A stretch of 64,000 bases of DNA from Alphaproteobacteria bacterium (GTDB taxonomy: Bacteria; Pseudomonadota; Alphaproteobacteria; Sphingomonadales; Sphingomonadaceae), in contig JAUHWC010000002.1 of assembly GCA_030424845.1 (NCBI GenBank), positions 310,001-374,000 of the forward strand. Reading direction: 5' to 3'. Made by a program: the position numbers and the translations under genes. Shown in pieces: positions 1-64,000 of the stretch. Each line of letters begins with the position of its first letter. Positions within the stretch are counted from its first letter, which is position 1. Under the pieces are notes generated by a model, which saw only the letters and a list, made by a program, of their open reading frames with translations, had not been told where the DNA came from and did not search any database.

Positions 1-695
1 TCTTGCGGGAGCAGGATCTCGACTTCGGGCTCCGCCCCCTTCTCGCCCTCGACCAGCGCAACAGAATCGACATCACCCCAAGGGGCGAGCCATTCGCGAA
101 AAGCTTCAGGCGAGGCGACCGTGGCGGACAGGCCGACCCGCTGCATGTCCGGCGCAATGGCCTGCAGCCGCGCCAGCGAGAGGGCGAGCAAATCCCCGCG
201 CTTCTGCGTGGCAAAGGCGTGGATCTCGTCCACCACCACGCGCTTCAATCCCTTGAACAGTTCGAAACTGTCGGGGAAGCTCAGCAGCAGCGAAAGGCTT
301 TCGGGCGTGGTCAGCAGCACATGCGGCGGGCGGGTGCGCTGGCGCTTCTTGCGGTCCGACGGGGTGTCCCCGCTGCGCGTCTCGATGCGGATGGGCAGGC
401 CCATCTCCTCTACCGGGGTTAGCAGGTTGCGCTGCACGTCATGCGCCAAGGCCTTCAACGGCGAGACATAGAGCGTGTGCAGGCCCTCGGGCGGATCAGC
501 GCCGTCGAGCACGGAGGGACAGAAGGCTGCCAGCGTGGGCAGGAAACCCGCCAGCGTCTTGCCCGCGCCCGTATCGGCCACCAGCATGCCGTGCTGCCCC
601 GCGCGAGAGGCTTCGAGCATTGCCAGCTGGTGCTGCCTTGCACGCCAACCGCGCGCCGCGAACCAGTCAGCAATTTCGGGCGGGAGAGTGGCCAT
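1..695 (-). CDS. Lhr-like DEAD/DEAH-box helicase, N-terminal part (ligase-associated type)
   Basis: The N-terminal 231 residues of an ATP-dependent superfamily 2 helicase; the rest lies beyond the left edge. Visible motifs in order are the Walker A ADTGAGKT at about residue 41, TTPES, the DEIH box (VVVDEIHAF) and the SAT motif (VGLSATV). The order and the start MATLPPEIADWF match the Lhr-core helicases usually encoded with an ATP-dependent DNA ligase and an MBL exonuclease in a DNA-repair set. Those partners would lie outside the window, so the ligase-associated label is inference. It sits 70 bases downstream of nat on the same strand. Confidence 0.88.
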   Translation of the reverse strand, partial: MATLPPEIADWFAARGWRARQHQLAMLEASRAGQHGMLVADTGAGKTLAGFLPTLAAFCPSVLDGADPPEGLHTLYVSPLKALAHDVQRNLLTPVEEMGLPIRIETRSGDTPSDRKKRQRTRPPHVLLTTPESLSLLLSFPDSFELFKGLKRVVVDEIHAFATQKRGDLLALSLARLQAIAPDMQRVGLSATVASPEAFREWLAPWGDVDSVALVEGEKGAEPEVEILLPQ

Positions 696-765
696 TGCTG
701 CAAGATGGCAGTTTGCCCGCGCATTTCCAGCGCGGTCCTTCGGTCCGGCCCATCAATTACCGGAC

Positions 766-1608
766 CTAGGGCGCAAAGAGCGCCAGTTGCTCCACTTCCG
801 CGAGCGAGAGGCGCAGCCCGAAATGCTCGTCCAGAACATCGCGCCAATCGGCCGGCGTGGCGATTGCCTGCTTGTGCACCGCGCCATCGCGGGCAAGCGA
901 CAGCTGCGTGCCGGTAAGCGCGGCGAACCCAGCCGGCAAGACGCGGCTGATGATCGGTCCAAGGCGGAAGCGCGATTGCTCCTGCGTTGCCGTCCAGTGG
1001 TTGGCCATGTCGAGATCGGCTTGCATGACCGGTGCAAGATCGAAGCTGTATTGCGCCTGCCAATCCGCGCTGTCGCGGTGCCTCCCGTCCGTGCTGGAAA
1101 CCGGGCCTGAACGTTCAAGCACCCATTCGCCATCGGGCCTGCCGACATGGCGCAGGCGGTGTCGCGCGCCATCCGCTGTCCCCGTCTGTGCGCCGTCGAC
1201 CAGCGGCAGCGGCGGCACATGACTGCCACCGAAACCCGCATCGCCAAGCCACGGCGCGCCTTCGATCTCGCACAGCAGCAGCACGTGGGTGCGCGGCGGG
1301 ATGAAGCCTTCGGGCATGGCAAGGCGCGGGCGGGCCAGCAGCGGGCGGCTGGTTATGCCGATGGCCGCCAGCATGTCCGCAAACAGGCGGTTCTGTTCAA
1401 AGCAGTAACCCCCGCGCCGCTGTTCGACGAGCTTGGCGAAAACCGCATCGCTGCCGATGCGGATCGGGCGCCCCAGCAGCACGTCGAGGTTTTCGAAGGT
1501 TATCGCCTGCCGGTGCGCGGACTGGAGCAGGGCCAGCCCTTCGGGTGAAGGATCGGGCGCGGCATCGAGGCCCAGCCGCGCCAGATAGGCTGGCAGGCGA
1601 TCGCACAT
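766..1608 (-). CDS. nat: arylamine N-acetyltransferase
   Basis: A 280-residue cytoplasmic enzyme that moves acetyl from acetyl-CoA to arylamines and hydrazines by a ping-pong mechanism. The catalytic triad is visible: Cys69 in RRGGYCFEQN, His108 in RTHVLLL and Asp123 in GDAGFGG, at almost the positions known in Salmonella NAT. Length is typical for the family. The ATG start lies 8 bases beyond the stop of the phosphohexomutase gene, so the two are probably co-transcribed. The physiological substrate cannot be told from sequence. Confidence 0.93.
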   Translation of the reverse strand: MCDRLPAYLARLGLDAAPDPSPEGLALLQSAHRQAITFENLDVLLGRPIRIGSDAVFAKLVEQRRGGYCFEQNRLFADMLAAIGITSRPLLARPRLAMPEGFIPPRTHVLLLCEIEGAPWLGDAGFGGSHVPPLPLVDGAQTGTADGARHRLRHVGRPDGEWVLERSGPVSSTDGRHRDSADWQAQYSFDLAPVMQADLDMANHWTATQEQSRFRLGPIISRVLPAGFAALTGTQLSLARDGAVHKQAIATPADWRDVLDEHFGLRLSLAEVEQLALFAP

Positions 1609-1616
1609 GGCAGGCC

Positions 1617-3020
1617 TCAGTGCCCCACGCTTTCCCCGCGCTCGAGGCCGGACTGGGCCAGCTGGTCATCGATCTGGTCCAGCAGGCGCTGCAAGCCTTC
1701 CTCGCTGTCGCTTTCGGCGCGGGCCACGAGCACGTCCTGCGTGTTGGATGCACGCAGCAACCACCAGCCATCGTCATTGGTCACGCGCACGCCATCCGTC
1801 GCGTTCACCTCGTCGGGACTGTTCGCCAGGCGTTGCTGCACTTCCTCGATCGCCGCGAACTTGCGGCTTTCGTCCACCTGGAAGCGCATTTCCGGCGTGT
1901 TGAGCATCTGCGGCATGGCGCTGCGCAGCTCGGTGATGGACTTGCCCAGCCTGGCTGCGGCCGCAATCAGCCTGATTCCCGCATAGAGCGCATCGTCGAA
2001 ACCGTAATATTCGTCAGCAAAGAAGACGTGGCCGCTCATTTCGCCGGCAAGCGGCGAGGAAGTTTCCTTCATTTTGGACTTAATCAGCGAATGGCCGGTC
2101 TTCCACATCAGCGGCTGGCCGCCACAGGCCGCCACATGATCGAACAGCGCGCGGCTGGCCTTCACATCGGCGATAATCGTGGCCCCGGGCTGCCGCGACA
2201 GCAGGTCCTCGGCATAGATCATCAGCAGCTGGTCACCCCAGATAACGCGGCCCTCGCCGTCGATCGCGCCGATCCGGTCACCATCGCCATCGAAAGCCAC
2301 TCCGAAATCGAGGGACTTTGCGGAGACAAGGCTTCGCAGATCCTCAAGGTTCTCCTCGACAGTAGGATCAGGATGATGATTGGGAAATTCGCCATCGACT
2401 TCGGTAAAGAGCAGGTGATGTTCGCCGGGCAGGCGCGCATCCAGCTTTTCCAGGGCAGGACCGGCAGCACCATTGCCCGCATCCCACCCCACCTTGAGAC
2501 GGGACAGGACATCGGCATCGAGCCCGTCGAGCCCGGCCAGGAGGCGGTCGATATACGCATCGAGGATGTCTACGTCCTCGACAGTCCCGACGCCGTCATC
2601 CCAATCGCCCGCAGACGCCATCTCGCCCAGCGTCAGGATATCCGCGCCGAAGAACGGACGCCCCTGGAATACCATCTTGAAGCCATTGTAATTGGCGGGA
2701 TTGTGGCTGCCGGTTATCTGAATGCCGCCATCCACCTCTTCGGCTGAGGCTTCCGCGTAATAGAGCATCGGCGTGGGCCCCATGCCGATGCGGCGCACAT
2801 CGATGCCGCTGGCGTTGAGCCCCTCCACCAATGCATGCTCCAGCATGGGAGAGGAAACACGGCCGTCATACCCCACGGCCACCTTCCTGCCGCCTGCACG
2901 GCGGATCAGCGTGCCGAAACCGCGGCCGATGGCACGGGCATCATCCGCACCCAGCGTTTCGCCAATGATCCCGCGAATGTCATATTCGCGCAGCACGGTA
3001 GGGTGGAAGGTATGAGTCAT
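1617..3020 (-). CDS. pgmG: phosphomannomutase/phosphoglucomutase
   Basis: A 467-residue alpha-D-phosphohexomutase interconverting hexose 6- and 1-phosphates, supplying sugar nucleotides for polysaccharide and LPS. Visible parts are the start [13 protein letters not shown], the phosphoserine loop TGSHNP with Ser105, the Mg-binding loop DGDGDR at 244-249, and the sugar-binding GEMSGH. This architecture matches the bifunctional PMM/PGM of sphingomonads (PgmG), so the symbol is by family resemblance. It lies between nat and a small J-protein gene on the same strand. Confidence 0.9.
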
Positions 3021-3052
3021 TACGCCTCCTGTGGCAGGTTTCGCGTCCGGCG

Positions 3053-3340
3053 CTAGTTCTCCGGACCGGGTAATTCGGAAAGCAGCAGGTCGCGCGCGGC
3101 ATTGGCCTCGTGAACCTGTTCATTGGTGCCGCCCTTGTCCGGATGGACCATGGCGACAAGCCTCCTATGCGCGGCAATTATGTCATTCCGGTTGGCATCG
3201 GCAGCAACGCCAAGCAGGCGCCGGGCGCGCAGCAAGGCCTGCTGCCGGGCGGAATCCTTCTTCTGCCACGGCCAGCGCCCGACAAGCATCTTGAACAGGA
3301 CGCATGCCAGGACGGCAAATATCAGGACGCGGTAGAACAC
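3053..3340 (-). CDS. small membrane-anchored J-domain protein
   Basis: A protein of 95 residues if read from the GTG at 3340, only 4 bases after the mipZ stop and preceded by a GGCGAGG-like ribosome site. Residues 3-21 form one hydrophobic segment. From about residue 38 a J-domain follows, with the HPD motif at 66-68 (MVHPDKGG). J-domains stimulate the Hsp70 DnaK; the membrane anchor would place this one at the inner face of the membrane. An in-frame longer reading exists but overlaps mipZ and lacks conserved sequence. Translational coupling to mipZ is likely. Confidence 0.8.
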
Positions 3341-3344
3341 GGCG

Positions 3345-4175
3345 TCAGGCGACCTCGCCTTCGGCCATGGCCGGATGCCGTGGCGCCGATGGTTGCGGAA
3401 CCGGCAGGTTAAGGCTGGCAACAAGGCTGCGCAATTCCTGCCGGGCGACGAGGTGGCTGGTGCCCAGTTCGCCAAGGTGCCCCTTGTCCAGCAAGGTAAG
3501 GCCGGAGGGAAACAGCTCGCGGTAGATCACGCGTTCGGAAAGGCCCTGCGACACGCGAAAGCCGACGCGCTTGGAAAGCTCGGTCAGCGCCTGGTCGATG
3601 CGGCGCTGGTTGCGGGCATCGGTATAGCCCGTGCGGTTGCGCACCACGACCCAGTCCATCTCGCGGCGCTGCTGTTCGATCGTGGCCCGGCTGCGCTTGA
3701 GGCGGGCTTCCCAGATCAGCTCGGCATAGAAGGACAGGCGGCGGACCTTGAAACTTTCCGCATCCACCTGCCCGATCAGGTCGAAATCGACGAAGCTGTC
3801 ATTCATCGGCGTGACCAGCGTATCCGCTTCGGTCGCCACGTGGCGGGCAAAGGGATCGTCACGCCCAGGCGTATCGAACATGAGGTAATCCATGCCTTCG
3901 CCAAGGCGGGCTGCCTGTTCTTCCAGCTCTGCCACGCTCTCGCCGCGGAACACTTCGCAAACCGGCCCCGGCAGGTCCACACCGCGACGCTGGCGGGTTT
4001 CCTCGCGGTTCTCGCAATAGCGGAACATCGTCGCCTGCCGCGTATCGAGATCGATCGCCGCCACCTTCGCGCCCTGATAGGCCAGCGCCACGGCGACATG
4101 CACGGCGGTTGTGGACTTGCCCGTGCCGCCTTTTTCATTGGCGAACACGATGCGATGGGGTGAAGTGGCGGTCAC
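3345..4175 (-). CDS. mipZ: division-plane positioning ATPase MipZ (ParA family)
   Basis: A 276-residue deviant-Walker ATPase. Residues 9-21 read IVFANEKGGTGKS, followed by VAAIDLDTRQ and later NDSFVDFDLIG; these are hallmarks of MipZ rather than plasmid ParA. In Caulobacter MipZ forms gradients from ParB at the poles and blocks FtsZ assembly away from midcell. The GTG start at 4175 was chosen because homologs begin just before the IVFANEKGG motif; an ATG at 4229 would add 18 unconserved residues and run toward panC. The divergent gap to panC is 74 bases. Confidence 0.88.
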   Translation of the reverse strand: MTATSPHRIVFANEKGGTGKSTTAVHVAVALAYQGAKVAAIDLDTRQATMFRYCENREETRQRRGVDLPGPVCEVFRGESVAELEEQAARLGEGMDYLMFDTPGRDDPFARHVATEADTLVTPMNDSFVDFDLIGQVDAESFKVRRLSFYAELIWEARLKRSRATIEQQRREMDWVVVRNRTGYTDARNQRRIDQALTELSKRVGFRVSQGLSERVIYRELFPSGLTLLDKGHLGELGTSHLVARQELRSLVASLNLPVPQPSAPRHPAMAEGEVA

Positions 4176-4249
4176 GATAAAGGCAGGCTTTCTCTGGCAG
4201 GCCGGTGCGGCTAGGTTTCTGCCACGCAATGTATCGGAGGGGAGGCCGC

Positions 4250-5113
4250 GTGCAAACCGTCAGTAGGCTGAAATTGCTGCGCGAAGCTGTGGATGACCTT
4301 CGTGCCAGCGGCACGATTGCCCTGGTGCCGACAATGGGCGCGCTGCACGAAGGACACCTGACGCTGATGCGCGAGGCGAAGCGCCACGCCGCCCATGTCG
4401 TTGCCTCGATCTTCGTCAATCCCACGCAGTTCGGCCCGAACGAGGACCTCGATGCCTATCCCCGCCAGTTGGCGCAGGACCAGGCGAAGCTGGAAGCCGA
4501 AGGGGTGGCCTTGCTGTGGGCCCCGGATGTAGCGGCGATGTATCCCGATGGCTTTGCCACCAGCATCTCAGTCTCCGGTGTCAGCGAAGGTCTGTGCGGT
4601 GCATCGCGGCCTGGCCATTTCGACGGGGTAGCAACGGTTGTCTGCAAGCTGTTCAACCAGGTCCGGCCTGATGTCGCGCTGTTTGGCGAGAAGGACTGGC
4701 AGCAACTGGCGGTAATTCGGCGCATGGCGGCAGACCTCGACCTGACTTTACCTTGTGTGGAAAAGATCATCGGCGTGCCCACCGTGCGCGAGGAGGACGG
4801 GCTCGCGATGAGCAGTCGCAATGCCTACCTCTCGCCCGGGCAACGCGCATCTGCTGCACGCTTGAACCAGGCCATGCGCGAGGCCATTTCCCGGATCGAG
4901 GGAGGCGCGGATGTAGCGGCAACACTCGGCTGGCTGGAAAGCGAACTCGGCGCCGCCGGTTTCGCTCCCGTAGACTATGTGACGCTGGCTGATGCCGCCA
5001 GCCTGCGCGAACTCTCTGCAACGCCGACAGCGCCTGCGCGCTTGCTGGTTGCCGCGCGGATGGGCAAAACCCGCCTGATCGACAATATGCATGTGGATGG
5101 GAGAGCCGCGTGA
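4250..5113 (+). CDS. panC: pantoate-beta-alanine ligase
   Basis: A 287-residue cytoplasmic enzyme that joins pantoate and beta-alanine with ATP to make pantothenate, for CoA. Motifs are VPTMGALHEGHLTL near residue 26 (HxGH type), IFVNPTQFGPNEDL, and FGEKDWQQL, with the KMSKS-like MSSRN later. The GTG at 4250 was preferred to the upstream ATG at 4229 because GGAGGGGAGG lies 4 bases before it and the resulting length matches the family. Its TGA overlaps the start of the next gene by 4 bases. Confidence 0.93.
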   Translation: MQTVSRLKLLREAVDDLRASGTIALVPTMGALHEGHLTLMREAKRHAAHVVASIFVNPTQFGPNEDLDAYPRQLAQDQAKLEAEGVALLWAPDVAAMYPDGFATSISVSGVSEGLCGASRPGHFDGVATVVCKLFNQVRPDVALFGEKDWQQLAVIRRMAADLDLTLPCVEKIIGVPTVREEDGLAMSSRNAYLSPGQRASAARLNQAMREAISRIEGGADVAATLGWLESELGAAGFAPVDYVTLADAASLRELSATPTAPARLLVAARMGKTRLIDNMHVDGRAA

Positions 5114-5493
5114 CCGAAGAGGATTTCCTTGGCTACGTCGCCGCGTTCAACGGCAATGACCTTGACGGTTTCGGCCATTTCTACGCGGAAGACGTGATCT
5201 TCGAACTTGGCGGTTCAAAGCGGATTGACGGCCGCGAGAACATCCTCGCCTTCTATCGGCAGGTAAAGGACCACATCACCGAAGTCGTCACCCCGCTGGA
5301 CGTTGTGGTGACGCCAAATCGTATCGCCATGCATTGCCGAACCACGTTCGAAACCTTCAAGGACTGGCCCGATTTCGAGATCTGGCGAACCATGAAGGGT
5401 GACAGCCGCACGGTGGAAACCATCGCCTTGTATGAGGTCGATCCGGCGCGCGATTGCTTCACCCATATTCGCGGCGCACGCTTCAAGCCCTGA
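5110..5493 (+). CDS. SnoaL/NTF2-like domain protein
   Basis: A 127-residue single-domain protein starting at a GTG that overlaps the panC stop (GTGA), so it is translationally coupled. The pattern EDFLGYVAAFNGNDLDGFGHFYAEDVIFE followed by IDGRENILAFYRQ is typical of the cone-shaped NTF2/SnoaL fold used by small isomerases, hydrolases and ligand-binding proteins. No signal peptide is seen. Substrate and reaction are unknown. Being downstream of panC may reflect only transcriptional coupling. Confidence 0.75.
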   Translation: MTEEDFLGYVAAFNGNDLDGFGHFYAEDVIFELGGSKRIDGRENILAFYRQVKDHITEVVTPLDVVVTPNRIAMHCRTTFETFKDWPDFEIWRTMKGDSRTVETIALYEVDPARDCFTHIRGARFKP

Positions 5494-5644
5494 TGCGGCG
5501 ACAAAGCGCAGGGGTTGCAGACCTGTGCTGCAGTCTGGCAAAGGACGCGAGAACCAAATTGAAGTCCGCGCCCATCCCCGGGCAGAGATAACCAGCTGGT
5601 TGCCCATTTTCGGCAGCGCGGGCGCTGATCGAAAAGGAATTTCC

Positions 5645-7354
5645 ATGAGTGATAGCGGCGATATGGCCAGGCCGAGCATGAGTACGCTCGAGCCACCGCT
5701 ACGCGACTTGCCCATCTCGACAGCTGATTCCGGCTTTTACAACGGCTTCAACACCTGGGTGACGATTACCGCCAAGATCATCGTCAGCGTGCTGATTGTC
5801 TGGGCCGTGGTCTTTCCCGTACATGCCAGCGAGACACTGGCATTGGCGAACGAGACGATCATCCGCCAGTTTGCCAGCTGGTATATCTACCTCGTCGCTT
5901 TCCTGATCGCGGTCTGCCTGCTGCTGGCACTGGTGCCGCAATCAGGCTCCCTGAGGATGGGCGCACCAGGCGAAGCGCCCGAATTTTCGCGTTTCTCATG
6001 GTTCTCCATGCTGTTCGGAGCCGGCATCGGCATCGGCATGCTAACCTACTCCACTGGCGAGCCGCTGGCGCATTTCCAGAACAATCCGGATATCATTCGT
6101 GCACTGGCCGAGCCCGCCTCTGCCAGTGCGGTGCCGTCTGCCTATGAGTATACCTTCCTGCACTGGGGCCTTTCCGCCTGGGCGACCTATGCCCTGGTTG
6201 GCCTTGCGGTTGGCTACGTCGCTTATCGCCGCAATTTGCCGCTGACGATCCGCTCTGCCCTCGCGCCAATCTTCGGGCTCAAGATGTCCGGCCATTTGGG
6301 CCATTTTGTCGACATCGTCGCCGTTGTCGCCACCATCCTTGGCGTGTCCGTGACCATGGGGCTGGGCGTCGAACAGTTCGTGGCCGGACTTTACCGGCTG
6401 GGCTTTGGCGAATGGCTGGTCAACGATGCGGGCACGGCGTCAGACTGGGCGATCGTGCTGGCGCTTGCGCTGCTGGTGGGCGCATCCACGATTTCCGCAC
6501 TTTCGGGCGTTGGCCGCGGCATCAAGTGGCTGTCCAACCTCAACATGGCACTCTCCTTCCTGCTGCTGGCGGTGTTCCTGCTGTTTGGTGCAGGGCTGTA
6601 TGCGCTGGAACTGCTGTGGAGCGGCACCGTGGACTATATCATCAGCCTGCCCACCGCGACGCTGGCCGCATGGCAAGCTGATGGCACGCCCACGGGCGAT
6701 GCACTGGCACAATGGCAGCTCGACTGGTCTGTCTTCTACTGGGCGTGGTGGATCGCCTTTGCGCCCTTCGTGGGCATGTTCATCGCCCGAATTTCGCGCG
6801 GGCGGACGGTGCGCGAATATGTGCTCGGCGTGATCCTTGTCCCCTCGCTGATGTGTTTCATCTGGATGGCGCTGGCAGGCGGCACCGCAATCGAGCTGGA
6901 ACTGGCCGGCACGGCGGGCGGTGCGATCCTGGCGGCAGGCATTTCCGACCAGATCTTTGCGACGATCTCGGCCCTTGCTGATCCGGCGTTTGCCACCATT
7001 CTTTCCGGCCTCATTGTGCTACTGTTGACGACCTATCTCATCACGTCAGCAGACAGCGCTATCCTTATCGTCAACACGATCAACGGCGCAGGTGAAGACG
7101 AAGGCGCAGGCCGCCGCCACATCATCTTCTGGGGCGCAGCGATTGCCCTTGTCGTGGGCAGCATGCTGATCCTTGGTGGGATCGATGCGATCCGCACGGT
7201 CATGATCATCGGCGCGCTGCCGTTCTCGGTAGTTACGGCACTGATGGCCATTTCCATCGTGAAAGCGATCGTTTTCGACGTCATGCGCAAGCGCCACGGG
7301 GTGGAAACCCATTGCGAGGACATCCTCGCTGAGGCCGCCGCCAAGTCCCGGTAA
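5645..7354 (+). CDS. BCCT-family betaine/choline/carnitine transporter
   Basis: A 569-residue inner-membrane protein with about 12 hydrophobic segments. Family signatures are FGAGIGIGMLTYSTGEPL near residue 125, HWGLSAWATYALVGL, and the conserved WSVFYWAWWIAFAPFVGMF at about 361 followed by IARISRGRTVREY. BCCT proteins take up quaternary ammonium compounds, often Na+-coupled for osmoprotection; the exact substrate is not assignable. The ATG at 5645 follows an AAAGGAA ribosome site; upstream in-frame codons overlap the previous gene and look noncoding. Confidence 0.92.
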   Translation: MSDSGDMARPSMSTLEPPLRDLPISTADSGFYNGFNTWVTITAKIIVSVLIVWAVVFPVHASETLALANETIIRQFASWYIYLVAFLIAVCLLLALVPQSGSLRMGAPGEAPEFSRFSWFSMLFGAGIGIGMLTYSTGEPLAHFQNNPDIIRALAEPASASAVPSAYEYTFLHWGLSAWATYALVGLAVGYVAYRRNLPLTIRSALAPIFGLKMSGHLGHFVDIVAVVATILGVSVTMGLGVEQFVAGLYRLGFGEWLVNDAGTASDWAIVLALALLVGASTISALSGVGRGIKWLSNLNMALSFLLLAVFLLFGAGLYALELLWSGTVDYIISLPTATLAAWQADGTPTGDALAQWQLDWSVFYWAWWIAFAPFVGMFIARISRGRTVREYVLGVILVPSLMCFIWMALAGGTAIELELAGTAGGAILAAGISDQIFATISALADPAFATILSGLIVLLLTTYLITSADSAILIVNTINGAGEDEGAGRRHIIFWGAAIALVVGSMLILGGIDAIRTVMIIGALPFSVVTALMAISIVKAIVFDVMRKRHGVETHCEDILAEAAAKSR

Positions 7355-7756
7355 AGTGGCGGGCAAATAGCGAGCAGCCAGCACTTGGCTCTACTGCAAG
7401 GCGTCTTGCGGTCGAGCAAGTGCGCTTCATTTACTGAATTGCGAAATATTGAATAGAGACATGTGTTCTTGAGAAGTATTTTGTTTTGCTTGGCAATTGA
7501 TTTTGCGCTTATTTGAAATGGGCAGCCCAATGCAAAGAATCTGCAGCCGCCCAAGGTGCTGTTGTTATTGTGCAACGGTCATTTGTTGATCCTGAGGATT
7601 TCGCTTCCTGCTGTGGCCATTGTCGCTTCGCTTTGCTAGCCGCGCGCACCTACAAAAATTCTCATATTTCTCTGCTGGATTTACTTCCTTCCCCCTCAGT
7701 AAACAGCGGAGATTTTTGCCCCACACGTCGGGCGCAAGACAACAGAGGAAGAACAA
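7355..7756. other. 402-base intergenic region before the TonB-dependent receptor
   Basis: No convincing gene. It is distinctly more AT-rich than its surroundings, mainly 7425-7530, and presumably holds the receptor promoter and a long leader. An inverted repeat CTTGCGGTCGAGCAAG lies near 7407-7422. A purine-rich ribosome site, AGAGGAAGAA, ends a few bases before the ATG at 7757. I could not pick one promoter with confidence. Confidence 0.5.
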
Positions 7757-10414
7757 ATGTTGAAGTTAAAGAGCAGTGTGTCTGTTGGCGCACTTGCCAT
7801 TGCCACGGTCGCAACCCCGGCCTTCGCGCAGGAAGAAGCTGCAGCCAACGAACGCACCGGCGGCGTTGACACCATCCTGGTGACCGCCACCAAGCGCTCC
7901 GAAGACCTGCAGGATGTTCCTGTCTCGGTTCAGGCACTCGGCACCGAACAGCTCGAAGAGCTGAACATCAGCACTTTCGATGATTACCTGAAGCAGCTGC
8001 CTAACGTCACGGCTGGCGGCAGCGGACCGGGCCAGAGCACGATCTACATTCGCGGCCTCGCGTCCACCACGCCCAACCTCACCACTGCCGGTGTGGCTGG
8101 CCTCGCTCCCAATGTGGCGATGTATCTCGACGAACAGCCGCTGGCTCAGCCCGGCCGTAACCTCGATGTCTACGCCGCTGACCTTGAGCGTATCGAAGTG
8201 CTGTCCGGCCCGCAGGGTACGCTGTTCGGCGCAAGCTCGCAGGCCGGTGTGGTCCGCCTGATCACCAACAAGCCGAGCCTTGCAGGCTTCGATGCCGAAG
8301 CCAGCTTCGGCGCTTCCTTCACCAAGAACGGTGAGGCAAGCTACAATGGCGAAGTGATGCTCAATCTCCCGGTAACTGACAATATTGCTATGCGCGTTGT
8401 CGGCTATCTTGATGATCAGGGCGGCTATATCGACAATGTCGCAGGCAGCCGTACAGTGCGCGAAAGTGCTCGCTTCCGTCCGGAAGGCACTATCCGCTCC
8501 AATGGCGTGGCGGTGAATGCCAACCGCGCCGGTTTCCAGTCCGATCCCGCCACGCTGGCGCAGCTGGATGCCAATGTGAACTTCATCGCTGCGGACAATG
8601 CCGGCTTTGTCGAAGATGATTTCAACGACACGCAATATGCCGGTTTCCGCGCCACCGCGCTGTGGGAAGTCAATGAGGACTGGACGGTCACCATTGCCCA
8701 CGCCCGCCAAAGTGTGGAATCCGATGGCGTGTTCTTCACGGACCCAACGCTTGGCCTCGATGACCCGTCGATCCAACGGTACGAGGACGACCGCCTCGAG
8801 GACGACTTCTCCAACACCAGCTGGACCGTCGAAGGCCGCCTGGCCATGCTCGATGTCGTCTACACCGGTGCTTACACGGAGCGTGAAGCTGACCAGCGCG
8901 TCGACTATTCCGACTATCTCTTCGTTGGCCAGTACCTGCCTTATTACATCTGCGACGGCTCGGTGAGCTATCCGGGTGCGGGCGGCCCTAGCGGCACCTG
9001 CCAGGCCCCCAACCTCTATGTCACCTCGCATACCGAAACCGAGGTGCTGACGCAGGAACTGCGTTTCAACACGCCGGAAGAAAACCGCTGGCGCGTGACT
9101 GCAGGCGGCTTTTACTCCGACCTCGAGCTGAAGGAACGCAACGACTTTGCCTATCCAGGCAACACGCTGGCTGATCCGTTCGGCCCCTTCGCGCCCAACT
9201 TCCCGCAGGACGGGTTCTTCACTGATCCGGGCCCTTTCCCGGCAGACACGATCTTCCGCAACGACATCCGTCGTATCGACAAGCAGTTCGGCATCTTCGG
9301 TGAAGCCAGCTTCGATCTTGTTCCGGATCTGCTGACAGCCACCCTCGGTGCGCGCTACTACGACATCGAAGTGGATTTCGAAGGCAGCGCCAACGGCTCC
9401 TTCTGTAACTCCGGTGCAGCGCAGGATGCCAACGCATTCGGTACCGACATCAACGACCTGTACGACGGCGACGGCCAGTACACCTTTATCGGTTCGTGTA
9501 ATGCCGCGCTTCGCCAAACGTTCACTCAGGGCGACAGCATTCAGGACATCATCGATGCAGGCCTCTCAGCCGGTCAGGCGCAGCAGGTTTTCAACGCCCT
9601 GTCCGCGCCTGATGTGGCCAAGGCCAAGGGCACGATCCTGAAAGGCACTGTCACGGTCACACCGACCGAAGACACGATGTTCTATGCCACCTATTCCGAA
9701 GGCTTCCGCCCCGGCTTGCTTAACCGTCCCGGCGGCGCGCCCGGCCCGAATGGCTATACCGTGCCGTTCGAACTGGAAACAGACGAGGTGGAGAACTATG
9801 AAATCGGCTGGAAGCTTGACCTGATCGACGGTCAGCTACGCTTCAACGGCAGCGCCTTCTATGTCGATGTCAGCAATTTGCAGACGACGATCTTCGATCC
9901 CAGCATCACCAATCTGTTCTTCTCGGACAATGCGGCGAATGCAGAGATCAAGGGCATTGAGGCAGACTTCACTGTCGCGCCTTATTCTGTGCCAGGCCTG
10001 ACCATTGCCGGTGCCTTCTCGATCCTCGATACCGAGATCAAGCAGGTGCTCACACCGACCAATGACGTGATCGTTGGCAGTGACCTCGCCTTCGCGCCGT
10101 CCTTCCAGGGCAATATGCGCGTTCGCTACGAGTGGGACCTCAATAGCTCGCTCGAAGCATGGGTCATGCCGCAGGTGAGCCATTCGGCATCGTCCTTCAC
10201 GGACATCATCGAGATCAACAAGCTCAAGCTGGACAGCTACACCACCGTCGGCCTGTCAGTCGGCGTGGCGGCAGACCAGTGGCGCTTCGAGGTCTATGGT
10301 GAAAACCTGTTCGACGAGCGCGCGCAGATTTCGGGTAACTTCGTGAACGACCGCGCCCGCGTTACCATCAACCGTCCGCTGACTGTCGGCTTCAAGGCTT
10401 CCTACAGCTACTGA
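7757..10414 (+). CDS. TonB-dependent outer-membrane receptor
   Basis: An 885-residue protein with a cleavable signal peptide (hydrophobic 8-20, ending AFAQ at 22-25). A TonB-box-like TILVTATKR is followed by a plug domain (VPVSVQALG, YIRGLAS, GPQGTLFGASSQAGVVRLIT). A long beta-barrel ends in aromatic FKASYSY as expected for BamA recognition. It moves a ligand across the outer membrane using TonB energy. The substrate is unknown; the family in sphingomonads takes up siderophores, glycans and many other compounds. A TPR-sulfotransferase follows 88 bases downstream. Confidence 0.93.
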   Translation: MLKLKSSVSVGALAIATVATPAFAQEEAAANERTGGVDTILVTATKRSEDLQDVPVSVQALGTEQLEELNISTFDDYLKQLPNVTAGGSGPGQSTIYIRGLASTTPNLTTAGVAGLAPNVAMYLDEQPLAQPGRNLDVYAADLERIEVLSGPQGTLFGASSQAGVVRLITNKPSLAGFDAEASFGASFTKNGEASYNGEVMLNLPVTDNIAMRVVGYLDDQGGYIDNVAGSRTVRESARFRPEGTIRSNGVAVNANRAGFQSDPATLAQLDANVNFIAADNAGFVEDDFNDTQYAGFRATALWEVNEDWTVTIAHARQSVESDGVFFTDPTLGLDDPSIQRYEDDRLEDDFSNTSWTVEGRLAMLDVVYTGAYTEREADQRVDYSDYLFVGQYLPYYICDGSVSYPGAGGPSGTCQAPNLYVTSHTETEVLTQELRFNTPEENRWRVTAGGFYSDLELKERNDFAYPGNTLADPFGPFAPNFPQDGFFTDPGPFPADTIFRNDIRRIDKQFGIFGEASFDLVPDLLTATLGARYYDIEVDFEGSANGSFCNSGAAQDANAFGTDINDLYDGDGQYTFIGSCNAALRQTFTQGDSIQDIIDAGLSAGQAQQVFNALSAPDVAKAKGTILKGTVTVTPTEDTMFYATYSEGFRPGLLNRPGGAPGPNGYTVPFELETDEVENYEIGWKLDLIDGQLRFNGSAFYVDVSNLQTTIFDPSITNLFFSDNAANAEIKGIEADFTVAPYSVPGLTIAGAFSILDTEIKQVLTPTNDVIVGSDLAFAPSFQGNMRVRYEWDLNSSLEAWVMPQVSHSASSFTDIIEINKLKLDSYTTVGLSVGVAADQWRFEVYGENLFDERAQISGNFVNDRARVTINRPLTVGFKASYSY

Positions 10415-10502
10415 TCCGCAGCACAGGCGAACCATTCAGGCGGCGGCGGCAGATCCTTCACGGGGTTTGCCTCCGCCGCTTTGCTTTGTATCAGGGCGCA
10501 AG

Positions 10503-12470
10503 ATGGCCGATCGCGATGAACAGCTGAAAGCCGCGCAGCAGGCGCTTCAGGCAGGCGATTTCGCTGCTGGGCTGGCGCAGGCAGAAACGCTGCTGAACGG
10601 CGATCCAACGGACGGCGAGGCGCTCTACATGGCCGCCGCCGCGTGCCGCTATCTCAAGCAGTATGACAAGGCAGGAGCATTGCTGCAGCGCCTTCACGAG
10701 GTGATGCCTGAATATGGCCGTGCCTGGCAGGAGGCCGGCCACCTTGCTCGCGTGCAAGGCGATCCTGCTGCGGCGATCCACGCTTTTGAGCGGGCCACTC
10801 GCTTCAATCCCGCATTGGAAGCGAGCTGGCGCATGCTCGCCGAATTGCTGGCCTCCCAAGGTCGCGCTGCAGAAGCGGGCACAGCGCAACAGCAGCATAA
10901 GCGCATCGCCACCATGCCCAAGGCACTGGTCGCCGTGACGCACCACTTGCACGAAGGCCGGCCGCTGCGCGCAGAGGAGATCTGCCGCCAATATTTGCGC
11001 GCCAATCCGCGCGATACCGAAGGCATGCGCTTGCTCGCCGCCATCGGCAAGCAGATGGGCATTCTGGACGACGCCGAATTCCTGCTGGAAAGCGCAGTGG
11101 AGTTCGATCCTGACAATATCCAGCTGCGGCTCGACTATATTCAGGTCCTGCGCCAGCGGCAGAAGTTCTCCGAAGCTCATAAGCAGGCCGAGCGCCTTTA
11201 CAAAAGCGATCCGCAGAACCCATTGTTCGCCTCTCACCTCGCCATCGAGAGCATGCAGACCGGCGCCTATGATCGCGCTTTCGAATTGTTTGACGAAGTG
11301 TTGGCCAAGTTACCGAATGATCCGGCCACGTTGACCAGCAAGGGGCACGCGCTGAAGACTACCGGCAAGCAGAATGATGCCATTGCATCCTACCGCGCAG
11401 CCATCGCCGCGAAGCCAGACCATGGCGACGCATGGTATGCACTGGCCAACCTCAAGACGTGGTCGTTCGAGAATAACGATATCGCTGCCATGTATAGCCA
11501 GCGGGAGCGGCCTGACCTCGCCTTCATGGACAAGGTCTACCTCTCATTCGCCTTAGCCAAGGCGCATGAGGATCGAAGTGAATACGAAGAGAGCTTCCTC
11601 CATTATAAGACGGGCAACGAACTGAAACGGCGACAGGCGCGCTACGATGCAGACAGCATGAGCCGCGAATTGCGGGCGCAGGCAGAGCATTGCACCCCCG
11701 ACCTCTTCGCCAAATACACCGGCTCAGGCCATGAAGCGCCTGACCCAATCTTCATCCTTGGCTTGCCGCGCGCTGGTTCGACCCTGCTAGAACAGATCCT
11801 CGCCAGCCATTCGCAGATCGACGGGACGCTAGAGCTGCCCAATATCCTGGCGCTGGCGCATAAGTTGCGCGGTCGCAAGGCGGGTCAATCTCGCTACCCA
11901 AAAGTGCTTCATGAGTTGGACGCCGAGCAGCTAAAGCAATTCGGGCGGGATTACATCGAAAACACCCGCATCCACCGCCAACGCGCACCGTTCTTCATAG
12001 ACAAGATGCCCAACAATTTCCGGCACATCGGTCTGATCCACCTGATCTTGCCCAATGCGAAGATCATCGATGCCCGCCGCGCGCCAATGGATTGCTGCTT
12101 CTCCGGCTTCAAGCAGCTGTTCGCCGAAGGGCAGGAATTCACTTACGGCTTGCACGAAGTCGGGCAATATTATGCTGACTATGTTGCGCTGATGGGCCAT
12201 TGGGACACAGTGCTGCCGGGCAAGGTGCTGCGTGTCCAGCATGAGGACGTGCTTGACGATGTAGAAGGGCAGACACGCCGAATGCTCGATTTTCTCGGCG
12301 TTCCATTCGAAGAGGCCTGCCTAGACTTCCACAAGACCGAACGCGCCGTACGCACTGCGAGCAGCGAACAAGTGCGCCGCCCGATCAACCGATCAGGGCA
12401 ACATGCGTGGAAGCCATTCGAGCCGTGGCTCGCTCCGCTAAAGGATGTGCTGAGAGATCTCGCTCCTTAA
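10503..12470 (+). CDS. TPR-repeat sulfotransferase
   Basis: A 655-residue, apparently cytoplasmic protein in two parts. Residues about 1-380 are tandem tetratricopeptide helices (for example AYDRAFELFDEVLAKLPNDP). Residues about 415-640 form a PAPS-dependent sulfotransferase domain with the 5'-phosphosulfate loop LGLPRAGSTLLEQIL at about 419 and a 3'-phosphate element RRAPMDCCFSGFKQLF. It should transfer sulfuryl from PAPS to an unknown acceptor. The ATG at 10503 is chosen because homology starts there; an ATG at 10467 adds 12 residues. It lies just downstream of the TonB-dependent receptor, probably in the same transcript. Confidence 0.88.
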   Translation: MADRDEQLKAAQQALQAGDFAAGLAQAETLLNGDPTDGEALYMAAAACRYLKQYDKAGALLQRLHEVMPEYGRAWQEAGHLARVQGDPAAAIHAFERATRFNPALEASWRMLAELLASQGRAAEAGTAQQQHKRIATMPKALVAVTHHLHEGRPLRAEEICRQYLRANPRDTEGMRLLAAIGKQMGILDDAEFLLESAVEFDPDNIQLRLDYIQVLRQRQKFSEAHKQAERLYKSDPQNPLFASHLAIESMQTGAYDRAFELFDEVLAKLPNDPATLTSKGHALKTTGKQNDAIASYRAAIAAKPDHGDAWYALANLKTWSFENNDIAAMYSQRERPDLAFMDKVYLSFALAKAHEDRSEYEESFLHYKTGNELKRRQARYDADSMSRELRAQAEHCTPDLFAKYTGSGHEAPDPIFILGLPRAGSTLLEQILASHSQIDGTLELPNILALAHKLRGRKAGQSRYPKVLHELDAEQLKQFGRDYIENTRIHRQRAPFFIDKMPNNFRHIGLIHLILPNAKIIDARRAPMDCCFSGFKQLFAEGQEFTYGLHEVGQYYADYVALMGHWDTVLPGKVLRVQHEDVLDDVEGQTRRMLDFLGVPFEEACLDFHKTERAVRTASSEQVRRPINRSGQHAWKPFEPWLAPLKDVLRDLAP

Positions 12471-12472
12471 CG

Positions 12473-12500
12473 CGCAATTTAGCGGGCCTTTGCGTTTTTT
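12473..12500 (+). terminator. rho-independent-type terminator after the sulfotransferase gene
   Basis: The pair CGCAA (12473-12477) and TTGCG (12490-12494) can form a short stem, directly followed by six T residues. It lies 2 bases after the sulfotransferase stop. The stem is only 5 bp with a 12-base loop, so it would be weak. Confidence 0.45.
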
Positions 12501-12901
12501 GACCGTCACGTCTGCATGAGCCTTGATCCGCTGCGTCTTTTCCACTTGTGCCCCGCGATGGGCCGCCCACATCGCTACACCGCCGTTGGCCCCGCCATAC
12601 GATGATTGCGCACAAACTGCGGGTGTGTGTGATTTTTTGGACGGAAGCGAACGAATCTGGTCAGGAAGTTGGAGCGGTAGCGGAAATCGAATATGACCAA
12701 CAAAAATTGATATTGCTTGCCTATCTGAACCCTTCGGACCTCAATCCAGCAGCATTACCATCAGGAACAAAATGAAAACGGATCAGGTTCCGAAACTGGG
12801 AATCACGTTTGCAGGTCGGCAATTTCCGAATCAGTCCGACAGTGATCGATACCGTCCGCTTTGCGCCCTGTTCAAAGACCTAAGCTTCCGATTTCTCAGC
12901 G
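12501..12901. other. 401-base intergenic region at the left edge of the accessory block
   Basis: No supported gene. The stretch is AT-richer than the flanks. It contains the tRNA-Gly-like sequence at 12670-12691. A 10-base motif CGTCCGCTTT at 12853-12862 is repeated inverted at 12906-12915, the latter overlapping the end of the AraC gene. A 75-codon open frame (12548-12775) exists but has atypical codon use and no recognisable domain. Confidence 0.5.
12670..12691. repeat. imperfect copy of the tRNA-Gly 3' end (candidate att site)
   Basis: TGGAGCGGTAGCGGAAATCG plus AA here matches 19777-19799 (TGGAGCGGGTAGCGGGAATC plus GAA) with one missing G and one G-to-A change. The copy at 19777 is the 3' end of tRNA-Gly including its CCA. 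Both are in the same orientation, as expected of attL/attR flanking a tRNA-integrated element of about 7.1 kb. No integrase is visible between them, so an old, decayed island is inferred. Confidence 0.55.
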
Positions 12902-13885
12902 CTAAAAAGCGGACGTTCCCTTCGGCCCTATCGGCCTGCGACCGTTGCGCCATGCGCTGGGTGTGCAACCAAACCGTTGCCGGAAACGACGTGCGAAGTG
13001 ACTTGGGTCGCAAAAGCCTGCTTCGAATGCGATGTCGCCGACCGAACTCGGATCGAGAGAGCCAGCGGAGAGTCGATCTGCGGCATATTGCAGGCGGCGT
13101 TCGATCAGCTGGGCACCGAAGGTTGTCCCTTGGCTTGCAAATAGCCCATGCAGATGCCGTTTCGAGATGCCGGCCTCTCTGGCCAGCTGGTCTGGCGACA
13201 GATCGGGGTCAGCAAACAGCCTGTCGAGCAGCGCTTTGACACGATTGAACGTGCTCGTTCGCACTACACACCTCGCACTCGCGTTCTGGCCGATCAGCGC
13301 GAATAGGCTGCCGATCTGGTCTGCAATTACATCGCGCGGTACGGCACAGTCGGCGACTCCGTTTGCAGCGATCAGGCGCAGCAGCGATGCCAGCGGCGTG
13401 CCCCACTGCGAGCGTGCCTGCCACGGCATCTGGCGCAGGCTCTCCGGATCACGGAGCCACTTGTCCATCCAGCTTTGCGATACGTGGATCGACAGCGCGA
13501 CATTCTCTCGCGGACATTCAAATTCATAGGGCACAGCGTTGCGCAGAATACCAAAATCGCCTTGGCGGATCAGCTGTTCGTCGCCGCACTCCCGCACGAT
13601 CATCGAACCGCGCTGCATGTAGACGATCTCGTAAGAGCCTTCAGCAGTGCTGCGCGTCATTTCCGGCGTGCGCCGTACGATCTGCGGCGTGGTGCCCAGA
13701 ACGTTGAGGTCGATGGGACCCAGAGCCGTCTGCGTCCAACTAGCCTTGAAACTTTCCGGCTGCGCGGCATCAACGTGTAGCTCAGTCATGTGCGTGGCGA
13801 CGGTGTCATTCCAGCGCGACATCTTTGCGCCAACGCTCCAGCTGTCGGTGGCCCAGCTTCTGTCAGCCAATTGTCCAAGCGCCAT
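12902..13885 (-). CDS. AraC-family transcriptional regulator
   Basis: A 327-residue protein with an N-terminal cupin-like sensing domain (AraC_binding_2 type; ...GSMIVRECGDEQLIRQGDFGI) and a C-terminal double helix-turn-helix at about 225-320 (AREAGISKRHLHGLF, DIAFEAGFCDPSHFARRFRQ). It is divergent from the p-cresol-methylhydroxylase-like operon and most likely activates it in response to an aromatic effector. The ATG at 13885 follows GGGAGAGGG; a strong hairpin abuts this ribosome site. Codon use is less GC3-biased than in the housekeeping genes, consistent with acquired DNA. Confidence 0.87.
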   Translation of the reverse strand: MALGQLADRSWATDSWSVGAKMSRWNDTVATHMTELHVDAAQPESFKASWTQTALGPIDLNVLGTTPQIVRRTPEMTRSTAEGSYEIVYMQRGSMIVRECGDEQLIRQGDFGILRNAVPYEFECPRENVALSIHVSQSWMDKWLRDPESLRQMPWQARSQWGTPLASLLRLIAANGVADCAVPRDVIADQIGSLFALIGQNASARCVVRTSTFNRVKALLDRLFADPDLSPDQLAREAGISKRHLHGLFASQGTTFGAQLIERRLQYAADRLSAGSLDPSSVGDIAFEAGFCDPSHFARRFRQRFGCTPSAWRNGRRPIGPKGTSAF

Positions 13886-13902
13886 GTCGTCAAACCCTCT
13901 CC

Positions 13903-13929
13903 CCGGAAGGTGGTTATCCCACCTTCCGG
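13903..13929 (-). promoter_or_regulatory. perfect 11-bp hairpin in the AraC-gene leader
   Basis: CCGGAAGGTGG and CCACCTTCCGG are perfectly complementary around a 5-base loop. In the AraC mRNA the hairpin would end immediately before the ribosome site GGGAGAGGG, 17 bases before the ATG at 13885. It could act as a leader structure limiting translation, as an attenuator, or as a protein operator; sequence alone does not decide. Confidence 0.5.
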
Positions 13930-13971
13930 TCATTGGCGCTGACAATAGCGCATTGCCCGCCGATCGCAAAT

Positions 13972-14000
13972 TGCACTCACAGTCTAGCGAGAGTGCACTC
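13972..14000. promoter_or_regulatory. candidate AraC-type operator between the divergent genes
   Basis: TGCACTC occurs at 13972-13978 and again at 13994-14000, a 22-base period, about two helical turns, typical of AraC-family direct repeats. GAGTGCA at 13991-13997 also makes an inverted repeat with the first copy, and GAGTGCACTC is a perfect 10-base palindrome. The cluster lies between the AraC start (13885) and the flavoprotein start (14062). Confidence 0.5.
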
Positions 14001-14061
14001 CCAGCCGCGCGAAATAGCGGGCCACGCTGGCATGATGACGCACCAAGGGAGATTGATCGCC

Positions 14062-15732
14062 ATGATCACCAGACGAAATTTCATCCGCAATTCGGCAGCC
14101 GGAGCCGGGCTGACCTTGGTAGCCGCCAACGGCGCACTTGCAGCCGGGCCGGACGGGGCACCGCTGCCACCGCAGGTCAGCCGCAGCACCTTCGATTCCG
14201 CGCTGGATGCATTGCGTGCAATCGTCGGGCCGCGAAACGTGTTCTCCGATTCCGACCAGCTTGCTGGTTACAATGACCACTTCGCCATGAAGCCGCCTGA
14301 AGAGCACGCGCCCTCGGGTGCCGTGGCACCGACTTCGGTCGACCAGATCCAGCGCGTGCTGGCTGTCGCGCGTGAGCATGGCATTCCGGTTTGGACCATC
14401 TCGACCGGGCGCAACCTTGGCTATGGAGGGGCTGCGCCACGTATGCCCGGCACCCTGGTTCTCGACCTGAAGCGAATGAACCGCATCATCGAGGTCAACG
14501 AGAAGCATTGCTACGCTATCGTCGAGCCGGGCGTCTCCTACACCGAGCTTTACCGCCACCTGCGCCGCACTGGATCGCGTTTATGGATCGACTGCGCAGC
14601 GCCCGGCTGGGGCGGTGTGGTGGGCAACCTGCTGGATCGCGGCGTCGGCTATACGCCGATGGGCGAACACTTCCTGCAGCAGCAATGCGGGATGCAGGTG
14701 GTGCTGTCGGATGGGACGGTTGTCGACACCGGCATGGGCGGGCAGGCGGGACAGGCTGCCATGAGCGTGTATCGCTATGGCAATGGCCCCTGGGTCGACG
14801 GGTTGTTCACCCAGTCCAACCTCGGCGTGGTGACGCGTCTGGGCGTGCAGCTGATGCCCGAGCCGCCCGGCTATCGCCCCTATATGGTCACCTTTGCGGA
14901 TGAGGACGCGATCCAGCCGCTGACCGAGGTCGTACGTCCGCTGAAGCTGGCGCAGCTCATCCCCAATGCGGCAACGTCAACCGAACTGCTGTGGGAGACC
15001 GCCGTCGAGAAGCGCAAGGACCAGTACTACACTGGGGAGGGCGCACTGCCGGACAGCGCCCGACGCGCCATCATGGACGATCTCGATGTCGGCAACTGGA
15101 GCTTCTACGGGGCACTCTACGGCACAGATGAGATGATGGACGCCACTTGGGAGGTGCTGCGCGACAGCTTCTCCACTATTCGCGGTGCGCGCTTCTTCAC
15201 AGAGGCCGAGAAGGGTCACACCGCAAGCTGGCAATACCGCGCCAAGTTGATGCGCGGCGAACCCAACATGACCGAATTCGGCACCGTCGCCTGGATACCC
15301 AATGCAGCCCACGTCGGCTTTGGCCCCGTCGTACCCGTCGATGGCGAGCTGGCCCTTCGGCAATACAACCGTGTGCGGCAGATGTCGGAAGAGGCAGGCT
15401 TCGACTACTTCGGCGAGTTCATCGTCGGTTGGCGGGACATGCACCATATCTATATGCCCGCTTTTCGGCGCGACCGGCCGGAAGAGAAGCAGCGCCTGCT
15501 CGAACTGCTCGATCGCCTGATCGACGATGCAACCGAAGACAGCTTTGGCGTCTATCGCACCCATCTCGATTTCATGGACAAGGTCTCGCAGTCCTATTCG
15601 TTCAACGATGGCGCGCTCGGCCGCTTCAATGCACGGCTCAAGGCGGCGATCGACCCGAGCGGCATCCTTGCGCCGGGCAAAAGCGGCATCTGGCCCAGCC
15701 AGTTCTGCGAAGGAGGCCTGCCATGCGGATAA
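14062..15732 (+). CDS. pchF: p-cresol methylhydroxylase-like flavoprotein subunit (VAO family)
   Basis: A 556-residue FAD enzyme of the vanillyl-alcohol-oxidase family. It begins with a twin-arginine signal (ITRRNFIRN, then a hydrophobic stretch ending ANGALAAG), so it is likely exported folded by Tat. The FAD-binding PP loop STGRNLGYGG lies near residue 118, the FAD domain continues through GVGYTPMGEH, and the C-terminus has DPSGILAPGKSGIW. Such enzymes oxidise 4-alkylphenols or 4-hydroxybenzyl alcohols and pass electrons to a cytochrome c, which is the next gene. AGGGAG precedes the ATG by 10 bases. The symbol is by family; the substrate is unproved. Confidence 0.85.
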   Translation: MITRRNFIRNSAAGAGLTLVAANGALAAGPDGAPLPPQVSRSTFDSALDALRAIVGPRNVFSDSDQLAGYNDHFAMKPPEEHAPSGAVAPTSVDQIQRVLAVAREHGIPVWTISTGRNLGYGGAAPRMPGTLVLDLKRMNRIIEVNEKHCYAIVEPGVSYTELYRHLRRTGSRLWIDCAAPGWGGVVGNLLDRGVGYTPMGEHFLQQQCGMQVVLSDGTVVDTGMGGQAGQAAMSVYRYGNGPWVDGLFTQSNLGVVTRLGVQLMPEPPGYRPYMVTFADEDAIQPLTEVVRPLKLAQLIPNAATSTELLWETAVEKRKDQYYTGEGALPDSARRAIMDDLDVGNWSFYGALYGTDEMMDATWEVLRDSFSTIRGARFFTEAEKGHTASWQYRAKLMRGEPNMTEFGTVAWIPNAAHVGFGPVVPVDGELALRQYNRVRQMSEEAGFDYFGEFIVGWRDMHHIYMPAFRRDRPEEKQRLLELLDRLIDDATEDSFGVYRTHLDFMDKVSQSYSFNDGALGRFNARLKAAIDPSGILAPGKSGIWPSQFCEGGLPCG

Positions 15733-16073
15733 GAATTTTCGCCCTCGGCCTGCTGACAACAGCAGCACTTGTTCCATTCGCAGCGATTAATGCGCAGCAG
15801 GCCAAACCGCAGGAGCGCAGCGGAGAAGACCTCTACCAGCAGTGGTGCGCGGGTTGTCATGATCCGGGTCCGGGCCATCCCGGCACCATGCGAATGGAAG
15901 GCGATTTCGGGCCCGAAAATTCCGTGTTACGTGACATGCAGGCGATCAACCGCCCGCTGATCCATTATGCCGTGCGGCAAGGCTTTCAGATGATGCCCCC
16001 ATTCCGGCCAACCGAAATCACCGACGAGGAAGTAGACCGGATCGCGGACTACCTGCTGGAAGAAGGGCAATGA
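15723..16073 (+). CDS. pchC: cytochrome c subunit of the methylhydroxylase-like enzyme
   Basis: A 116-residue secreted monoheme cytochrome c. A Sec signal peptide (hydrophobic 6-22) is followed by the heme site C42-A-G-C45-H46 and a likely axial methionine at 90 or 91 (FQMMPPF). Its start overlaps the flavoprotein stop by 10 bases and its stop overlaps the next start by 4, so the three genes are translationally linked. By analogy with PCMH it takes electrons from the FAD subunit in the periplasm. Confidence 0.88.
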   Translation: MRIRIFALGLLTTAALVPFAAINAQQAKPQERSGEDLYQQWCAGCHDPGPGHPGTMRMEGDFGPENSVLRDMQAINRPLIHYAVRQGFQMMPPFRPTEITDEEVDRIADYLLEEGQ

Positions 16074-17461
16074 GCATGAGCCTGATCGAAAGCCTGAACC
16101 AGACAGGGATGGACCTGGAGCTTCTCCGTCCGGGCGACACCGCCTTCGATGCGCTGGCAGAGCGCTTCGCTACCCATCCGGGAGTTGAGGTGGATTACGT
16201 CGTGGCCGTGCGTCCTAGTGAAGCCGAAGCCGTGCAACATGCAGTAGCTGCCGCGCACACACATGGCGCGGGGCTGCTCACCGTGTACAACGCCTCCAAC
16301 ACTGGCGCGCAGCTTTGCGGTGAGAGCGAGACGGTTATCCTCGACCTGTCACGGCTAGACCGCGTCCTCGAAGTCGATGTCGACAATGGCTACGCACGGG
16401 TCGAACCGGGTGTCAGCTATGCCGCTTTGTCCGCCTATCTGGCAGAGCATGGCCATGCGTTGCAGGTAGACAGCGAGCGCGATGGCGCAGCATCGATCGC
16501 CGGCAGCACCTTTGCCAAGGGCATCGGCTACACGCCATACGGCGAACACGCGCTGGTGCAATGCGGGGCTGAGTTCGCAACGCCCTATGGTGAGCTGGTT
16601 CGCACAGGCATGGGCGCCATGCCGGGCAGTAAGACTTGGCAGCTCTACAAATATGCGCTGGGACCTTATTCAGACGGGCTGGCCATGCAGTCTGGCCTGC
16701 TCGTGCCAACCCAGATTGGCGTCTGGCTGATGGGACAGGTGCCTGTCACCCAGACTTTGGCATACGAGATAGCCAATACTCAGGCCCTGTCCGAAGTCAT
16801 CGAAGCGTTGCGTGAATTCAAGATTGCAAACTTGCTACCTGGCACCGTCAGCCTGACCCACCGCGAGTTCGATGAGGCCCGCCATCCCGAGATTGCCGCT
16901 TCCGAATGGCGATTGACCTCGGCGCTCTATGGGCTTCCCAATCTGATCGCACTGGCAAGAGCAACGATTGATGGAGCGCTTGCGGCCATTGCAGATGTTC
17001 GCGCGGTCAGCGTTGAAGAACAGGCTGGGTCACCCGTCTGGCAGGAGCAGGCCGCGCTGGTATCAGGCCAGCCAGGCGTCGCAGGCGTGTCGTTCCCCGG
17101 TATCGATGCCAGCCATGTGGCAAGCCTGACTATGGTCGCCCCCATCGAAGATCGTTTCGCACTTGCGATGGGCGGGCACGCAAAGCAGGCGCTCGCTGAA
17201 CACGGCTTACCGTTTCTGACTGAAATGGCGGTTGTCGGGCGCTCCTTGTTTCAGAAGATCTATCTGCCTTATACTCCTTTCAATCCGCGCAGCGAGGAGC
17301 GCCTTACCGAGAGTGCAAGGCAGTTGGTGACCGCAATGCAGCAGCACGGAATCGGCGTCGCAGCCCAGAGCTTTGAACTCGCCGGCCTCGGTCTTGGCCG
17401 AGACACCGGGAGTGGATTGGCCGAGTTGCACCGGAGGATTGAAACGGCCCTTACGGCATAG
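16070..17461 (+). CDS. divergent second VAO/PCMH-family flavoprotein-like protein
   Basis: A 463-residue paralog of the flavoprotein two genes upstream. Alignable stretches include LDLSRLDRVLEVDVDNGYARVEPGVSY and GIGYTPYGEH. It is odd in three ways. It has no signal peptide. The FAD pyrophosphate loop that reads GRNLGYGG in the partner is NASNTGAQLCGE here. It ends without the GILAPGKSGIW tail. It may be a noncatalytic or differently acting subunit, or an enzyme on another substrate. The 4-base overlap with the cytochrome gene argues for a joint function. Confidence 0.75.
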   Translation: MSMSLIESLNQTGMDLELLRPGDTAFDALAERFATHPGVEVDYVVAVRPSEAEAVQHAVAAAHTHGAGLLTVYNASNTGAQLCGESETVILDLSRLDRVLEVDVDNGYARVEPGVSYAALSAYLAEHGHALQVDSERDGAASIAGSTFAKGIGYTPYGEHALVQCGAEFATPYGELVRTGMGAMPGSKTWQLYKYALGPYSDGLAMQSGLLVPTQIGVWLMGQVPVTQTLAYEIANTQALSEVIEALREFKIANLLPGTVSLTHREFDEARHPEIAASEWRLTSALYGLPNLIALARATIDGALAAIADVRAVSVEEQAGSPVWQEQAALVSGQPGVAGVSFPGIDASHVASLTMVAPIEDRFALAMGGHAKQALAEHGLPFLTEMAVVGRSLFQKIYLPYTPFNPRSEERLTESARQLVTAMQQHGIGVAAQSFELAGLGLGRDTGSGLAELHRRIETALTA

Positions 17462-17863
17462 GCTCAATCGTTGGTGATAACTTGCTGCGACACTGGCGCG
17501 GTCTCGCCAGCGGTGCAGTGCAAAAGCGGGGTGCCCAATGGGCGAGATTGCCGACAGGCCTGAAATTGGCTCGATTGCTGATTGGCTTAATTATATGGCG
17601 CAAACACCAAAAGCCGACAGTCCCTTACCGGCCCAGGTACAGACCTTATCTCACGTCGCAGATTGGGTGGAAAGCGGACATTCGTGTTCGCCGCCAGCGG
17701 ATGATCTCGGACGAGGTGTCGAAACAGAGAAACGGGCTGTTAGCCTTGCTCATCCGGAGTGACTAGTAATCCCTGTCTCCTTAGCTAGTTTGCTTTGTCG
17801 GTGCCGATCACAACAAGTTAGATCGTTAAAAAAGACGGCAACAATATTAGGAGCAGCCTCATT
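17462..17863. other. 402-base intergenic region with no assured gene
   Basis: Two overlapping short frames (17482-17766 and 17538-17762) lack a good ribosome site and recognisable domains. Composition is clearly AT-richer than the flanking housekeeping DNA. It contains AAGCGGACATTCG at about 17672, a form of a short motif also seen near 12855, 12906, 19520 and 19635. The AGGAG before the monooxygenase start lies at its right end, and a promoter for that gene is probably here. Confidence 0.4.
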
Positions 17864-19459
17864 ATGCAGTTCGCAGAACCTCAAGTCCTAATCGTGGGGG
17901 CCGGACCGTCTGGTCTGATACTGGCGCATGAATTGCTACGCCGTCAGGTTACTGTGCGATTGATCGAAAAGCGCCAGGGTCCCTCGCATACAACGCGCGC
18001 GATGACCGTTCATGCTCGCTCTATGGAGATGTTCGAGCATATGGGGATCGCTTATCGGCTCGAAGAGGTCTGCCTCGAATGCCCCGGTAATATCTACAAC
18101 TTTCCACATTTAACGGCCGAAGAGCAGCCGCGCACCGATTATCGCGTACTGCCGACGCGCTTCGCCTTCTATTACAAGATCAACCAGAATGATTTTGAAC
18201 AGGTGCTACGCGAACACCTTCTGGCGCAATACGGGATAAAGCCTGAATACCGAACAGAACTCGTCGGGCTTGATGCCAGCAGTGACAGCGTCGCGGCGCA
18301 GATCAAGTTACCCGACGGCCGGGTGGAGGCGCATCGCTACCCATGGGTTGTGGGCTGTGACGGCAAGCGCAGTTTTGTGCGTGATGCGGCCGGTATCGCC
18401 TTTGAAGGTGAACAGGTTGCAGTGATGTCAATGATGGACGTGCAGCTCGAAAACGTGACTTTTGATGATCGCTGGATGAACTACTTCTTCAACAAAGACC
18501 TGTTCATGAACTGTACCAAATTGCCCGGTAAGAACTGGCGCATCTACATGAGCGAGCCTTCAGGAGAGTATGTCTATGCGAGCGACCAGCGCGCGGCCTT
18601 CCAGGAGGTTGCCGACAAGATCGGTATTGGATTCAAAGTCGGTGAGCCCGAATGGGTCACCGCTTGGGAAATCCTCAACAATATTGCCGAGCGTTATCGT
18701 AACGGGCGATTAGTGATTTGCGGCGACGCCAGCCATATCCATTCTCCATCGGGAGGGCAGGGTATGAACGGTTGCATGCAGGATGCTTTCAATCTGGGCT
18801 GGAAACTGGCAGCCGTGTGCCAGGGCCGGGCCGACGCTGCTATTCTTGACAGCTACGAGAAGGAACGAAAGCCGATCGGCGAGCAGATTAGCGAAGGCGC
18901 AATGGCGACCCACCATATCGTAATGGGCTTCGGCGACGAACCCAAAGAGCGCTGGAAACAAACACAGGAGCCGGGTTGGGAGGAGCATACGATCCACCTC
19001 GTGTCCGGCCTGTCGCACAACTACAGCGACAATGTCGTGTTGCCCGACGGCATTGCAAAAGTCGCTGGACCGAAAGCCGGCGCAAGAGCGCCCGATGCAA
19101 TGTTGGTGCGCGAACCGCAGAAGCGTGTCTACGACGTCCTGAGGCATCCCGGCTTCACACTGCTCATCGTTCCCGGCGAAGAGAAACAGGCCCAGCTGGA
19201 GTTGGCCAAATCGGTTCGCAGTAAACTGGAAGAACGATACCCCGGTCAAATCTCGGTTTGCCTGATTGCGGACGACAAGGATGCCGGTTTCGACTATGAT
19301 CACATGGTCCCGGACGAAACCGGCGAGATTCGCGAACGCTACGAGATAGGCGAAGAGGGGCGTTTCGTTCTCGTGCGCCCAGATCTCTATATCGGCCTAT
19401 CTGTATTGCCCGAAGATGGCATGTCTATCGCCACCTATCTGGAACAGTGGTTCGCCTAG
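17864..19459 (+). CDS. FAD-dependent aromatic-ring monooxygenase
   Basis: A 531-residue class A flavin hydroxylase. Motifs are the dinucleotide-binding GAGPSG at 12-17, the DG motif VVGCDGKRSFVRDAAG near 163, and the GD motif VICGDASHIHSPSGGQG near 286. A thioredoxin-like C-terminal domain occupies roughly 390-531, as in phenol hydroxylase, MhpA and PcpB relatives. It should hydroxylate a phenolic compound with NAD(P)H and oxygen. An AGGAG lies 11 bases before the ATG. GC3 is visibly lower than in neighbouring genes, pointing to transfer. It fits downstream of the phenol-oxidising operon in a catabolic block. Confidence 0.86.
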   Translation: MQFAEPQVLIVGAGPSGLILAHELLRRQVTVRLIEKRQGPSHTTRAMTVHARSMEMFEHMGIAYRLEEVCLECPGNIYNFPHLTAEEQPRTDYRVLPTRFAFYYKINQNDFEQVLREHLLAQYGIKPEYRTELVGLDASSDSVAAQIKLPDGRVEAHRYPWVVGCDGKRSFVRDAAGIAFEGEQVAVMSMMDVQLENVTFDDRWMNYFFNKDLFMNCTKLPGKNWRIYMSEPSGEYVYASDQRAAFQEVADKIGIGFKVGEPEWVTAWEILNNIAERYRNGRLVICGDASHIHSPSGGQGMNGCMQDAFNLGWKLAAVCQGRADAAILDSYEKERKPIGEQISEGAMATHHIVMGFGDEPKERWKQTQEPGWEEHTIHLVSGLSHNYSDNVVLPDGIAKVAGPKAGARAPDAMLVREPQKRVYDVLRHPGFTLLIVPGEEKQAQLELAKSVRSKLEERYPGQISVCLIADDKDAGFDYDHMVPDETGEIRERYEIGEEGRFVLVRPDLYIGLSVLPEDGMSIATYLEQWFA

Positions 19460-19480
19460 CAGTGTGTGAACAGGCATACC

Positions 19481-19505
19481 AACCCAAACACTTTGCTGTT
19501 GGGTT
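19481..19505 (+). terminator. hairpin after the monooxygenase gene
   Basis: AACCCAA (19481-19487) and TTGGGTT (19499-19505) form a 7-bp stem with an 11-base loop, 22 bases after the monooxygenase stop. There is no real T-run after it, so its role as a terminator is uncertain. Confidence 0.35.
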
Positions 19506-19700
19506 TGAGCGCATTTACTGAATGTCCGATTTGGGTCGTATGCCGACTGACAGCTTTCCAAACCCTGAGCACCAAGAGCGGACTGTCCGGAACCGGCCCA
19601 GTTCCAGAAGTTCACAATGAGTGGGCAGCAAGTCCGAATGTCCGTTCGCCCTGGGCATTCTATTGGCTTCCGCTAAAATGCATGTCGGGAGGGCAATCGC
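19506..19700. other. noncoding remnant DNA near the island's right edge
   Basis: No gene is supported. The stretch carries degenerate copies of a GAATGTCCG motif (about 19519 and 19635) and GCGGACTGTCCGG near 19590. It ends in the purine-rich GGGAGGGC that could serve the fragment starting at 19701. Confidence 0.35.
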
Positions 19701-19808
19701 TTGGCCGACAATTGGAACGACGCCGAAATCAACCTGATCGTTGCGGACTATTTTGCGATGTTGGCGGAAGGGCGGCTGGAGCGGGTAGCGGGAATCGAAC
19801 CCGCATAA
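19701..19808 (+). pseudogene. 5' fragment of a gene cut at tRNA-Gly
   Basis: From a TTG at 19701, preceded by GGGAGGGC, the frame reads NWNDAEINLIVADYFAML about residues 4-21 and then runs into the tRNA and stops at 19808. This opening resembles the N-terminus of a group of bacterial hypothetical/HNH-nuclease proteins (W-x-D-x-E then IVADYFAML). The conserved part ends at the tRNA 3' end, so this looks like a gene broken by recombination there. Confidence 0.5.
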
Positions 19809-19850
19809 CTAGCTTGGAAGGCTAGGGCTTTACCACTAAGCTATACCCGC
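19777..19850 (-). tRNA. tRNA-Gly (anticodon TCC)
   Basis: A full cloverleaf on the minus strand: acceptor GCGGGTA pairs with TACCCGC, the D-arm is GCTTAGTGGTAAAGC, the anticodon arm CTAGC-CTTCCAA-GCTAG gives anticodon TCC, and the T-arm is GCGGGTTCGATTCCCGC. The discriminator T and a genomically encoded CCA follow at 19777-19780. The 3' end faces the accessory block, the usual geometry for an integrated element. Confidence 0.96.
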
Positions 19851-20148
19851 CCGTCGGCGCGCAAAGTCGCTTGCCACCTATCAGGGGCTTTCGTCAAGCA
19901 TCCTCGCCCTTTTGATACGCTCCGTCACTGACCGTTCTGTACGCTCGTCTGCCAAAGCACCACCCCCACCGCGGCGGGGCCGGTCACCACGAGAAAACTT
20001 GCGAAGAGGATCGCCACTGTCCAGACGATGCCGGTTAGATGCTAATCGGCAAACTATCCAAGTACGCTTGGTAGACTGAATGCCCGAAAGCGCTTTATTT
20101 TCCCGCCCCGGCCATATGGCCATGGACGCGCGCAGGGCTAGCGGGCAG
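19851..20148. other. 298-base gap between tRNA-Gly and apt
   Basis: It should contain the tRNA promoter. On the minus strand, codons ending at 19925 spell a short hydrophobic segment (TVAILFASFLVVTGPAAVGV) that could be a remnant of a membrane protein. It is closed upstream by stop codons and has no good start. I see no supported gene. Confidence 0.4.
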
Positions 20149-20682
20149 TCAGTGGCCTGCAAATTCCATCAGCGAATGCGAGGAAATGCCCGCTTCGCGC
20201 AAGCGCTCTGCACCGCCAAGTTGGGGCAAGTCCACAAGAAACAGCGCCGTTTCACAAACTGCGCCCGCCTGTTGCAGCAATTGCGCCGCAGCCATCGCTG
20301 TGCCGCCCGTTGCGATGAGGTCATCCACAAGCAAAATCTTTTCCCCTTCGCCAACCAGCATGGGATCGATCTCGATGCGTGCCTCGGCATATTCGAGCGC
20401 GTAATCCACGCCGATGGGTTGGACAGGCAGTTTCCCCGCCTTGCGCACCGGAATGAAACCGACGCCAAGACGTATCGCCAATGCGGCGCCAAAAATGAAG
20501 CCGCGTGCCTCGATACCGGCAACAGCAGCAATTGCTGGAGGGGCGAGTTTCGCCATGTGGTCGATAGACGCGGCAAGACCACGCCCATCAGCGATGAGCG
20601 TGGTAATGTCGCGAAAATGGATGCCGGGTGCCGGAAAATCCGGAACCGTGCGGATCAGGGCCTTGAGTTCGTCGCGGGTCAC
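20149..20682 (-). CDS. apt: adenine phosphoribosyltransferase
   Basis: A 177-residue cytoplasmic salvage enzyme making AMP from adenine and PRPP. The PRPP-binding loop ILLVDDLIATGGTA is at about 116-129. Upstream are GIHFRDIT and the family patterns AGIEARGFIFG and PVRKAGKLP. The start is a GTG. The gene lies 37 bases downstream of petC on the same strand, so it may be read from the bc1 operon. Confidence 0.95.
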   Translation of the reverse strand: MTRDELKALIRTVPDFPAPGIHFRDITTLIADGRGLAASIDHMAKLAPPAIAAVAGIEARGFIFGAALAIRLGVGFIPVRKAGKLPVQPIGVDYALEYAEARIEIDPMLVGEGEKILLVDDLIATGGTAMAAAQLLQQAGAVCETALFLVDLPQLGGAERLREAGISSHSLMEFAGH

Positions 20683-20719
20683 GCGGACCGCCCCGACCTC
20701 GCTCCAGGCCCTGGCCGCA

Positions 20720-21571
20720 TCAGTCCTTGCGGGTCTTCAGCGTGGACCAGACCGATTTCTTGGCCAGCCACGCAAGGATGGTCACGAAGAGCAAGAAGCC
20801 CATCACCATCCAGCCCATCTTCACGCGGTCCACCAGGCTGGGTTCTGCCGTCCAGGTGAGGAAGGCAGCCACGTCCTGTGCCATCTGGTCAACCGTGGCC
20901 GCGGTGCCATCGGCATAGGTCACCTGGCCGTCAGCCGTGATCGGCGGAGCCATCGCCAGGTTGAGGTTGGCGAAGTACGGGTTGTGATAGAGGCCCGGTC
21001 CCGGAACGGAATCGGGGAAGCGCTCTGCCAGTTCCGCGGAAGGCTCCTGGTAGCCGGTCAGCAGGCTGTAGACATACTCGGGGCCGTGATGGCGCGCCTT
21101 GGTCATCAGCGAGAGATCCGGCGGGATCGCATTGTTGTTGGCCGCAGCAGCAGCCACGTCATTGGCATAGGGCGACGGGAAGTAATCGGTCGGCGTGCCC
21201 GGGCGCGTGGTGTTCTCACCCGTGTCCGGGTTGATTGCCGGAACCACCCACGAAGCCGCTTCGGCCTTCACCTCTTCCTCGGAATAGCCCAGTTCCGCGA
21301 GGTTGCGGAAGGCGACCTGCTCGAGGCTGTGGCAGGCGCTGCACACTTCCTTGTAGACTTGGTAGCCGCGCTGCAACTGGGCCAGGTCCCATTCGGGCAT
21401 CAGGCCGTTGTGCGCGAAACCTTCAGCCGGTCCGTGCGGATCGAGATGGAAGGCATGTTCCGCAGTTTCTGCAGCAGGCTCGGTGATGTGGTTGTAAGCA
21501 CCCACGACAAAGGCCAGCACCACCACGAAGGTGAAGACGAGGCCGACGAGAATTCCAACAAGGCGGATCAT
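20720..21571 (-). CDS. petC: cytochrome c1 of the bc1 complex
   Basis: A 283-residue membrane-bound heme protein. An N-terminal hydrophobic segment (4-23) acts as signal, the heme site is C77-S-A-C80-H81, and a C-terminal membrane anchor (about 255-275, WMVMGFLLFVTILAWLA) holds it to the membrane. It passes electrons from the Rieske centre to soluble cytochrome c. The ATG at 21571 follows AAGGGGAAAG; the longer open frame upstream overlaps petB and is not used. It is last in the petA-petB-petC order. Confidence 0.95.
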   Translation of the reverse strand: MIRLVGILVGLVFTFVVVLAFVVGAYNHITEPAAETAEHAFHLDPHGPAEGFAHNGLMPEWDLAQLQRGYQVYKEVCSACHSLEQVAFRNLAELGYSEEEVKAEAASWVVPAINPDTGENTTRPGTPTDYFPSPYANDVAAAAANNNAIPPDLSLMTKARHHGPEYVYSLLTGYQEPSAELAERFPDSVPGPGLYHNPYFANLNLAMAPPITADGQVTYADGTAATVDQMAQDVAAFLTWTAEPSLVDRVKMGWMVMGFLLFVTILAWLAKKSVWSTLKTRKD

Positions 21572-21596
21572 TGTATCTTTCCCCTTAACCCGCGCC

Positions 21597-22889
21597 TTAA
21601 GCCGCAGTCTCTGCGTCTTTGCCCAGCACGGCCTTGTCATCGGAGCCCAGCACCGCCTCGGTAATCGAGAAGGGCAGCGGCTCCGGCTTTTCGATCGAAG
21701 AGATGATCGGCAGGAAGACAAGGAAATGCAGGAAGTAATAGGCCGTCGCGATCTGGCTGATCATGACATAGGGCTCTTCAGCCGGCGCACCGCCGCAATA
21801 GAAGAGCACGGCCATGCACGGGACGAGCCCGAACCAGAAGAACTTGCGGAACAGCGGGCGGTAGTGGCCCGAACGTACCGGCGACTTGTCTAGCCACGGC
21901 AGGAAGAACCACACCAGGATGGCAGCGAACATCGCCAGCACACCCCACAGCTTGGCCGGCAGGATGAAGTCGAAGGTGAAGGCGCGCAGGATCGCGTAGA
22001 ACGGATAGAAATACCATTCCGGCACGATGTGTGCGGGCGTGGAGAGCGGGTTGGCCGGGATATAGTTGTCCGGGTGGCCCAGCGCGTTCGGCATGAAGAA
22101 CACGAATGCGCAGTAGACCAGCAGGAACACGCCCAGTCCGAAACCGTCCTTTGCCGTGTAGTACGGATGGAACGGCACTGTGTCGCTCTCGCTCTTCACT
22201 TCAACGCCCGTGGGGTTCGACGAACCCGGGATGTGCAGCGCCCAGATGTGCAGGATCACCACGCCGGCAATCACGAATGGCAGCAGGAAGTGCAGGCTGA
22301 AGAAGCGGTTCAGCGCGGCATTGTCAGGCGCATAGCCGCCCAGCAGCCACACCTGCAGCGGCTCACCCACCAGCGGGATCGCACCGAACAGGCCGGTGAT
22401 CACCTTGGCACCCCAGAAGCTCATCTGGCCCCAGGGAAGCACATAGCCCATGAACGCGGTCGCCATGGTCAGCAGGAAGATGACCACGCCGATCAGCCAG
22501 ATCATTTCGCGCGGCGCCTTGTACGAGGAGTAGAAGAAACCGCGGAAGATGTGGAGATAGAGCACCACGAAGAAGGCGGAAGCGCCGTTGGCGTGGGCAT
22601 AACGGATCGCCCAGCCCCAGTTCACGTCACGCATGATGTGTTCGACGGAGTCGAAGGCAACGCCCGCGTTCGCGGCATAGTGCATCGCCAGCACGACACC
22701 GGTGACGATCTGCAACACCAGGCAGAAGCCGGCGAGCACGCCGAAGTTCCACATGTAGGAAAGGTTGCGCGGCACCGGATAGCCGGCGCCCACTGCGTTA
22801 TAGACGAAACGTGGAAGCGGCAGCTTCTCGTCCATCCACTTGGTGAAACCGGTCTTCGGTTCGTACTGCTTGGCCCAGGGAAAACTCAT
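21597..22889 (-). CDS. petB: cytochrome b of the bc1 complex
   Basis: A 430-residue polytopic inner-membrane protein that binds two b hemes and holds both quinone sites. Heme-ligand segments [10 protein letters not shown] and [13 protein letters not shown], the Qo-site [12 protein letters not shown], and about eight hydrophobic helices are visible. It lies 17 bases after petA and 25 bases before petC. It oxidises ubiquinol and drives the proton-translocating Q cycle. Confidence 0.96.
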
Positions 22890-22906
22890 CTCTCTTGCCT
22901 CTCGCC

Positions 22907-23473
22907 TCAGCCGATCACGATCGTGGTATCGGAGGTGAAGGTGTATTCCGGAACTTCCAGGTTGGTGGGAGCCGGGCCCTTGCGAATGCGGGCAGCGGTA
23001 TCATAGTGCGAGCCGTGGCACGGGCAGAAATAGCCGCCATACTCGCCCTTGTTCTCACCCTCGGCAGCGCCCAGCGGAACACAGCCCAGGTGGGTACAGA
23101 CACCCATCACCACCAGGATGTTCTCATGGCCTTCCTGCGTCCGCTCGGCCAGCGTCTGCGCATCGCGCAGGTCGCCAACGTCAACCGCGTTGGCCGCTTC
23201 GATTTCGGCCTGCGTCAGGTTGCGCACGAAAACGGGCTGCTTGCGGAAGACAGCCTTGATCGACTGGCCGGGCTCGAGAGTGGAAATATCCAGCTCCGTC
23301 GTGCTTTCGGCCAGAACGTCCTTCGAGGGTGCCATCTGGCTGACGAGCGGGATCAGGGTGAAGATCCCGCCTACGCCAGCCGCAGAAACAGCAGCAATTT
23401 CGATGAAGTCGCGACGACGGACGCCGTCTTCGGCCACTACTTCCGTGTTGGCGGTATCAGTGGTGGTTGCCAT
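22907..23473 (-). CDS. petA: Rieske iron-sulfur subunit of the bc1 complex
   Basis: A 188-residue protein with a twin-arginine segment RRRDFI at 19-24 and a hydrophobic anchor (27-45). The [2Fe-2S] ligands are in C126-T-H128-L-G-C131 and C150-P-C152-H153-GSHYD. Export by Tat, uncleaved, is known for the family. It is the first gene of petABC; the 180 bases upstream presumably hold the operon promoter. Confidence 0.96.
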
Positions 23474-23652
23474 TACCTTGCCTTGCCTGCCGGACTTACC
23501 GCGAACATGGCGCCCACGGGATTATCCGAAAAGAATCACGACCTGCCGCACGCCGAAACAATGCCCCGGAGGCGGCGGCTTGGCGCGGCTGATAGACGAG
23601 CAAATCGCGCCTGCCAACCCGCCTTTTGGCCAATAGTCGGCAAGCGGCGGAT

Positions 23653-24453
23653 TTACCCCCGGCCGGCAGGCCCGTCGGCCATGGCGATCAGCGAGAACTG
23701 GCGGCCATATGTCGGCTGCCCGAGATGCACCGAGCGGCGATGGGAGAAAAAGCTCTGCGCATCGGAATAGGTGTCGAGCCCGAGGCAATCGACATGGGCG
23801 ATGCCTGCTCGCCTGAGCCGTGCCGCGACATAGGCTTCCAGGTCGAACTGCCAATGTCCGGGCGCACCGGCACTAAAAAACCGTTGGTTTTCCGTGTCTT
23901 GCCGAAGGAAACGGTCCCGGAAGCCCTCATCCACCTCGTAACTGTCCCGGGCGATGCAGGGCCCGATGGCTGCGCTGATGGTGGCGCGCCCTGCGCCAAG
24001 TTGCTCCATGGCCGCAACGGTATTCTCCAGCACGCCGCCAAAGGCGCCCCGCCAGCCTGCGTGCGCGGCGCCGATCACGCCTGCCTGCGGATCCGCGAAC
24101 AGCACCGGCGCACAATCGGCTGTCACGATCGCCAGCGCCAGTCCGGGCCTGTCGGTGGCAATGGCATCGGCTTCGGGCCGCGAATCCTCGGGCCAGGGCG
24201 CAGTGGCGATCACTGCTTCGGGCGAATGGATCTGCCTTACCGTGACCAGCTGCGCACCAGGGCAGCTTGCCGCCAGCGCCCGCCGGCGGTTCTCGACCAG
24301 GGCAGCGTCGTCATCGCCTGCATTGAGGCCGACCTGCAGCCCTGCCACATCGCCGAGGCTGACCCCGCCCCTGCGGCCAAGGAAGCCATGCGGAAACCCG
24401 CCGAGCACGCCGGAGCGAATCACCTCGACGGTGGAGGCGTCATCCTCAACCAA
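23653..24453 (-). CDS. pgeF: purine nucleoside phosphorylase/peptidoglycan editing factor (YfiH/PgeF family)
   Basis: About 266 residues with the multicopper-oxidase-like laccase domain fold. Motifs are VRQIHS, VTADCAPVLFAD, GAAHAGWRGAFGG and AAIGPCI. Family members phosphorolyse purine nucleosides in vitro, and E. coli PgeF removes misincorporated serine from peptidoglycan precursors. The start is ambiguous: a TTG at 24453 overlapping the pepN stop by 8 bases, or an in-frame GTG at 24423 beginning MIRSGVLGG. It is translationally close to pepN. Confidence 0.88.
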   Translation of the reverse strand: MVEDDASTVEVIRSGVLGGFPHGFLGRRGGVSLGDVAGLQVGLNAGDDDAALVENRRRALAASCPGAQLVTVRQIHSPEAVIATAPWPEDSRPEADAIATDRPGLALAIVTADCAPVLFADPQAGVIGAAHAGWRGAFGGVLENTVAAMEQLGAGRATISAAIGPCIARDSYEVDEGFRDRFLRQDTENQRFFSAGAPGHWQFDLEAYVAARLRRAGIAHVDCLGLDTYSDAQSFFSHRRSVHLGQPTYGRQFSLIAMADGPAGRG

Positions 24454-27100
24454 GGCTGCGGGCCACCTGTTCGGAGGTGTCGCGCGAGAGCCTGGGGGCT
24501 GCCGAAATCCGCTCGAGCTCCGCGCGCATCAACTCCGCACGGCCCGGCTCGATCCGGCGCCAGCGGCCCAGCGGCGAAACGAATCGCGCCGCGGTCTGCG
24601 GGTTGAGCGGGTCCAGCGCCAGGATCAGGTCCGCGATCATGCGGTAGCCCTCGCCGTCCGCGGCATGGAAGGCGTGCGGGCTGGCCGCAAAGGCCATGTA
24701 GAGCGAGCGTACGCGGTTGGGATTCTTCAGCGTGAATTCCGGATGGTCGGCCAGTGCCTTCACATGGCCCAGCGCATCGGGGTGGAGCGAGCTTGCCTGG
24801 ATGGCGAACCACTTGTCCAGCACCAGCGCATTGCCCTTGTAGCGGTTGTAGAAGTCGAGCAGCTTGTGCGTGCGTTCCGGCGCTTCCAACCCTGCCAGCA
24901 CCATCAGCGCGCCTTGCCTGTCGGTCATGTTGTCCGCCGCATCATATTGCCCGGCTGCCATCTTCGCGGCGAGCGCGGGGTTGCCTTCCGCGAGATAGAC
25001 CAGCGCCTGCGTCTTCACCTTACGCGCACCGCGTGCCGCGGCATCGAGGCTGTAGGGCACGGCACTTGCGCGGCCGTGCAGCGTGACGAACTCGGCCTCC
25101 AGCTCCTTCGCCAGCCAGCCGCGCAGCGCCTGGCGCTCCTCGTGGATCCTGCCGGGATCTGCCACCAGCATCTGTTCGGCCAGGTAGGTCTGGCTGGGCA
25201 GGATCAGCAGCTCGCCGCGCATCAAATCGTCCAGCGCATCATCCGCCAGCACCGCTGCCAGCGCATCGGCGATGGACCTGCGCCCGGCATCGCGCGCGGC
25301 TTCGTCCAGCTTGCCGTCCACCACGTCCTTCAGGTGGGTCACGACCAGTTCCTGCATCGCCTCGTAGCGGGCGAAGGGATCGTCATCATGTGCGGCAAGA
25401 AAGACAAGGTCTTCCGTTTCCACCGAACGGTTGATCGCCACGGGCGCGGTGAAACCACGGTTCATGGAAAGCACGGGCCTTTGCGCGAAGCCGGGGAAGG
25501 TGAAGCTGTCCTGCGCCTTGTCCAGCACCAGCAGCCGCTCCCCCTTGTGCGCGCCTGAAGCCCGATCGAACAGGGCGATCTTCAACGGCACGGGCATGGG
25601 CTTCTTGGCCGGCTGGTCGGGCGTTGCCGGCACGGTTTGCGACAGGTGCAGCGTCACCGTGTCTGCGTCATGCTCCATCTTCACGTCGATCCGCGGCGTG
25701 CCGGCTTGCGAATACCACAGGCGGAACTGGCCGAGGTCCAGCCTCGCACCGTCCTCGATCGCCTTGACGAAATCCTCGCAAGTGGCCGCTTCACCGTCAT
25801 GCCGGTCGAAATAGAGGTCGCAGCCTTTGCGGAAGGCTTCCTCGCCCGCCATCACGCGCATCATGCGGATGACTTCGGCGCCCTTGTTGTAGACAGTGGC
25901 GGTGTAGAAGTTGGAAATCTCGCGATAGCTGTCCGGGCGGATGGGGTGCGCCAGCGGCCCGGAATCCTCGGGGAACTGCACGGAACGCAGCACCCGCACA
26001 TCCTCTATCCGCTTGACCGGTTCGGACCCCATGTCCTGGCTGAACAGCTGGTCGCGCAGCACGGTGAAGCCTTCCTTCAGCGAGAGCTGGAACCAGTCTC
26101 GGCAGGTGATGCGGTTGCCCGACCAATTGTGGAAGTATTCATGCGCGATCACGCCTTCCACCGCATCGAAATCGCTATCGGTCGCGGTGTCCGGGTCTGC
26201 CAGCACATATTTGGTATTGAAGATGTTGAGGCCCTTGTTCTCCATCGCGCCCATGTTGAAATCGGACACGGCGACGATGTTGAACAGGTCGAGGTCGTAC
26301 TCGCGGCCGAACACCTCCTCGTCCCATTTCATGCTCTTCTTGAGCGCTTCCATGGCATGGCCGGTGCGCTCCAGATCGCCTTCGCGGACATAGATGTTGA
26401 GCGTGACCTCGCGACCGCTCACCGTCGTGAAGCTGTCGGTATTGGCAACAAGGTCACCCGCCACCAGCGCGAAGAGATAGGCGGGCTTGGGCCAGGGATC
26501 GTGCCATTCGGCCCAATGCGTGCCGTCCGCGTTCTCGCCGCTGGCCTCGCAATTGCCGTTGGACAGCAGGACGGGGAACTTCGCCTTGTCGCCCGTCATC
26601 CGCACGCGGTAGGTGGACAGGACATCGGGCCGGTCCGGGAAGAAGGTGATGCGGCGGAAGCCTTCCGCCTCGCACTGGGTGCACAGCATGCCGCTCGAGG
26701 CATAGAGGCCCATCAGCTGCGTATTGGCGGACGGGTCGATCCGGGTGGTCACTTCGATCAGGTGGCTGTCGCCGACCAGCGGCACCATCAGGTCATCGCC
26801 ATCCATGGACCAGCTGTTGATGACCTCGCCATCGACCTTCACTTCCAGCGGGACAAGGCCATCGCCATTGAGGCGGATGCTATCCGCGTGGTCCGCCCTG
26901 GCATTGCGCTGCACCGTCAGCTTCGAGGCGATGCGGGTGCTTTCGAGCCCGAGATCGAAATCGAGCGCGATCTCCGGCACCAGCCACGCAAAGGGCCTGT
27001 AGTCCTCCCGACGGATGGTGACGGGTTCCTGCGGGGTGGCGGCGGCATCAGCCATTTCGGGGTTGCCGTCCGGGTTCGAAGATGTGCGGGCAATATCCAT
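24446..27100 (-). CDS. pepN: aminopeptidase N (M1 family)
   Basis: An 884-residue zinc metallopeptidase removing N-terminal residues in the cytoplasm. The substrate motif G284-AMEN and zinc site H320-E-Y-F-H324 are visible, with the third ligand E343 in LKEGFTV. The length fits the E. coli-type PepN with its helical C-terminal domain. Starts at 27100 or 27055 (MADAAATP) are both possible; neither has a strong ribosome site. It is divergent from the SDR gene with a 53-base gap. Confidence 0.94.
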   Translation of the reverse strand: MDIARTSSNPDGNPEMADAAATPQEPVTIRREDYRPFAWLVPEIALDFDLGLESTRIASKLTVQRNARADHADSIRLNGDGLVPLEVKVDGEVINSWSMDGDDLMVPLVGDSHLIEVTTRIDPSANTQLMGLYASSGMLCTQCEAEGFRRITFFPDRPDVLSTYRVRMTGDKAKFPVLLSNGNCEASGENADGTHWAEWHDPWPKPAYLFALVAGDLVANTDSFTTVSGREVTLNIYVREGDLERTGHAMEALKKSMKWDEEVFGREYDLDLFNIVAVSDFNMGAMENKGLNIFNTKYVLADPDTATDSDFDAVEGVIAHEYFHNWSGNRITCRDWFQLSLKEGFTVLRDQLFSQDMGSEPVKRIEDVRVLRSVQFPEDSGPLAHPIRPDSYREISNFYTATVYNKGAEVIRMMRVMAGEEAFRKGCDLYFDRHDGEAATCEDFVKAIEDGARLDLGQFRLWYSQAGTPRIDVKMEHDADTVTLHLSQTVPATPDQPAKKPMPVPLKIALFDRASGAHKGERLLVLDKAQDSFTFPGFAQRPVLSMNRGFTAPVAINRSVETEDLVFLAAHDDDPFARYEAMQELVVTHLKDVVDGKLDEAARDAGRRSIADALAAVLADDALDDLMRGELLILPSQTYLAEQMLVADPGRIHEERQALRGWLAKELEAEFVTLHGRASAVPYSLDAAARGARKVKTQALVYLAEGNPALAAKMAAGQYDAADNMTDRQGALMVLAGLEAPERTHKLLDFYNRYKGNALVLDKWFAIQASSLHPDALGHVKALADHPEFTLKNPNRVRSLYMAFAASPHAFHAADGEGYRMIADLILALDPLNPQTAARFVSPLGRWRRIEPGRAELMRAELERISAAPRLSRDTSEQVARSLG

Positions 27101-27153
27101 GGCAAGTGATTTAGGTGCTTTCGCCAAGGCTTCCAAGCGTTAGGATCAGGCAC

Positions 27154-27933
27154 ATGGCACATCTGCTGATTTTCGGGCTGGGATATACGGCAAAGCGCGT
27201 GGCTGCACGGATGGAGGCTGCCGGGTGGAGGGTGGAGGCCACGGGTCGCGACGGCTCCCTCGATTTCGCCGATGAGGCAGCGGTGCTGGAGGCCATCAGG
27301 CGATCCACCCACGTGCTGTCCTCCGTCCCGCCGGCGCGTGACGGCACCGAACCGGTGCTCGATGCCCATGAAGCGGCAATTTGCGGAAAGCAGCTGTTCT
27401 ACCTGTCCTCCACGGGGGTCTACGGGGACACAGGCGGGGCCTGGGTGGACGAAAGCGCACCCACCGGAACCGGCAGGCGCACATCGCGCGCCAAAGCCGA
27501 TGCGCGCTGGCTGGAGATGGGCGCACGCGTGTTCCGCCTGCCCGGAATCTATGGTCCTGGCCGCAGCGCGCTCGATCGCGTGGCCAGCGGCAAGGCTCAC
27601 AGGATCGATCTGCCGGGGCAGGTCTTCAGCCGCGTCCACGTGGAGGATATTGCCAGCGGGGTCGCACTGGCGATGGAGCGCGACGCGCCGCCGGGCGCCT
27701 ACAACCTCGGCGACGATCTGCCGACCAGCCAGAACGCCGTGATCGAACATGCCTGCGCGCTTTTGGGGGTGGAGCCGCCGCCGCTGCTATCGCTCGACGA
27801 GGCCGGCCTGTCCGAGATGGCGAAGGGCTTCTATGCCGAGAACCGCCGCGTGGCGAACGGCAAGGCCAAGCGCGTGCTCGGCTGGCGACCGCGATTCCCG
27901 ACCTTTCGCGAGGGCCTCGCCAGCCTCCTCTAG
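27154..27933 (+). CDS. NAD(P)-binding SDR-family epimerase-like protein
   Basis: A 259-residue atypical short-chain dehydrogenase like E. coli YeeZ. The Rossmann motif is IFGLGYTAKRVA near residue 5. The catalytic-type stretch FYLSSTGVYGDTGG is followed by RLPGIYGPGRSALDRV. It lacks the long C-terminal domain of sugar epimerases. AGGATCAGG precedes the ATG at 27154. Substrate unknown. Its stop overlaps tail-to-tail with the DMT transporter stop by 4 bases. Confidence 0.82.
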   Translation: MAHLLIFGLGYTAKRVAARMEAAGWRVEATGRDGSLDFADEAAVLEAIRRSTHVLSSVPPARDGTEPVLDAHEAAICGKQLFYLSSTGVYGDTGGAWVDESAPTGTGRRTSRAKADARWLEMGARVFRLPGIYGPGRSALDRVASGKAHRIDLPGQVFSRVHVEDIASGVALAMERDAPPGAYNLGDDLPTSQNAVIEHACALLGVEPPPLLSLDEAGLSEMAKGFYAENRRVANGKAKRVLGWRPRFPTFREGLASLL

Positions 27934-28883
27934 TCCACCTCGTGCCGCAGCTGGGTGGCCTGCCCCACCTTTACCGACTTGATCTTGCGGGACCTGAGCG
28001 CCAGCAGCATGCCGACAAGCGAGAGCGCCATCCCGCCAGCGGCCAGCAGCGTCCAGCGGTAGTCCTCGAAGAAGGTCGACAGCAGCATCGCCACCACCAC
28101 GGTGACGATGGAGTTGTAGGCGGTGCGACCGGCGCCGATCTCCCTCACGAGGTTGTAATGCAGCGGGAAGGTGACGATCGAGCCGATGATCGCGAGATAG
28201 GCCGTGCCTGCCCATAAATCCCAGCCGGTTGGCAGCACCGGCGCGCCCACCGTGACCAGCGCGAAGACAAGGTCTGCCGCCAGGCCATAAAGCATCGCCC
28301 AGGCCAGCAGGCTGACCATGGCGATCCGCCGGCCCACATCGTTCGCCTGCACCACATTGGCGATGGATGCGGACAAGATCCCGCCCACCGTCAGCACGAT
28401 GCCCAGCGGCACGCTGCCGCCCATGGTGGTGGTTTCGGCCTCATGGACCAGCAACAGCACCACGCCCACGATCGCCACCGCACTGCCCAGCAGGAAGCCC
28501 GGTTCGATCCGTTCCCCGATGAAGATGCGCGCGAAGAAGGCGTTGGGCACCATCAGCAGCGCGAACATCACCGCCACGATGCCGGAGGTGAGATGCAGTT
28601 CGGCATGGTAGACGAACAGGAAATTGCCGCAGAACTGCGCCACGCCCACCGCCGCTGCCAGCACATGGCCGGGGCCATCGAGGCGCAGCTGCTTTTTCAT
28701 CAGCCATGCGAGCAGGAACATGCCGGGCGTCGCCAGCGCAAAGCGGTAGAACACCGCCCAAGCCGCCGGCACGCCGTTGATCTGGCCGGTGATCACCCAC
28801 CAGGTCGATCCCCAGATTATGCCGGTAAGCATGAAGGGCACCACCACGCGGGCGCGCAACATGCCGGATGCGCCATCGCTCAT
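27930..28883 (-). CDS. EamA/DMT-family transporter
   Basis: A 317-residue inner-membrane protein with about ten hydrophobic helices in two EamA repeats (for example PFMLTGIIWGSTWWVITG and PLGIVLTVGGILSASIANVV). Family members export amino acids, metabolites or drugs. The ATG at 28883 overlaps the threonine aldolase stop (ATGA), so the two are translationally coupled, which makes export of an amino acid-related compound a reasonable guess. Confidence 0.87.
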   Translation of the reverse strand: MSDGASGMLRARVVVPFMLTGIIWGSTWWVITGQINGVPAAWAVFYRFALATPGMFLLAWLMKKQLRLDGPGHVLAAAVGVAQFCGNFLFVYHAELHLTSGIVAVMFALLMVPNAFFARIFIGERIEPGFLLGSAVAIVGVVLLLVHEAETTTMGGSVPLGIVLTVGGILSASIANVVQANDVGRRIAMVSLLAWAMLYGLAADLVFALVTVGAPVLPTGWDLWAGTAYLAIIGSIVTFPLHYNLVREIGAGRTAYNSIVTVVVAMLLSTFFEDYRWTLLAAGGMALSLVGMLLALRSRKIKSVKVGQATQLRHEVD

Positions 28884-29875
28884 AGGCTTGCAATCGCCTT
28901 GCCCAGCGCGGCGGCATCGTCTTCCCGGGCATCCCACGCGGTCACGAAACGGGCGGCATCAGGGCCCCAGTCATAAAAGACGAAGCCCCGGGCGCGAAGG
29001 GCATCGCGCTCGGCAGGCGAGCAGCGGCAGAACAACTCGTTGGCTTCCACCGGATGCAGCAGGCGGTCGCCCGCACCATCGGCGATATGCGCCGCCGCGG
29101 CATTGGCGGCACGCGCATTTTCCAGCCACAGGTCGCCATCCAGCATGGCCAGCAATTGCGCCGCCATGAAGCGGCCCTTGCTCTGCAAATGGCCCGCGCG
29201 CTTGCGCCGCCAGCGGGCCACATCCGCCAGCGAAGGATCGAGGAAGACAACCGCTTCCGCGCTCATCCCGCCGTTCTTGATGAAACCGAAGCTCAAGGCA
29301 TCCATGTCCCCGCAGGTTTCCGCCGCCGAAAGGCCCAGGAACGCGGCCGCATTGGCAAAGCGGGCACCGTCCATGTGCGTTTTCAGCCCGCGCTTGCGCG
29401 CGAGCGCAGTCAGGGCCGCCAGGTCATCCGGGCGATAGACGCAGCCATCTTCGGTCGCCTGTGTGAGTGACAGGGCATGCGCCTGCACGCGGTGCACATC
29501 ATCGCGAATCGCATCGAGCACGTCGGTCACGCTGTCCACCGTCAGACGGGCATGTTCGCCACCCGCCAGCAGCAGCTTGGCACCGTGCAGGTAGAAGCCG
29601 GGTGCGCCGCATTCATCGACTTCGATATGCGAATCGGGATGGCAAACCACCCCGCCGTGCGGCTCCACCATGGTTGCCAGCGCCAGGCAATTGGCAGCCG
29701 TGCCCGTGGCTGCCCACAGCACCGCGACCTCGCGCCCGAAGACCGCGCCAAAGGCATCGTCGAGCCGGGTGCTCAGTGCATCGCCATCATAGGGCGTATC
29801 GGGTGCATCGGCGGCCTGCATCGCTTCCCACACCTTGGGGTGGACGCGGGCGCTGTTGTCGGACAGGAACTGCAT
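28880..29875 (-). CDS. ltaE: low-specificity L-threonine aldolase-like PLP enzyme
   Basis: A 331-residue fold-type I PLP enzyme. It begins FLSDNSARVHPKVWEAM, has the conserved HMDGARFANAAAFL and the likely PLP lysine in SFGFIKNGGM. The family cleaves threonine or allo-threonine to glycine and acetaldehyde. A longer open frame upstream has no homology. The gene diverges from the acetyltransferase gene with a 51-base gap and is coupled to a DMT exporter. The symbol is by family. Confidence 0.84.
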   Translation of the reverse strand: MQFLSDNSARVHPKVWEAMQAADAPDTPYDGDALSTRLDDAFGAVFGREVAVLWAATGTAANCLALATMVEPHGGVVCHPDSHIEVDECGAPGFYLHGAKLLLAGGEHARLTVDSVTDVLDAIRDDVHRVQAHALSLTQATEDGCVYRPDDLAALTALARKRGLKTHMDGARFANAAAFLGLSAAETCGDMDALSFGFIKNGGMSAEAVVFLDPSLADVARWRRKRAGHLQSKGRFMAAQLLAMLDGDLWLENARAANAAAAHIADGAGDRLLHPVEANELFCRCSPAERDALRARGFVFYDWGPDAARFVTAWDAREDDAAALGKAIASL

Positions 29876-29926
29876 GTGGAACGCAATGGCCCCGCCGCCC
29901 GTTTCTGGCAAGAAGGAGAAAAGTCC

Positions 29927-30259
29927 GTGTCCGAACAGCCTGCAACAAATGAAGAGCCTGCCATCATCCGCGAGGAACATGACGGCGGCGGAGCCTATTC
30001 GATGGAAGTGGAAGGCGCGCACCGCCCGGCGGTGCTGACGTGGAAGGCGCCCGGCGAGAATGGCGAGATCCGGGTGGTGGACCACACCTTCACCCCGCCC
30101 GAGGCGCGCGGCAAGGGCATTGCCGCCCTCCTGGTGGAAGCGATCGTGGCCGATGCCCGCGAACAGGGCTTCAAGATCGCGCCGCAGTGCCCCTATGTCG
30201 TGCACAAGTTCGGCAAGAACCCCGAATGGGAGGACCTGCGCGCACCGCTGCCACGGTAA
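29927..30259 (+). CDS. YidJ/NATD1-type small GNAT acetyltransferase
   Basis: A 110-residue protein starting at a GTG preceded by AGAAGGAG, a near-ideal ribosome site. The compact acetyl-CoA fold shows HTFTPPEARGKGIAALLVEA, matching the R/Q-x-x-G-x-G/A loop, and the C-terminal CPYVVHKFGKNPEW typical of the minimal GNAT family. The acceptor is unknown. Confidence 0.85.
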   Translation: MSEQPATNEEPAIIREEHDGGGAYSMEVEGAHRPAVLTWKAPGENGEIRVVDHTFTPPEARGKGIAALLVEAIVADAREQGFKIAPQCPYVVHKFGKNPEWEDLRAPLPR

Positions 30260-30270
30260 CGGTCTGCCCG

Positions 30271-31803
30271 TCAGCGTGGCAGGTTGGCGAAATCCACCGC
30301 GGCAATACTCTCCAGCACCCCGCATCGCATCGCTTCGGCTTCCTCCAGCTTCAGGCCGTTGAAGGCAAGCGTTCCGCCAGCAAGCCCGAAGACAAGGTGG
30401 CAATAGCCGCGCCGCCTTGCGATCGGCCCTTGCGCGATCTCCACCGAATGCAGCTTCATCGGGCTAGCAACGGTGGTGCGCGGCGCCAGCCAGCCGCGCC
30501 TTGTCAGGATCTGCGTGGCATCGACGGCGTGGCGCTCATAATGCCACAGGAAGTGCTGGCGCACCGCCTCGAACAGGGCGATCGCAAACAGCACCGGCGC
30601 GATCCACTCCGTCTGCTCGAAGAACAGGCAGGCAATCCCGGCAATGGTGATGGGAATCGCGCTGAACATGGCAGCATCGATGCGGTATTTCGGGCTGGGC
30701 CTGTGCCAGTCGGTATCGGCGGCGGGCAGGTGGAAGCCGGCTTCGGCGACGATCGGTTCCAGCTCCGCCATCTGCGCGAAGGGGGCGACGTCGTGATTGG
30801 CCGAGCGGGAATCCTGCGCCAGGCTGATGAAGGAAAGCGAATGCCAGCCCCATACGCGGCGGACGATGCCGGTGCCGACGGTCACCGCCTGCACCCTGTG
30901 GGCGGGCATCACCACGTCGGTCTTGGTCAGCAACCCGCGGCGGCGGCGGAAACCCTTGGGCGTCTTCTCGAGTCGGAAATCCCAATCGCGCAGCACCGTG
31001 CGGACCACGCCCGTCACGATGCCCAGCAAGGCCAGCGTGGCCAGCGCCACGAACAGCCCGATGGCTTGCGATGCCCAGCCAAGGCCCGCCAGCCACTGGC
31101 CCGGCCCGGACAGGCGCTGTTCCCACCCTTCAAGGTCCCACAGGTCGAAGGGCAGCAGGAATTCGACCTGCTGCAATGTCGCGCCCAGGATGGCAACGAT
31201 GACCAGCGAGAACTCGAACAGGCCGAAATTGACCAGCCGGGCCGGCGGCATGGCGAACAGCAATGTGCCCCGCTCAGGCGCGGCGGGCTCCTCCACCGGA
31301 CGCGCGTCGGGAGATGAGACAGGGAGTGCGGGCGCTTCCTTCTGGTCCCGCACAACTTCGCGCAGGCGCTCGCCCTCCTCCATCGTGACATAGGCAAGCT
31401 CCAGCTCGTCCTTGCCGCCGACGCCGGTCTCGAAGCGTACTTCGACCAGCCCGAACAGACGGGGCAGCAGGCCTTGCTCGATGCTCACGTCCTGGATCCG
31501 ATCGTATGGGACAGAGCGCGCCTGGCGGCTGATGATGCCCTGCTCCAGCCGCACGTCGCTCTCGCTCACAAGGTAACGCAGCTTGCGCCATGACAGCCAC
31601 GATCCGCCGACGTTGAACAGCAGGATCAGCAGCAGGATCAGCAGCAGCAGGCCTGTGCCCAGCCCGCCCACGCCCTGCGAGCCGAACAGGGCGATCACCA
31701 TCGGGAAGATCGCCTGCTTCAGGTTGCCGATACCGGTAACGACCACGGCATAGGGGTGGACCCTCTGCCAGCCTTCGGCGATTTCCTCTTCTGCCGTGCT
31801 CAC
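30271..31803 (-). CDS. PH-domain membrane protein (YdbT-like)
   Basis: A 510-residue protein with bacterial PH (bPH2) domains between paired membrane helices. Segments such as VRLEQGIISRQARSVPYDRIQDVSIEQGLLPR and VMPAHRVQAV are the conserved strand pattern. It starts at a GTG overlapping the stop of the partner PH gene by 4 bases. YdbS/YdbT-type pairs are common in bacteria; their function is not established. Confidence 0.85.
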   Translation of the reverse strand: MSTAEEEIAEGWQRVHPYAVVVTGIGNLKQAIFPMVIALFGSQGVGGLGTGLLLLILLLILLFNVGGSWLSWRKLRYLVSESDVRLEQGIISRQARSVPYDRIQDVSIEQGLLPRLFGLVEVRFETGVGGKDELELAYVTMEEGERLREVVRDQKEAPALPVSSPDARPVEEPAAPERGTLLFAMPPARLVNFGLFEFSLVIVAILGATLQQVEFLLPFDLWDLEGWEQRLSGPGQWLAGLGWASQAIGLFVALATLALLGIVTGVVRTVLRDWDFRLEKTPKGFRRRRGLLTKTDVVMPAHRVQAVTVGTGIVRRVWGWHSLSFISLAQDSRSANHDVAPFAQMAELEPIVAEAGFHLPAADTDWHRPSPKYRIDAAMFSAIPITIAGIACLFFEQTEWIAPVLFAIALFEAVRQHFLWHYERHAVDATQILTRRGWLAPRTTVASPMKLHSVEIAQGPIARRRGYCHLVFGLAGGTLAFNGLKLEEAEAMRCGVLESIAAVDFANLPR

Positions 31804-32276
31804 AGCGTCTCGCGCTTCACATGCCCGCGGATCGCCTCGCGCATGACAACGGCAGTCTCGTGCCTGAGGCCGGGCAGGACCACGGAGGCATTGTGCGTGC
31901 CAGCTGTATGCAGCACCAGCCGGCCGATGCCGAAGGCCCGTTCCAGCGGGCCTTGCTCCACGTCGATATGTTGCACCCGGCTGAAGGGAACCACGGTATC
32001 CTTGCGGAACATCAGCCCGCGGACCACGCGCAGGCGATCATCGCTGATGTCATAGCCACGGGCGTTGAACCGCTTGAGCGGCACCATCAGCACCAGCAGG
32101 CTGAACACCAGCACCACCGGGACCAGGAACGCCCCCGTGAACAGCAGCCCGCCGATTTCGCCCGCCAGCGCCCCGGCCACGAACGGTAAGGCGATCAACA
32201 GCGTCTCGATCCGTAAGACGGTGACATAGGAAGGGTCGAGCGGGGTAAGCCCCTCATTTGCAAGGCGTGGGTCCAT
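31800..32276 (-). CDS. PH-domain membrane protein (YdbS-like)
   Basis: A 158-residue protein from the ATG at 32276 (MDPRLANEGLTPLDPSY). Two hydrophobic helices (about 26-62) precede one bPH2 domain with DDRLRVVRGLMFRKDTVVPFSRVQHIDVEQGPLE. It is the upstream member of the pair. The open frame continues much further upstream, but through the palindromic repeat and the tRNA, so that part is not coding. Confidence 0.85.
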   Translation of the reverse strand: MDPRLANEGLTPLDPSYVTVLRIETLLIALPFVAGALAGEIGGLLFTGAFLVPVVLVFSLLVLMVPLKRFNARGYDISDDRLRVVRGLMFRKDTVVPFSRVQHIDVEQGPLERAFGIGRLVLHTAGTHNASVVLPGLRHETAVVMREAIRGHVKRETL

Positions 32277-32332
32277 GGGTGCCTTATTTGCACCATACAC
32301 CTTGGCGAGGCAAGTTCGGTTTGGCCCCTCAA

Positions 32333-32540
32333 GCGCCGGGCGCGAGCCATCCGGCTCGCTTGGCTTCCGCCCTAACGGGCGGCGCATGGTCATGCGCTGG
32401 CGTCGCGTTCCGCGCCGCGACCATTCCATGCCAATCGGCTGGCACTGATAACGGGCCGCAGGACCGCAAGGCCAAGGGCCGCCCGCAGCGAAGGGAGGCG
32501 AAGCCGACCGATAGCGAGGATAGCCAAGGGAGCGGATGCG
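32333..32540 (+). repeat. palindromic intergenic repeat, copy A
   Basis: A GC-rich patch full of short inverted repeats. Positions 32379-32418 match the reverse complement of 41943-41982 at 35 of 40 bases. Further shared blocks include GACCGCAAG (32462) and GCAGCG-AGGGAGGC followed by GGATAGCC and GGATGCG. Copy B lies in opposite orientation 9.5 kb away. It resembles REP-like intergenic elements. Confidence 0.65.
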
Positions 32541-32572
32541 AACGCCGGCGCTTGAGGCCATGGAAGTGGAAA

Positions 32573-32647
32573 TGGTGCTGCTAGAGAGAATTGAACTCTC
32601 GACCTCACCCTTACCAAGGGTGCGCTCTACCACTGAGCTACAGCAGC
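32573..32647 (-). tRNA. tRNA-Thr (anticodon GGT)
   Basis: A minus-strand cloverleaf: acceptor GCTGCTG pairs with TAGCAGC, the D-arm is GCTCAGTGGTAGAGC, the anticodon arm CACCC-TTGGTAA-GGGTG gives GGT, and the T-arm is GAGAGTTCAATTCTC. A genomic CCA follows at 32573-32575. Confidence 0.96.
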
Positions 32648-32767
32648 ATGCCATTTCGAGCCGTGAGACATGCGTCAATCGCGGAACAGGCGCGCGCTAT
32701 TGTCGGCAAGGCGGCGAAAGTCAAGCCATGCTTGAGGTGCGAGCGCAAAATCGCCATGAAACGTGCT

Positions 32768-32923
32768 ATGAGCACCCCTGATCACAAGCTTTCGCGCGAG
32801 GAGCGGCTAGCCGCCAAGCTGCGCGAGAACCTGCGCCGCCGGAAATCGCAGGCAAAGGCCCAGCAAGAGGCAAAGCCCGGGAAGGGCGAGGCAGGCCTTC
32901 CCAAGGGCGATTCGAAAAGCTAA
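32768..32923 (+). CDS. small basic hypothetical protein
   Basis: A 51-residue, highly charged, Lys/Arg-rich peptide (KLSREERLAAKLRENLRRRK) without membrane segment. The length and the position just before gpmA suggest a conserved small alphaproteobacterial protein, but I cannot name a function. An in-frame ATG at 32756 would add four residues. No strong ribosome site is seen. Confidence 0.55.
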   Translation: MSTPDHKLSREERLAAKLRENLRRRKSQAKAQQEAKPGKGEAGLPKGDSKS

Positions 32924-32949
32924 CGGGGCGCCATCTATCTTGCCGCCTC

Positions 32950-32977
32950 GCGGTCCGGCTCTTCGGGCCGGAACCGC
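32950..32977 (+). other. hairpin in the gpmA leader
   Basis: GCGGT-CCGGC pairs with GCCGG-A-ACCGC around a TCTTCGG loop, with one bulged A. It ends 15 bases before the gpmA ATG, just before the ribosome site. It may be a terminator for the small upstream gene or a leader structure. Confidence 0.35.
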
Positions 32978-32992
32978 CAACTGGAGCAGAAC

Positions 32993-33679
32993 ATGCCGAC
33001 CCTCATCCTCGTGCGCCATGGCCAGAGCCAGTGGAACCTGGAAAACCGTTTCACCGGCTGGTGGGATGTCGACCTTACCGAAAAGGGCGTGGCCGAAGCC
33101 AAGGCCGCGGGCAAATTGCTGGCGGAAAAGGGCCTGCTGCCCACGGTCGCCTATTGCTCTGTCCAGAAGCGCGCGATCAAGACCCTGCACCTGGCGCTGG
33201 AATATTGCGGCCGACTGTGGATCCCAGAAACCAAGGACTGGCGCCTCAACGAGCGTCACTATGGCGGGCTGACCGGCCTCAACAAGGCCGAAACGGCGGA
33301 AAAGCACGGCGAGGAGCAGGTGAAGATCTGGCGCCGCAGCTTCGACACACCGCCGCCGCCGCTGGAGGCCGGCAGCGAGTATGACCTTGCCGGCGATGCC
33401 CGTTACGAAGGGATCGACATTCCCAACACCGAAAGCCTGAAGCTGACAATCGAGCGTGTGCTGCCCTACTGGGAAGCGGAGATCCTGCCGGCCCTCGCCA
33501 GCGGCGAAACGGTGATCATTTCCGCCCACGGCAATTCCCTGCGCGCGCTGGTAAAGCACCTGTCCGGCATTTCGGACGAGGATATCACCGGTCTCGAGAT
33601 TCCCACCGGCCAGCCGATCGTCTATGACTTTGATGACAATATACAGCCGGGTAAACGGCACTACCTGAAGGACCGCTAA
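32993..33679 (+). CDS. gpmA: 2,3-bisphosphoglycerate-dependent phosphoglycerate mutase
   Basis: A 228-residue glycolytic enzyme interconverting 3- and 2-phosphoglycerate through a phosphohistidine. The catalytic motif is [12 protein letters not shown] with His9; [14 protein letters not shown] and [14 protein letters not shown] are the other active-site blocks. It opens a long same-strand run reaching 41796. Confidence 0.96.
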
Positions 33680-33685
33680 GACATC

Positions 33686-34171
33686 ATGTCCGCACCAGTC
33701 GCCATCGTGATGGGTAGCCAGTCCGACTGGCCGACCATGAAACTCGCCGCCGAAGTGCTGGACGAGCTGGGTGTGGAGCATGACTGCCGCATCGTCTCCG
33801 CCCACCGCACGCCGGACAGGCTACACGCATTCGGCAAGGGCGCGGCCGACGAAGGCTTCAAGGTGATCATCGCCGGCGCCGGCGGGGCAGCCCACCTACC
33901 CGGCATGGTGGCCGCGCTGACCCACCTGCCGGTGCTGGGCGTGCCGGTGAAGAGCCGCGCGCTTTCCGGGCAGGACAGCCTGCTGTCGATCGTGCAGATG
34001 CCCGCCGGCGTTCCCGTAGGCACGCTGGCCATCGGCGATGCGGGCGCGACCAATGCCGGCATCATGGCAGCATCGATCCTGGCACTGGAAGATGCCGAGC
34101 TTGCCGAACGGCTGATCGCCTTCCGCGAGGCGCAGACCGCGCGCGTGGCAGAAAAGCCGGACGACCGGTAA
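33686..34171 (+). CDS. purE: N5-carboxyaminoimidazole ribonucleotide mutase
   Basis: A 161-residue class I PurE that shifts the carboxyl of N5-CAIR to C4 in purine synthesis. Motifs are [13 protein letters not shown]-like at the N-terminus, [13 protein letters not shown] and [13 protein letters not shown]. It starts 6 bases after gpmA and is followed by purK, its substrate supplier. Confidence 0.96.
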
Positions 34172-34198
34172 GCAGCCGGCAAGGGAGGCAAGCAGCAC

Positions 34199-35257
34199 AT
34201 GGCAGCCCTGCCTGCAGGCGCGACAATCGGCATCCTCGGCGGTGGCCAGCTTGGCCGCATGATCGCCATTGGCGCCGCCCAGCTGGGCTATCGCTGCCAC
34301 GTTTTCGCGCCCGACGATCACTCGGTGGCGGCAGACGTTTCCGCCGCACACACCCGTGCAGACTGGCATGACGGCCCGGCACTGTCCGCCTTTGCTGCCG
34401 ATTGCGACGTCATCACCTACGAATTCGAGAATGTCCCGGTCGCGCCGCTGCAGCTGCTGGACCAGGCAAAGCTCGCCCCCGGCCCGCGCGCGCTGGAAGT
34501 GGCGCAGGACCGCCTGAGCGAAAAGACTTTCGTCACCCGCCTTGGCGGTCGCCCCGCACCTTTTGCGGATGTTGCCAGCATGGCGGACCTTGAAGCCGCG
34601 ATTGCCCGGCACGGCACGCCTGCCATCGTCAAGACCCGCCGCGATGGCTATGACGGCAAGGGCCAGTGGCGCATCAATTCCGCTGCCGACATGGACGCGG
34701 CCGAGATCGGCAAGACCGCGCTCGTCTATGAGGGTTTCGTCACTTTCGAATGCGAGTTCTCCGTCATCCTCGTGCGCGGGCGCGACGGCGAAGTGCGCTT
34801 CTGGGATTCCACCCACAACACCCATGAGAACGGCATCCTTGCCCACAGCGTGCTGCCCGCACCCGCCATCGTCGGCGAGCAGCTGGCCGAAGCGCGCGCG
34901 CTGGCGCGGAAAGTGGCCGAGGAGCTGAGCTATGTCGGCGTGATGACCTGCGAGTTCTTCGCCACCAGCGAAGGGCCGGTGTTCAACGAAATGGCCCCGC
35001 GGGTTCACAATTCCGGCCACTGGAGCATCGAGGGCGCCGTCACCAGCCAGTTCGAGAACCACGTGCGCGCCATTTGCGGCCTGCCGCTGGGCGATACTTC
35101 TGCCGTTGCCGGACGCATCGTGATGGACAACCTAATCGGCGAAGTGGCGCTGGATGTCGTCGGCCACCTGTCGGACCCAAGGGCACACCTGCACCTCTAC
35201 GGCAAGGCCGAGGCCCGCCCGGGCCGCAAGATGGGCCATGTCACCCGCGTGGGCTGA
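34199..35257 (+). CDS. purK: N5-carboxyaminoimidazole ribonucleotide synthase
   Basis: A 352-residue ATP-grasp enzyme carboxylating AIR with bicarbonate and ATP. It begins with TIGILGGGQLGRMIAIGA. The ATP-grasp region contains VKTRRDGYDGKGQW and a late EMAPRVHNSGHWSIEGA. It pairs with purE directly upstream, with a 27-base gap. Confidence 0.96.
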   Translation: MAALPAGATIGILGGGQLGRMIAIGAAQLGYRCHVFAPDDHSVAADVSAAHTRADWHDGPALSAFAADCDVITYEFENVPVAPLQLLDQAKLAPGPRALEVAQDRLSEKTFVTRLGGRPAPFADVASMADLEAAIARHGTPAIVKTRRDGYDGKGQWRINSAADMDAAEIGKTALVYEGFVTFECEFSVILVRGRDGEVRFWDSTHNTHENGILAHSVLPAPAIVGEQLAEARALARKVAEELSYVGVMTCEFFATSEGPVFNEMAPRVHNSGHWSIEGAVTSQFENHVRAICGLPLGDTSAVAGRIVMDNLIGEVALDVVGHLSDPRAHLHLYGKAEARPGRKMGHVTRVG

Positions 35258-35260
35258 GCG

Positions 35261-35785
35261 ATGGACGGCCCGGAAATCTTCCTGATCTATGCCCGCGCCG
35301 CCAATGGCACCATCGGCAAGGATGGCACCATGCCGTGGCACCTTCCGGTAGACCTGAAGCATTTCAAGGCGCTGACGATGGGTCACCCGATGATCATGGG
35401 CCGCCGCACTTACGAGAGCTTCGGCGCGCCGCTGCCCGGCAGGCGGCATATCGTGATGACGCGCGATGAAGGCTGGTCCGGCCCACAGGCAGAGATCGCC
35501 CGCAGCGTGGGCGAGGCGCTGGCGATGGCAAGCGAGGGCAATGACAGCGGCAGCATCGCGATTGTCGGCGGGGCGGAGATCTATGCCCTGTTCCTGCCGC
35601 TGGCGAGCCGGGTGGAGCTGACCGAGATCCGCGAGGAAATCCATGGCGACACCCACGTGCCGGACTTGCCTGACGATTGGGAGGAGGTGGCCCGCGAAAG
35701 CCACCCGGCGCAAGAAGGCCGGCCGGCCTTTGACTTCGTGACCTTCCACCACGTCCGGCGCCGCGCAGGCTTGCAGGACGCATGA
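35261..35785 (+). CDS. folA: dihydrofolate reductase
   Basis: A 174-residue NADPH enzyme regenerating tetrahydrofolate. Visible blocks are NGTIGKDGTMPWHLPVDLKHF, GHPMIMGRRTYESFG, and IVGGAEIYALFLP. The ATG lies 3 bases after the purK stop, and its own stop overlaps the dipeptidase start by 4 bases. Confidence 0.94.
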   Translation: MDGPEIFLIYARAANGTIGKDGTMPWHLPVDLKHFKALTMGHPMIMGRRTYESFGAPLPGRRHIVMTRDEGWSGPQAEIARSVGEALAMASEGNDSGSIAIVGGAEIYALFLPLASRVELTEIREEIHGDTHVPDLPDDWEEVARESHPAQEGRPAFDFVTFHHVRRRAGLQDA

Positions 35786-37008
35786 TCCGCAAGGCCGGCC
35801 TTGGCCTGCTGGGGCTGGTGGCCGTTGCCGCCATCGCCTTCTTCGCCATCGCTCCGGGCTGGGTGGAGCGGGACATGAACGTGGTGGATGACCGGCTGGC
35901 CATCCCCGTCAGCCCCGAAGCGCAGGCACTGCATGACAGCCTGGCCATCGTGGACCTGCATGCCGATACACTGCTGTGGAAGCGCGACATGCTCGATCGT
36001 GCGACACGCGGCCATGTGGATGTGCCGCGTCTTGGCGATGGCAATGTGGCCTTGCAGGTCTTCTCCAGCGTCACGAAAACGCCGGAAAACCAGAATTACG
36101 ACAGCAATGATGATCAAAGCGACCGCATCACCCTGCTCGCCTTCGGGCAGTTGCAGCCGGTGCGGACGTGGTTCTCGCTGACCGAGCGCACGCTCTGGCA
36201 TGGCGAGAAGCTGGACCGGGCAGCGCAGAACAGCGCCAACCGGCTGTGGCTTGTCCGCGACGGGGAAGATGTGGAACGGCTTGCAGAAGCCGTGGGGTGC
36301 GGCACCTGCACGCCTGTCGGCGAAAGCGAATGGGCCACTCCGGCAGCAGGAAAGCCGATTGGCGCCTTGCTGTCTGTCGAGGGATTGCACAATCTCGAAG
36401 GCGATATCGCCAATCTCCAGCGGCTCTATGACGCAGGCGTGCGCATGGCGGGGCTGGCGCATTTCTTCGACAATGAAGTGGCAGGCTCGATGCACGGGGT
36501 GCACAAGGGCGGGCTCACCACCATGGGCCGCGACGTGGTGCGGCGCATGGAGGAGATGGGAATGATCGTGGACATCGCCCATTGCAGCCATGTCTGCGTG
36601 GCCGAAGTGCTGGCCATGGCGCGTCGACCGGTCGTCTCCAGCCACGGCGGGGTACAGGCGACATGCGATGTGAACCGCAACCTCACCGATGACGAGATAC
36701 GCGGCGTCGCGGCCACCGGCGGCGTGGTCGGCATCGGCTATTGGGATGGCGCCGTATGCGAAACATCCCCGCGCGCCATTGCCCGCGCGATGCGCCACGT
36801 GCGCGACCTTGTCGGCATCGAAACCGTCGCGCTGGGCAGCGATTTCGACGGCACCGTTACCACGCCCTTCGACACGACCGGCCTTGCCCAGATCACGCAG
36901 GCCCTGTTGGATGAAGGCTTCACCGAAGACGAAATCCGTGCCGCAATGGGCGAAAACGCGCTGCGCGTCCTTGCAGCCGGGCTCTCTCCCATGCAGGAAG
37001 CGCGCTGA
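35782..37008 (+). CDS. membrane dipeptidase (M19 family)
   Basis: A 408-residue zinc peptidase of the renal-dipeptidase family. An N-terminal hydrophobic segment (about 5-26) suggests a membrane-anchored periplasmic enzyme. Metal-site motifs are IVDLHADTLLWKRD, IVDIAHCSH, VVSSHGGVQA and LGSDFDGTV. Family members hydrolyse dipeptides, some with D-residues. It overlaps folA and precedes ribF by 3 bases. Confidence 0.9.
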   Translation: MIRKAGLGLLGLVAVAAIAFFAIAPGWVERDMNVVDDRLAIPVSPEAQALHDSLAIVDLHADTLLWKRDMLDRATRGHVDVPRLGDGNVALQVFSSVTKTPENQNYDSNDDQSDRITLLAFGQLQPVRTWFSLTERTLWHGEKLDRAAQNSANRLWLVRDGEDVERLAEAVGCGTCTPVGESEWATPAAGKPIGALLSVEGLHNLEGDIANLQRLYDAGVRMAGLAHFFDNEVAGSMHGVHKGGLTTMGRDVVRRMEEMGMIVDIAHCSHVCVAEVLAMARRPVVSSHGGVQATCDVNRNLTDDEIRGVAATGGVVGIGYWDGAVCETSPRAIARAMRHVRDLVGIETVALGSDFDGTVTTPFDTTGLAQITQALLDEGFTEDEIRAAMGENALRVLAAGLSPMQEAR

Positions 37009-37011
37009 CCT

Positions 37012-37947
37012 ATGCGCCTTGATCACAGAGACCCCGTTCCCGAAGCCTTGCGCGGTGCCATCGTGGCGCTGGGCAATTTCGATGGCTTCCACCTCGGCCA
37101 CCAGCAAGTCGTGGCCGAAGCGGTGAACTGGGCGCGCGCAGAAGGCCGTCCGGCCATCGTCGCCACTTTCGATCCGCATCCGGTGCGCCATTTTGCCCCG
37201 CCTGTGCCACCCTTCCGCCTGACCACGCTGGACCAGCGCGAGGAGCTGTTTGCCGCTGCCGGGGCAGATGCGATGCTGGTGTTCCATTTCGACGATGCGC
37301 TGGCGACGATGGAGGCGGGCGATTTCGTGGCCCACCTGCTCGCCCGCCAGGTCGGCGCTGTCGGCGTGGTGACGGGGGAGGACTTCACCTTCGGCAAGGC
37401 GCGCGGCGGCAATGTGCAGGTGCTGCGCGAAGTGGGTGCCACCTGCGGCCTCGAAGCGCGGCAAGTCAGCCCGGTGCTGCACGGCGGGCAAGTCGTCTCC
37501 TCCAGCCGCATCCGCGATGCGCTCAAGGCTGGCGATTGCGAGATGGCTGCCGAACTTCTCACCCGCCCCTTCGCCATCCGGGCGGAGGTGATCCATGGTG
37601 ACAAGCGCGGCCGGACGATCGGCTATCCCACCGCGAACATTGACCTGGGCCAGTACCTGCGTCCGCGCTTCGGCGTCTATGCCGTGACCGCGCGCATGCT
37701 CGCCACGGGGCAGGAAGTGCAGGGCGCTGCCAATATCGGCGTGCGCCCGATGTTCGATCCGCCCAAGGAACTGCTCGAACCCTACTTCTTCGACTTTGCC
37801 GGAGACCTCTACGGCCAGGAGATCGAAGTCCGCCTGCACCACTTCCTGCGGCCCGAAGCGAAGTTCGACGGGCTGGAGGCGCTGGTCGCGCAGATGGAGA
37901 AGGATTGCGAGAGCGCGCGCGACCTACTAAGCGGCGCCTCCATATGA
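37012..37947 (+). CDS. ribF: bifunctional riboflavin kinase/FAD synthetase
   Basis: A 311-residue enzyme making FMN and then FAD. The N-terminal adenylyltransferase domain has ALGNFDGFHLGHQ and the later SSSRIRDALKAGD. The C-terminal kinase domain has GDKRGRTIGYPTANI. Its stop overlaps the ileS start (ATGA). The ribF-ileS-lspA order is a widespread bacterial cluster. Confidence 0.95.
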   Translation: MRLDHRDPVPEALRGAIVALGNFDGFHLGHQQVVAEAVNWARAEGRPAIVATFDPHPVRHFAPPVPPFRLTTLDQREELFAAAGADAMLVFHFDDALATMEAGDFVAHLLARQVGAVGVVTGEDFTFGKARGGNVQVLREVGATCGLEARQVSPVLHGGQVVSSSRIRDALKAGDCEMAAELLTRPFAIRAEVIHGDKRGRTIGYPTANIDLGQYLRPRFGVYAVTARMLATGQEVQGAANIGVRPMFDPPKELLEPYFFDFAGDLYGQEIEVRLHHFLRPEAKFDGLEALVAQMEKDCESARDLLSGASI

Positions 37948-40847
37948 GCGATACAGATTCCAAGCGCGATTACCGGGACACCGTCTTCCTGCCGAAGACC
38001 GATTTTCCCATGAAGGCCGGCCTTCCCCAGAAGGAGCCGGGCATCCTTGCGCGCTGGCAGCAGGACAATGTCTACGGCAAGCTGCGCGAGGCACGCGCGG
38101 GCCGCAAGACCTTCATCCTCCACGACGGCCCGCCCTATGCCAATGGCGATATCCATATCGGCCACGCGCTGAACAAGGTGCTGAAGGATGCGGTGGTGCG
38201 CACGCAGAGCCTGCTCGGCAAGGATGCGCCCTACATTCCCGGCTGGGACTGCCACGGCCTGCCCATCGAATGGAAGGTGGAAGAGCAGTACCGCAAGAAG
38301 AAGAAGAACAAGGACGAGGTTCCGGCCAAGGAATTCCGCGCCGAATGCCGCGCCTATGCCGCCAAGTGGGTGGACGTGCAGAAGGAGCAGTTCCAGCGCC
38401 TCGGCATTACCGGTGACTGGTCGCGCCCCTACCTCACCATGGCTCCCGAAGCCGAAGCCGATATCGTTGCCGAACTGCTGAAGTTTGCCGAAAGCGGCCA
38501 GCTCTATCGCGGGGCCAAGCCGGTGATGTGGAGCCCGGTCGAAAAGACCGCGCTGGCCGAGGCCGAAGTCGAATATGAGGACATCACCTCGACCCAGATC
38601 GACGTGGCGTTCGAGATCACGGAATCGCCGATTGAAGAACTGGTCGGCGCTTATGCGGTGATCTGGACGACGACGCCGTGGACGATCCCGGTGAACCAGG
38701 CTTTGGCTTACGGGCCGGATGTTGAGTATCGAACGGTCGAGATCGAGGGGAAGCGCTACCTAATAGCCAACGAGCTCCTCGAGGCTTTCGTCTTTCGTTA
38801 CGCAAGTCAATTTGAGCCGCCTGTAGATGCTGACCATCCGGTCCGCGGAAGTTGGAAAGGCTCCGACCTCGCCGGCACCGTCGCCCGCCACCCGATGCAC
38901 CATCTCGGCGGCTTCTATGCCGAGCCGCGTCCCTTCCTGCCGGGCGATTTCCTCACCACCGACAGCGGCACCGGCCTCGTCCATATGGCGCCGGACCATG
39001 GCGAGGACGATTTCGACCTGTGCAAGGCGCATGGCATCAATCCCAGGTTCGTCGTCGATGCAGGCGGGGTCTACAAGGATGACTGGCTGTGGCTGGGCGC
39101 GGACGATGTGGACGCCGATGGCAAGCCGCGCCGCCGCAGCGTGATCAACCCCAATTTCAACGCGCCTGACGGGCCGATCTGTTCGGACCTCAAGGAAGCC
39201 GGCGCGCTGCTCAGCGCATCGACCGATTACCAGCACTCCTACCCACACAGCTGGCGCTCGAAAGCCAAGGTGATCTTCCGCTGCACGCCGCAGTGGTTCG
39301 TGCCGATGGACAAGCCCGTCGCGCCCTTCGAATACAACGTGGCCGTGCCTGATGCCATCGGCGGCGCGCTCGCCCTTGCGACCGATGCCAAGAACACCGC
39401 CACCTTGCGCGAAACCGCGATGAAGGCGATTTCCGAAACGCGCTTCGTGCCGGAAAAGGGCCGCAACCGCATCGGCTCGATGGTCGAGGGCCGCCCGGAC
39501 TGGGTGCTTTCCCGCCAGCGCGCATGGGGCGTGCCGATCACGCTGTTCGTCCACCGCGAAACAGGCGAATATCTGTGCGACCGCCAGGTGAACGAGCGGA
39601 TCATCGCCGCAGTGCGCGAGCAGGGCGTGGACGCATGGTCCGACGAGGCCGCGCAGGACCTGCTCGGCCCGGATTACGACCTCGCCGATTACGAGCGCGT
39701 GGTCGACATTCTCGATGTCTGGTTCGATTCCGGCTCGTCCCACGCCTTCGTGCTCGAAAGCGACACATGGCCCGAACTCTCCAGCCCGGCCGACCTCTAC
39801 CTTGAAGGGTCTGACCAGCATCGCGGCTGGTTCCAGTCCTCCTTGCTGGAAAGCTGCGCCACCCGCGGCCGCGCGCCCTACAAGGCGGTGCTGACCCACG
39901 GCTTCACCATGGCGGCGGACGGACGCAAGATGTCCAAGTCCATCGGCAACACCATCGATCCGCTGAAGGTGATGGAGGAATACGGCGCGGACATCATCCG
40001 CCTGTGGGCGCTCTCTGTCGACTTCACCGAGGACCATCGGATCGGCCCGGAAATCCTCAAGGGCGTGGCGGACCAGTATCGCAAGCTGCGCAATACCTTC
40101 CGCTACATGCTTGGCGCGCTGGCCGATTACGACCCTGCCGAGGCGGTGGACGTGGCCGACATGCCCGAGCTGGAGCGCTACATGCTCGCGCTGCTGGGCG
40201 ATCTCGATGCGCGGATGAAGCGCGCTGTCGAGGATTTCGACTTCAACCACTACACCCGCGCGCTGATCGATTTCTGCAACGAGGACCTGTCGGCCTTCTT
40301 CTTCGATATCCGCAAGGACCGCCTCTATTGCGACCATCCGCAAGACCTCGAGCGCCGCGCCTATCGCACCGTGCTGGACGCCATGTTCCACGCGCTGATC
40401 CGCTATGCCGCGCCGGTGCTGGTGTTCACGGCTGAGGAAGTATGGGGCTCGCGCTATCCCGATGGTGAAAGCGTGCACTTGCTGGAATGGCCCGAAGTGC
40501 CGCATGCCACGGCGGACCTGAAGCGCTGGGAAGCCCTGCGGACCTTGCGCGAAAGCGTGACCGAGGCGATCGAGCCGCTTCGCCGGGAAAAGACCATCCG
40601 CTCCAGCCTGGAAGCGGTCGTCACCGTGCCCGCCAAGGCGGTTCCCGATGGTTTCACCGACGAGGAACTGGCCGAGCTGTTCATTTCCGGCACCGTCACG
40701 CGCAATGACGGCGACAGCGTGGGCGTGGCCAAGTCCGGCGATGCCAAGTGCGGCCGCTGCTGGCGCCTGCTGCCCGAGGTTTCCGAGGATGGCGACCTGT
40801 GCAACCGCTGCGACGACGTCGTCTCACGGCTGGATGGCGCGGCGTGA
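37944..40847 (+). CDS. ileS: isoleucyl-tRNA synthetase
   Basis: A 967-residue class I synthetase. The HIGH motif is at 71-74, KMSKS at 662-666, and a C-terminal zinc site CGRCWRLL...CNRCDD follows. The CP1 editing domain spans roughly 200-400. Within it, codons of about 252-307 (38700-38865) use many A/T-ending codons (CTA, ATA, CGT, AGT, CAA) unlike the rest of the gene. The ATG at 37944 overlaps the ribF stop. Confidence 0.96.
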   Translation: MSDTDSKRDYRDTVFLPKTDFPMKAGLPQKEPGILARWQQDNVYGKLREARAGRKTFILHDGPPYANGDIHIGHALNKVLKDAVVRTQSLLGKDAPYIPGWDCHGLPIEWKVEEQYRKKKKNKDEVPAKEFRAECRAYAAKWVDVQKEQFQRLGITGDWSRPYLTMAPEAEADIVAELLKFAESGQLYRGAKPVMWSPVEKTALAEAEVEYEDITSTQIDVAFEITESPIEELVGAYAVIWTTTPWTIPVNQALAYGPDVEYRTVEIEGKRYLIANELLEAFVFRYASQFEPPVDADHPVRGSWKGSDLAGTVARHPMHHLGGFYAEPRPFLPGDFLTTDSGTGLVHMAPDHGEDDFDLCKAHGINPRFVVDAGGVYKDDWLWLGADDVDADGKPRRRSVINPNFNAPDGPICSDLKEAGALLSASTDYQHSYPHSWRSKAKVIFRCTPQWFVPMDKPVAPFEYNVAVPDAIGGALALATDAKNTATLRETAMKAISETRFVPEKGRNRIGSMVEGRPDWVLSRQRAWGVPITLFVHRETGEYLCDRQVNERIIAAVREQGVDAWSDEAAQDLLGPDYDLADYERVVDILDVWFDSGSSHAFVLESDTWPELSSPADLYLEGSDQHRGWFQSSLLESCATRGRAPYKAVLTHGFTMAADGRKMSKSIGNTIDPLKVMEEYGADIIRLWALSVDFTEDHRIGPEILKGVADQYRKLRNTFRYMLGALADYDPAEAVDVADMPELERYMLALLGDLDARMKRAVEDFDFNHYTRALIDFCNEDLSAFFFDIRKDRLYCDHPQDLERRAYRTVLDAMFHALIRYAAPVLVFTAEEVWGSRYPDGESVHLLEWPEVPHATADLKRWEALRTLRESVTEAIEPLRREKTIRSSLEAVVTVPAKAVPDGFTDEELAELFISGTVTRNDGDSVGVAKSGDAKCGRCWRLLPEVSEDGDLCNRCDDVVSRLDGAA

Positions 40848-41344
40848 GCGCGATCTTCACCCGGCCAAGGCTATTCGGCCTGTCGCTCGCGGCGCTGATC
40901 TATGTCGCAGACCGCTGGCTGAAGCATTTCGTGGTCAACACGCTGGGCCTCGACCGGGTGGGTGACCATTACCCGCTGCTGCCCTTCTTCGACCTCACCC
41001 GCGTCAACAATTACGGCATCTCGCTGGGCATGTTCCAAGCCACCAGCATGGAAATGCGCTGGATGCTGGTGGGCGTGACAACGCTGATCGCGATCGGCGT
41101 TCTGGTGTGGATGATGCGCGAGAAGAACAAGTGGGACATCACCGCCCTTTCCATGATCCTGGGCGGTGCGCTGGGCAATATCTACGATCGCGGCACCTAT
41201 GGCTATGTGATCGACTTTGCCGACTTCCACATCGGCACCTTCCGCCCCTTCATGATTTTCAACCTGGCTGATGCGGCAATCAGCGTGGGAGTGGTGATTC
41301 TGCTTGCCCGCGCCTTGTTCATACGCGAGAAACCCGCCACATAG
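40844..41344 (+). CDS. lspA: lipoprotein signal peptidase
   Basis: A 166-residue inner-membrane aspartyl protease removing signal peptides from prolipoproteins. It has four hydrophobic helices and the catalytic aspartates in GALGNIYDRG and FNLADAAIS. The GTG start overlaps the ileS stop (GTGA). A lipoprotein gene follows. Confidence 0.94.
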   Translation: MSAIFTRPRLFGLSLAALIYVADRWLKHFVVNTLGLDRVGDHYPLLPFFDLTRVNNYGISLGMFQATSMEMRWMLVGVTTLIAIGVLVWMMREKNKWDITALSMILGGALGNIYDRGTYGYVIDFADFHIGTFRPFMIFNLADAAISVGVVILLARALFIREKPAT

Positions 41345-41388
41345 CAGGACGACACCTGAGCGGATTAGCCCGCGAAAGAGAGATTTTG

Positions 41389-41796
41389 ATGCGCCATTCC
41401 ACCCGGATCCTTATCGCCATCGGCACCGCCGCCATGCTGGCCGGCTGCAGCAGCAGCCTGATTTCCAGCCGTGACCGGCCTGATGAGTTCGCCGTGCAGC
41501 GCCAGGCACCGCTGGTGATCCCGCCCGATTTCGAGATCGTTCCGCCTGCCCCCGGCGCCCCGCGCCCGGCAGAAGGCACCGCCGCCCAGCAGGCACTGGA
41601 AGTGCTGTTCCCCCCGCAGGAACGCAGCGCCGTGGAAACCAGCGCGCTTGACCGTGCCGGCGATCCGGAAGTCTCGATCCGCTCTACTGTTGGCGATCCG
41701 AACACCTACACGGTGGACAAGGGCTCGACGACCCGCACCATCATCGCCGCCCCTGAAGGTGACGGCCAGGCTGCGCGAGCGGTTATTCCGGGCTGA
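41389..41796 (+). CDS. DUF3035-type lipoprotein
   Basis: A 135-residue secreted protein with lipobox LAGC, Cys20. The proline-rich middle (PLVIPPDFEIVPPAPGAPRP) matches the DUF3035 lipoproteins often found after lspA in alphaproteobacteria; some authors link the family to outer-membrane assembly, but I cannot show that here. It ends the same-strand run and is followed by palindromic repeat copy B. Confidence 0.78.
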   Translation: MRHSTRILIAIGTAAMLAGCSSSLISSRDRPDEFAVQRQAPLVIPPDFEIVPPAPGAPRPAEGTAAQQALEVLFPPQERSAVETSALDRAGDPEVSIRSTVGDPNTYTVDKGSTTRTIIAAPEGDGQAARAVIPG

Positions 41797-41799
41797 TTT

Positions 41800-41985
41800 C
41801 TTGTCTCATGAACCCGCATCCGCGGGTTCGGCCTCCCGGCTATTGCCTCCGCTCCGCTGCGGGGCCGGTCCGGGCGCCCGTTCGGGCTTGCGGTCGCTAT
41901 AGCGACCGTTTCCCGGCACATCCTGTCTGGCTTGCGCTGATTGCGACGCGGAACGCGAGGCCAGCGCGTGGCCACGCGCCGCGCC
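41800..41985 (-). repeat. palindromic intergenic repeat, copy B
   Basis: Inverted relative to copy A at 32.3 kb (35 of 40 bases match over the best block, 41943-41982). It contains a perfect 18-base palindrome CGGTCGCTATAGCGACCG at 41891-41908 and the hairpin GAACCCGC-ATCC-GCGGGTTC near 41812. The latter could also end the lspA transcript. Confidence 0.65.
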
Positions 41986-41991
41986 CATTTT

Positions 41992-43287
41992 CTACGCTTC
42001 CCTGCTCACCAGCAGCTTGTCGATCCGGCGACCGTCCATGTCGATCACCTCGAAGCGCCAGCCCTGCTCGGCGAAATGCTCGCCTTCGGTCGGCAGCTTC
42101 TTGAGCATGAACAGGACATAGCCCGCGGCCGTTGCGAATTCGCGCTGCTCGGGAAGGTCGATACCCAGCTGGTCGGCCAGCGCATCTGCCGGCATGGCGC
42201 CGGCCACAAGCAGCGAACCATCGGCGCGCTCGACCACCAGCGGCTCGTCATCCTCGTCCTGGTGGCTGGCAAAGCTCCCGGCGATTGCCGTCAGCAGGTC
42301 TGCCGTCGTGACGATACCGTCGAGGTGGCCATATTCGTCATGCACCATCGCCATGCCAGTGCCCGATTGCTGCAAGACGCGCAGCGCATCCATCGCATCG
42401 AGCTGGTCAGGCAGGACCTCGGCCTTGCGCATCAATTCTTCCAGCACGATCTCCTCGCCCGCCACCTGCCGGGCCAGCAATTCACGCACCTTGATGACAC
42501 CCAGCACCTTGTCGGATGAACCTTCAGCCACGGGCAGCAGCGAATGGCGCGTGCGGGCAACGGTGGCGAACATCGCCGCTTCGCCCGCCTCGGCATCGAT
42601 CCAGTCCAGCTCGGTGCGCGGGGTCATCAGTTCGCGCACCGGCTTTTCAGCCAGTTTCATGATGCCGGACAGGATGGCGCGTTCCTGTTCCTCGATCAGG
42701 CCGGACTGGGTGGCGTCGGCAAAGATCATGTGCAGTTCCTGCGCCGTCAGCCCCTGTTCGCCGCGATGGCGCACGCCGATCAGGCGCATGATCAGGCTCG
42801 ATGAACTGTCCAGCAGCCACACGAAGGGCGCGGTGACGCGGGCTAGTATGTCCATCGGCCGGGCCATGACCAGCGCGATGGGGTAAGCCGCGCGCAAGGC
42901 GAGCTGCTTGGGCACCAGCTCGCCGATCACCAGGCTGAAATAGGTGGTGAGCGCGATCACCAGCACGAAGCCGGATGTTTCCGCCACCTCCGGATCCATC
43001 CCCATGGCCGCGAGCCGCTCTCCCACGGGCGCACCCAGCGTGGCGCCGGACACGGCGCCGGCGATGATCCCGATCAGCGTGATGCCGATCTGCACCGTGG
43101 AAAGGAACTTGCCCGGCTCTGCCGCCAGTCGCAGCGCGATGCGGGCGCTGGAGCTGCCCTTTTCCGCCGCCATGCGCAATTGTGACTGGCGTGCGGAAAC
43201 GATGGCGAGTTCGGACATGGCGAACACGCCGTTGAGGACGATCAGGCCCGCCAGGGCGGCGAGATAATGCCAAGGAAAAGGCGACAT
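41992..43287 (-). CDS. CNNM/CBS-domain hemolysin-like membrane protein
   Basis: A 431-residue protein with an N-terminal CNNM (DUF21) domain of about four helices (LNGVFAMSELAIVSARQSQL), a CBS pair (MTPRTELDWID..., VHDEYGHLDGIVTTADLL) and a C-terminal CorC_HlyC domain. Relatives (YtfL, CorC, CNNM) are linked to Mg2+ or Co2+ transport; the hemolysin name is historical. It is divergent from the OmpA lipoprotein gene. Confidence 0.9.
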   Translation of the reverse strand: MSPFPWHYLAALAGLIVLNGVFAMSELAIVSARQSQLRMAAEKGSSSARIALRLAAEPGKFLSTVQIGITLIGIIAGAVSGATLGAPVGERLAAMGMDPEVAETSGFVLVIALTTYFSLVIGELVPKQLALRAAYPIALVMARPMDILARVTAPFVWLLDSSSSLIMRLIGVRHRGEQGLTAQELHMIFADATQSGLIEEQERAILSGIMKLAEKPVRELMTPRTELDWIDAEAGEAAMFATVARTRHSLLPVAEGSSDKVLGVIKVRELLARQVAGEEIVLEELMRKAEVLPDQLDAMDALRVLQQSGTGMAMVHDEYGHLDGIVTTADLLTAIAGSFASHQDEDDEPLVVERADGSLLVAGAMPADALADQLGIDLPEQREFATAAGYVLFMLKKLPTEGEHFAEQGWRFEVIDMDGRRIDKLLVSREA

Positions 43288-43434
43288 GGGAGATTCAGCG
43301 CTAGCAGATTCGGCGCATGAGTCTAAGACTTATGCAACGGGCAATCCGGAACGCAGGGTGGCGGGGCGCGTTATACCAGCCATCGCCTGTTCATTTTCCG
43401 AGGCCTAGCCCTGCTGGCAGATAGGACCAAGACC

Positions 43435-44115
43435 ATGAAGAAATCTCGCATTCTCGTATCCGCCATCGCATCCGTTTCGCTCCTTTCCCTGAGCGCCTGC
43501 GTTACCGATCCGAACACCGGCGAACGGCATGTGTCGCGCACGGCCATCGGCGGTGTCGGCGGCGCTGGCCTGGGGTACCTGCTGGGCGGCCTCATCGGCG
43601 GCAAGACCGCGCGCATCGTGGGCGCCGGCATCGGCGCGGCCGCAGGTGGCTATGTCGGCTATCGCATGGACGAACAGATCCGCGAGCTGGAGGAAGCCAC
43701 GGCCGGCACCGGCGTGGACGTGAGCCAGACCCCCGAAGGTGACGGCATCCTCGTCAACCTGCCGGACGTGACCTTCGCGGTTGATTCCACCGCCATCAGC
43801 CCGCGCATGCGTGAAGTGCTGGACGATGTGGCCGCCAGCATGATCCAGTATCCCAACTCGCTGATCGACGTGATGGGCCATACCGATTCCACCGGCAGCG
43901 AGCAGTACAACCTCGACCTGTCGCGCCGCCGCGCCGAATCGGTTGCCAACTTCCTCGTTTCGCGCGGTGTCGCCCGCGCCCGTATCGAGACAATCGGCTA
44001 TGGCGAGAGCTACCCGGTGGCGGACAACACCACCGAAGCAGGCCGGGCGCAGAACCGCCGCGTGGAAATCCGCATCACCCCGATCACCCAGGCAGACGTG
44101 AACGCAGCCTATTGA
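43435..44115 (+). CDS. OmpA-family outer-membrane lipoprotein with glycine zipper
   Basis: A 226-residue protein with lipobox LSAC, Cys22. A glycine-zipper membrane-associating region follows (GGVGGAGLGYLLGGLIGG to GAAAGGYVG), then a peptidoglycan-binding OmpA domain at about 105-220 with VMGHTDSTG, NLDLSRRRAESVANFL and GRAQNRRVEI. It would tether the outer membrane to the wall. Confidence 0.92.
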   Translation: MKKSRILVSAIASVSLLSLSACVTDPNTGERHVSRTAIGGVGGAGLGYLLGGLIGGKTARIVGAGIGAAAGGYVGYRMDEQIRELEEATAGTGVDVSQTPEGDGILVNLPDVTFAVDSTAISPRMREVLDDVAASMIQYPNSLIDVMGHTDSTGSEQYNLDLSRRRAESVANFLVSRGVARARIETIGYGESYPVADNTTEAGRAQNRRVEIRITPITQADVNAAY

Positions 44116-44121
44116 TGGAGC

Positions 44122-44145
44122 GGGCCGGCCCGTCCGGGTCGGCCC
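44122..44145. terminator. bidirectional hairpin between converging genes
   Basis: GGGCCG-G-CCCG pairs with CGGG-T-CGGCCC around a 2-base loop, with one G-T pair, giving about 11 bp. TTCCT follows on the plus strand. It lies between the OmpA gene and cysQ, which converge here. Confidence 0.6.
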
Positions 44146-44152
44146 TTCCTCG

Positions 44153-44935
44153 CTAGGTGCCCGACAAGGCGGAGGCCCTGGCAGCCAGCCGGTCAACCGC
44201 ATGGCCGTGGATCGCCGGGGCGCTGACCAACAGGCCGAAGGCGCGCGGATCCGGCTTGTTGTAGGCAAGTGGCTTGCCGAAGGCATCCGTTACCCGTGCC
44301 CCCGCCTCGCGTGCGATCAGCGTGGCGGCGGCGACATCCCATTCGAAACCCCAGCGCAAGGTGGCGAGCAGGTCTGCCCGGTCATCCGCGACCATCGCGA
44401 TCCTGAGCGCGATCGAATTGGGTTTCTCGACCAGCGAAAGATCCTTGTCCTCCCTTGCCAGCGCATCGGCGGGAACGCGCGCGCCGGCAAACTGCAGGCG
44501 CTTGCTGGCAGATATGTCCACGCCGTTGAGGCGCGCGCCGGTTCCGGCAGTCGCTGTCCATACCTCTCCACGCGCGGGAGCCACCAGCAGGCCGATCAGC
44601 GGGCGGCCCGCGCTCACCAGAGCGACCGAAACTGCCCAGCCCGTGCGTCCGCGCAGGAAATCGCGCGTGCCGTCGATCGGGTCGACCACCCATATCAGGT
44701 CCCGCTTGAGCCGCGACGGTTCGTCCGCCGTTTCTTCCGAAAGCCAACCGGCGGAAGGCAGCAGCCTGCCCAGCTCCTGCTTGAGGAAACCGTCCACCTC
44801 GATATCGGCGGCGCAGACGGGGCTGTTGCCGCCCTTGTCCCAGCTCTCCACGCGATGGCCATCGCCCGGCCATTGCCGCTTGGCAATCCGGCCTGCTTCC
44901 ACGCAGATATCCCTGAGGCGAAATCGATCAATCAT
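44153..44935 (-). CDS. cysQ: 3'(2'),5'-bisphosphate nucleotidase (inositol monophosphatase family)
   Basis: A 260-residue Mg-dependent phosphatase. The motif WVVDPIDGTRDFLRG near residue 80 and the late EWDVAAATLIAREAGARVTD define the family. SEETADEPSRL fits the CysQ branch that clears PAP from sulfate assimilation. PAP clearance would also serve the PAPS-using sulfotransferase in this window, but that link is inference. It could act on other phosphates. Confidence 0.85.
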   Translation of the reverse strand: MIDRFRLRDICVEAGRIAKRQWPGDGHRVESWDKGGNSPVCAADIEVDGFLKQELGRLLPSAGWLSEETADEPSRLKRDLIWVVDPIDGTRDFLRGRTGWAVSVALVSAGRPLIGLLVAPARGEVWTATAGTGARLNGVDISASKRLQFAGARVPADALAREDKDLSLVEKPNSIALRIAMVADDRADLLATLRWGFEWDVAAATLIAREAGARVTDAFGKPLAYNKPDPRAFGLLVSAPAIHGHAVDRLAARASALSGT

Positions 44936-45037
44936 GGCTCGATCAAGTGGTATCGAGAATGCTGCATTGCAAGCAAGCCGCGATGATGCTTAAGCGCACA
45001 TTCTCCTATTCCACTCCTCCTGAAGGTTTCTCCAGAG

Positions 45038-46237
45038 ATGAACATTCACGAATACCAGGCCAAGGAACTTCTTGCGAAATTCGGTATCGGCGTGCCTGCC
45101 GGCCATGCTGCGCTGACGGTCGGGGAAGCTGTTGCCGGGGCGAAGGAACTGCCCGGCCCGCTCTATGTCGTGAAGGCGCAGATCCATGCCGGCGGACGCG
45201 GCAAGGGCAAGTTCAAGGAACTGGGGCCTGATGCGAAGGGCGGCGTGCGCCTGGCCAAGAGCATCGAGGAGGTCGAAGCCAACGCGAAGGAGATGCTCGG
45301 CAACACGCTGGTCACCGTGCAGACGGGTGAGGCGGGCAAGCAGGTCAACCGCCTCTATGTGACCGATGGCGTTGATATCGCAAAGGAATATTACCTCTCC
45401 ATGCTGGTGGACCGTGCATCGGGCCGCATCGCCATGATCGTTTCCACCGAAGGCGGCATGGACATCGAGGAAGTGGCGCATTCCACGCCCGAGAAGATCA
45501 CCACCATCACCATCGATCCGGCCACCGGCTTCATGCCGCACCATGGCCGCGCGATGGCCTTCGCGCTGAAGCTGACGGGTGACCTCAACAAGCAGGCGCA
45601 GAAGCTGGCGAAGCAGCTCTACACCGCCTTCACCACGCTCGATTGCGACATGCTGGAGATCAACCCGCTGGTGGAGACCGTGGACGGCAACCTCCTCGTG
45701 CTCGACACCAAGATGAGCTTCGATTCGAACGCGCTCTATCGCCACCCCGACGTGGAATCGATGCGCGACGAGAGCGAGGAAGACCCGATGGAAGTCGAAG
45801 CTTCCAAGCATGACCTTGCCTATATCAAGCTGGATGGCGACATCGGCTGCATGGTCAATGGCGCCGGCCTTGCCATGGCGACGATGGATATCATCAAGCT
45901 GAACGGCTCGTTCCCGGCCAACTTCCTTGACGTGGGCGGCGGCGCCACCACCGAGAAGGTGACGGCGGCCTTCAAGATCATCCTGTCCGACCCGGCGGTG
46001 AAGGGCATCCTAGTCAACATCTTCGGTGGCATCATGCGCTGCGACACGATTGCCGAGGGCATCGTGGCCGCCGCCAAGGAGGTGGACCTGTCCGTACCGC
46101 TGGTGGTGCGCCTCGAAGGCACCAATGTCCAGCAGGGCAAGGATATCCTCGCCAACTCCGGCCTGCCGATCGTCCCGGCAGAAGACCTCGGCGATGCCGC
46201 CAAGAAAATCGTGGCAGAGGTCAAGCAGGCTGCCTGA
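45038..46237 (+). CDS. sucC: succinyl-CoA ligase beta subunit
   Basis: A 399-residue TCA-cycle subunit with an N-terminal ATP-grasp domain ([32 protein letters not shown]) and a C-terminal ligase domain ([44 protein letters not shown]). The alpha subunit gene sucD, usually next to it, is not here and must be elsewhere. Confidence 0.96.
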
Positions 46238-46311
46238 CAGCAGGCCCCGGCGCAAAGCCGTTACAATTTGAAACCGTTTGCGCGCTTGACCTTGGCAATT
46301 GGGTGAATAGC

Positions 46312-46336
46312 CTCTCCCTCCTGTTCGGAGGGAGAG
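46312..46336 (+). promoter_or_regulatory. perfect hairpin occluding a ribosome-binding site
   Basis: CTCTCCCTCC (46312-46321) is exactly complementary to GGAGGGAGAG (46327-46336) with a TGTTC loop. The right arm is the only Shine-Dalgarno sequence for the ATG at 46339. A 10-bp GC-rich stem should keep it closed, so translation probably needs an opening event (temperature, protein or RNA binding, or coupling). Confidence 0.65.
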
Positions 46337-46338
46337 AC

Positions 46339-47289
46339 ATGAACAAGCATTTCATCGCCATTGCCGCGACTGCGGCTGTGTTTGCCGCTACTGCGGCTCC
46401 GTTGCATGCGCAGGAAGGGCCCCGCGTGTTCGAGCGGCAGGGGAGCTGGGCGCTAGAGGCGGCCGATGATTCCTGCCGGCTTGCCCGCGTATTCTCCGAC
46501 GGGGAAGGCACTGTGGCCCTGGCGATGGAGCGCAACCGCGCAGACAACATGGTTCGGCTGATGCTGGTGAGTGATGCCATCCGCATGTTCCGCACCGCGG
46601 AGCAGATCGGATATTCCTACCTGCCGGCGAATGACCAGCGTTCTGCCATGTTCATCCGGTCGGAAACGCCGGACGGTCAGGACTACTACAACCTCGGCAA
46701 TATCTTCATCGGGCCGAACCCCTTTGCCACCATGGCCGGGGGGCCGCGTGCCGGAGGGCCACCCGCTGCAGGCGATGGCGCCCCTTTCGTGCAGCCGCCT
46801 TATGACCGCGCGGCGGAGCGGGAATTTGCCGCCGGCATTCGCGCGATCGAACTGAACGAGGGGCTGCTTCGCCCCATCCGCCTGGAAACCGGATCGCTGG
46901 GCGGCGCGATCGAAGCATTGCAGGCCTGCACCGATGACCTGCTGCGCAGCTGGGGTCTCGACTGGGAAGCGCACCAGACGATGTCACGCCGCGCCGCGCC
47001 GGTTGGGCCTGCCCATGAATGGATCCCGACCGGCACCGTGGGCTTCCGCGATTTCGCCAACTTCAGCGGCGGGCGCAATCCGTTCCGCGTGATGGTCGAT
47101 GCCACGGGCAAGCCCACCAGCTGCCATGTCCACTGGGCTTCGCTGGAAGAGCGGCAGAACAATGCCGTCTGCGCCGCCATCATGGAAAATGGCGACTTCA
47201 CGCCCGCGCTCGATGCCGAAGGCCAGCCGATGGCGAGCTACTGGATGGCCGATTTCTTCCCCGCGCTCAGCCGTCCCTTCGGGCGATAG
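46339..47289 (+). CDS. secreted hypothetical protein
   Basis: A 316-residue protein with a Sec signal peptide (hydrophobic 5-19, cut near LHAQ). The middle is divergent. The C-terminal part (about 225-316, GRNPFRVMVDATGKPTSCHVHW...) resembles the TonB C-terminal-like domain common in sphingomonad hypothetical proteins. No catalytic motif was found. Its ribosome site lies in a perfect hairpin. It follows sucC by 101 bases and converges on the DUF445 gene. Confidence 0.75.
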   Translation: MNKHFIAIAATAAVFAATAAPLHAQEGPRVFERQGSWALEAADDSCRLARVFSDGEGTVALAMERNRADNMVRLMLVSDAIRMFRTAEQIGYSYLPANDQRSAMFIRSETPDGQDYYNLGNIFIGPNPFATMAGGPRAGGPPAAGDGAPFVQPPYDRAAEREFAAGIRAIELNEGLLRPIRLETGSLGGAIEALQACTDDLLRSWGLDWEAHQTMSRRAAPVGPAHEWIPTGTVGFRDFANFSGGRNPFRVMVDATGKPTSCHVHWASLEERQNNAVCAAIMENGDFTPALDAEGQPMASYWMADFFPALSRPFGR

Positions 47290-47304
47290 AACGGGGCGGA
47301 AAGG

Positions 47305-48594
47305 CTAGATCACCTGCAGGATCGCGTGCAGCGTCACGCCCACGAGTCCGCCGACCAGCGTGCCGTTGATGCGGATGAACTGCAGGTCGCGGCCGACAGC
47401 ATTCTCCACGCGATCGGTGATGGTCTGCGCGTCCCAGCGCTTGACCGTTTCGGAAACCAGCGTGACGATCTGCTCGCCATAGCGCTGCGCCACGCCCACT
47501 GCCGTGCGGCGGGCAAGACGGTTCACCTGCATCTGCAAAGCCGGATCGCTGCGCAGGGTTTCGCCAAGCTCCTTGAGGGCTGATCCCAGCTGTCCCTGCA
47601 TCGCCGCATCGGGGTTGCGGGCCATGTCGATCATCGCGTGGCGCAAGCGTTCCCACACGCCCATCCACCATTCGCCCAATGCCGGATTGGCCAGCAAGTC
47701 CGCCTTGGCGCGCTCCACCTTGGCGCGCAAGGCAGGGTCATGCTGCAAGTCCTGCGCGAATTTGGCGAGACCTTCCTCGGCCTTGTTGCGCAAGGGATGC
47801 TCGGGATTGACGAGGATCTCGGCGAGCAGCTTGTACAAGCCATCGAGCACGGAGTTGGAGAGCCGTTCGTCCAGCCCCGTCCAGCGCAGCAGCGCATTGG
47901 CGCGCTGGCGAATCATCTCGCGCACCATGTCCTCATTGTCCTCGAGTGTCAGGCCCGCCCAGCGCACCATGCCATCGATCAAGGGGCGGTGGCGATTGTC
48001 GGCCATGGCGGATTCGAGCATCTTGCCCAGCAGCGGCGAGACTTCCAGCTTCTCTGCCTGCCGCGCCAGCCCGGCCTTCACCTGCTTGCCCAGCCTGTCC
48101 GGATCGAGCGATTCGAGCAGTTCGACCAGCAACTCGACCGCGCCCGCACGCACCCGGCCCATGTCCCCCTCGCGCGGCTGGACCAGGAATTCCCCCGCGG
48201 AACGGGCCACGTTCACATCGCGCATCCGCCGCGCCACCACATGCGGGGTGAGGAAGTTGCGCTTGAGGAAGGCTGCCATCGTGTCGGCAATGCGATCCTT
48301 GTTCTGCGGGATGATCGCGGTGTGCGGGATGGGGATGCCCAGCGGGTGGCGGAACAGCGCAGTAACGGCAAACCAGTCTGCCAGCCCGCCGACCAGTGCC
48401 GCTTCGGCAAAGGCCATCACGTAGCCCCAGGCCGGATGCACATCCTCCTGGCTGTGGGCGAGAGCAAACACGCCGGCCATCGCCACCAGCATCAGCGTGG
48501 CGGTGATGCGCATGCGGCGGGCGCGATCAGGCTCCAGCGGAGGCCTTGCGAAAGGCCCGCCGGCGGGGGTGATATCGCGATCGCTGCCTGTCAC
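47305..48594 (-). CDS. DUF445 membrane protein
   Basis: A 429-residue protein read from the GTG at 48594, 13 bases after the RND stop. Two N-terminal hydrophobic segments (MRITATLMLVAMAGVFALA and YVMAFAEAALVGGLADWFAV) precede long amphipathic helices, and one more hydrophobic segment closes the protein (INGTLVGGLVGVTLHAILQ). FRHPLGIPIPHTAIIPQNKDRI is the DUF445 signature. Function is unknown. The close spacing suggests transcription with the efflux genes. Confidence 0.85.
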   Translation of the reverse strand: MTGSDRDITPAGGPFARPPLEPDRARRMRITATLMLVAMAGVFALAHSQEDVHPAWGYVMAFAEAALVGGLADWFAVTALFRHPLGIPIPHTAIIPQNKDRIADTMAAFLKRNFLTPHVVARRMRDVNVARSAGEFLVQPREGDMGRVRAGAVELLVELLESLDPDRLGKQVKAGLARQAEKLEVSPLLGKMLESAMADNRHRPLIDGMVRWAGLTLEDNEDMVREMIRQRANALLRWTGLDERLSNSVLDGLYKLLAEILVNPEHPLRNKAEEGLAKFAQDLQHDPALRAKVERAKADLLANPALGEWWMGVWERLRHAMIDMARNPDAAMQGQLGSALKELGETLRSDPALQMQVNRLARRTAVGVAQRYGEQIVTLVSETVKRWDAQTITDRVENAVGRDLQFIRINGTLVGGLVGVTLHAILQVI

Positions 48595-48607
48595 GCCATG
48601 CGCCCCG

Positions 48608-51600
48608 TCACTCGGCGGGGGCGACCTCCGGCCGCGAGGTGCCGCCATCGCTGGGCTTGTAGGTGAGGAAGGTATCGCGCAGCCACGGGCCAAGGCGCTT
48701 TTCCAGACCATCTGCCAGGCTGAAACCGGCAGGTACGATCAGCAGGGTCAGCAGGGTCGAAAGCAGCAGGCCGCCGATCACCACCGTGCCCATCGGTGCA
48801 CGCCAGGCGGAATCGCCGGACAGGGAAAGGGCCGTGGGCACCATGCCCGCCGTCATCGCCACCGTGGTCATCACGATGGGCTGGGCGCGCTTGTGCCCGG
48901 CTTCCATGATGGCCTCGAACTTGTCCTTGCCCGCGTCCATCTCCTCCAGCGCGAAGTCGATCAGCAGGATCGAGTTCTTGGCGACGATGCCGAGCAGCAT
49001 CAGCATGCCGATGAATACCGGCAACGACAGCGGCTGGTTCACCATCCACAGCAACAGCAAACCGCCCAATGGCGCAAGGAACAGCGAACCCATGTTCACC
49101 AGCGGAGAAACCAGCCGGCGATAAAGGAGCACAAGCACGGAGAAGACCAGCAGCAGGCCGGTGATCACCGCGGTCAGGAAGTTGTCCAGCAGGTCTTGCT
49201 GCCATTCGTCCGAACCGACGGGGCTTTCGGTCACGCCGTTCGGCAGGTCCTGCATGATCGGCAGGTTCTGGATCGCGTTGTAGACATCACCGCGGGCGTA
49301 ACCGTCGGCAACGTCAACACCGACAAAGACGCGTCGGCTCTGGTTGTAGCGTTCGATCGAAGCAGGCCCCATGCCGAAGGAGATGTCCGCCACGCGGCTC
49401 AGTGGCACGGATCCTCCGGCCCCGGTGGGAACAGGCAGGTTCTGGATCGTGGCGACGTTGCGGCGGGCGTCTTCGGCCAGGCGCACGCGGATGGGAATCT
49501 GCCTGTCGGAGAGGGAGAATTTCGCGGCGTTCTGGTCAATATCCCCCAGCGTCGCGATGCGGATCGCCTGCGACAGCGCCTGCGTGTTCACGCCAAGGCT
49601 GGCAGCCAGGTCCTCGCGCGGGGAGATCAGCAATTCGGGGCGCTGCAGGTCATAATCGATACGCGGGGCAACAGCCCCTTCGACCGTCGACATCTGCTCG
49701 ACGAGGATCGCTGCCGCTTCATTGAGCTTCGCCGGATCCGAGCCTGCCAGCAGGATGGAAATCTCACGCCCGGTGCCGCCCCCGCCAGGCTGCTGGCTCT
49801 GGAAATTGATGCGGGCATCGGGAATCGCCTGCAGAACCGGCGTCATCGCGCGCTCGAATTCGAGGCTGGTCCGGTTGCGATCGTCGCGCAGGACCAGGCT
49901 GATGCTGCCGGAGCCTTCGTTGGCCACCGCCAGCGCCGTTTCCACTTCCTGTTCCTGCCGCATGATCTCGGCAACACGGTCCACCACCGCCTCGGTCTGC
50001 TCCAGCGTGGTGCCGGGCACCATGGAGATCGAGATGCGGGAGGAATCCGAATCGCTGTTGGGGAAGAACTGCTGCGGCACGTTCATGGCGATCATCACGG
50101 AAAGCGCGAGCGAGCCGAAACCCAGCAGCACCATCCACACGCGGTGATCGAGGAAACGGATCCGCAGGCGGGCCATGCGGTTGAGGAACCATGTGCTGAA
50201 TCCCTGCCCGCCGAGACGGGTCAACAGCGTCAGCGGCACCTTGAGCACCAGTGCAGCGAGCCATGCGGCAATGCCCGCCAGGACAACGGCAAACGCCATC
50301 ATGGACAGGGTGACCAGGAAACCGATGAAATGCGCCAGCCCGTCGGGCAGGAAAGTGAGGAACCCCTTCCAGAAGCGCACATCGACCAATTGGCTGGTCG
50401 GGAAATAGAACAGCGCCCAGAAAGTGGCCACCACGCCGGCGAAGGCGAAAAGGCCCAGCAGGATGAACAGCGGCGTGCCGAACAGGCCGTAATACCAGGC
50501 GAAGGGCGCGCGTCCGATTTCCTCCAGCCGGCGGCGGTAATTGTCCTGGTTGAGCGACCAGTGAAGGATCCTCATGTAGGAATCCATCATCCGGCCCTCG
50601 CCATGCGCGGCGTGACCCTTGGCCTTGAGGAAATAGGCCGCGATCATCGGCGTTATCATGCGCGCGACGGCCAGCGACATCACCACCGAGACAACCACCG
50701 TGCCGCCGAAGTTCTTGAAGAATTCGCCGGAAATCCCGGGCATCAGCGCCACCGGCAGAAACACCGCCACGATGCAGGAGGTGGTCGCCACCACGGCGAG
50801 GCCGATTTCGTCCGCGGCATCGATACTGGCCTGGTAGGCGCTCTTGCCCATGCGCATGTGGCGCACGATATTCTCGATCTCGACGATGGCATCGTCGACA
50901 AGGACGCCGGCCACCAGTCCGAGTGCGAGCAGCGACATGGTGTTGAGCGTGAAGCCCATCATGTCCATGAACCAGAAGGTCGGGATGGCCGACAGCGGGA
51001 TGGCCAGCGCAGCGATGATCGTCGCGCGCCAGTCGCGCAGGAACAGGAACACCACCACCACGGCCAGCAGCGCACCTTCGATCAGCAGCGCCATCGAGCT
51101 TTCGTACTGGGCGCGGGTGTAATCGACCTCGGTATAAAGGCGGGTGAAGCTGATATCGGGGTTTTCTTCCTCGATCTGGCGCAAGACCTCGACCGCATCA
51201 TCGTAGACGCGCACGTCGGATTCGCCGCGGGCACGGGTGATGGAGAAGGTCACGACCTGCTTGCCATCCACCTTGGCCACGGTGCTGATCTCGCCATAGC
51301 TGTCGGAAACGCTGGCGATATCGGCCAGTTTTATGCTGCGCCCGCTGCCCAGCGAGATCTGCGTTTGCGACAGCTCATAGGCGCTTCCCGCATTGCCCAG
51401 CACGCGCACCGACTGGCGCGAACCGGCGATTTCCGCCTGTCCGCCGGCCGCATTGACATTGAGCTGCCTGAGCGCGGTGTTCACCTGGCTGGCGGTAACC
51501 CCCAGGGCCTGCATCTTGCCGGGATCGAGGATGACGAGGATCTCGCGGTCCACCCCGCCGCTGCGGTTCACTTCGGCCAGGCCGGGAACGGTCAACAGCG

Positions 51601-52099
51601 CCTTGGTCAGCGAATCGTCGATATACCAGCTCAACTCCTCGATCGTCATGTCGTCGGCGATCACGCCGAACGAGACGATGGGCTGGGAACTGGTCTGCTG
51701 CTTGAAGATGCGCGGCTCGAGAATCCCGTCAGGCAACTCGCCGCGGATATTGTCGATCTCGCTCTTCACCTCGTTCACCGCCTCGGCGATGTCGGTGCCG
51801 AGGGCAAACTCGATGCGGGTGAAGGAGCTGCCTTCCGACGCGGTCGAGTTGATGTTCTCGATCCCATCGAGCGTCTGCACCGCAGCTTCCACCCTCTGGG
51901 TGATCTGGTTCTCGACCTCGGTCGGCGCGGCACCGGGTTGCGAAATGCTCACCTGCACCACCGGGAACTCGATATCCGGCTGGTCCTGGATATCCATCTG
52001 CCGGAAAGCGAGGATGCCCGCCAGCATCAGGCCGACGAAGGCCAGGATCGGAACGATGGGGTTGCGGATCGACCAGGCGGAGAGATTGCGGAAATTCAT
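48608..52099 (-). CDS. RND efflux permease (HAE-1 type) with a membrane insertion
   Basis: A 1163-residue inner-membrane pump, about 120 longer than AcrB. It begins LSAWSIRNPIVPILAFVGLM. The TM4 proton-relay region reads LALGLVAGVLVDDAIVEIENI with the Asp pair, and PTEVENQITQRVE and the second-half GIVAKNSILLIDFA are family marks. Between TM6 and TM7 about 130 residues (about 517-645) are inserted with roughly three extra hydrophobic segments. It should export drugs or lipophilic compounds with the adaptor 10 bases upstream. No outer-membrane TolC gene is adjacent. Confidence 0.93.
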   Translation of the reverse strand: MNFRNLSAWSIRNPIVPILAFVGLMLAGILAFRQMDIQDQPDIEFPVVQVSISQPGAAPTEVENQITQRVEAAVQTLDGIENINSTASEGSSFTRIEFALGTDIAEAVNEVKSEIDNIRGELPDGILEPRIFKQQTSSQPIVSFGVIADDMTIEELSWYIDDSLTKALLTVPGLAEVNRSGGVDREILVILDPGKMQALGVTASQVNTALRQLNVNAAGGQAEIAGSRQSVRVLGNAGSAYELSQTQISLGSGRSIKLADIASVSDSYGEISTVAKVDGKQVVTFSITRARGESDVRVYDDAVEVLRQIEEENPDISFTRLYTEVDYTRAQYESSMALLIEGALLAVVVVFLFLRDWRATIIAALAIPLSAIPTFWFMDMMGFTLNTMSLLALGLVAGVLVDDAIVEIENIVRHMRMGKSAYQASIDAADEIGLAVVATTSCIVAVFLPVALMPGISGEFFKNFGGTVVVSVVMSLAVARMITPMIAAYFLKAKGHAAHGEGRMMDSYMRILHWSLNQDNYRRRLEEIGRAPFAWYYGLFGTPLFILLGLFAFAGVVATFWALFYFPTSQLVDVRFWKGFLTFLPDGLAHFIGFLVTLSMMAFAVVLAGIAAWLAALVLKVPLTLLTRLGGQGFSTWFLNRMARLRIRFLDHRVWMVLLGFGSLALSVMIAMNVPQQFFPNSDSDSSRISISMVPGTTLEQTEAVVDRVAEIMRQEQEVETALAVANEGSGSISLVLRDDRNRTSLEFERAMTPVLQAIPDARINFQSQQPGGGGTGREISILLAGSDPAKLNEAAAILVEQMSTVEGAVAPRIDYDLQRPELLISPREDLAASLGVNTQALSQAIRIATLGDIDQNAAKFSLSDRQIPIRVRLAEDARRNVATIQNLPVPTGAGGSVPLSRVADISFGMGPASIERYNQSRRVFVGVDVADGYARGDVYNAIQNLPIMQDLPNGVTESPVGSDEWQQDLLDNFLTAVITGLLLVFSVLVLLYRRLVSPLVNMGSLFLAPLGGLLLLWMVNQPLSLPVFIGMLMLLGIVAKNSILLIDFALEEMDAGKDKFEAIMEAGHKRAQPIVMTTVAMTAGMVPTALSLSGDSAWRAPMGTVVIGGLLLSTLLTLLIVPAGFSLADGLEKRLGPWLRDTFLTYKPSDGGTSRPEVAPAE

Positions 52100-52109
52100 G
52101 CGCGCGGCC

Positions 52110-53303
52110 TCAGTTGGCACCCTCGACCACGGGCTGGACCGTTTCACCAACCGTCAGGAAGCCGCCGGCTCGCGCAACGATCCGTTCGCTGCCATCGAGG
52201 CCGGATTCGATCACGATGCCTTCATCGCTGATCATGCCCAGTTCCACATCGCGGCGCTCGACCTGGTTATCCGCGTTGACGATCAGGACATAGCTGCCGG
52301 CGCTGTCGGACATGATCGCGCTTTCCGGCAGTCGCGGGGCGACCACGGTGCCGCTGTTCAGTTCGATGGAAGCAAAGCCGCCCGGGCGCAGCGCCGGGTC
52401 ATAAGCCAGCGCGCAGCGCGCCGTGCCCTGCCGGGTCTGCTCACTGATGACCGGGCTTTTCTGCCACACCTGGCAAGTGAAGGTCCGGTCCGTTCCCGCA
52501 GGCACAACGGAGCCGGTGGCGCCGACGGGGATGGAGGCCAGCTCGGTCTCCCCGATCTGGGCCAACAGCTCCAGCTCGCCGCCGCGGGCAATGGAGAAGA
52601 GCACGCCGGATCCAGCGCCGACGACCTGTCCCGGTTCGACATTGCGTTCCAGCACAAGCCCTGCGGCAGAGGCAACGATGTTGAGCTGGGCATTGCGCGC
52701 CTGCCGCTCCGCCAGCTGCGCCTCTGCCACCCGGACGCGGGCAACAGCCGCATCGCGCGTGGCGGTGAGGCGATCGATATCGGCCTGGCTGACGAAACCG
52801 CGTTCGACCAGCTGCAGGGCGCGGTCGAGATTGGCCTGCGCAAGCTCGGCATCGGCGCGCGCCACTTCGATCTGCGCGGCGGCACTTGCGGTTTGCTGTG
52901 TCTGCACCGAGCGATCGATCACGGCCAGCACCTGGCCGGCGCCGACCCAGTCACCCGCTTCGACCGGCACGGAAACCACGCGGCCGCCCTCGCCCACAAC
53001 GCCCACGGGCATTTCGCGGCGGGCCGCCAGCGTGCCGTTGGCATTGATGATGCCCTGGTAAGTACCCTGGCCGGGGCTGATGACGGTGACAGTCGGGGCA
53101 GTCCCTTCGTCGGCAACGCCAAGCCCTGCGTCGTCCTGTGCACCGCTTACCAGCAGCGCGACGACAGCCAGCCCGGCCAGCGCGACGGCGATGGCGACGA
53201 GGACCGGCTTCTTCTTCGACACGCCTTCGCTCCCGGATGCCATGCCAGTCGCATGGCCATCATCGCCTGCTTCTGCAAGGTTCACTCTGGTTTCGTAATT
53301 CAT
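52110..53303 (-). CDS. RND periplasmic adaptor (HlyD/MFP family)
   Basis: A 397-residue protein with one N-terminal membrane helix (about 34-54, VLVAIAVALAGLAVVALLV), a lipoyl/biotinyl-type half-motif (VVSVPVEAGDWVGAGQVLAVID), an alpha-hairpin around 135-195 and beta-barrel domains. It couples the permease to an outer-membrane channel. The ATG at 53303 is used because upstream frame sequence is not conserved. Confidence 0.93.
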   Translation of the reverse strand: MNYETRVNLAEAGDDGHATGMASGSEGVSKKKPVLVAIAVALAGLAVVALLVSGAQDDAGLGVADEGTAPTVTVISPGQGTYQGIINANGTLAARREMPVGVVGEGGRVVSVPVEAGDWVGAGQVLAVIDRSVQTQQTASAAAQIEVARADAELAQANLDRALQLVERGFVSQADIDRLTATRDAAVARVRVAEAQLAERQARNAQLNIVASAAGLVLERNVEPGQVVGAGSGVLFSIARGGELELLAQIGETELASIPVGATGSVVPAGTDRTFTCQVWQKSPVISEQTRQGTARCALAYDPALRPGGFASIELNSGTVVAPRLPESAIMSDSAGSYVLIVNADNQVERRDVELGMISDEGIVIESGLDGSERIVARAGGFLTVGETVQPVVEGAN

Positions 53304-53545
53304 CCGTGCAATCTGCCCAAGTTGCCGGCCTGCCCGATGGCCGGCGGCTGTGCCGCGGCTCCACGATCGGGAACGTGCCGCATTTGATCGGCCCATATAC
53401 GCTTGTCGTTTCCGCCGCAACGAGACCTTCGGCCACGGTGCCATGCCAGCCGACCGGCGTTGCCTTGCAAACAGGCGAAAGGGCCGGAAACGCGCGGTTT
53501 CCAGCCCTTCTTGGCAAATTGTATCTTTTTGTCAGCCTGTGGCGT

Positions 53546-53815
53546 TCAGGACTTGCTGCTCTGGATCTTGCCATAGACGAACAGGATCACCAGCGCGCCG
53601 ACCACGGCAGCGATGAAGCCTGCGCCTTCGCCCATGGAATACCAACCGACCAGGTTGCCGATCAGGCCGGCCAGCAGTGCCCCCGCAATGCCGAGAAGGA
53701 TCGTCTTGAGGATGCCGCCGCCCTGTTCGCCGGGCATGATCCACTTGGCCACCATGCCGGCAAGGCCGCCAATGACGATCCAGCCAAGCCACCCGTAATC
53801 TGCCATCAATTCCAT
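53546..53815 (-). CDS. GlsB/YeaQ/YmgE-family small membrane protein
   Basis: An 89-residue protein with three hydrophobic helices. The family pattern is GWLGWIVIGGLAGMVAKWIMPG, then GGGILKTILLGIAGALLAG. It was formerly called transglycosylase-associated and is often stress-induced; the molecular role is unknown. The 242 bases between it and the adaptor gene hold no gene that I can support. Confidence 0.9.
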   Translation of the reverse strand: MELMADYGWLGWIVIGGLAGMVAKWIMPGEQGGGILKTILLGIAGALLAGLIGNLVGWYSMGEGAGFIAAVVGALVILFVYGKIQSSKS

Positions 53816-53888
53816 TGCTCTACCCCTTCCCTCGCCAGCAAGAGCGCTGGCTGCGATCGGGGCTGATACCTATTGCGCCCCAATGCAC

Positions 53889-53918
53889 AAGGCCGGAGCC
53901 CTTGCGGACCCCGGCCTT
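53889..53918 (-). terminator. hairpin after sciP
   Basis: AAGGCCGG and CCGGCCTT form a perfect 8-bp stem with a 14-base loop, 25 bases after the sciP stop on the minus strand. No T-run follows, so it may need Rho or act as an mRNA end stabiliser. Confidence 0.45.
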
Positions 53919-53943
53919 GCAAGATCAACGCCTTGCCGGCGGA

Positions 53944-54243
53944 TCAATACTTGAGCTGGCGCTCGTAGAGATCGCGATAGTGCTGAATGCGGGTGACACG
54001 CAGGCCCTGCATGCCGGAACGGTCCACAGCGCGCTGCCAGCTGGCGAATTCCTCCAGCGTCAGGCCATAGCGTTCAAGCACTTCGTCGATCGTCAGCAGA
54101 CCACCGTTGACGGCCGCGACCACCTCGGCCTTGCGGCGCACGACCCAGCGCTTCGTGTTGGGCGAAGGCAGGTCTTCCAGCGTCAGGGGTTCACCAAGGG
54201 GGCCGATGACCTGTGCGGGGCGTATGTTCTGGTTCTCGATCAT
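53944..54243 (-). CDS. sciP: CtrA inhibitor SciP (DUF1153)
   Basis: A 99-residue helix-turn-helix protein. LPSPNTKRWVVRRKAEVVAA and LTIDEVLERYGLTLEEFASW are characteristic of DUF1153/SciP. In Caulobacter SciP binds CtrA and represses its targets in G1, and its own gene is CtrA-activated. The start overlaps the stop of the upstream gene (ATGA), and a CtrA-like box lies upstream of that pair. Confidence 0.9.
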   Translation of the reverse strand: MIENQNIRPAQVIGPLGEPLTLEDLPSPNTKRWVVRRKAEVVAAVNGGLLTIDEVLERYGLTLEEFASWQRAVDRSGMQGLRVTRIQHYRDLYERQLKY

Positions 54244-54560
54244 GTATTTCCTCGGGAGACTGACGGGACAACATCGTGTGCGATCCCCTCATTGCGACCG
54301 CTCCCTTTGCCATTGGCTAAATCACTAGGGTTAACGTCCTCTTTGCCATTCCCGCGCGCCGCCAGGCAGCTTGCGAAACCGGCATCGAAACTGGTTGGCG
54401 GGTGATCGTGCTCGCGCTCCATGCCGGCGCGCAGGTCACGGGCAGCTTCCAGCCGCGCACGAAGGTCGCTCCAGGTCAGTTCACGCAAGGGCGTGACTGG
54501 CCCGCTATCCCTGTCGGGACGCTGCCCGGCGGGGGCAAAAGGCGGTTTTCCTTCGTACAT
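54240..54560 (-). CDS. hypothetical protein upstream of sciP
   Basis: A 106-residue, polar protein with no membrane segment; contains LTWSDLRARLEAARDLRAGME as a likely helix. Codon use and the 4-base overlap with sciP support a real gene. No function can be assigned. The ATG at 54560 was chosen because the ORF upstream of it overlaps the CtrA-like box. Confidence 0.6.
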   Translation of the reverse strand: MYEGKPPFAPAGQRPDRDSGPVTPLRELTWSDLRARLEAARDLRAGMEREHDHPPTSFDAGFASCLAARGNGKEDVNPSDLANGKGSGRNEGIAHDVVPSVSRGNT

Positions 54561-54596
54561 GTCACGCCCTTTAGACCAGCAACCGTCAAGAACCGG

Positions 54597-54611
54597 TAAA
54601 ACCGCGCTTAA
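54597..54611. promoter_or_regulatory. CtrA-like box between the sciP pair and mnmA
   Basis: TAAA-N7-TTAA, one base off the CtrA consensus TTAA-N7-TTAA with exact 7-base spacing and a C after the second half. It lies 36 bases before the sciP-operon ATG and 64 bases before mnmA, a fitting promoter position. Known regulation of sciP by CtrA in Caulobacter supports the call. Confidence 0.5.
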
Positions 54612-54674
54612 CCACATGTTATCGGCTTGGCGGGGGAGATTGGCCTCGGCGCTGCACGCGTGTATGGGCGGCCC

Positions 54675-55826
54675 ATGGATTCCACCGCCCCCGCCCTGAA
54701 CGCGGTTAACGCCGCCGAGCTGTTCGACCTGCCGCGCCCCGCGTCCGAATGCCGGATCGTGGTGGCGATGTCAGGCGGCGTGGACAGTTCCGTGGTCGCC
54801 GCGCTGGCCGCGCAAAGCGGGGCCGAAGTGATCGGCATCACCTTGCAGCTGTATGACTATGGCGCTGCCACGGGGCGCAAGGGGGCCTGCTGCGCGGGCG
54901 ACGACATCCGCGACGCGCGCCAGGTGGCAGACAGGCTGGGCATTGCCCATTACGTGTTCGACCATGAGAGCGCCTTTCGCGAGGACGTGGTCGAAACCTT
55001 CGCCGATGAATATCTCGCCGGACGCACCCCGATCCCCTGCATCCGCTGCAACATGGGCCCCAAGTTCACGGACCTTCTGCGCATGGCCAGGGAGCTGGGT
55101 GCGGATTGCCTTGCCACCGGCCACTACGTGCGCCGCATCGGCTCTGGTGCCGGCGTAGAACTCCACCGCGCGCTAGATCCTGCCCGTGACCAGTCCTATT
55201 TCCTGTTTGCCACCACCAGCGAGCAGCTCGATTTCCTGCGCTTTCCGCTGGGCGGGATGCCGAAGCAGGAGGTGCGCCGCATTGCCGAGGAATTCGGCCT
55301 TGTCGTTGCCGCCAAGCCCGACAGCCAGGACATCTGCTTCGTTCCCGATGGCGATTATGCCAAGATCGTGAAGAAGATGCGCCCCGAGGCCGGGCGGGCC
55401 GGCAAGATCGTCCATGCCGAAACCGGCGAGGTGCTGGGCGATCATCCCGGCATCATCCATTACACCGTGGGCCAGCGCCGCGGGCTGGAAATCGGCGGGC
55501 TGGCAGAGCCGGTCTACGTCGTGGAACTGGATGCGCAGAGCGCGGAGGTTCGCGTCGGCCCCAAGCGGATGCTGGCGATCGGCGCGGCGCGGATCGTGGA
55601 GACCAACCGCATCGGGCCGATGCCCGAAAGCGGCCTCACCGCCAAGGTCCGCTCGCTTTCAAAGCCTGTCCCGGTCACGGTGGAGGGGCAGCTGGGGAAT
55701 GGCGCGGAATGCACCATCCGCTTTGCCCACCCCGAATTCGGGGTGGCGCCCGGCCAGGCAGCGGTGATCTATTGCGGCGAGCGCGTGGTGGGTGGCGGCT
55801 GGATCGAGGATACCGTCCCTGCCTGA
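54675..55826 (+). CDS. mnmA: tRNA 2-thiouridine synthase MnmA
   Basis: A 383-residue enzyme adding sulfur to U34 of tRNA-Lys, Glu and Gln. The ATP pyrophosphatase loop is SGGVDSS at 33-39. The catalytic cysteines are C122 (in CIRC, C122/C125) and C221 (QDICFVPDG). The tRNA-binding and beta-barrel domains follow. The ATG at 54675 gives the family length. Confidence 0.95.
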
Positions 55827-55833
55827 CGGCAGC

Positions 55834-56181
55834 CTACTGCTCCCAGCGGTCAAGCATGCAGCCAAAGCCTTCATGGAAGCGCGCCGTATCGCTCGCCACA
55901 AGCGGGACATAGGCGGTAACGGCCTGCTCGTCCTCGTCTTCGGACAGGAACACCATCTCCATGCCGGGAACGGAATCGCCCTTGCAACTGGCGAGGTCCC
56001 GTCCGCCGATATAGCGGCAGGAACAGGCATTCTTCGCCCCGAAGGACGTGCCTGCCCTGGCCTGCGCCGAAACGCTGTCGCCATACAGCCAGATGCCGCC
56101 CGCAGCGGCCACCAGCAGCACCAGAAAAGCCGTGCCCTTCCATGACTTGCCTGCGCCTTGCCCTCGTTTTGCGGTTGCCAT
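55834..56181 (-). CDS. small membrane-anchored hypothetical protein
   Basis: A 115-residue protein with one N-terminal hydrophobic segment (about 17-33, GTAFLVLLVAAAGGIWL) and a short soluble domain with four cysteines (CSC, CKGD, CML). It converges with mnmA (7-base gap) and diverges from the serine hydrolase by 32 bases. No function known. Confidence 0.6.
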   Translation of the reverse strand: MATAKRGQGAGKSWKGTAFLVLLVAAAGGIWLYGDSVSAQARAGTSFGAKNACSCRYIGGRDLASCKGDSVPGMEMVFLSEDEDEQAVTAYVPLVASDTARFHEGFGCMLDRWEQ

Positions 56182-56213
56182 TCTTGCCTGCCTGCTGGAT
56201 TAGAGCGCCCGGA

Positions 56214-57356
56214 ATGAAACGCCTGCCACTCCCTAGCCTTGCCACCATGCTTGCGCCAAGCCTCTTGGCTCTTGGCGCGCTTGCGGGATGCGGCCAGGAC
56301 GGCCCGCCGCCCCTGCCTCCACTGCCCGAAGGCGCGCTCGAAGCAGTGGCGGTGGAACCGGGTGTGCCGCGAGAAGCGCTGGCCCGCGCGGTGGATGCGG
56401 CCTTCAGCGATGACGGCATCGGCGAGACCCGCGCCATCATCGTGATGCACGGCGGGGAGATCGTGGCTGAACGCTATGCCGATGGGTTCGATGCGGAAAC
56501 GCGCTTCATCGGCTGGTCGATGTCCAAGACGGTCACCGCCACGCTGATCGGCATGATGGTGGCAGACGGCCGGCTGGCGCTCGACGAATCGCCGCCCATC
56601 GATCACTGGCAGCGCGCCGGCGAGCCGCGCGGTGAGATCACCCTGCGCCAGCTGTTGCAGATGCGCTCCGGCCTGCGCCACGTCGAACAGGGCCAGCCGG
56701 TGCAGGACAGTTTCGAGGTGCGCATGATGTTCCTCGACGGGCGCGATGACATGGCTGCCTGGGCCGAGGCGCAACCGCTGGAGCATGAGGCCGGGCGGCA
56801 CTTCCAGTACTCCACCGCGACATCGGTGATCCTGGGCGACATCATGGCGCGGGTGCTGGCCCCCGATGGCGGGCCGACCGACCGGCAGGAGGCAGTGGCG
56901 GACTACATGGAATCGCGGCTCACCGGCCCGCTGGGGTTGGCGAGCATGCGCACCGAATTCGATGCGGCCGGCACCATGATCGCCGGCAGCGCGGTGTGGG
57001 CCACGGCGCGCGACTGGGCGAGGTTCGGGGAATTCCTGCGCAATGGCGGATCGCATCGCGGCGTGCAGATCGTGCCGCGCGGCTGGGTGAACTTCATGCG
57101 CAGCGAAAGCCCGCGGGCGCCCGATTACGGCGCGCATGTCTGGCTCAACCGACCCTCTGGAACGGATCGTGACGTGTTGTTTGCCGACCAGGGGCCGGAA
57201 ACCCTGTTCGCCGCCGCCGGCTTCCAGGGGCAGTACCTGCTGATCTCTCCCGAACAGCGCCTGACCGTGCTGCGCCTGGGCAAGACCGAGAATGAGGACA
57301 TGGACGCGCTGATGGACCGCCTCGCCGCGATCGTGGCGCTGTACCCGGTGCGCTGA
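56214..57356 (+). CDS. serine hydrolase lipoprotein (class C beta-lactamase fold)
   Basis: A 380-residue protein with lipobox LAGC, Cys26. The catalytic S102-M-S-K105 tetrad motif occurs in IGWSMSKTVTATL, with a second motif YST (FQYSTATSV). The length and order match the beta-lactamase/DD-peptidase/esterase EstB family rather than a true AmpC. Likely periplasmic or membrane-bound; substrate unknown. Confidence 0.87.
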   Translation: MKRLPLPSLATMLAPSLLALGALAGCGQDGPPPLPPLPEGALEAVAVEPGVPREALARAVDAAFSDDGIGETRAIIVMHGGEIVAERYADGFDAETRFIGWSMSKTVTATLIGMMVADGRLALDESPPIDHWQRAGEPRGEITLRQLLQMRSGLRHVEQGQPVQDSFEVRMMFLDGRDDMAAWAEAQPLEHEAGRHFQYSTATSVILGDIMARVLAPDGGPTDRQEAVADYMESRLTGPLGLASMRTEFDAAGTMIAGSAVWATARDWARFGEFLRNGGSHRGVQIVPRGWVNFMRSESPRAPDYGAHVWLNRPSGTDRDVLFADQGPETLFAAAGFQGQYLLISPEQRLTVLRLGKTENEDMDALMDRLAAIVALYPVR

Positions 57357-57366
57357 GCGCGCCGGA

Positions 57367-58299
57367 TCAGTCCTTCGCGCCCGGCAGCAGCTCCTCGGCC
57401 GCCACGCCCTCTTCGTTCACCAGCCCTTCCGGATCGGGATGGATCAGCACCTCGACACCTGGAAATTCGGCTTCGATCTTCTCTTCCAGCTCGTCCATCA
57501 CGCGGTGCGCTTCGGCCACCGTCATGTTGCCATCGACCGCCGCGTGGAACTGCACGAAATCGCGCGCGCCGCTGTTGCGGGTGCGCAGATCATGCACGCC
57601 GCGCAGTTCCGGATGCTTCGCCAGCACGTCGAGGAATTCCTGCCGCTTTTCCTCCGGCCATTCCTTGTCCATCAGGTGATCGATCGCCTCGCCCGCTGCG
57701 CGCCAGGCACCCCAGCCGAGCCAGAGGGCAATGGCGAGTCCGAAGAACGGATCGGACCCGGCAACATGCAGGTAGCGGTCCATCACCAGCGCCGCGATCA
57801 CGGCTGCGTTGAGATACAGGTCCGATTTGTAGTGCAGGTGATCGGTGGCAATCGCGATGCTGTTGGAGCGCGCGATCACGTGCCGCTGCCACGCCAGCAA
57901 GGCAAAGGTCGCGGCAATGGCGATGACCGAAACGACAATGCCCTCGTCCGCCGAAGCCACCCGCCCGCCTTCGATCCATTGCTGGATGGCGCGTATCGCC
58001 AGCCCGAATGCGGAAAGGGCGATCAGCACCACCTGGAACATGGCGGCCAGCGCCTCTGCCTTGCCGTGGCCGAAGCGGTGGTTTGCGTCAGCCGGCCGGG
58101 CGGCCACCCAAACGCCCACCAGCGTGGCGATGCTGGCGATGAGGTCGAGCGAGGTATCCGCCAAGCTGCCCAGCATGGCGGTGGAATCGGTCTGCCACAC
58201 GGCCCAGATCTTCATCCCCGCCAGGAGCAGCGCCACGCTGATCGAGGCGATGGCGGCGCTGCGGGTGAGCCGCGCGCGCTCGGCTTCCTGCGGAGTCAT
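57367..58299 (-). CDS. cation diffusion facilitator (FieF-like)
   Basis: A 310-residue inner-membrane metal/proton antiporter with six helices. The metal-site helix has SLADTSLDL, a conserved ANHRFGHGKAEALAA follows, and HLHYKSDLYLN is the second site. The C-terminal cytoplasmic domain begins about 210 (GVHDLRTRNSGA). It exports Zn2+, Fe2+ or similar ions. Its start overlaps the pdxH stop by 4 bases. Confidence 0.92.
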   Translation of the reverse strand: MTPQEAERARLTRSAAIASISVALLLAGMKIWAVWQTDSTAMLGSLADTSLDLIASIATLVGVWVAARPADANHRFGHGKAEALAAMFQVVLIALSAFGLAIRAIQQWIEGGRVASADEGIVVSVIAIAATFALLAWQRHVIARSNSIAIATDHLHYKSDLYLNAAVIAALVMDRYLHVAGSDPFFGLAIALWLGWGAWRAAGEAIDHLMDKEWPEEKRQEFLDVLAKHPELRGVHDLRTRNSGARDFVQFHAAVDGNMTVAEAHRVMDELEEKIEAEFPGVEVLIHPDPEGLVNEEGVAAEELLPGAKD

Positions 58300-58898
58300 G
58301 GATAGAGCAGGCTGCTGGTCCAGCCATCCGAAGTGCGGTTGAACTGGCGGCGTTCGTGCAGGCGGTTGGGCCGGTCGGTCCAGAATTCCATCCGCGCCGG
58401 ATCGAGGCGGAAACCCGTCCAGTGCGGCGGGCGCGGGATGGTGTGGCCTTCATACTGCCCGGCGAGCAGGCCGACACGGGCAAGATAGGTCTCGCGGCTG
58501 TCGAGCGGGCGGGACTGGTCGCTGGCGGCAGAGCCGATCTGGCTCTTCCTCGGGCGCGAGTGGAAATAGGCATCCGCCTCTTCCGGCGTTACCTCGGCCA
58601 GCGGGCCTTCGATGCGGATCTGGCGGCGCAGGCTCTTCCAGTGGAACAGCAATGCGGCTTGCGGGTTGCTGAGGATTTCCCCGCCCTTGCGGCTTGTCGC
58701 ATTGGTGTAGAACACGAAACCGCGTTCATCATGGCCCTTCAGCAGCACCATGCGCACGGACGGCGCGCCGTCCCTAGTGGCGGTGGCCAGCGCCATGGCG
58801 TTGGGATCATTCGGCTCGGCTGCCTGCGCCTCGGCAAACCAGGCCTCGAACAAAAGGAAGGGATCGCTGTCCGGAATGGCGTTTTCAGCATCTTTCAT
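58296..58898 (-). CDS. pdxH: pyridoxamine 5'-phosphate oxidase
   Basis: A 200-residue FMN enzyme making pyridoxal phosphate. Blocks include PSVRMVLLKGHDERGFVFYTN, SRKGGEILSNPQAALLFHW, and FWTDRPNRLHERRQF. It precedes the CDF transporter gene with a 4-base overlap. The 230 bases upstream contain no gene and presumably the promoters of this and the divergent dnaJ-like gene. Confidence 0.95.
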   Translation of the reverse strand: MKDAENAIPDSDPFLLFEAWFAEAQAAEPNDPNAMALATATRDGAPSVRMVLLKGHDERGFVFYTNATSRKGGEILSNPQAALLFHWKSLRRQIRIEGPLAEVTPEEADAYFHSRPRKSQIGSAASDQSRPLDSRETYLARVGLLAGQYEGHTIPRPPHWTGFRLDPARMEFWTDRPNRLHERRQFNRTSDGWTSSLLYP

Positions 58899-59130
58899 CG
58901 CGCGATAATCCCCGTCTGCCCGTTAACCTTTGGAACACATAGAACACAGTCCTGAAGCGAATAATCCGCCAGTGCAACGATGCCCGCCATGATGCAGGGC
59001 AAATTGCGCGGATTATCGGCCTTCGAGGTCATGCCTTGTGCCCTAGTGCCGCCCTCGAGAGTAGGAAAGATAGCCGAAAGCCCCACGCCAATGCTTGCCA
59101 GCGGCCATTGCCTTACCTACCTAACACACC

Positions 59131-60087
59131 ATGAGTGACCCTTACAGCACGCTGGGTGTTGCCAAGAGCGCGAGCGAGGCGGAGATCAAATCCGCCTATC
59201 GCAAGCTCGCCAAACAGCTGCATCCGGACCGCAACAAGGACAATCCCGAGGCGGCAGAGAAGTTCTCTGACGTGACCAAGGCCTATGACCTGCTGTCCGA
59301 CAAGGAAAAACGCGGGCAATTCGACCGCGGCGAGATCGATGCCGACGGCAATCCGCGCATGCCGTTCGGCATGGGTGGCGGCGGCGGCTTTCGCGGTGGT
59401 GGTGGCGGACGGCAATATTCCGCGCGCGACTTCGAGGGCTTCGGAGCGGAGGAAATGGACCTGGGCGACCTGTTCGAGGGCCTGTTCGGCCGCGGCGGCG
59501 GCCCGCGTGGCGCAGCCGGCATGGGCGGCGCACAGGGTTTCGGGCGAAGGCCCCCGCCCCCGCCGCAGAAGGGCGCCAACACCAGCTACCGCCTGAAGGT
59601 GCCGTTCGTGGATGCGGCGACGCTCAGCCCGCAACGGATCACGCTGGGCGATGGCAAGACGATTGACCTGAAACTTCCCGCCGGTGTCGAGGACGGCACG
59701 CAGATGCGCCTCAAGGGCAAGGGCGAACCCGGCCCGGCCGGCCCCGGCGACGCGCTGGTGACGATCCACATCGACAAGCATCCCTTCTTCAGGCGCGATG
59801 GCAATGACGTGCGACTTGAACTGCCGATCACGCTGGACGAGGCGGTGAACGGCGCGAAGGTGAAGGTGCCCACGGTGGATGGCCCGGTGATGCTGACGGT
59901 TGCCGCAGGCTCGGGCTCGGGCAAGGTGCTGCGCCTGAAGGGCAAGGGCTTTTCCAGGAAGGGCGGCGGCCGGGGTGACCAGCTGGTGGCCATCGAGATC
60001 CAGCTTCCCGAAGACCTGTCCGACCTCTCCTCCCGCCTTGAAGGCTGGAAGGACGAGAGCGACGTGCGCAGCGAATTCGGCCTCTGA
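59131..60087 (+). CDS. DnaJ-family co-chaperone without zinc finger (CbpA-like)
   Basis: A 318-residue class B J-protein. The J-domain has HPD at 31-33 (KQLHPDRNKDN), a Gly/Phe/Arg-rich linker (about 80-150) follows, and the C-terminal substrate domains start near 152 with TSYRLKVPFVDAATL. It lacks the CxxCxGxG repeats of DnaJ. It stimulates DnaK. Confidence 0.92.
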   Translation: MSDPYSTLGVAKSASEAEIKSAYRKLAKQLHPDRNKDNPEAAEKFSDVTKAYDLLSDKEKRGQFDRGEIDADGNPRMPFGMGGGGGFRGGGGGRQYSARDFEGFGAEEMDLGDLFEGLFGRGGGPRGAAGMGGAQGFGRRPPPPPQKGANTSYRLKVPFVDAATLSPQRITLGDGKTIDLKLPAGVEDGTQMRLKGKGEPGPAGPGDALVTIHIDKHPFFRRDGNDVRLELPITLDEAVNGAKVKVPTVDGPVMLTVAAGSGSGKVLRLKGKGFSRKGGGRGDQLVAIEIQLPEDLSDLSSRLEGWKDESDVRSEFGL

Positions 60088-60149
60088 CGGGCCGTTTGGC
60101 AAGGCGCGCAGCTCGACAGGCGCGGCAGCGGTGTTAGAATCCTCGCAAG

Positions 60150-61142
60150 ATGGGTTTTCCTGATCCGCCAGCGGCTCCCGAGCCCGGCCCGCCAAGGCCC
60201 GATATCTCGCCCGAGGCACGGCGCCGGAAGGGGCTGGCCGGCTTGCGCGAGCGTTTCGATGGGGAACGCGCCTGGCAGGTGTTCAAGCGCGTTGTGATCG
60301 GCTGCTACAATGACGGGCTGATCCATGCGGGCAACCTCGCCTACATGTCGATGTTCGCGATCTTCCCCTTCTTCATCACCGGGGCAGCGGCCTTTTCCCT
60401 GATCGGGGAGGAATCCGAACGCGCGGCGGTGGTGGGCGCGGTGCTGGCCGCGTTGCCGCCGGTTGTCACCAACGTGATCGAGCCTGTCGCCCGCAATGTG
60501 GTGGACGCGCGCACGGGATGGTTCCTGTGGGTCGGCGGCGCCATCGGCCTGTGGACCGTGGGCAGTCTGGTGGAAACCATCCGCGATATCCTGCGCCGCG
60601 CCTATGGCACGCAGGCCACGCGGGCCTTCTGGCAATACCGGCTGTTCTCCACCGGCATGATCCTCATCGCCATGCTGCTGCTGATGCTGTCCTTCTTCGC
60701 GCAGGTGGCCATCGGAACCGCGCAGCAGGTGATATCGGCCTATTTCCCGCAGTTCAGCGATGCGCTGGCGGAACTCGCCTGGTCGCGGATCATTCCCGGC
60801 CTTGGCGTGTTCGTGTCGATCTACCTGTTGTTCTTCACCCTCACGCCGGCGGAATACCGCCGCAGCCGCTATCCCAAATGGCCCGGCGCCATGCTTGTCA
60901 CCGCCTGGTGGGCGGTGGTCAGTACCGTGCTGCCGCGCGTGCTGCGCACCATCGCCGCGGCTGACATGACCCATGGATCGCTCGCCGGAATCATGATCAC
61001 GCTTTTCTTTTTCTGGCTGGTGGGCTTAGGGATAGTTGCAGGTGCGGAACTGAATGCCGCGCTGGCCGAACCGCCTGCCGAGGGAGAGGGCGATGCGGCT
61101 GACCAGAACAAGAATACGCAATCGCTGGAGGAATCGTCATGA
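60150..61142 (+). CDS. YihY/BrkB-family membrane protein
   Basis: A 330-residue protein with about six helices after a proline-rich cytoplasmic N-terminus. The family pattern is NLAYMSMFAIFPFFITGAAA then TPAEYRRSRYPKWPGAMLVT. The old RNase BN label is wrong for this family; function is unsettled. Its stop overlaps the fabI start by 4 bases. Confidence 0.9.
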   Translation: MGFPDPPAAPEPGPPRPDISPEARRRKGLAGLRERFDGERAWQVFKRVVIGCYNDGLIHAGNLAYMSMFAIFPFFITGAAAFSLIGEESERAAVVGAVLAALPPVVTNVIEPVARNVVDARTGWFLWVGGAIGLWTVGSLVETIRDILRRAYGTQATRAFWQYRLFSTGMILIAMLLLMLSFFAQVAIGTAQQVISAYFPQFSDALAELAWSRIIPGLGVFVSIYLLFFTLTPAEYRRSRYPKWPGAMLVTAWWAVVSTVLPRVLRTIAAADMTHGSLAGIMITLFFFWLVGLGIVAGAELNAALAEPPAEGEGDAADQNKNTQSLEESS

Positions 61143-61960
61143 CCGCAGGACGCAAGGGGCTGATGGAGGGCAAGAAGGGCCTGATCATGGGCCTTGCCAA
61201 CGACAAGTCGCTGGCCTGGGGCATCGCACAGAAGCTGCATGAACATGGCGCGGAAATGGCCTTCTCCTACCCGGGCGAGGCGCTGGCCAAGCGCGTCGGC
61301 CCGCTGGCGGAACGTGTCGGCAGCGATTTCCTGATCGAGTGCGACGTGTCGGACATGGAGGCGATGGACCGCGCCTTTGCCGAAATCGAAAAGCGCTGGG
61401 GCAAGCTCGATTTCCTTGTCCACGCCATAGGCTTTTCCGACAAGAACGAGCTGCGCGGCAAATATGTCGACACCAGCCTCGACAACTTCCTGATGACGAT
61501 GAACATCTCCGCCTATTCGCTGGTTGCCGCCGCCAAGCGCGCCGCGCCGCTGATGACGGATGGCGGATCGATCATCACGCTTACCTATTACGGCGCGGAA
61601 AAGGTCATCCCGCATTACAACGTGATGGGCGTGGCCAAGGCGGCACTGGAAACCAGCGTGCAATATCTCGCCAATGACCTGGGGCCGGACAATATCCGCG
61701 TGAACGCCATTTCGGCTGGCCCGATCAAGACGCTGGCCGCCAGCGGCATCGGCGATTTCCGCTATATCCTGAAGTGGAACGAGCTGAACTCGCCGCTGCG
61801 CCGCACCGTGACGATCGAGGATGTCGGCGGTTCGGGTCTCTACTTCCTGTCAGACCTGTCCAGCGGCGTGACGGGCGAGGTGCACCATGTCGATGCCGGC
61901 TACCACGTGGTCGGCATGAAGCAGGAAGACGCGCCCGATATCGCGCTCGACAAGGGCTGA
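61139..61960 (+). CDS. fabI: enoyl-[acyl-carrier-protein] reductase [NADH]
   Basis: A 273-residue SDR enzyme completing each cycle of fatty-acid elongation. It has KKGLIMGLANDKSLAWGIA at the nucleotide site and the catalytic Tyr-x6-Lys in TYYGAEKVIPHYNVMGVAKA. The intact C-terminus (GEVHHVDAGYHVVGMK) comes within 15 bases of the truncated wecB stop. Confidence 0.96.
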   Translation: MTAGRKGLMEGKKGLIMGLANDKSLAWGIAQKLHEHGAEMAFSYPGEALAKRVGPLAERVGSDFLIECDVSDMEAMDRAFAEIEKRWGKLDFLVHAIGFSDKNELRGKYVDTSLDNFLMTMNISAYSLVAAAKRAAPLMTDGGSIITLTYYGAEKVIPHYNVMGVAKAALETSVQYLANDLGPDNIRVNAISAGPIKTLAASGIGDFRYILKWNELNSPLRRTVTIEDVGGSGLYFLSDLSSGVTGEVHHVDAGYHVVGMKQEDAPDIALDKG

Positions 61961-61975
61961 TTTCCGCAGGCCTTG

Positions 61976-62686
61976 TCAGCCCGCGCGGCGAATGGCATCG
62001 GCAATCGCCTGCATCCCTTCGCCGAAATTCTCGCGCCGGTGGGTGGTCACGCCGATGATGCGCTTGCCGGCAAAGCGCTTTTCCAGGCCCGCCAACCCTG
62101 AGGCAAGCTGCGGCTCCTGCTCGATCCGCGCGGTGACCCATTGCAGCGCATCGATCACCGTATTGCCGGTGACATGCACCGTGCCGGGATCGGTGTTCTC
62201 CTTAAGTAGCGCATCGCGCGAGGTCTCGGTCGGCGCGCAATGCAGCGCGGCGATATCGCCGATGATCTTGCGGTTCACCTCTTCGGGCCAGGGGTGGTAG
62301 ATATTGCCCGAACGCAGGCCTGCCTCGACATGGCAGACCGGGATCTTGCGATAGTATGCCGCGAGCGCGCCCGCCATGGCGGTGGCGGTATCGCCCTGCA
62401 CCACCACCCAATCGGGTTGTTCGGCATCCATCACCCCGCCCAGCCCTGTAAGCAGGCGCGCGGTGAGCGCATCCAGCGTCTGGTCCGGTTGCATCAGGTC
62501 GAGATCGTGGTGCGGGCGCACGCCGGAGATTTCCAGCACCTGGTCCAGCATGCCGCGATGCTGGCCTGATACGCAGACGCGCGAATCGAACCGCTCGTCA
62601 GCGTCGAGCGCATGGACGAGCGGGAAGAGCTTGATCGCTTCGGGACGCGTGCCGAAGATCGTGAGGATGCGTTTGGAGCCAGCCAT
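61976..62686 (-). pseudogene. wecB: 3'-truncated UDP-GlcNAc 2-epimerase
   Basis: Only 236 residues, against about 375 in the family. The start LTIFGTRPEAIKLFPLVHAL, the HVEAGLRSGNIYHPWPEE block and THRRENFGEGM are well conserved, but the frame stops there. The missing 130 or so residues carry the rest of the UDP-binding domain (the SGG-QEEAP region). Only 15 bases separate the stop from fabI, so the 3' part was deleted rather than frameshifted. Without it catalysis is unlikely. Confidence 0.8.
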
Positions 62687-62748
62687 GCCGCACCCCATAG
62701 CCGATGGATCGTTAACTATGGCCTAGCGCCTGTGCCAGCGGCCTGCCG

Positions 62749-63330
62749 TCAATCGGCAAGCGTTTCGGGATCGTCCGCTTCGATTTCCGGCAGCGGCTCG
62801 TCCTCGCCGGGCAGCGGGGCGTCGCGTTCTGCCTCGAGCCGTTCAAGATAGGCGCGCTCCAGCTCCTCCACGCGGGCCTGCGTTGCGGCGGCCTCACCAT
62901 CGATTTCTTCCAGCCTTTCGCGGCGGGCTTCCTCGATCTGCAGGCTGAAGCGGCGTTCGGGGGCGACTTCGCGTTCGGCCACGGCTTCCTCGATCTCCTC
63001 GATCGAACAGCCGAGTTCCGAACCCCCGCCGATATTGGTGCAGGAGCCGGGGCCGAACCTGCCGACTTCGTTGAAATCGCGCGAACGCTCGGTCCAGCTG
63101 TTGTTTTCCGGCGAGCGGCTCTGCCGCAGCTGGCTGGGGATGCGATAGGGATCCTCGATCTCCTCGCACACCACGATGGTATCGCCATCGGGGCTTTCCG
63201 GGCATTCACCGCCTTGCGGGATCTGCACCATCATGACCCGTTCATTCACCTGGACATCCTGCGCGGCGGCGGGAACACCGGCGATGGCGACCAGGCCTGT
63301 GGCAGCGGCGAGCAGAACGGGGGTTTTCAT
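62749..63330 (-). CDS. secreted hypothetical protein
   Basis: A 193-residue protein with a signal peptide (hydrophobic 4-20, cut near AAAQ). The mature part has four cysteines (CPES, VCEE, SCTN, GCSI) and a long acidic coiled-coil-like tail (IEEARRERLEEIDGEA onward). No enzyme motif. Position between wecB and coq7. Function unknown. Confidence 0.7.
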   Translation of the reverse strand: MKTPVLLAAATGLVAIAGVPAAAQDVQVNERVMMVQIPQGGECPESPDGDTIVVCEEIEDPYRIPSQLRQSRSPENNSWTERSRDFNEVGRFGPGSCTNIGGGSELGCSIEEIEEAVAEREVAPERRFSLQIEEARRERLEEIDGEAAATQARVEELERAYLERLEAERDAPLPGEDEPLPEIEADDPETLAD

Positions 63331-63428
63331 CGTTTCAATCCTTGTTGCCCTGTGGCGATTGTGGCTTCGATTAGGCGCCAGCAGGGGTGAACCTTGTCTG
63401 AAGCGCGACGGCTTCGCACTGACCGCGA

Positions 63429-63962
63429 TCAAATCTTCTCCGAGATGCGGATCGCCGCGCGGCAGCCCAGTCGGATGGCGGCTGACAGCAGCGGATAGGC
63501 CGGGGCCTTTTCCGCCCCGGCAGCAAGAGCGGCATCGCGATGTTCGCGCTCGTCATCACGGAAACGGGCGATCATGTCGCTGAGTTCCGGGTCATCGCCC
63601 GATTTTTCGAGCTCCTCCAGCTGGCGCGAATAATGCTCGTCGATCTCGGTTTCGATGGCCGCAGTGCACGCCATCGCCGCTTCCGGGCCGATCAGCGCCG
63701 TACCTGCCCCGAGGGCAAAGCCCGCGACATCCCAGAACGGCTGCAATGCGGTGGGGCGCACGCCCCGCTTTGCCATCAGCGCATCGAATTCCGCCCGGTG
63801 GCCTGCTTCCTGCTCGGCCATCGCCCGGATTTCCGCCGAATGCGGGCCGCGATCGCCCATCACCGCCAGTTGCCCGGCATAGATGCGGGTGGCGCCGAAT
63901 TCGCCCGCCTGGTCCACGCGGATCATTTCCGACCGATCGGGCCTGGTGGATGAAGTGGTCAT
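63429..63962 (-). CDS. coq7: demethoxyubiquinone hydroxylase
   Basis: A 177-residue diiron monooxygenase in ubiquinone synthesis. Four-helix ligands are visible in VDQAGEFGATRIYAG, EQEAGHRAEFD, EIDEHYSRQL and DDEREHRDAAL. The ATG at 63962 overlaps the stop of the partial gene to its right by 4 bases. Confidence 0.92.
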   Translation of the reverse strand: MTTSSTRPDRSEMIRVDQAGEFGATRIYAGQLAVMGDRGPHSAEIRAMAEQEAGHRAEFDALMAKRGVRPTALQPFWDVAGFALGAGTALIGPEAAMACTAAIETEIDEHYSRQLEELEKSGDDPELSDMIARFRDDEREHRDAALAAGAEKAPAYPLLSAAIRLGCRAAIRISEKI

Positions 63963-64000
63963 GCCGTGCCTTTCCCTGTCTTGTCCTTCCACGCCAGCAA
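63959..64000 (-). CDS. C-terminal end of a gene cut by the window edge
   Basis: The last 13 codons read LLAWKDKTGKGTA and stop in an ATGA overlap with coq7. In relatives a disulfide-bond protein (DsbB) gene often sits here, but 13 residues are not enough to identify it. Confidence 0.45.
   Translation of the reverse strand: MLAWKDKTGKGTA

Follow-up and report, generated by a model that had tools for sequence, protein, structure and literature searches.

Why would an operon for a PCMH-type flavocytochrome encode a second flavoprotein that lacks the residues needed for catalysis? This question is raised by three genes in the window, the stretch of 64,000 nucleotides analysed here, which code for a PCMH-type flavoprotein (FlavA), a c-type cytochrome and a divergent protein of the VAO fold (FlavB). 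Such a locus had been proposed in an initial annotation made from the sequence, and coordinates, Pfam matches and gene overlaps all agree with it (Table 1). The FlavA and cytochrome c genes overlap by 10 nt and the cytochrome c and FlavB genes by 4 nt (ATGA); FAD_binding_4 is found in both FlavA and FlavB, FAD-oxidase_C in FlavA only and Cytochrome_CBB3 in the product of the middle gene. The operon is likely under the control of the divergent AraC-type regulator, and the downstream monooxygenase possibly carries out a later step of the pathway. The order AraC (reverse)-FlavA-cytochrome-FlavB is also present at loci L081, L086, L087 and L089, of which L081 and L087 lie on the same contig, and at L086, which belongs to Alteraurantiacibacter buctensis, a relative of the FAD_binding_3 monooxygenase likewise follows the operon.

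Table 1. Features of the FlavA-cytochrome c-FlavB locus, in positions of the window.
Feature	Position	Strand	Basis and remarks
AraC-type regulator, divergent	12902..13969	-	Pfam HTH_18 and AraC_binding_2
FlavA, PCMH-type catalytic flavoprotein (alpha)	14062..15732	+	556 aa; Pfam, GRNLGYGG, Tyr121, Tyr498-Arg499, LAPGKSGIW
Tat-like signal region of FlavA (RRNFIR, then hydrophobic stretch)	14062..14145	+	judged by eye
Interface segment, eroded FlavA copy (DTGMGGQAGQAAMSVYRYGNGPWVDG)	14725..14802	+	column-retention comparison
c-type cytochrome subunit (beta), CAGCH, 116 aa	15723..16073	+	Pfam, one CxxCH
FlavB, VAO/PCMH-fold pseudo-flavoprotein (proposed alpha')	16070..17461	+	463 aa; no signal seen by eye
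Altered FAD loop NASNTGAQLCG of FlavB	16289..16321	+	occupies the place of FlavA GRNLGYGG
Interface segment, kept FlavB copy (RTGMGAMPGSKTWQLYKYALGPYSDG)	16601..16678	+	column-retention comparison
FAD_binding_3 aromatic-ring monooxygenase, downstream of operon	17864..19459	+	Pfam

FlavA, which starts with MITRRNFIRNSAAGAGLTLVAANGALAA, possesses the GRNLGYGG loop and the LAPGKSGIW tail and retains Tyr95, Tyr473, Arg474 and the C-terminal tail of PchF, and the overlapping CxxCH gene supplies the cytochrome c partner of a PCMH catalytic subunit. Tat-like starts resembling that of the window FlavA can be seen by eye in the class I FlavAs of L045, L081, L086 and L089. PchF Tyr384, the presumed FAD-linking residue, is replaced by Val in the window FlavA, which thus lacks the Tyr of an 8alpha-O-tyrosyl FAD; it has Tyr where oxidases carry the FAD-linking His. 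Together, these two residues suggest that FAD is probably bound non-covalently in FlavA. We considered the Tyr that replaces the oxidases' His as the covalent Tyr of FlavA and rejected this, as PchF Tyr384 lies elsewhere by PchF numbering. For PchF-type enzymes, the accessible part of the source gives 8alpha-O-tyrosyl FAD as the type of linkage, not the residue number (PMC7617285). The earlier description of FlavA as a canonical Tat-exported FAD subunit therefore holds for the complete active site and, by eye, for the Tat-like start, but not for the residue at PchF position 384.

The window FlavB lacks PchF Tyr95, Tyr473 and Arg474, the GRN-type FAD loop and the C-terminal tail; the replacement of GRNLGYGG by NASNTGAQLCG, the missing tail and the missing export signal (by eye) had already been recognized in the initial annotation. 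A complete FAD site, which it had named as one outcome that would speak against its reading, did not appear: among 16 FlavB representatives, Tyr473 and tail residues 511, 512, 514 and 515 (PchF numbering) are kept in none, Tyr95 is kept in at most one and the GRN loop is altered in most. Since the FlavB class is defined by the absence of the catalytic Tyr, the loss of this Tyr is not independent evidence. In 24 other FlavAs, 223 columns are conserved; 47 of these are retained by the paired FlavA and lost by FlavB, among them PchF Tyr95, Tyr473, Arg474 and residues 510-512, 514 and 515 of the tail. The residue losses make an FAD-free alpha' likely; FlavB has probably lost its FAD but may have a weak or altered FAD site. 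The predicted model of FlavB (mean pLDDT 84) matches the structures of VAD, EUGO, PchF and VAO, with Foldseek TM scores (by query length) of 0.85-0.86 against VAD, nsVAO and PchF, and the FAD_binding_4 match reaches 82.3 bits. Judged by sequence and predicted fold, FlavB is thus a member of the VAO/PCMH family, but not of its active enzymes. We considered whether low pLDDT in the interface segment of FlavB points to an absent partner and rejected this, because a control model of FlavA is equally unsure in the segment, which renders the low value uninformative.

In a quick tree, FlavBs from Alpha-, Beta- and Gammaproteobacteria and from one bin placed in Myxococcota form a single group (SH-aLRT 99). 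FlavB evolves faster than FlavA, with a dN/dS of about 0.18 compared to 0.05 for a single pair, the window and A. buctensis, and is under purifying selection between these two. In gammaproteobacterial bins, the operon position of FlavB is taken by a second type, FlavM, whose active site is only partly lost. Its inclusion in the FlavB group was tried and set aside, as the quick tree places FlavM outside; a joint group is not rejected (p-AU 0.31).

A scan of species-genome contigs with patterns taken from the interface segment, which FlavBs without this segment would escape, yielded 80 loci that were kept, and FlavB is encoded at 49 of these (counts omit one reverse-strand ORF in L149 and ORFs of <400 aa, five fragments). 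A Tyr-type FlavA (>=440 aa) lies 0.3-3.7 kb upstream on the same strand in 45 of the 49 loci; the remaining four are located at contig ends, two with a cut FlavA fragment and two too close to the end. Thus, the co-occurrence check proposed in the initial annotation revealed a Tyr-type FlavA at every scanned FlavB locus with room for one, and a cytochrome c ORF is found in 49/49. Among 396 genomes of the order, at least ten carry FlavB (>=499 bits; next group <=370 bits), a lower bound because the best 4 candidates per genome were scored, and FlavA is encoded upstream on the same strand and contig in all ten. In 385 genomes of the wider class (best 4 or 5 candidates each), a FlavB-like score was obtained for the source genome only; the next-best matches, G699 (383 bits) and G588 (362 bits), retain the catalytic residues. 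In the phylum to which bin L107 belongs, four of 297 genomes gave a match (best 4 or 5 candidates scored per genome), and by eye FlavB is present only in the L107 bin itself. The three-gene order recurs in A. buctensis, whose FlavB is 94% identical to that of the window, in a Novosphingobium, an Altererythrobacter bin and a Sphingomonas bin, and a FlavB-bearing cluster is located on plasmid pNL1 of the aromatic degrader Novosphingobium aromaticivorans. Genes for a UbiD-type decarboxylase, an aldehyde dehydrogenase and UbiX are found at most FlavB loci, which suggests a p-cresol-to-phenol route there. Tyr-type FlavAs without an adjacent FlavB also occur (L085, L127), so the partner is not obligatory for the family.

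What FlavB might contribute is indicated by one segment, residues 194-218, in which the two proteins show opposite patterns of retention. Across 16 FlavA/FlavB pairs, one or few per lineage and many of them from the segment-pattern scan, the paired FlavA retains 0.75 of conserved positions in the segment (elsewhere 0.94) and FlavB 0.95 (elsewhere 0.65), as measured against 24 hand-picked FlavAs whose oligomeric state is known for few; 10 more distant FlavAs retain 0.94 in the segment and 0.83 elsewhere. The segment was picked after inspection, ahead of testing, and columns and lineages are not independent. As the scan patterns came from the tested segment, the comparison was repeated without scan-found sequences, using 165 columns, nine pairs from three lineages and 38 other FlavAs (77 ORFs minus 14 from FlavA/FlavB pairs, 22 redundant and five without catalytic residues, giving 36, plus PchF and BpfA), and gave 0.76 for the paired FlavA (elsewhere 0.94) and 0.92 for FlavB (elsewhere 0.66). 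Blocks of neighbouring columns with higher retention in FlavB than in FlavA fall at the segment region in 21/21 cases in the first test (205 blocks), and in the repeat in 14/14 (151 blocks) or, at a laxer threshold, 20/21 (212 blocks). The FlavA segment is clearly eroded in class I, class II and the gamma lineage and weakly so in Paraburkholderia (0.84 vs 0.93; repeat 0.87 vs 0.95) and L107 (0.89 vs 0.95); class II FlavA retains Arg196, Trp208 and Gln209, and neighbouring residues are changed instead. Segment retention in the gamma and L107 FlavBs is partly selected, because these were found only by the segment-pattern scan. In the VAO sequence, Tyr244, Tyr249 and Ser255 presumably fall in or just after the segment; Ile238 of this sequence agrees with the title of PDB 1w1k. 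The three residues are listed as part of the subunit-interface path in the accessible portion of a VAO study (PMC5646868). By this analogy, the segment kept in FlavB is the subunit-interface segment as placed by published VAO work.

We consider it probable that the operon encodes a heteromeric PCMH-type flavocytochrome in which FlavB is a dead alpha' that forms the second half of a dimer with FlavA. FlavA (alpha) would bind FAD and, via a quinone methide, oxidise a para-alkylphenol or 4-hydroxybenzylic substrate, with the cytochrome c as electron acceptor. As a sister chain without catalytic activity, FlavB (alpha') would replace the second flavoprotein in the dimer and supply its interface segment in trans; this segment would line the chamber between the subunits that presumably serves as the route of phenols to the active site. 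Both proteins may cross the membrane folded together via the Tat signal of FlavA; such hitchhiking, one of the options named in the initial annotation, is compatible with the sequence, since FlavA bears the sole Tat-like start at the locus. More tentatively, and with chances that we put slightly below even, these operons may represent a widespread asymmetric class in which FlavA provides FAD and catalysis and FlavB the interface segment, in trans only. A symmetric chamber that once had two active sites would now hold a single one plus a dedicated gate, and FlavM would then represent a stage that came earlier or arose in parallel.

An assembly or export factor would be a different use for the same protein: FlavB could bind FlavA, alone or with the cytochrome, at the stage of folding, FAD insertion or Tat export and leave before the mature enzyme works. 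The conserved co-occurrence fits this equally well, and FlavB has neither a signal nor an active site of its own and evolves faster than FlavA; however, it retains the VAO fold and the interface segment, which better fit a permanent dimer partner, and most FlavB loci outside class I encode a separate small Tat-type protein adjoining FlavA that is a better candidate for an export helper. We therefore regard an assembly role as unlikely. Still less can be said for FlavB as an enzyme in its own right, with remodelled FAD and active sites and a pathway intermediate as its substrate, which we hold to be very unlikely, even though the FAD_binding_4 match is kept and about half of the conserved columns (107/223) are retained in both paired FlavA and FlavB. 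The loop replacements (N-A-S-N-T, N-H-S-G-N, N-G-A-H and P-G-E) and other residues differ per lineage, unlike a shared new site, and the tail is lost, so that the distinct cytoplasmic enzyme suggested earlier is disfavoured.

FlavB is encoded downstream of UbiD subunits in most loci and its partner might be this UbiD-type decarboxylase or some other enzyme of the pathway instead of FlavA, but class I loci, the window included, have FlavA-cytochrome-FlavB and no UbiD match in the stretch examined, and this role seems highly improbable. Almost no credence is left for a decaying duplicate that is carried along: faster evolution and lost catalytic residues would be expected of one, but FlavB is a single group kept across several classes, with open frames, a dN/dS well below one and the segment retained. 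Nor did FlavB turn out to be a common oxidase placed there by chance, given its single tree group and its linkage to FlavA at every scanned locus with room for one. The noncatalytic partner of the initial annotation is thus well supported at the sequence level by the incomplete FAD site of the 16 representatives, the single tree group and the FlavA linkage. If the dimer with a dead alpha' is correct, it provides a natural experiment on why VAO/PCMH enzymes dimerise, in which a subunit's own role is separated from its role for its neighbour, and FlavA expressed without FlavB may fail. The annotation "FAD-binding oxidoreductase", which counts FlavB as an enzyme, would then call for caution.

A description of FlavB was not found in the open-access literature searched, as far as its accessible text goes; subscription papers were outside its scope. 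The PCMH of Pseudomonas putida is an alpha2beta2 enzyme with one flavoprotein, according to the accessible part of PMC13416013. PchF/PchC (P. putida, PDB 1DII) resembles the window in the FlavA fold, Tyr95, Tyr473, Arg474, the C-terminal tail and the adjacent c-type cytochrome gene; the window differs by the additional, apparently dead flavoprotein and by Val at PchF Tyr384 in FlavA. The initial premise that known PCMH has a single flavoprotein is correct for P. putida but too strong as a general rule, because the Geobacter metallireducens enzyme, said to have been described by Johannes et al. in 2008, is reportedly alpha-alpha'-beta2, with two flavoprotein isoforms, a cytochrome and an alpha' without FAD. 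We take PcmI to be alpha, PcmJ alpha' and PcmG beta. As far as this description goes, Geobacter and the window both encode a second flavoprotein isoform together with alpha and beta, and the dimer proposed here would turn the FAD-free alpha' from an oddity into a widespread architecture. The accessible part of PMC12724174 names PcmI, PcmJ and PcmIG, gives 41% for PcmI and 39% for PcmJ to BpfA, and describes a membrane-anchoring complex, PcmCDEF, a Geobacter feature that we count as a difference from the window operon. FlavB shows 27% to a BpfA-like protein in the window and 33-38% in four other cases, and on these percentages common descent of FlavB and PcmJ is no more than a possibility. BpfAB of Sphingobium yanoikuyae DN12, like the window, combines an alphaproteobacterial flavoprotein with a cytochrome; its FAD is reported to be loosely and non-covalently bound, and a signal peptide is predicted in BpfB, not BpfA (PMC12724174, accessible part). 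Around the BpfAB-matching genes on plasmid pF1 of strain SJTF8, FlavB is absent from the stretch examined, and a class II cluster is located on another plasmid of this strain, pF2. For VAD and VAO, a chamber or a path for ligands between the subunits is described (PMC7617285, PMC5646868). VAD (Marinicaulis flavus), nsVAO (Novosphingobium), EUGO and VAO share their fold with both FlavA and FlavB, but differ from the proposed pair in that each is a catalytically complete chain.

The initial annotation's reading of three linked, overlapping genes was borne out: they encode FlavA, a catalytic flavoprotein of the p-cresol methylhydroxylase (PCMH) type (556 aa), a c-type cytochrome (116 aa) and FlavB (463 aa), a second flavoprotein-like protein of the vanillyl alcohol oxidase (VAO)/PCMH fold without active site. 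The proposed difference in export was also seen by eye, with a Tat-like start on FlavA and no signal on FlavB. FAD_binding_4 is found in both proteins and FAD-oxidase_C in FlavA only (Pfam). Among solved structures, FlavA is closest to the vanillyl-alcohol dehydrogenase (VAD) of Marinicaulis flavus, followed by eugenol oxidase, allyl-syringol oxidase and PchF, the PCMH flavoprotein of Pseudomonas putida; FlavB matches the same structures, chiefly across its first half. FlavB and FlavA are 94% and 96% identical to their Alteraurantiacibacter buctensis counterparts (locus L086), and the window's genome is probably that of a relative of this species. The window's genome contains 12 FAD_binding_4 matches, including further PCMH-like flavoprotein-cytochrome loci; contigs C1, C2 and C9 carry L009, L010, L011 and L012, and adjacent genes encode two flavoproteins and two cytochromes in L009 and likewise in L010.

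Features of the window and of surveyed loci (L numbers)
Feature	Location	Coordinates	Strand
FlavA-cytochrome c-FlavB operon	window	14062-17461	+
TonB-type receptor	window	7757-10414	
TPR-sulfotransferase fusion protein	window, between TonB-type receptor and AraC regulator	10467-12470	
AraC-type regulator	window, upstream of operon		divergent
FAD_binding_3 monooxygenase	window, downstream of operon		
Small Tat-like protein	L010	8627-9016	-
Small Tat-like protein	L012	7752-8282	-
Small Tat-like protein	L093, L107, L129, L145, L149, class II loci		
FlavM	L129	7836-9404	
FlavM	L141	7836-9404	
FlavM	L148	1383-2996	
FlavM	L154	7406-8974	
Class II-type cluster	L174, plasmid pNL1	1826-9624	
Cluster with two FlavAs	L085	5668-13801	

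A four-FlavB alignment was used to score 396 genomes of the order; 10 of them encode a FlavB (at least 499 bits; next proteins at most 370 bits), which is a lower bound because just the four best candidates per genome were scored. Co-occurrence, raised as a check in the initial annotation, was found in all ten, FlavA lying upstream of FlavB in the same orientation on the same contig. A class-wide search of 385 genomes gave no FlavB-like score apart from the window's own genome, and of 297 genomes from the phylum that includes the bin with L107, four had a match, with a FlavB by eye in that bin alone; these searches scored the best four or five candidates of each genome. The genome_contigs collection (84,980 species genomes per the tool's description) was scanned with an alignment of ten FlavBs, and 212 stretches encode a relative; FlavB is present in 49 of the best 80 loci, which were retained, and all 49 contain a cytochrome c ORF. 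In 45 of these 49, a FlavA of at least 440 aa with Tyr at the oxidases' FAD-linking His site (Tyr-type) ends 338-3696 nt upstream on the same strand; of the other four, two have a FlavA fragment truncated where the contig stops and two are too close to a contig end, all of these counts coming from a survey that was seeded with FlavB and in which the FlavB class is defined partly by the loss under study. Tyr-type FlavAs with no FlavB adjoining occur in L085 and L127.

FlavA, cytochrome and FlavB are the core common to all operon types. Class I has the order FlavA-cytochrome-FlavB (window, L045/L088, L081/L087, L086, L089; slash-joined loci share a contig). Class II reads, to the extent of the contigs, UbiX-small Tat protein-FlavA-aldehyde dehydrogenase-UbiD C-D-FlavB-cytochrome and is found in Sphingobium, Sphingopyxis, Erythrobacter and at every retained Novosphingobium FlavB locus except L087. 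Paraburkholderia aromaticivorans plasmids carry FlavA-cytochrome-aldehyde dehydrogenase-UbiD C-D-FlavB-UbiX, gammaproteobacterial bins (Cycloclasticus, Piscirickettsiaceae, Porticoccaceae) UbiX-small Tat-FlavA-cytochrome-UbiD C-D-FlavB, some with aldehyde dehydrogenase, and L107 (Deltaproteobacteria by record title, Myxococcota in NCBI taxonomy) small Tat-FlavA-cytochrome-FlavB with UbiD genes upstream on the opposite strand. PCMH, aldehyde dehydrogenase and UbiD/UbiX enzymes have established pathway roles, from which the class II gene set would convert p-cresol or a relative via 4-hydroxybenzaldehyde and 4-hydroxybenzoate to phenol. By annotation and sequence match, plasmid pNL1 of Novosphingobium aromaticivorans shows the class II order with a 488-aa FlavB-like protein. 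The otherwise class II-like cluster of L085 (FlavA-cytochrome-FlavA-cytochrome-aldehyde dehydrogenase-UbiD) has two complete flavoproteins and no FlavB.

Many signal-less FlavAs adjoin the small protein, which is about 130-230 aa long and begins with a Tat-like sequence. Where FlavA has a Tat-like start of its own (class I; L011, L046, L048), no such neighbour is present, setting aside apparently spurious ORFs opposite AraC in L086 and L089. Neither an own Tat-like start nor a small Tat protein was found for a fair number of other FlavAs, and the three small proteins examined had no Pfam match. The small protein may carry the flavoprotein through Tat. Another second flavoprotein, FlavM, still has the catalytic Tyr in its GYG loop but Leu-Lys in place of Tyr-Arg; it occupies FlavB's operon place in L129, L141 and L154, and a single group of FlavM and FlavB was not rejected (p-AU 0.31).

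In a quick maximum-likelihood tree (63 representatives, midpoint root), FlavB forms one group (SH-aLRT 99) spanning Alpha-, Beta- and Gammaproteobacteria and L107, with long branches, the longest in Paraburkholderia. Evolution is faster in FlavB than in FlavA: between the window and an Altererythrobacter bin, the tree path measures 1.04 and 0.15, respectively. One pair, window versus A. buctensis, gives dN/dS values of about 0.18 (FlavB) and 0.05 (FlavA); FlavB is therefore constrained, but more loosely than FlavA. We aligned 16 FlavBs, the 16 FlavAs paired with a FlavB and 24 other FlavAs including PchF, and scored the 223 columns conserved in at least 85% of the latter. Mean retention over five lineages is 0.92 in paired FlavA and 0.68 in FlavB, and FlavB has lost 47 columns that paired FlavA keeps, including (PchF numbering throughout) Arg91, Tyr95, Tyr473, Arg474, His436, His437 and residues 510-512, 514 and 515. 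The altered FAD loop noted initially is indeed replaced, by sequences varying between FlavB lineages. With active-site columns lost and the loop replaced, FlavB is likely to lack FAD. The window FlavA keeps the catalytic residues and has Tyr at 367 and Val at 384, where Tyr384 of PchF presumably links FAD. PCMH-type dehydrogenases use a tyrosyl flavin link, as stated in an excerpt of PMC7617285; a covalent flavin in the window FlavA too is doubtful because of Val at 384 and Tyr at 367.

The losses are reversed in one segment, 194-218 (consensus RTGMGxxPxxxTWQxFKxGxGP), the proposed interface segment. Here FlavB retains 0.95 of the columns versus 0.65 elsewhere, with 0.88-1.00 across all five lineages, whereas the segment is a weak spot of paired FlavA (0.75 versus 0.94 elsewhere; 0.64 in class I, 0.68 in class II, 0.68 in gamma, 0.84 in Paraburkholderia and 0.89 in L107). 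In ten more distant FlavAs that played no part in choosing the columns, retention is 0.94 within the segment and 0.83 outside it. Six single columns are kept in FlavB and lost in FlavA (196, 208, 209, 215, 262, 280); column 280 is Ser, Thr or Ala in 16/16 paired FlavAs and aliphatic in FlavB. As the genome_contigs scan patterns fall in this same segment, its retention is a selection criterion for scan-found loci, whether of FlavB or of other FlavAs, and the comparison was therefore repeated on sequences obtained independently of that scan (38 other FlavAs and nine pairs from class I, Paraburkholderia and class II; 165 columns). Retention in the segment versus elsewhere is here 0.76 versus 0.94 for paired FlavA, 0.92 versus 0.66 for FlavB and 0.95 versus 0.96 for other FlavAs; FlavB exceeds FlavA in 14 of 151 blocks of neighbouring columns, all 14 at the segment region. 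Split by lineage, segment retention of FlavA is 0.67 in class I and 0.73 in class II; in Paraburkholderia it is 0.87, against 0.95 outside the segment. The reciprocal pattern holds in classes I and II and is weak in Paraburkholderia; for gamma and L107, the FlavBs come from the biased scan. P-values serve as guides only, because the column tests assume an independence that fails and the segment was first noticed by eye and tested after inspection.

Erosion in an active FlavA and retention in a dead FlavB are expected if the segment serves the active site of the neighbouring subunit. VAO Tyr244, Tyr249 and Ser255 presumably lie within or just after it, the VAO sequence being anchored by Ile238 (title of PDB 1w1k). 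In excerpts of a VAO simulation study, phenols enter via the subunit interface, these three residues are listed among those of the interface path, and the PCMH residues Glu177, Met180 and Asp434 match the PchF numbering used here (PMC5646868). The FlavB model (26 sequences) has a VAO fold (mean pLDDT 84.4, pTM 0.85; TM by query length 0.85-0.86 to VAD, nsVAO and PchF) with low confidence at residues 182-201. This point is neutral, because the FlavA control model (22 sequences, mean pLDDT 67.3) is equally unsure in the segment and in other loops.

The best account of these sequence patterns is a heteromeric flavocytochrome, in which FlavA would hold FAD and the active site, FlavB would form the FAD-free second half of the dimer and supply the interface segment, and cytochrome c would be the third component. 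Johannes et al. reportedly described in 2008 the PCMH of Geobacter metallireducens as alpha-alpha'-beta2 with an FAD-free alpha', a precedent for the putative FlavA-FlavB make-up. PcmI and PcmJ of Geobacter are named, with citation of the work of Johannes et al., in an excerpt of PMC12724174.
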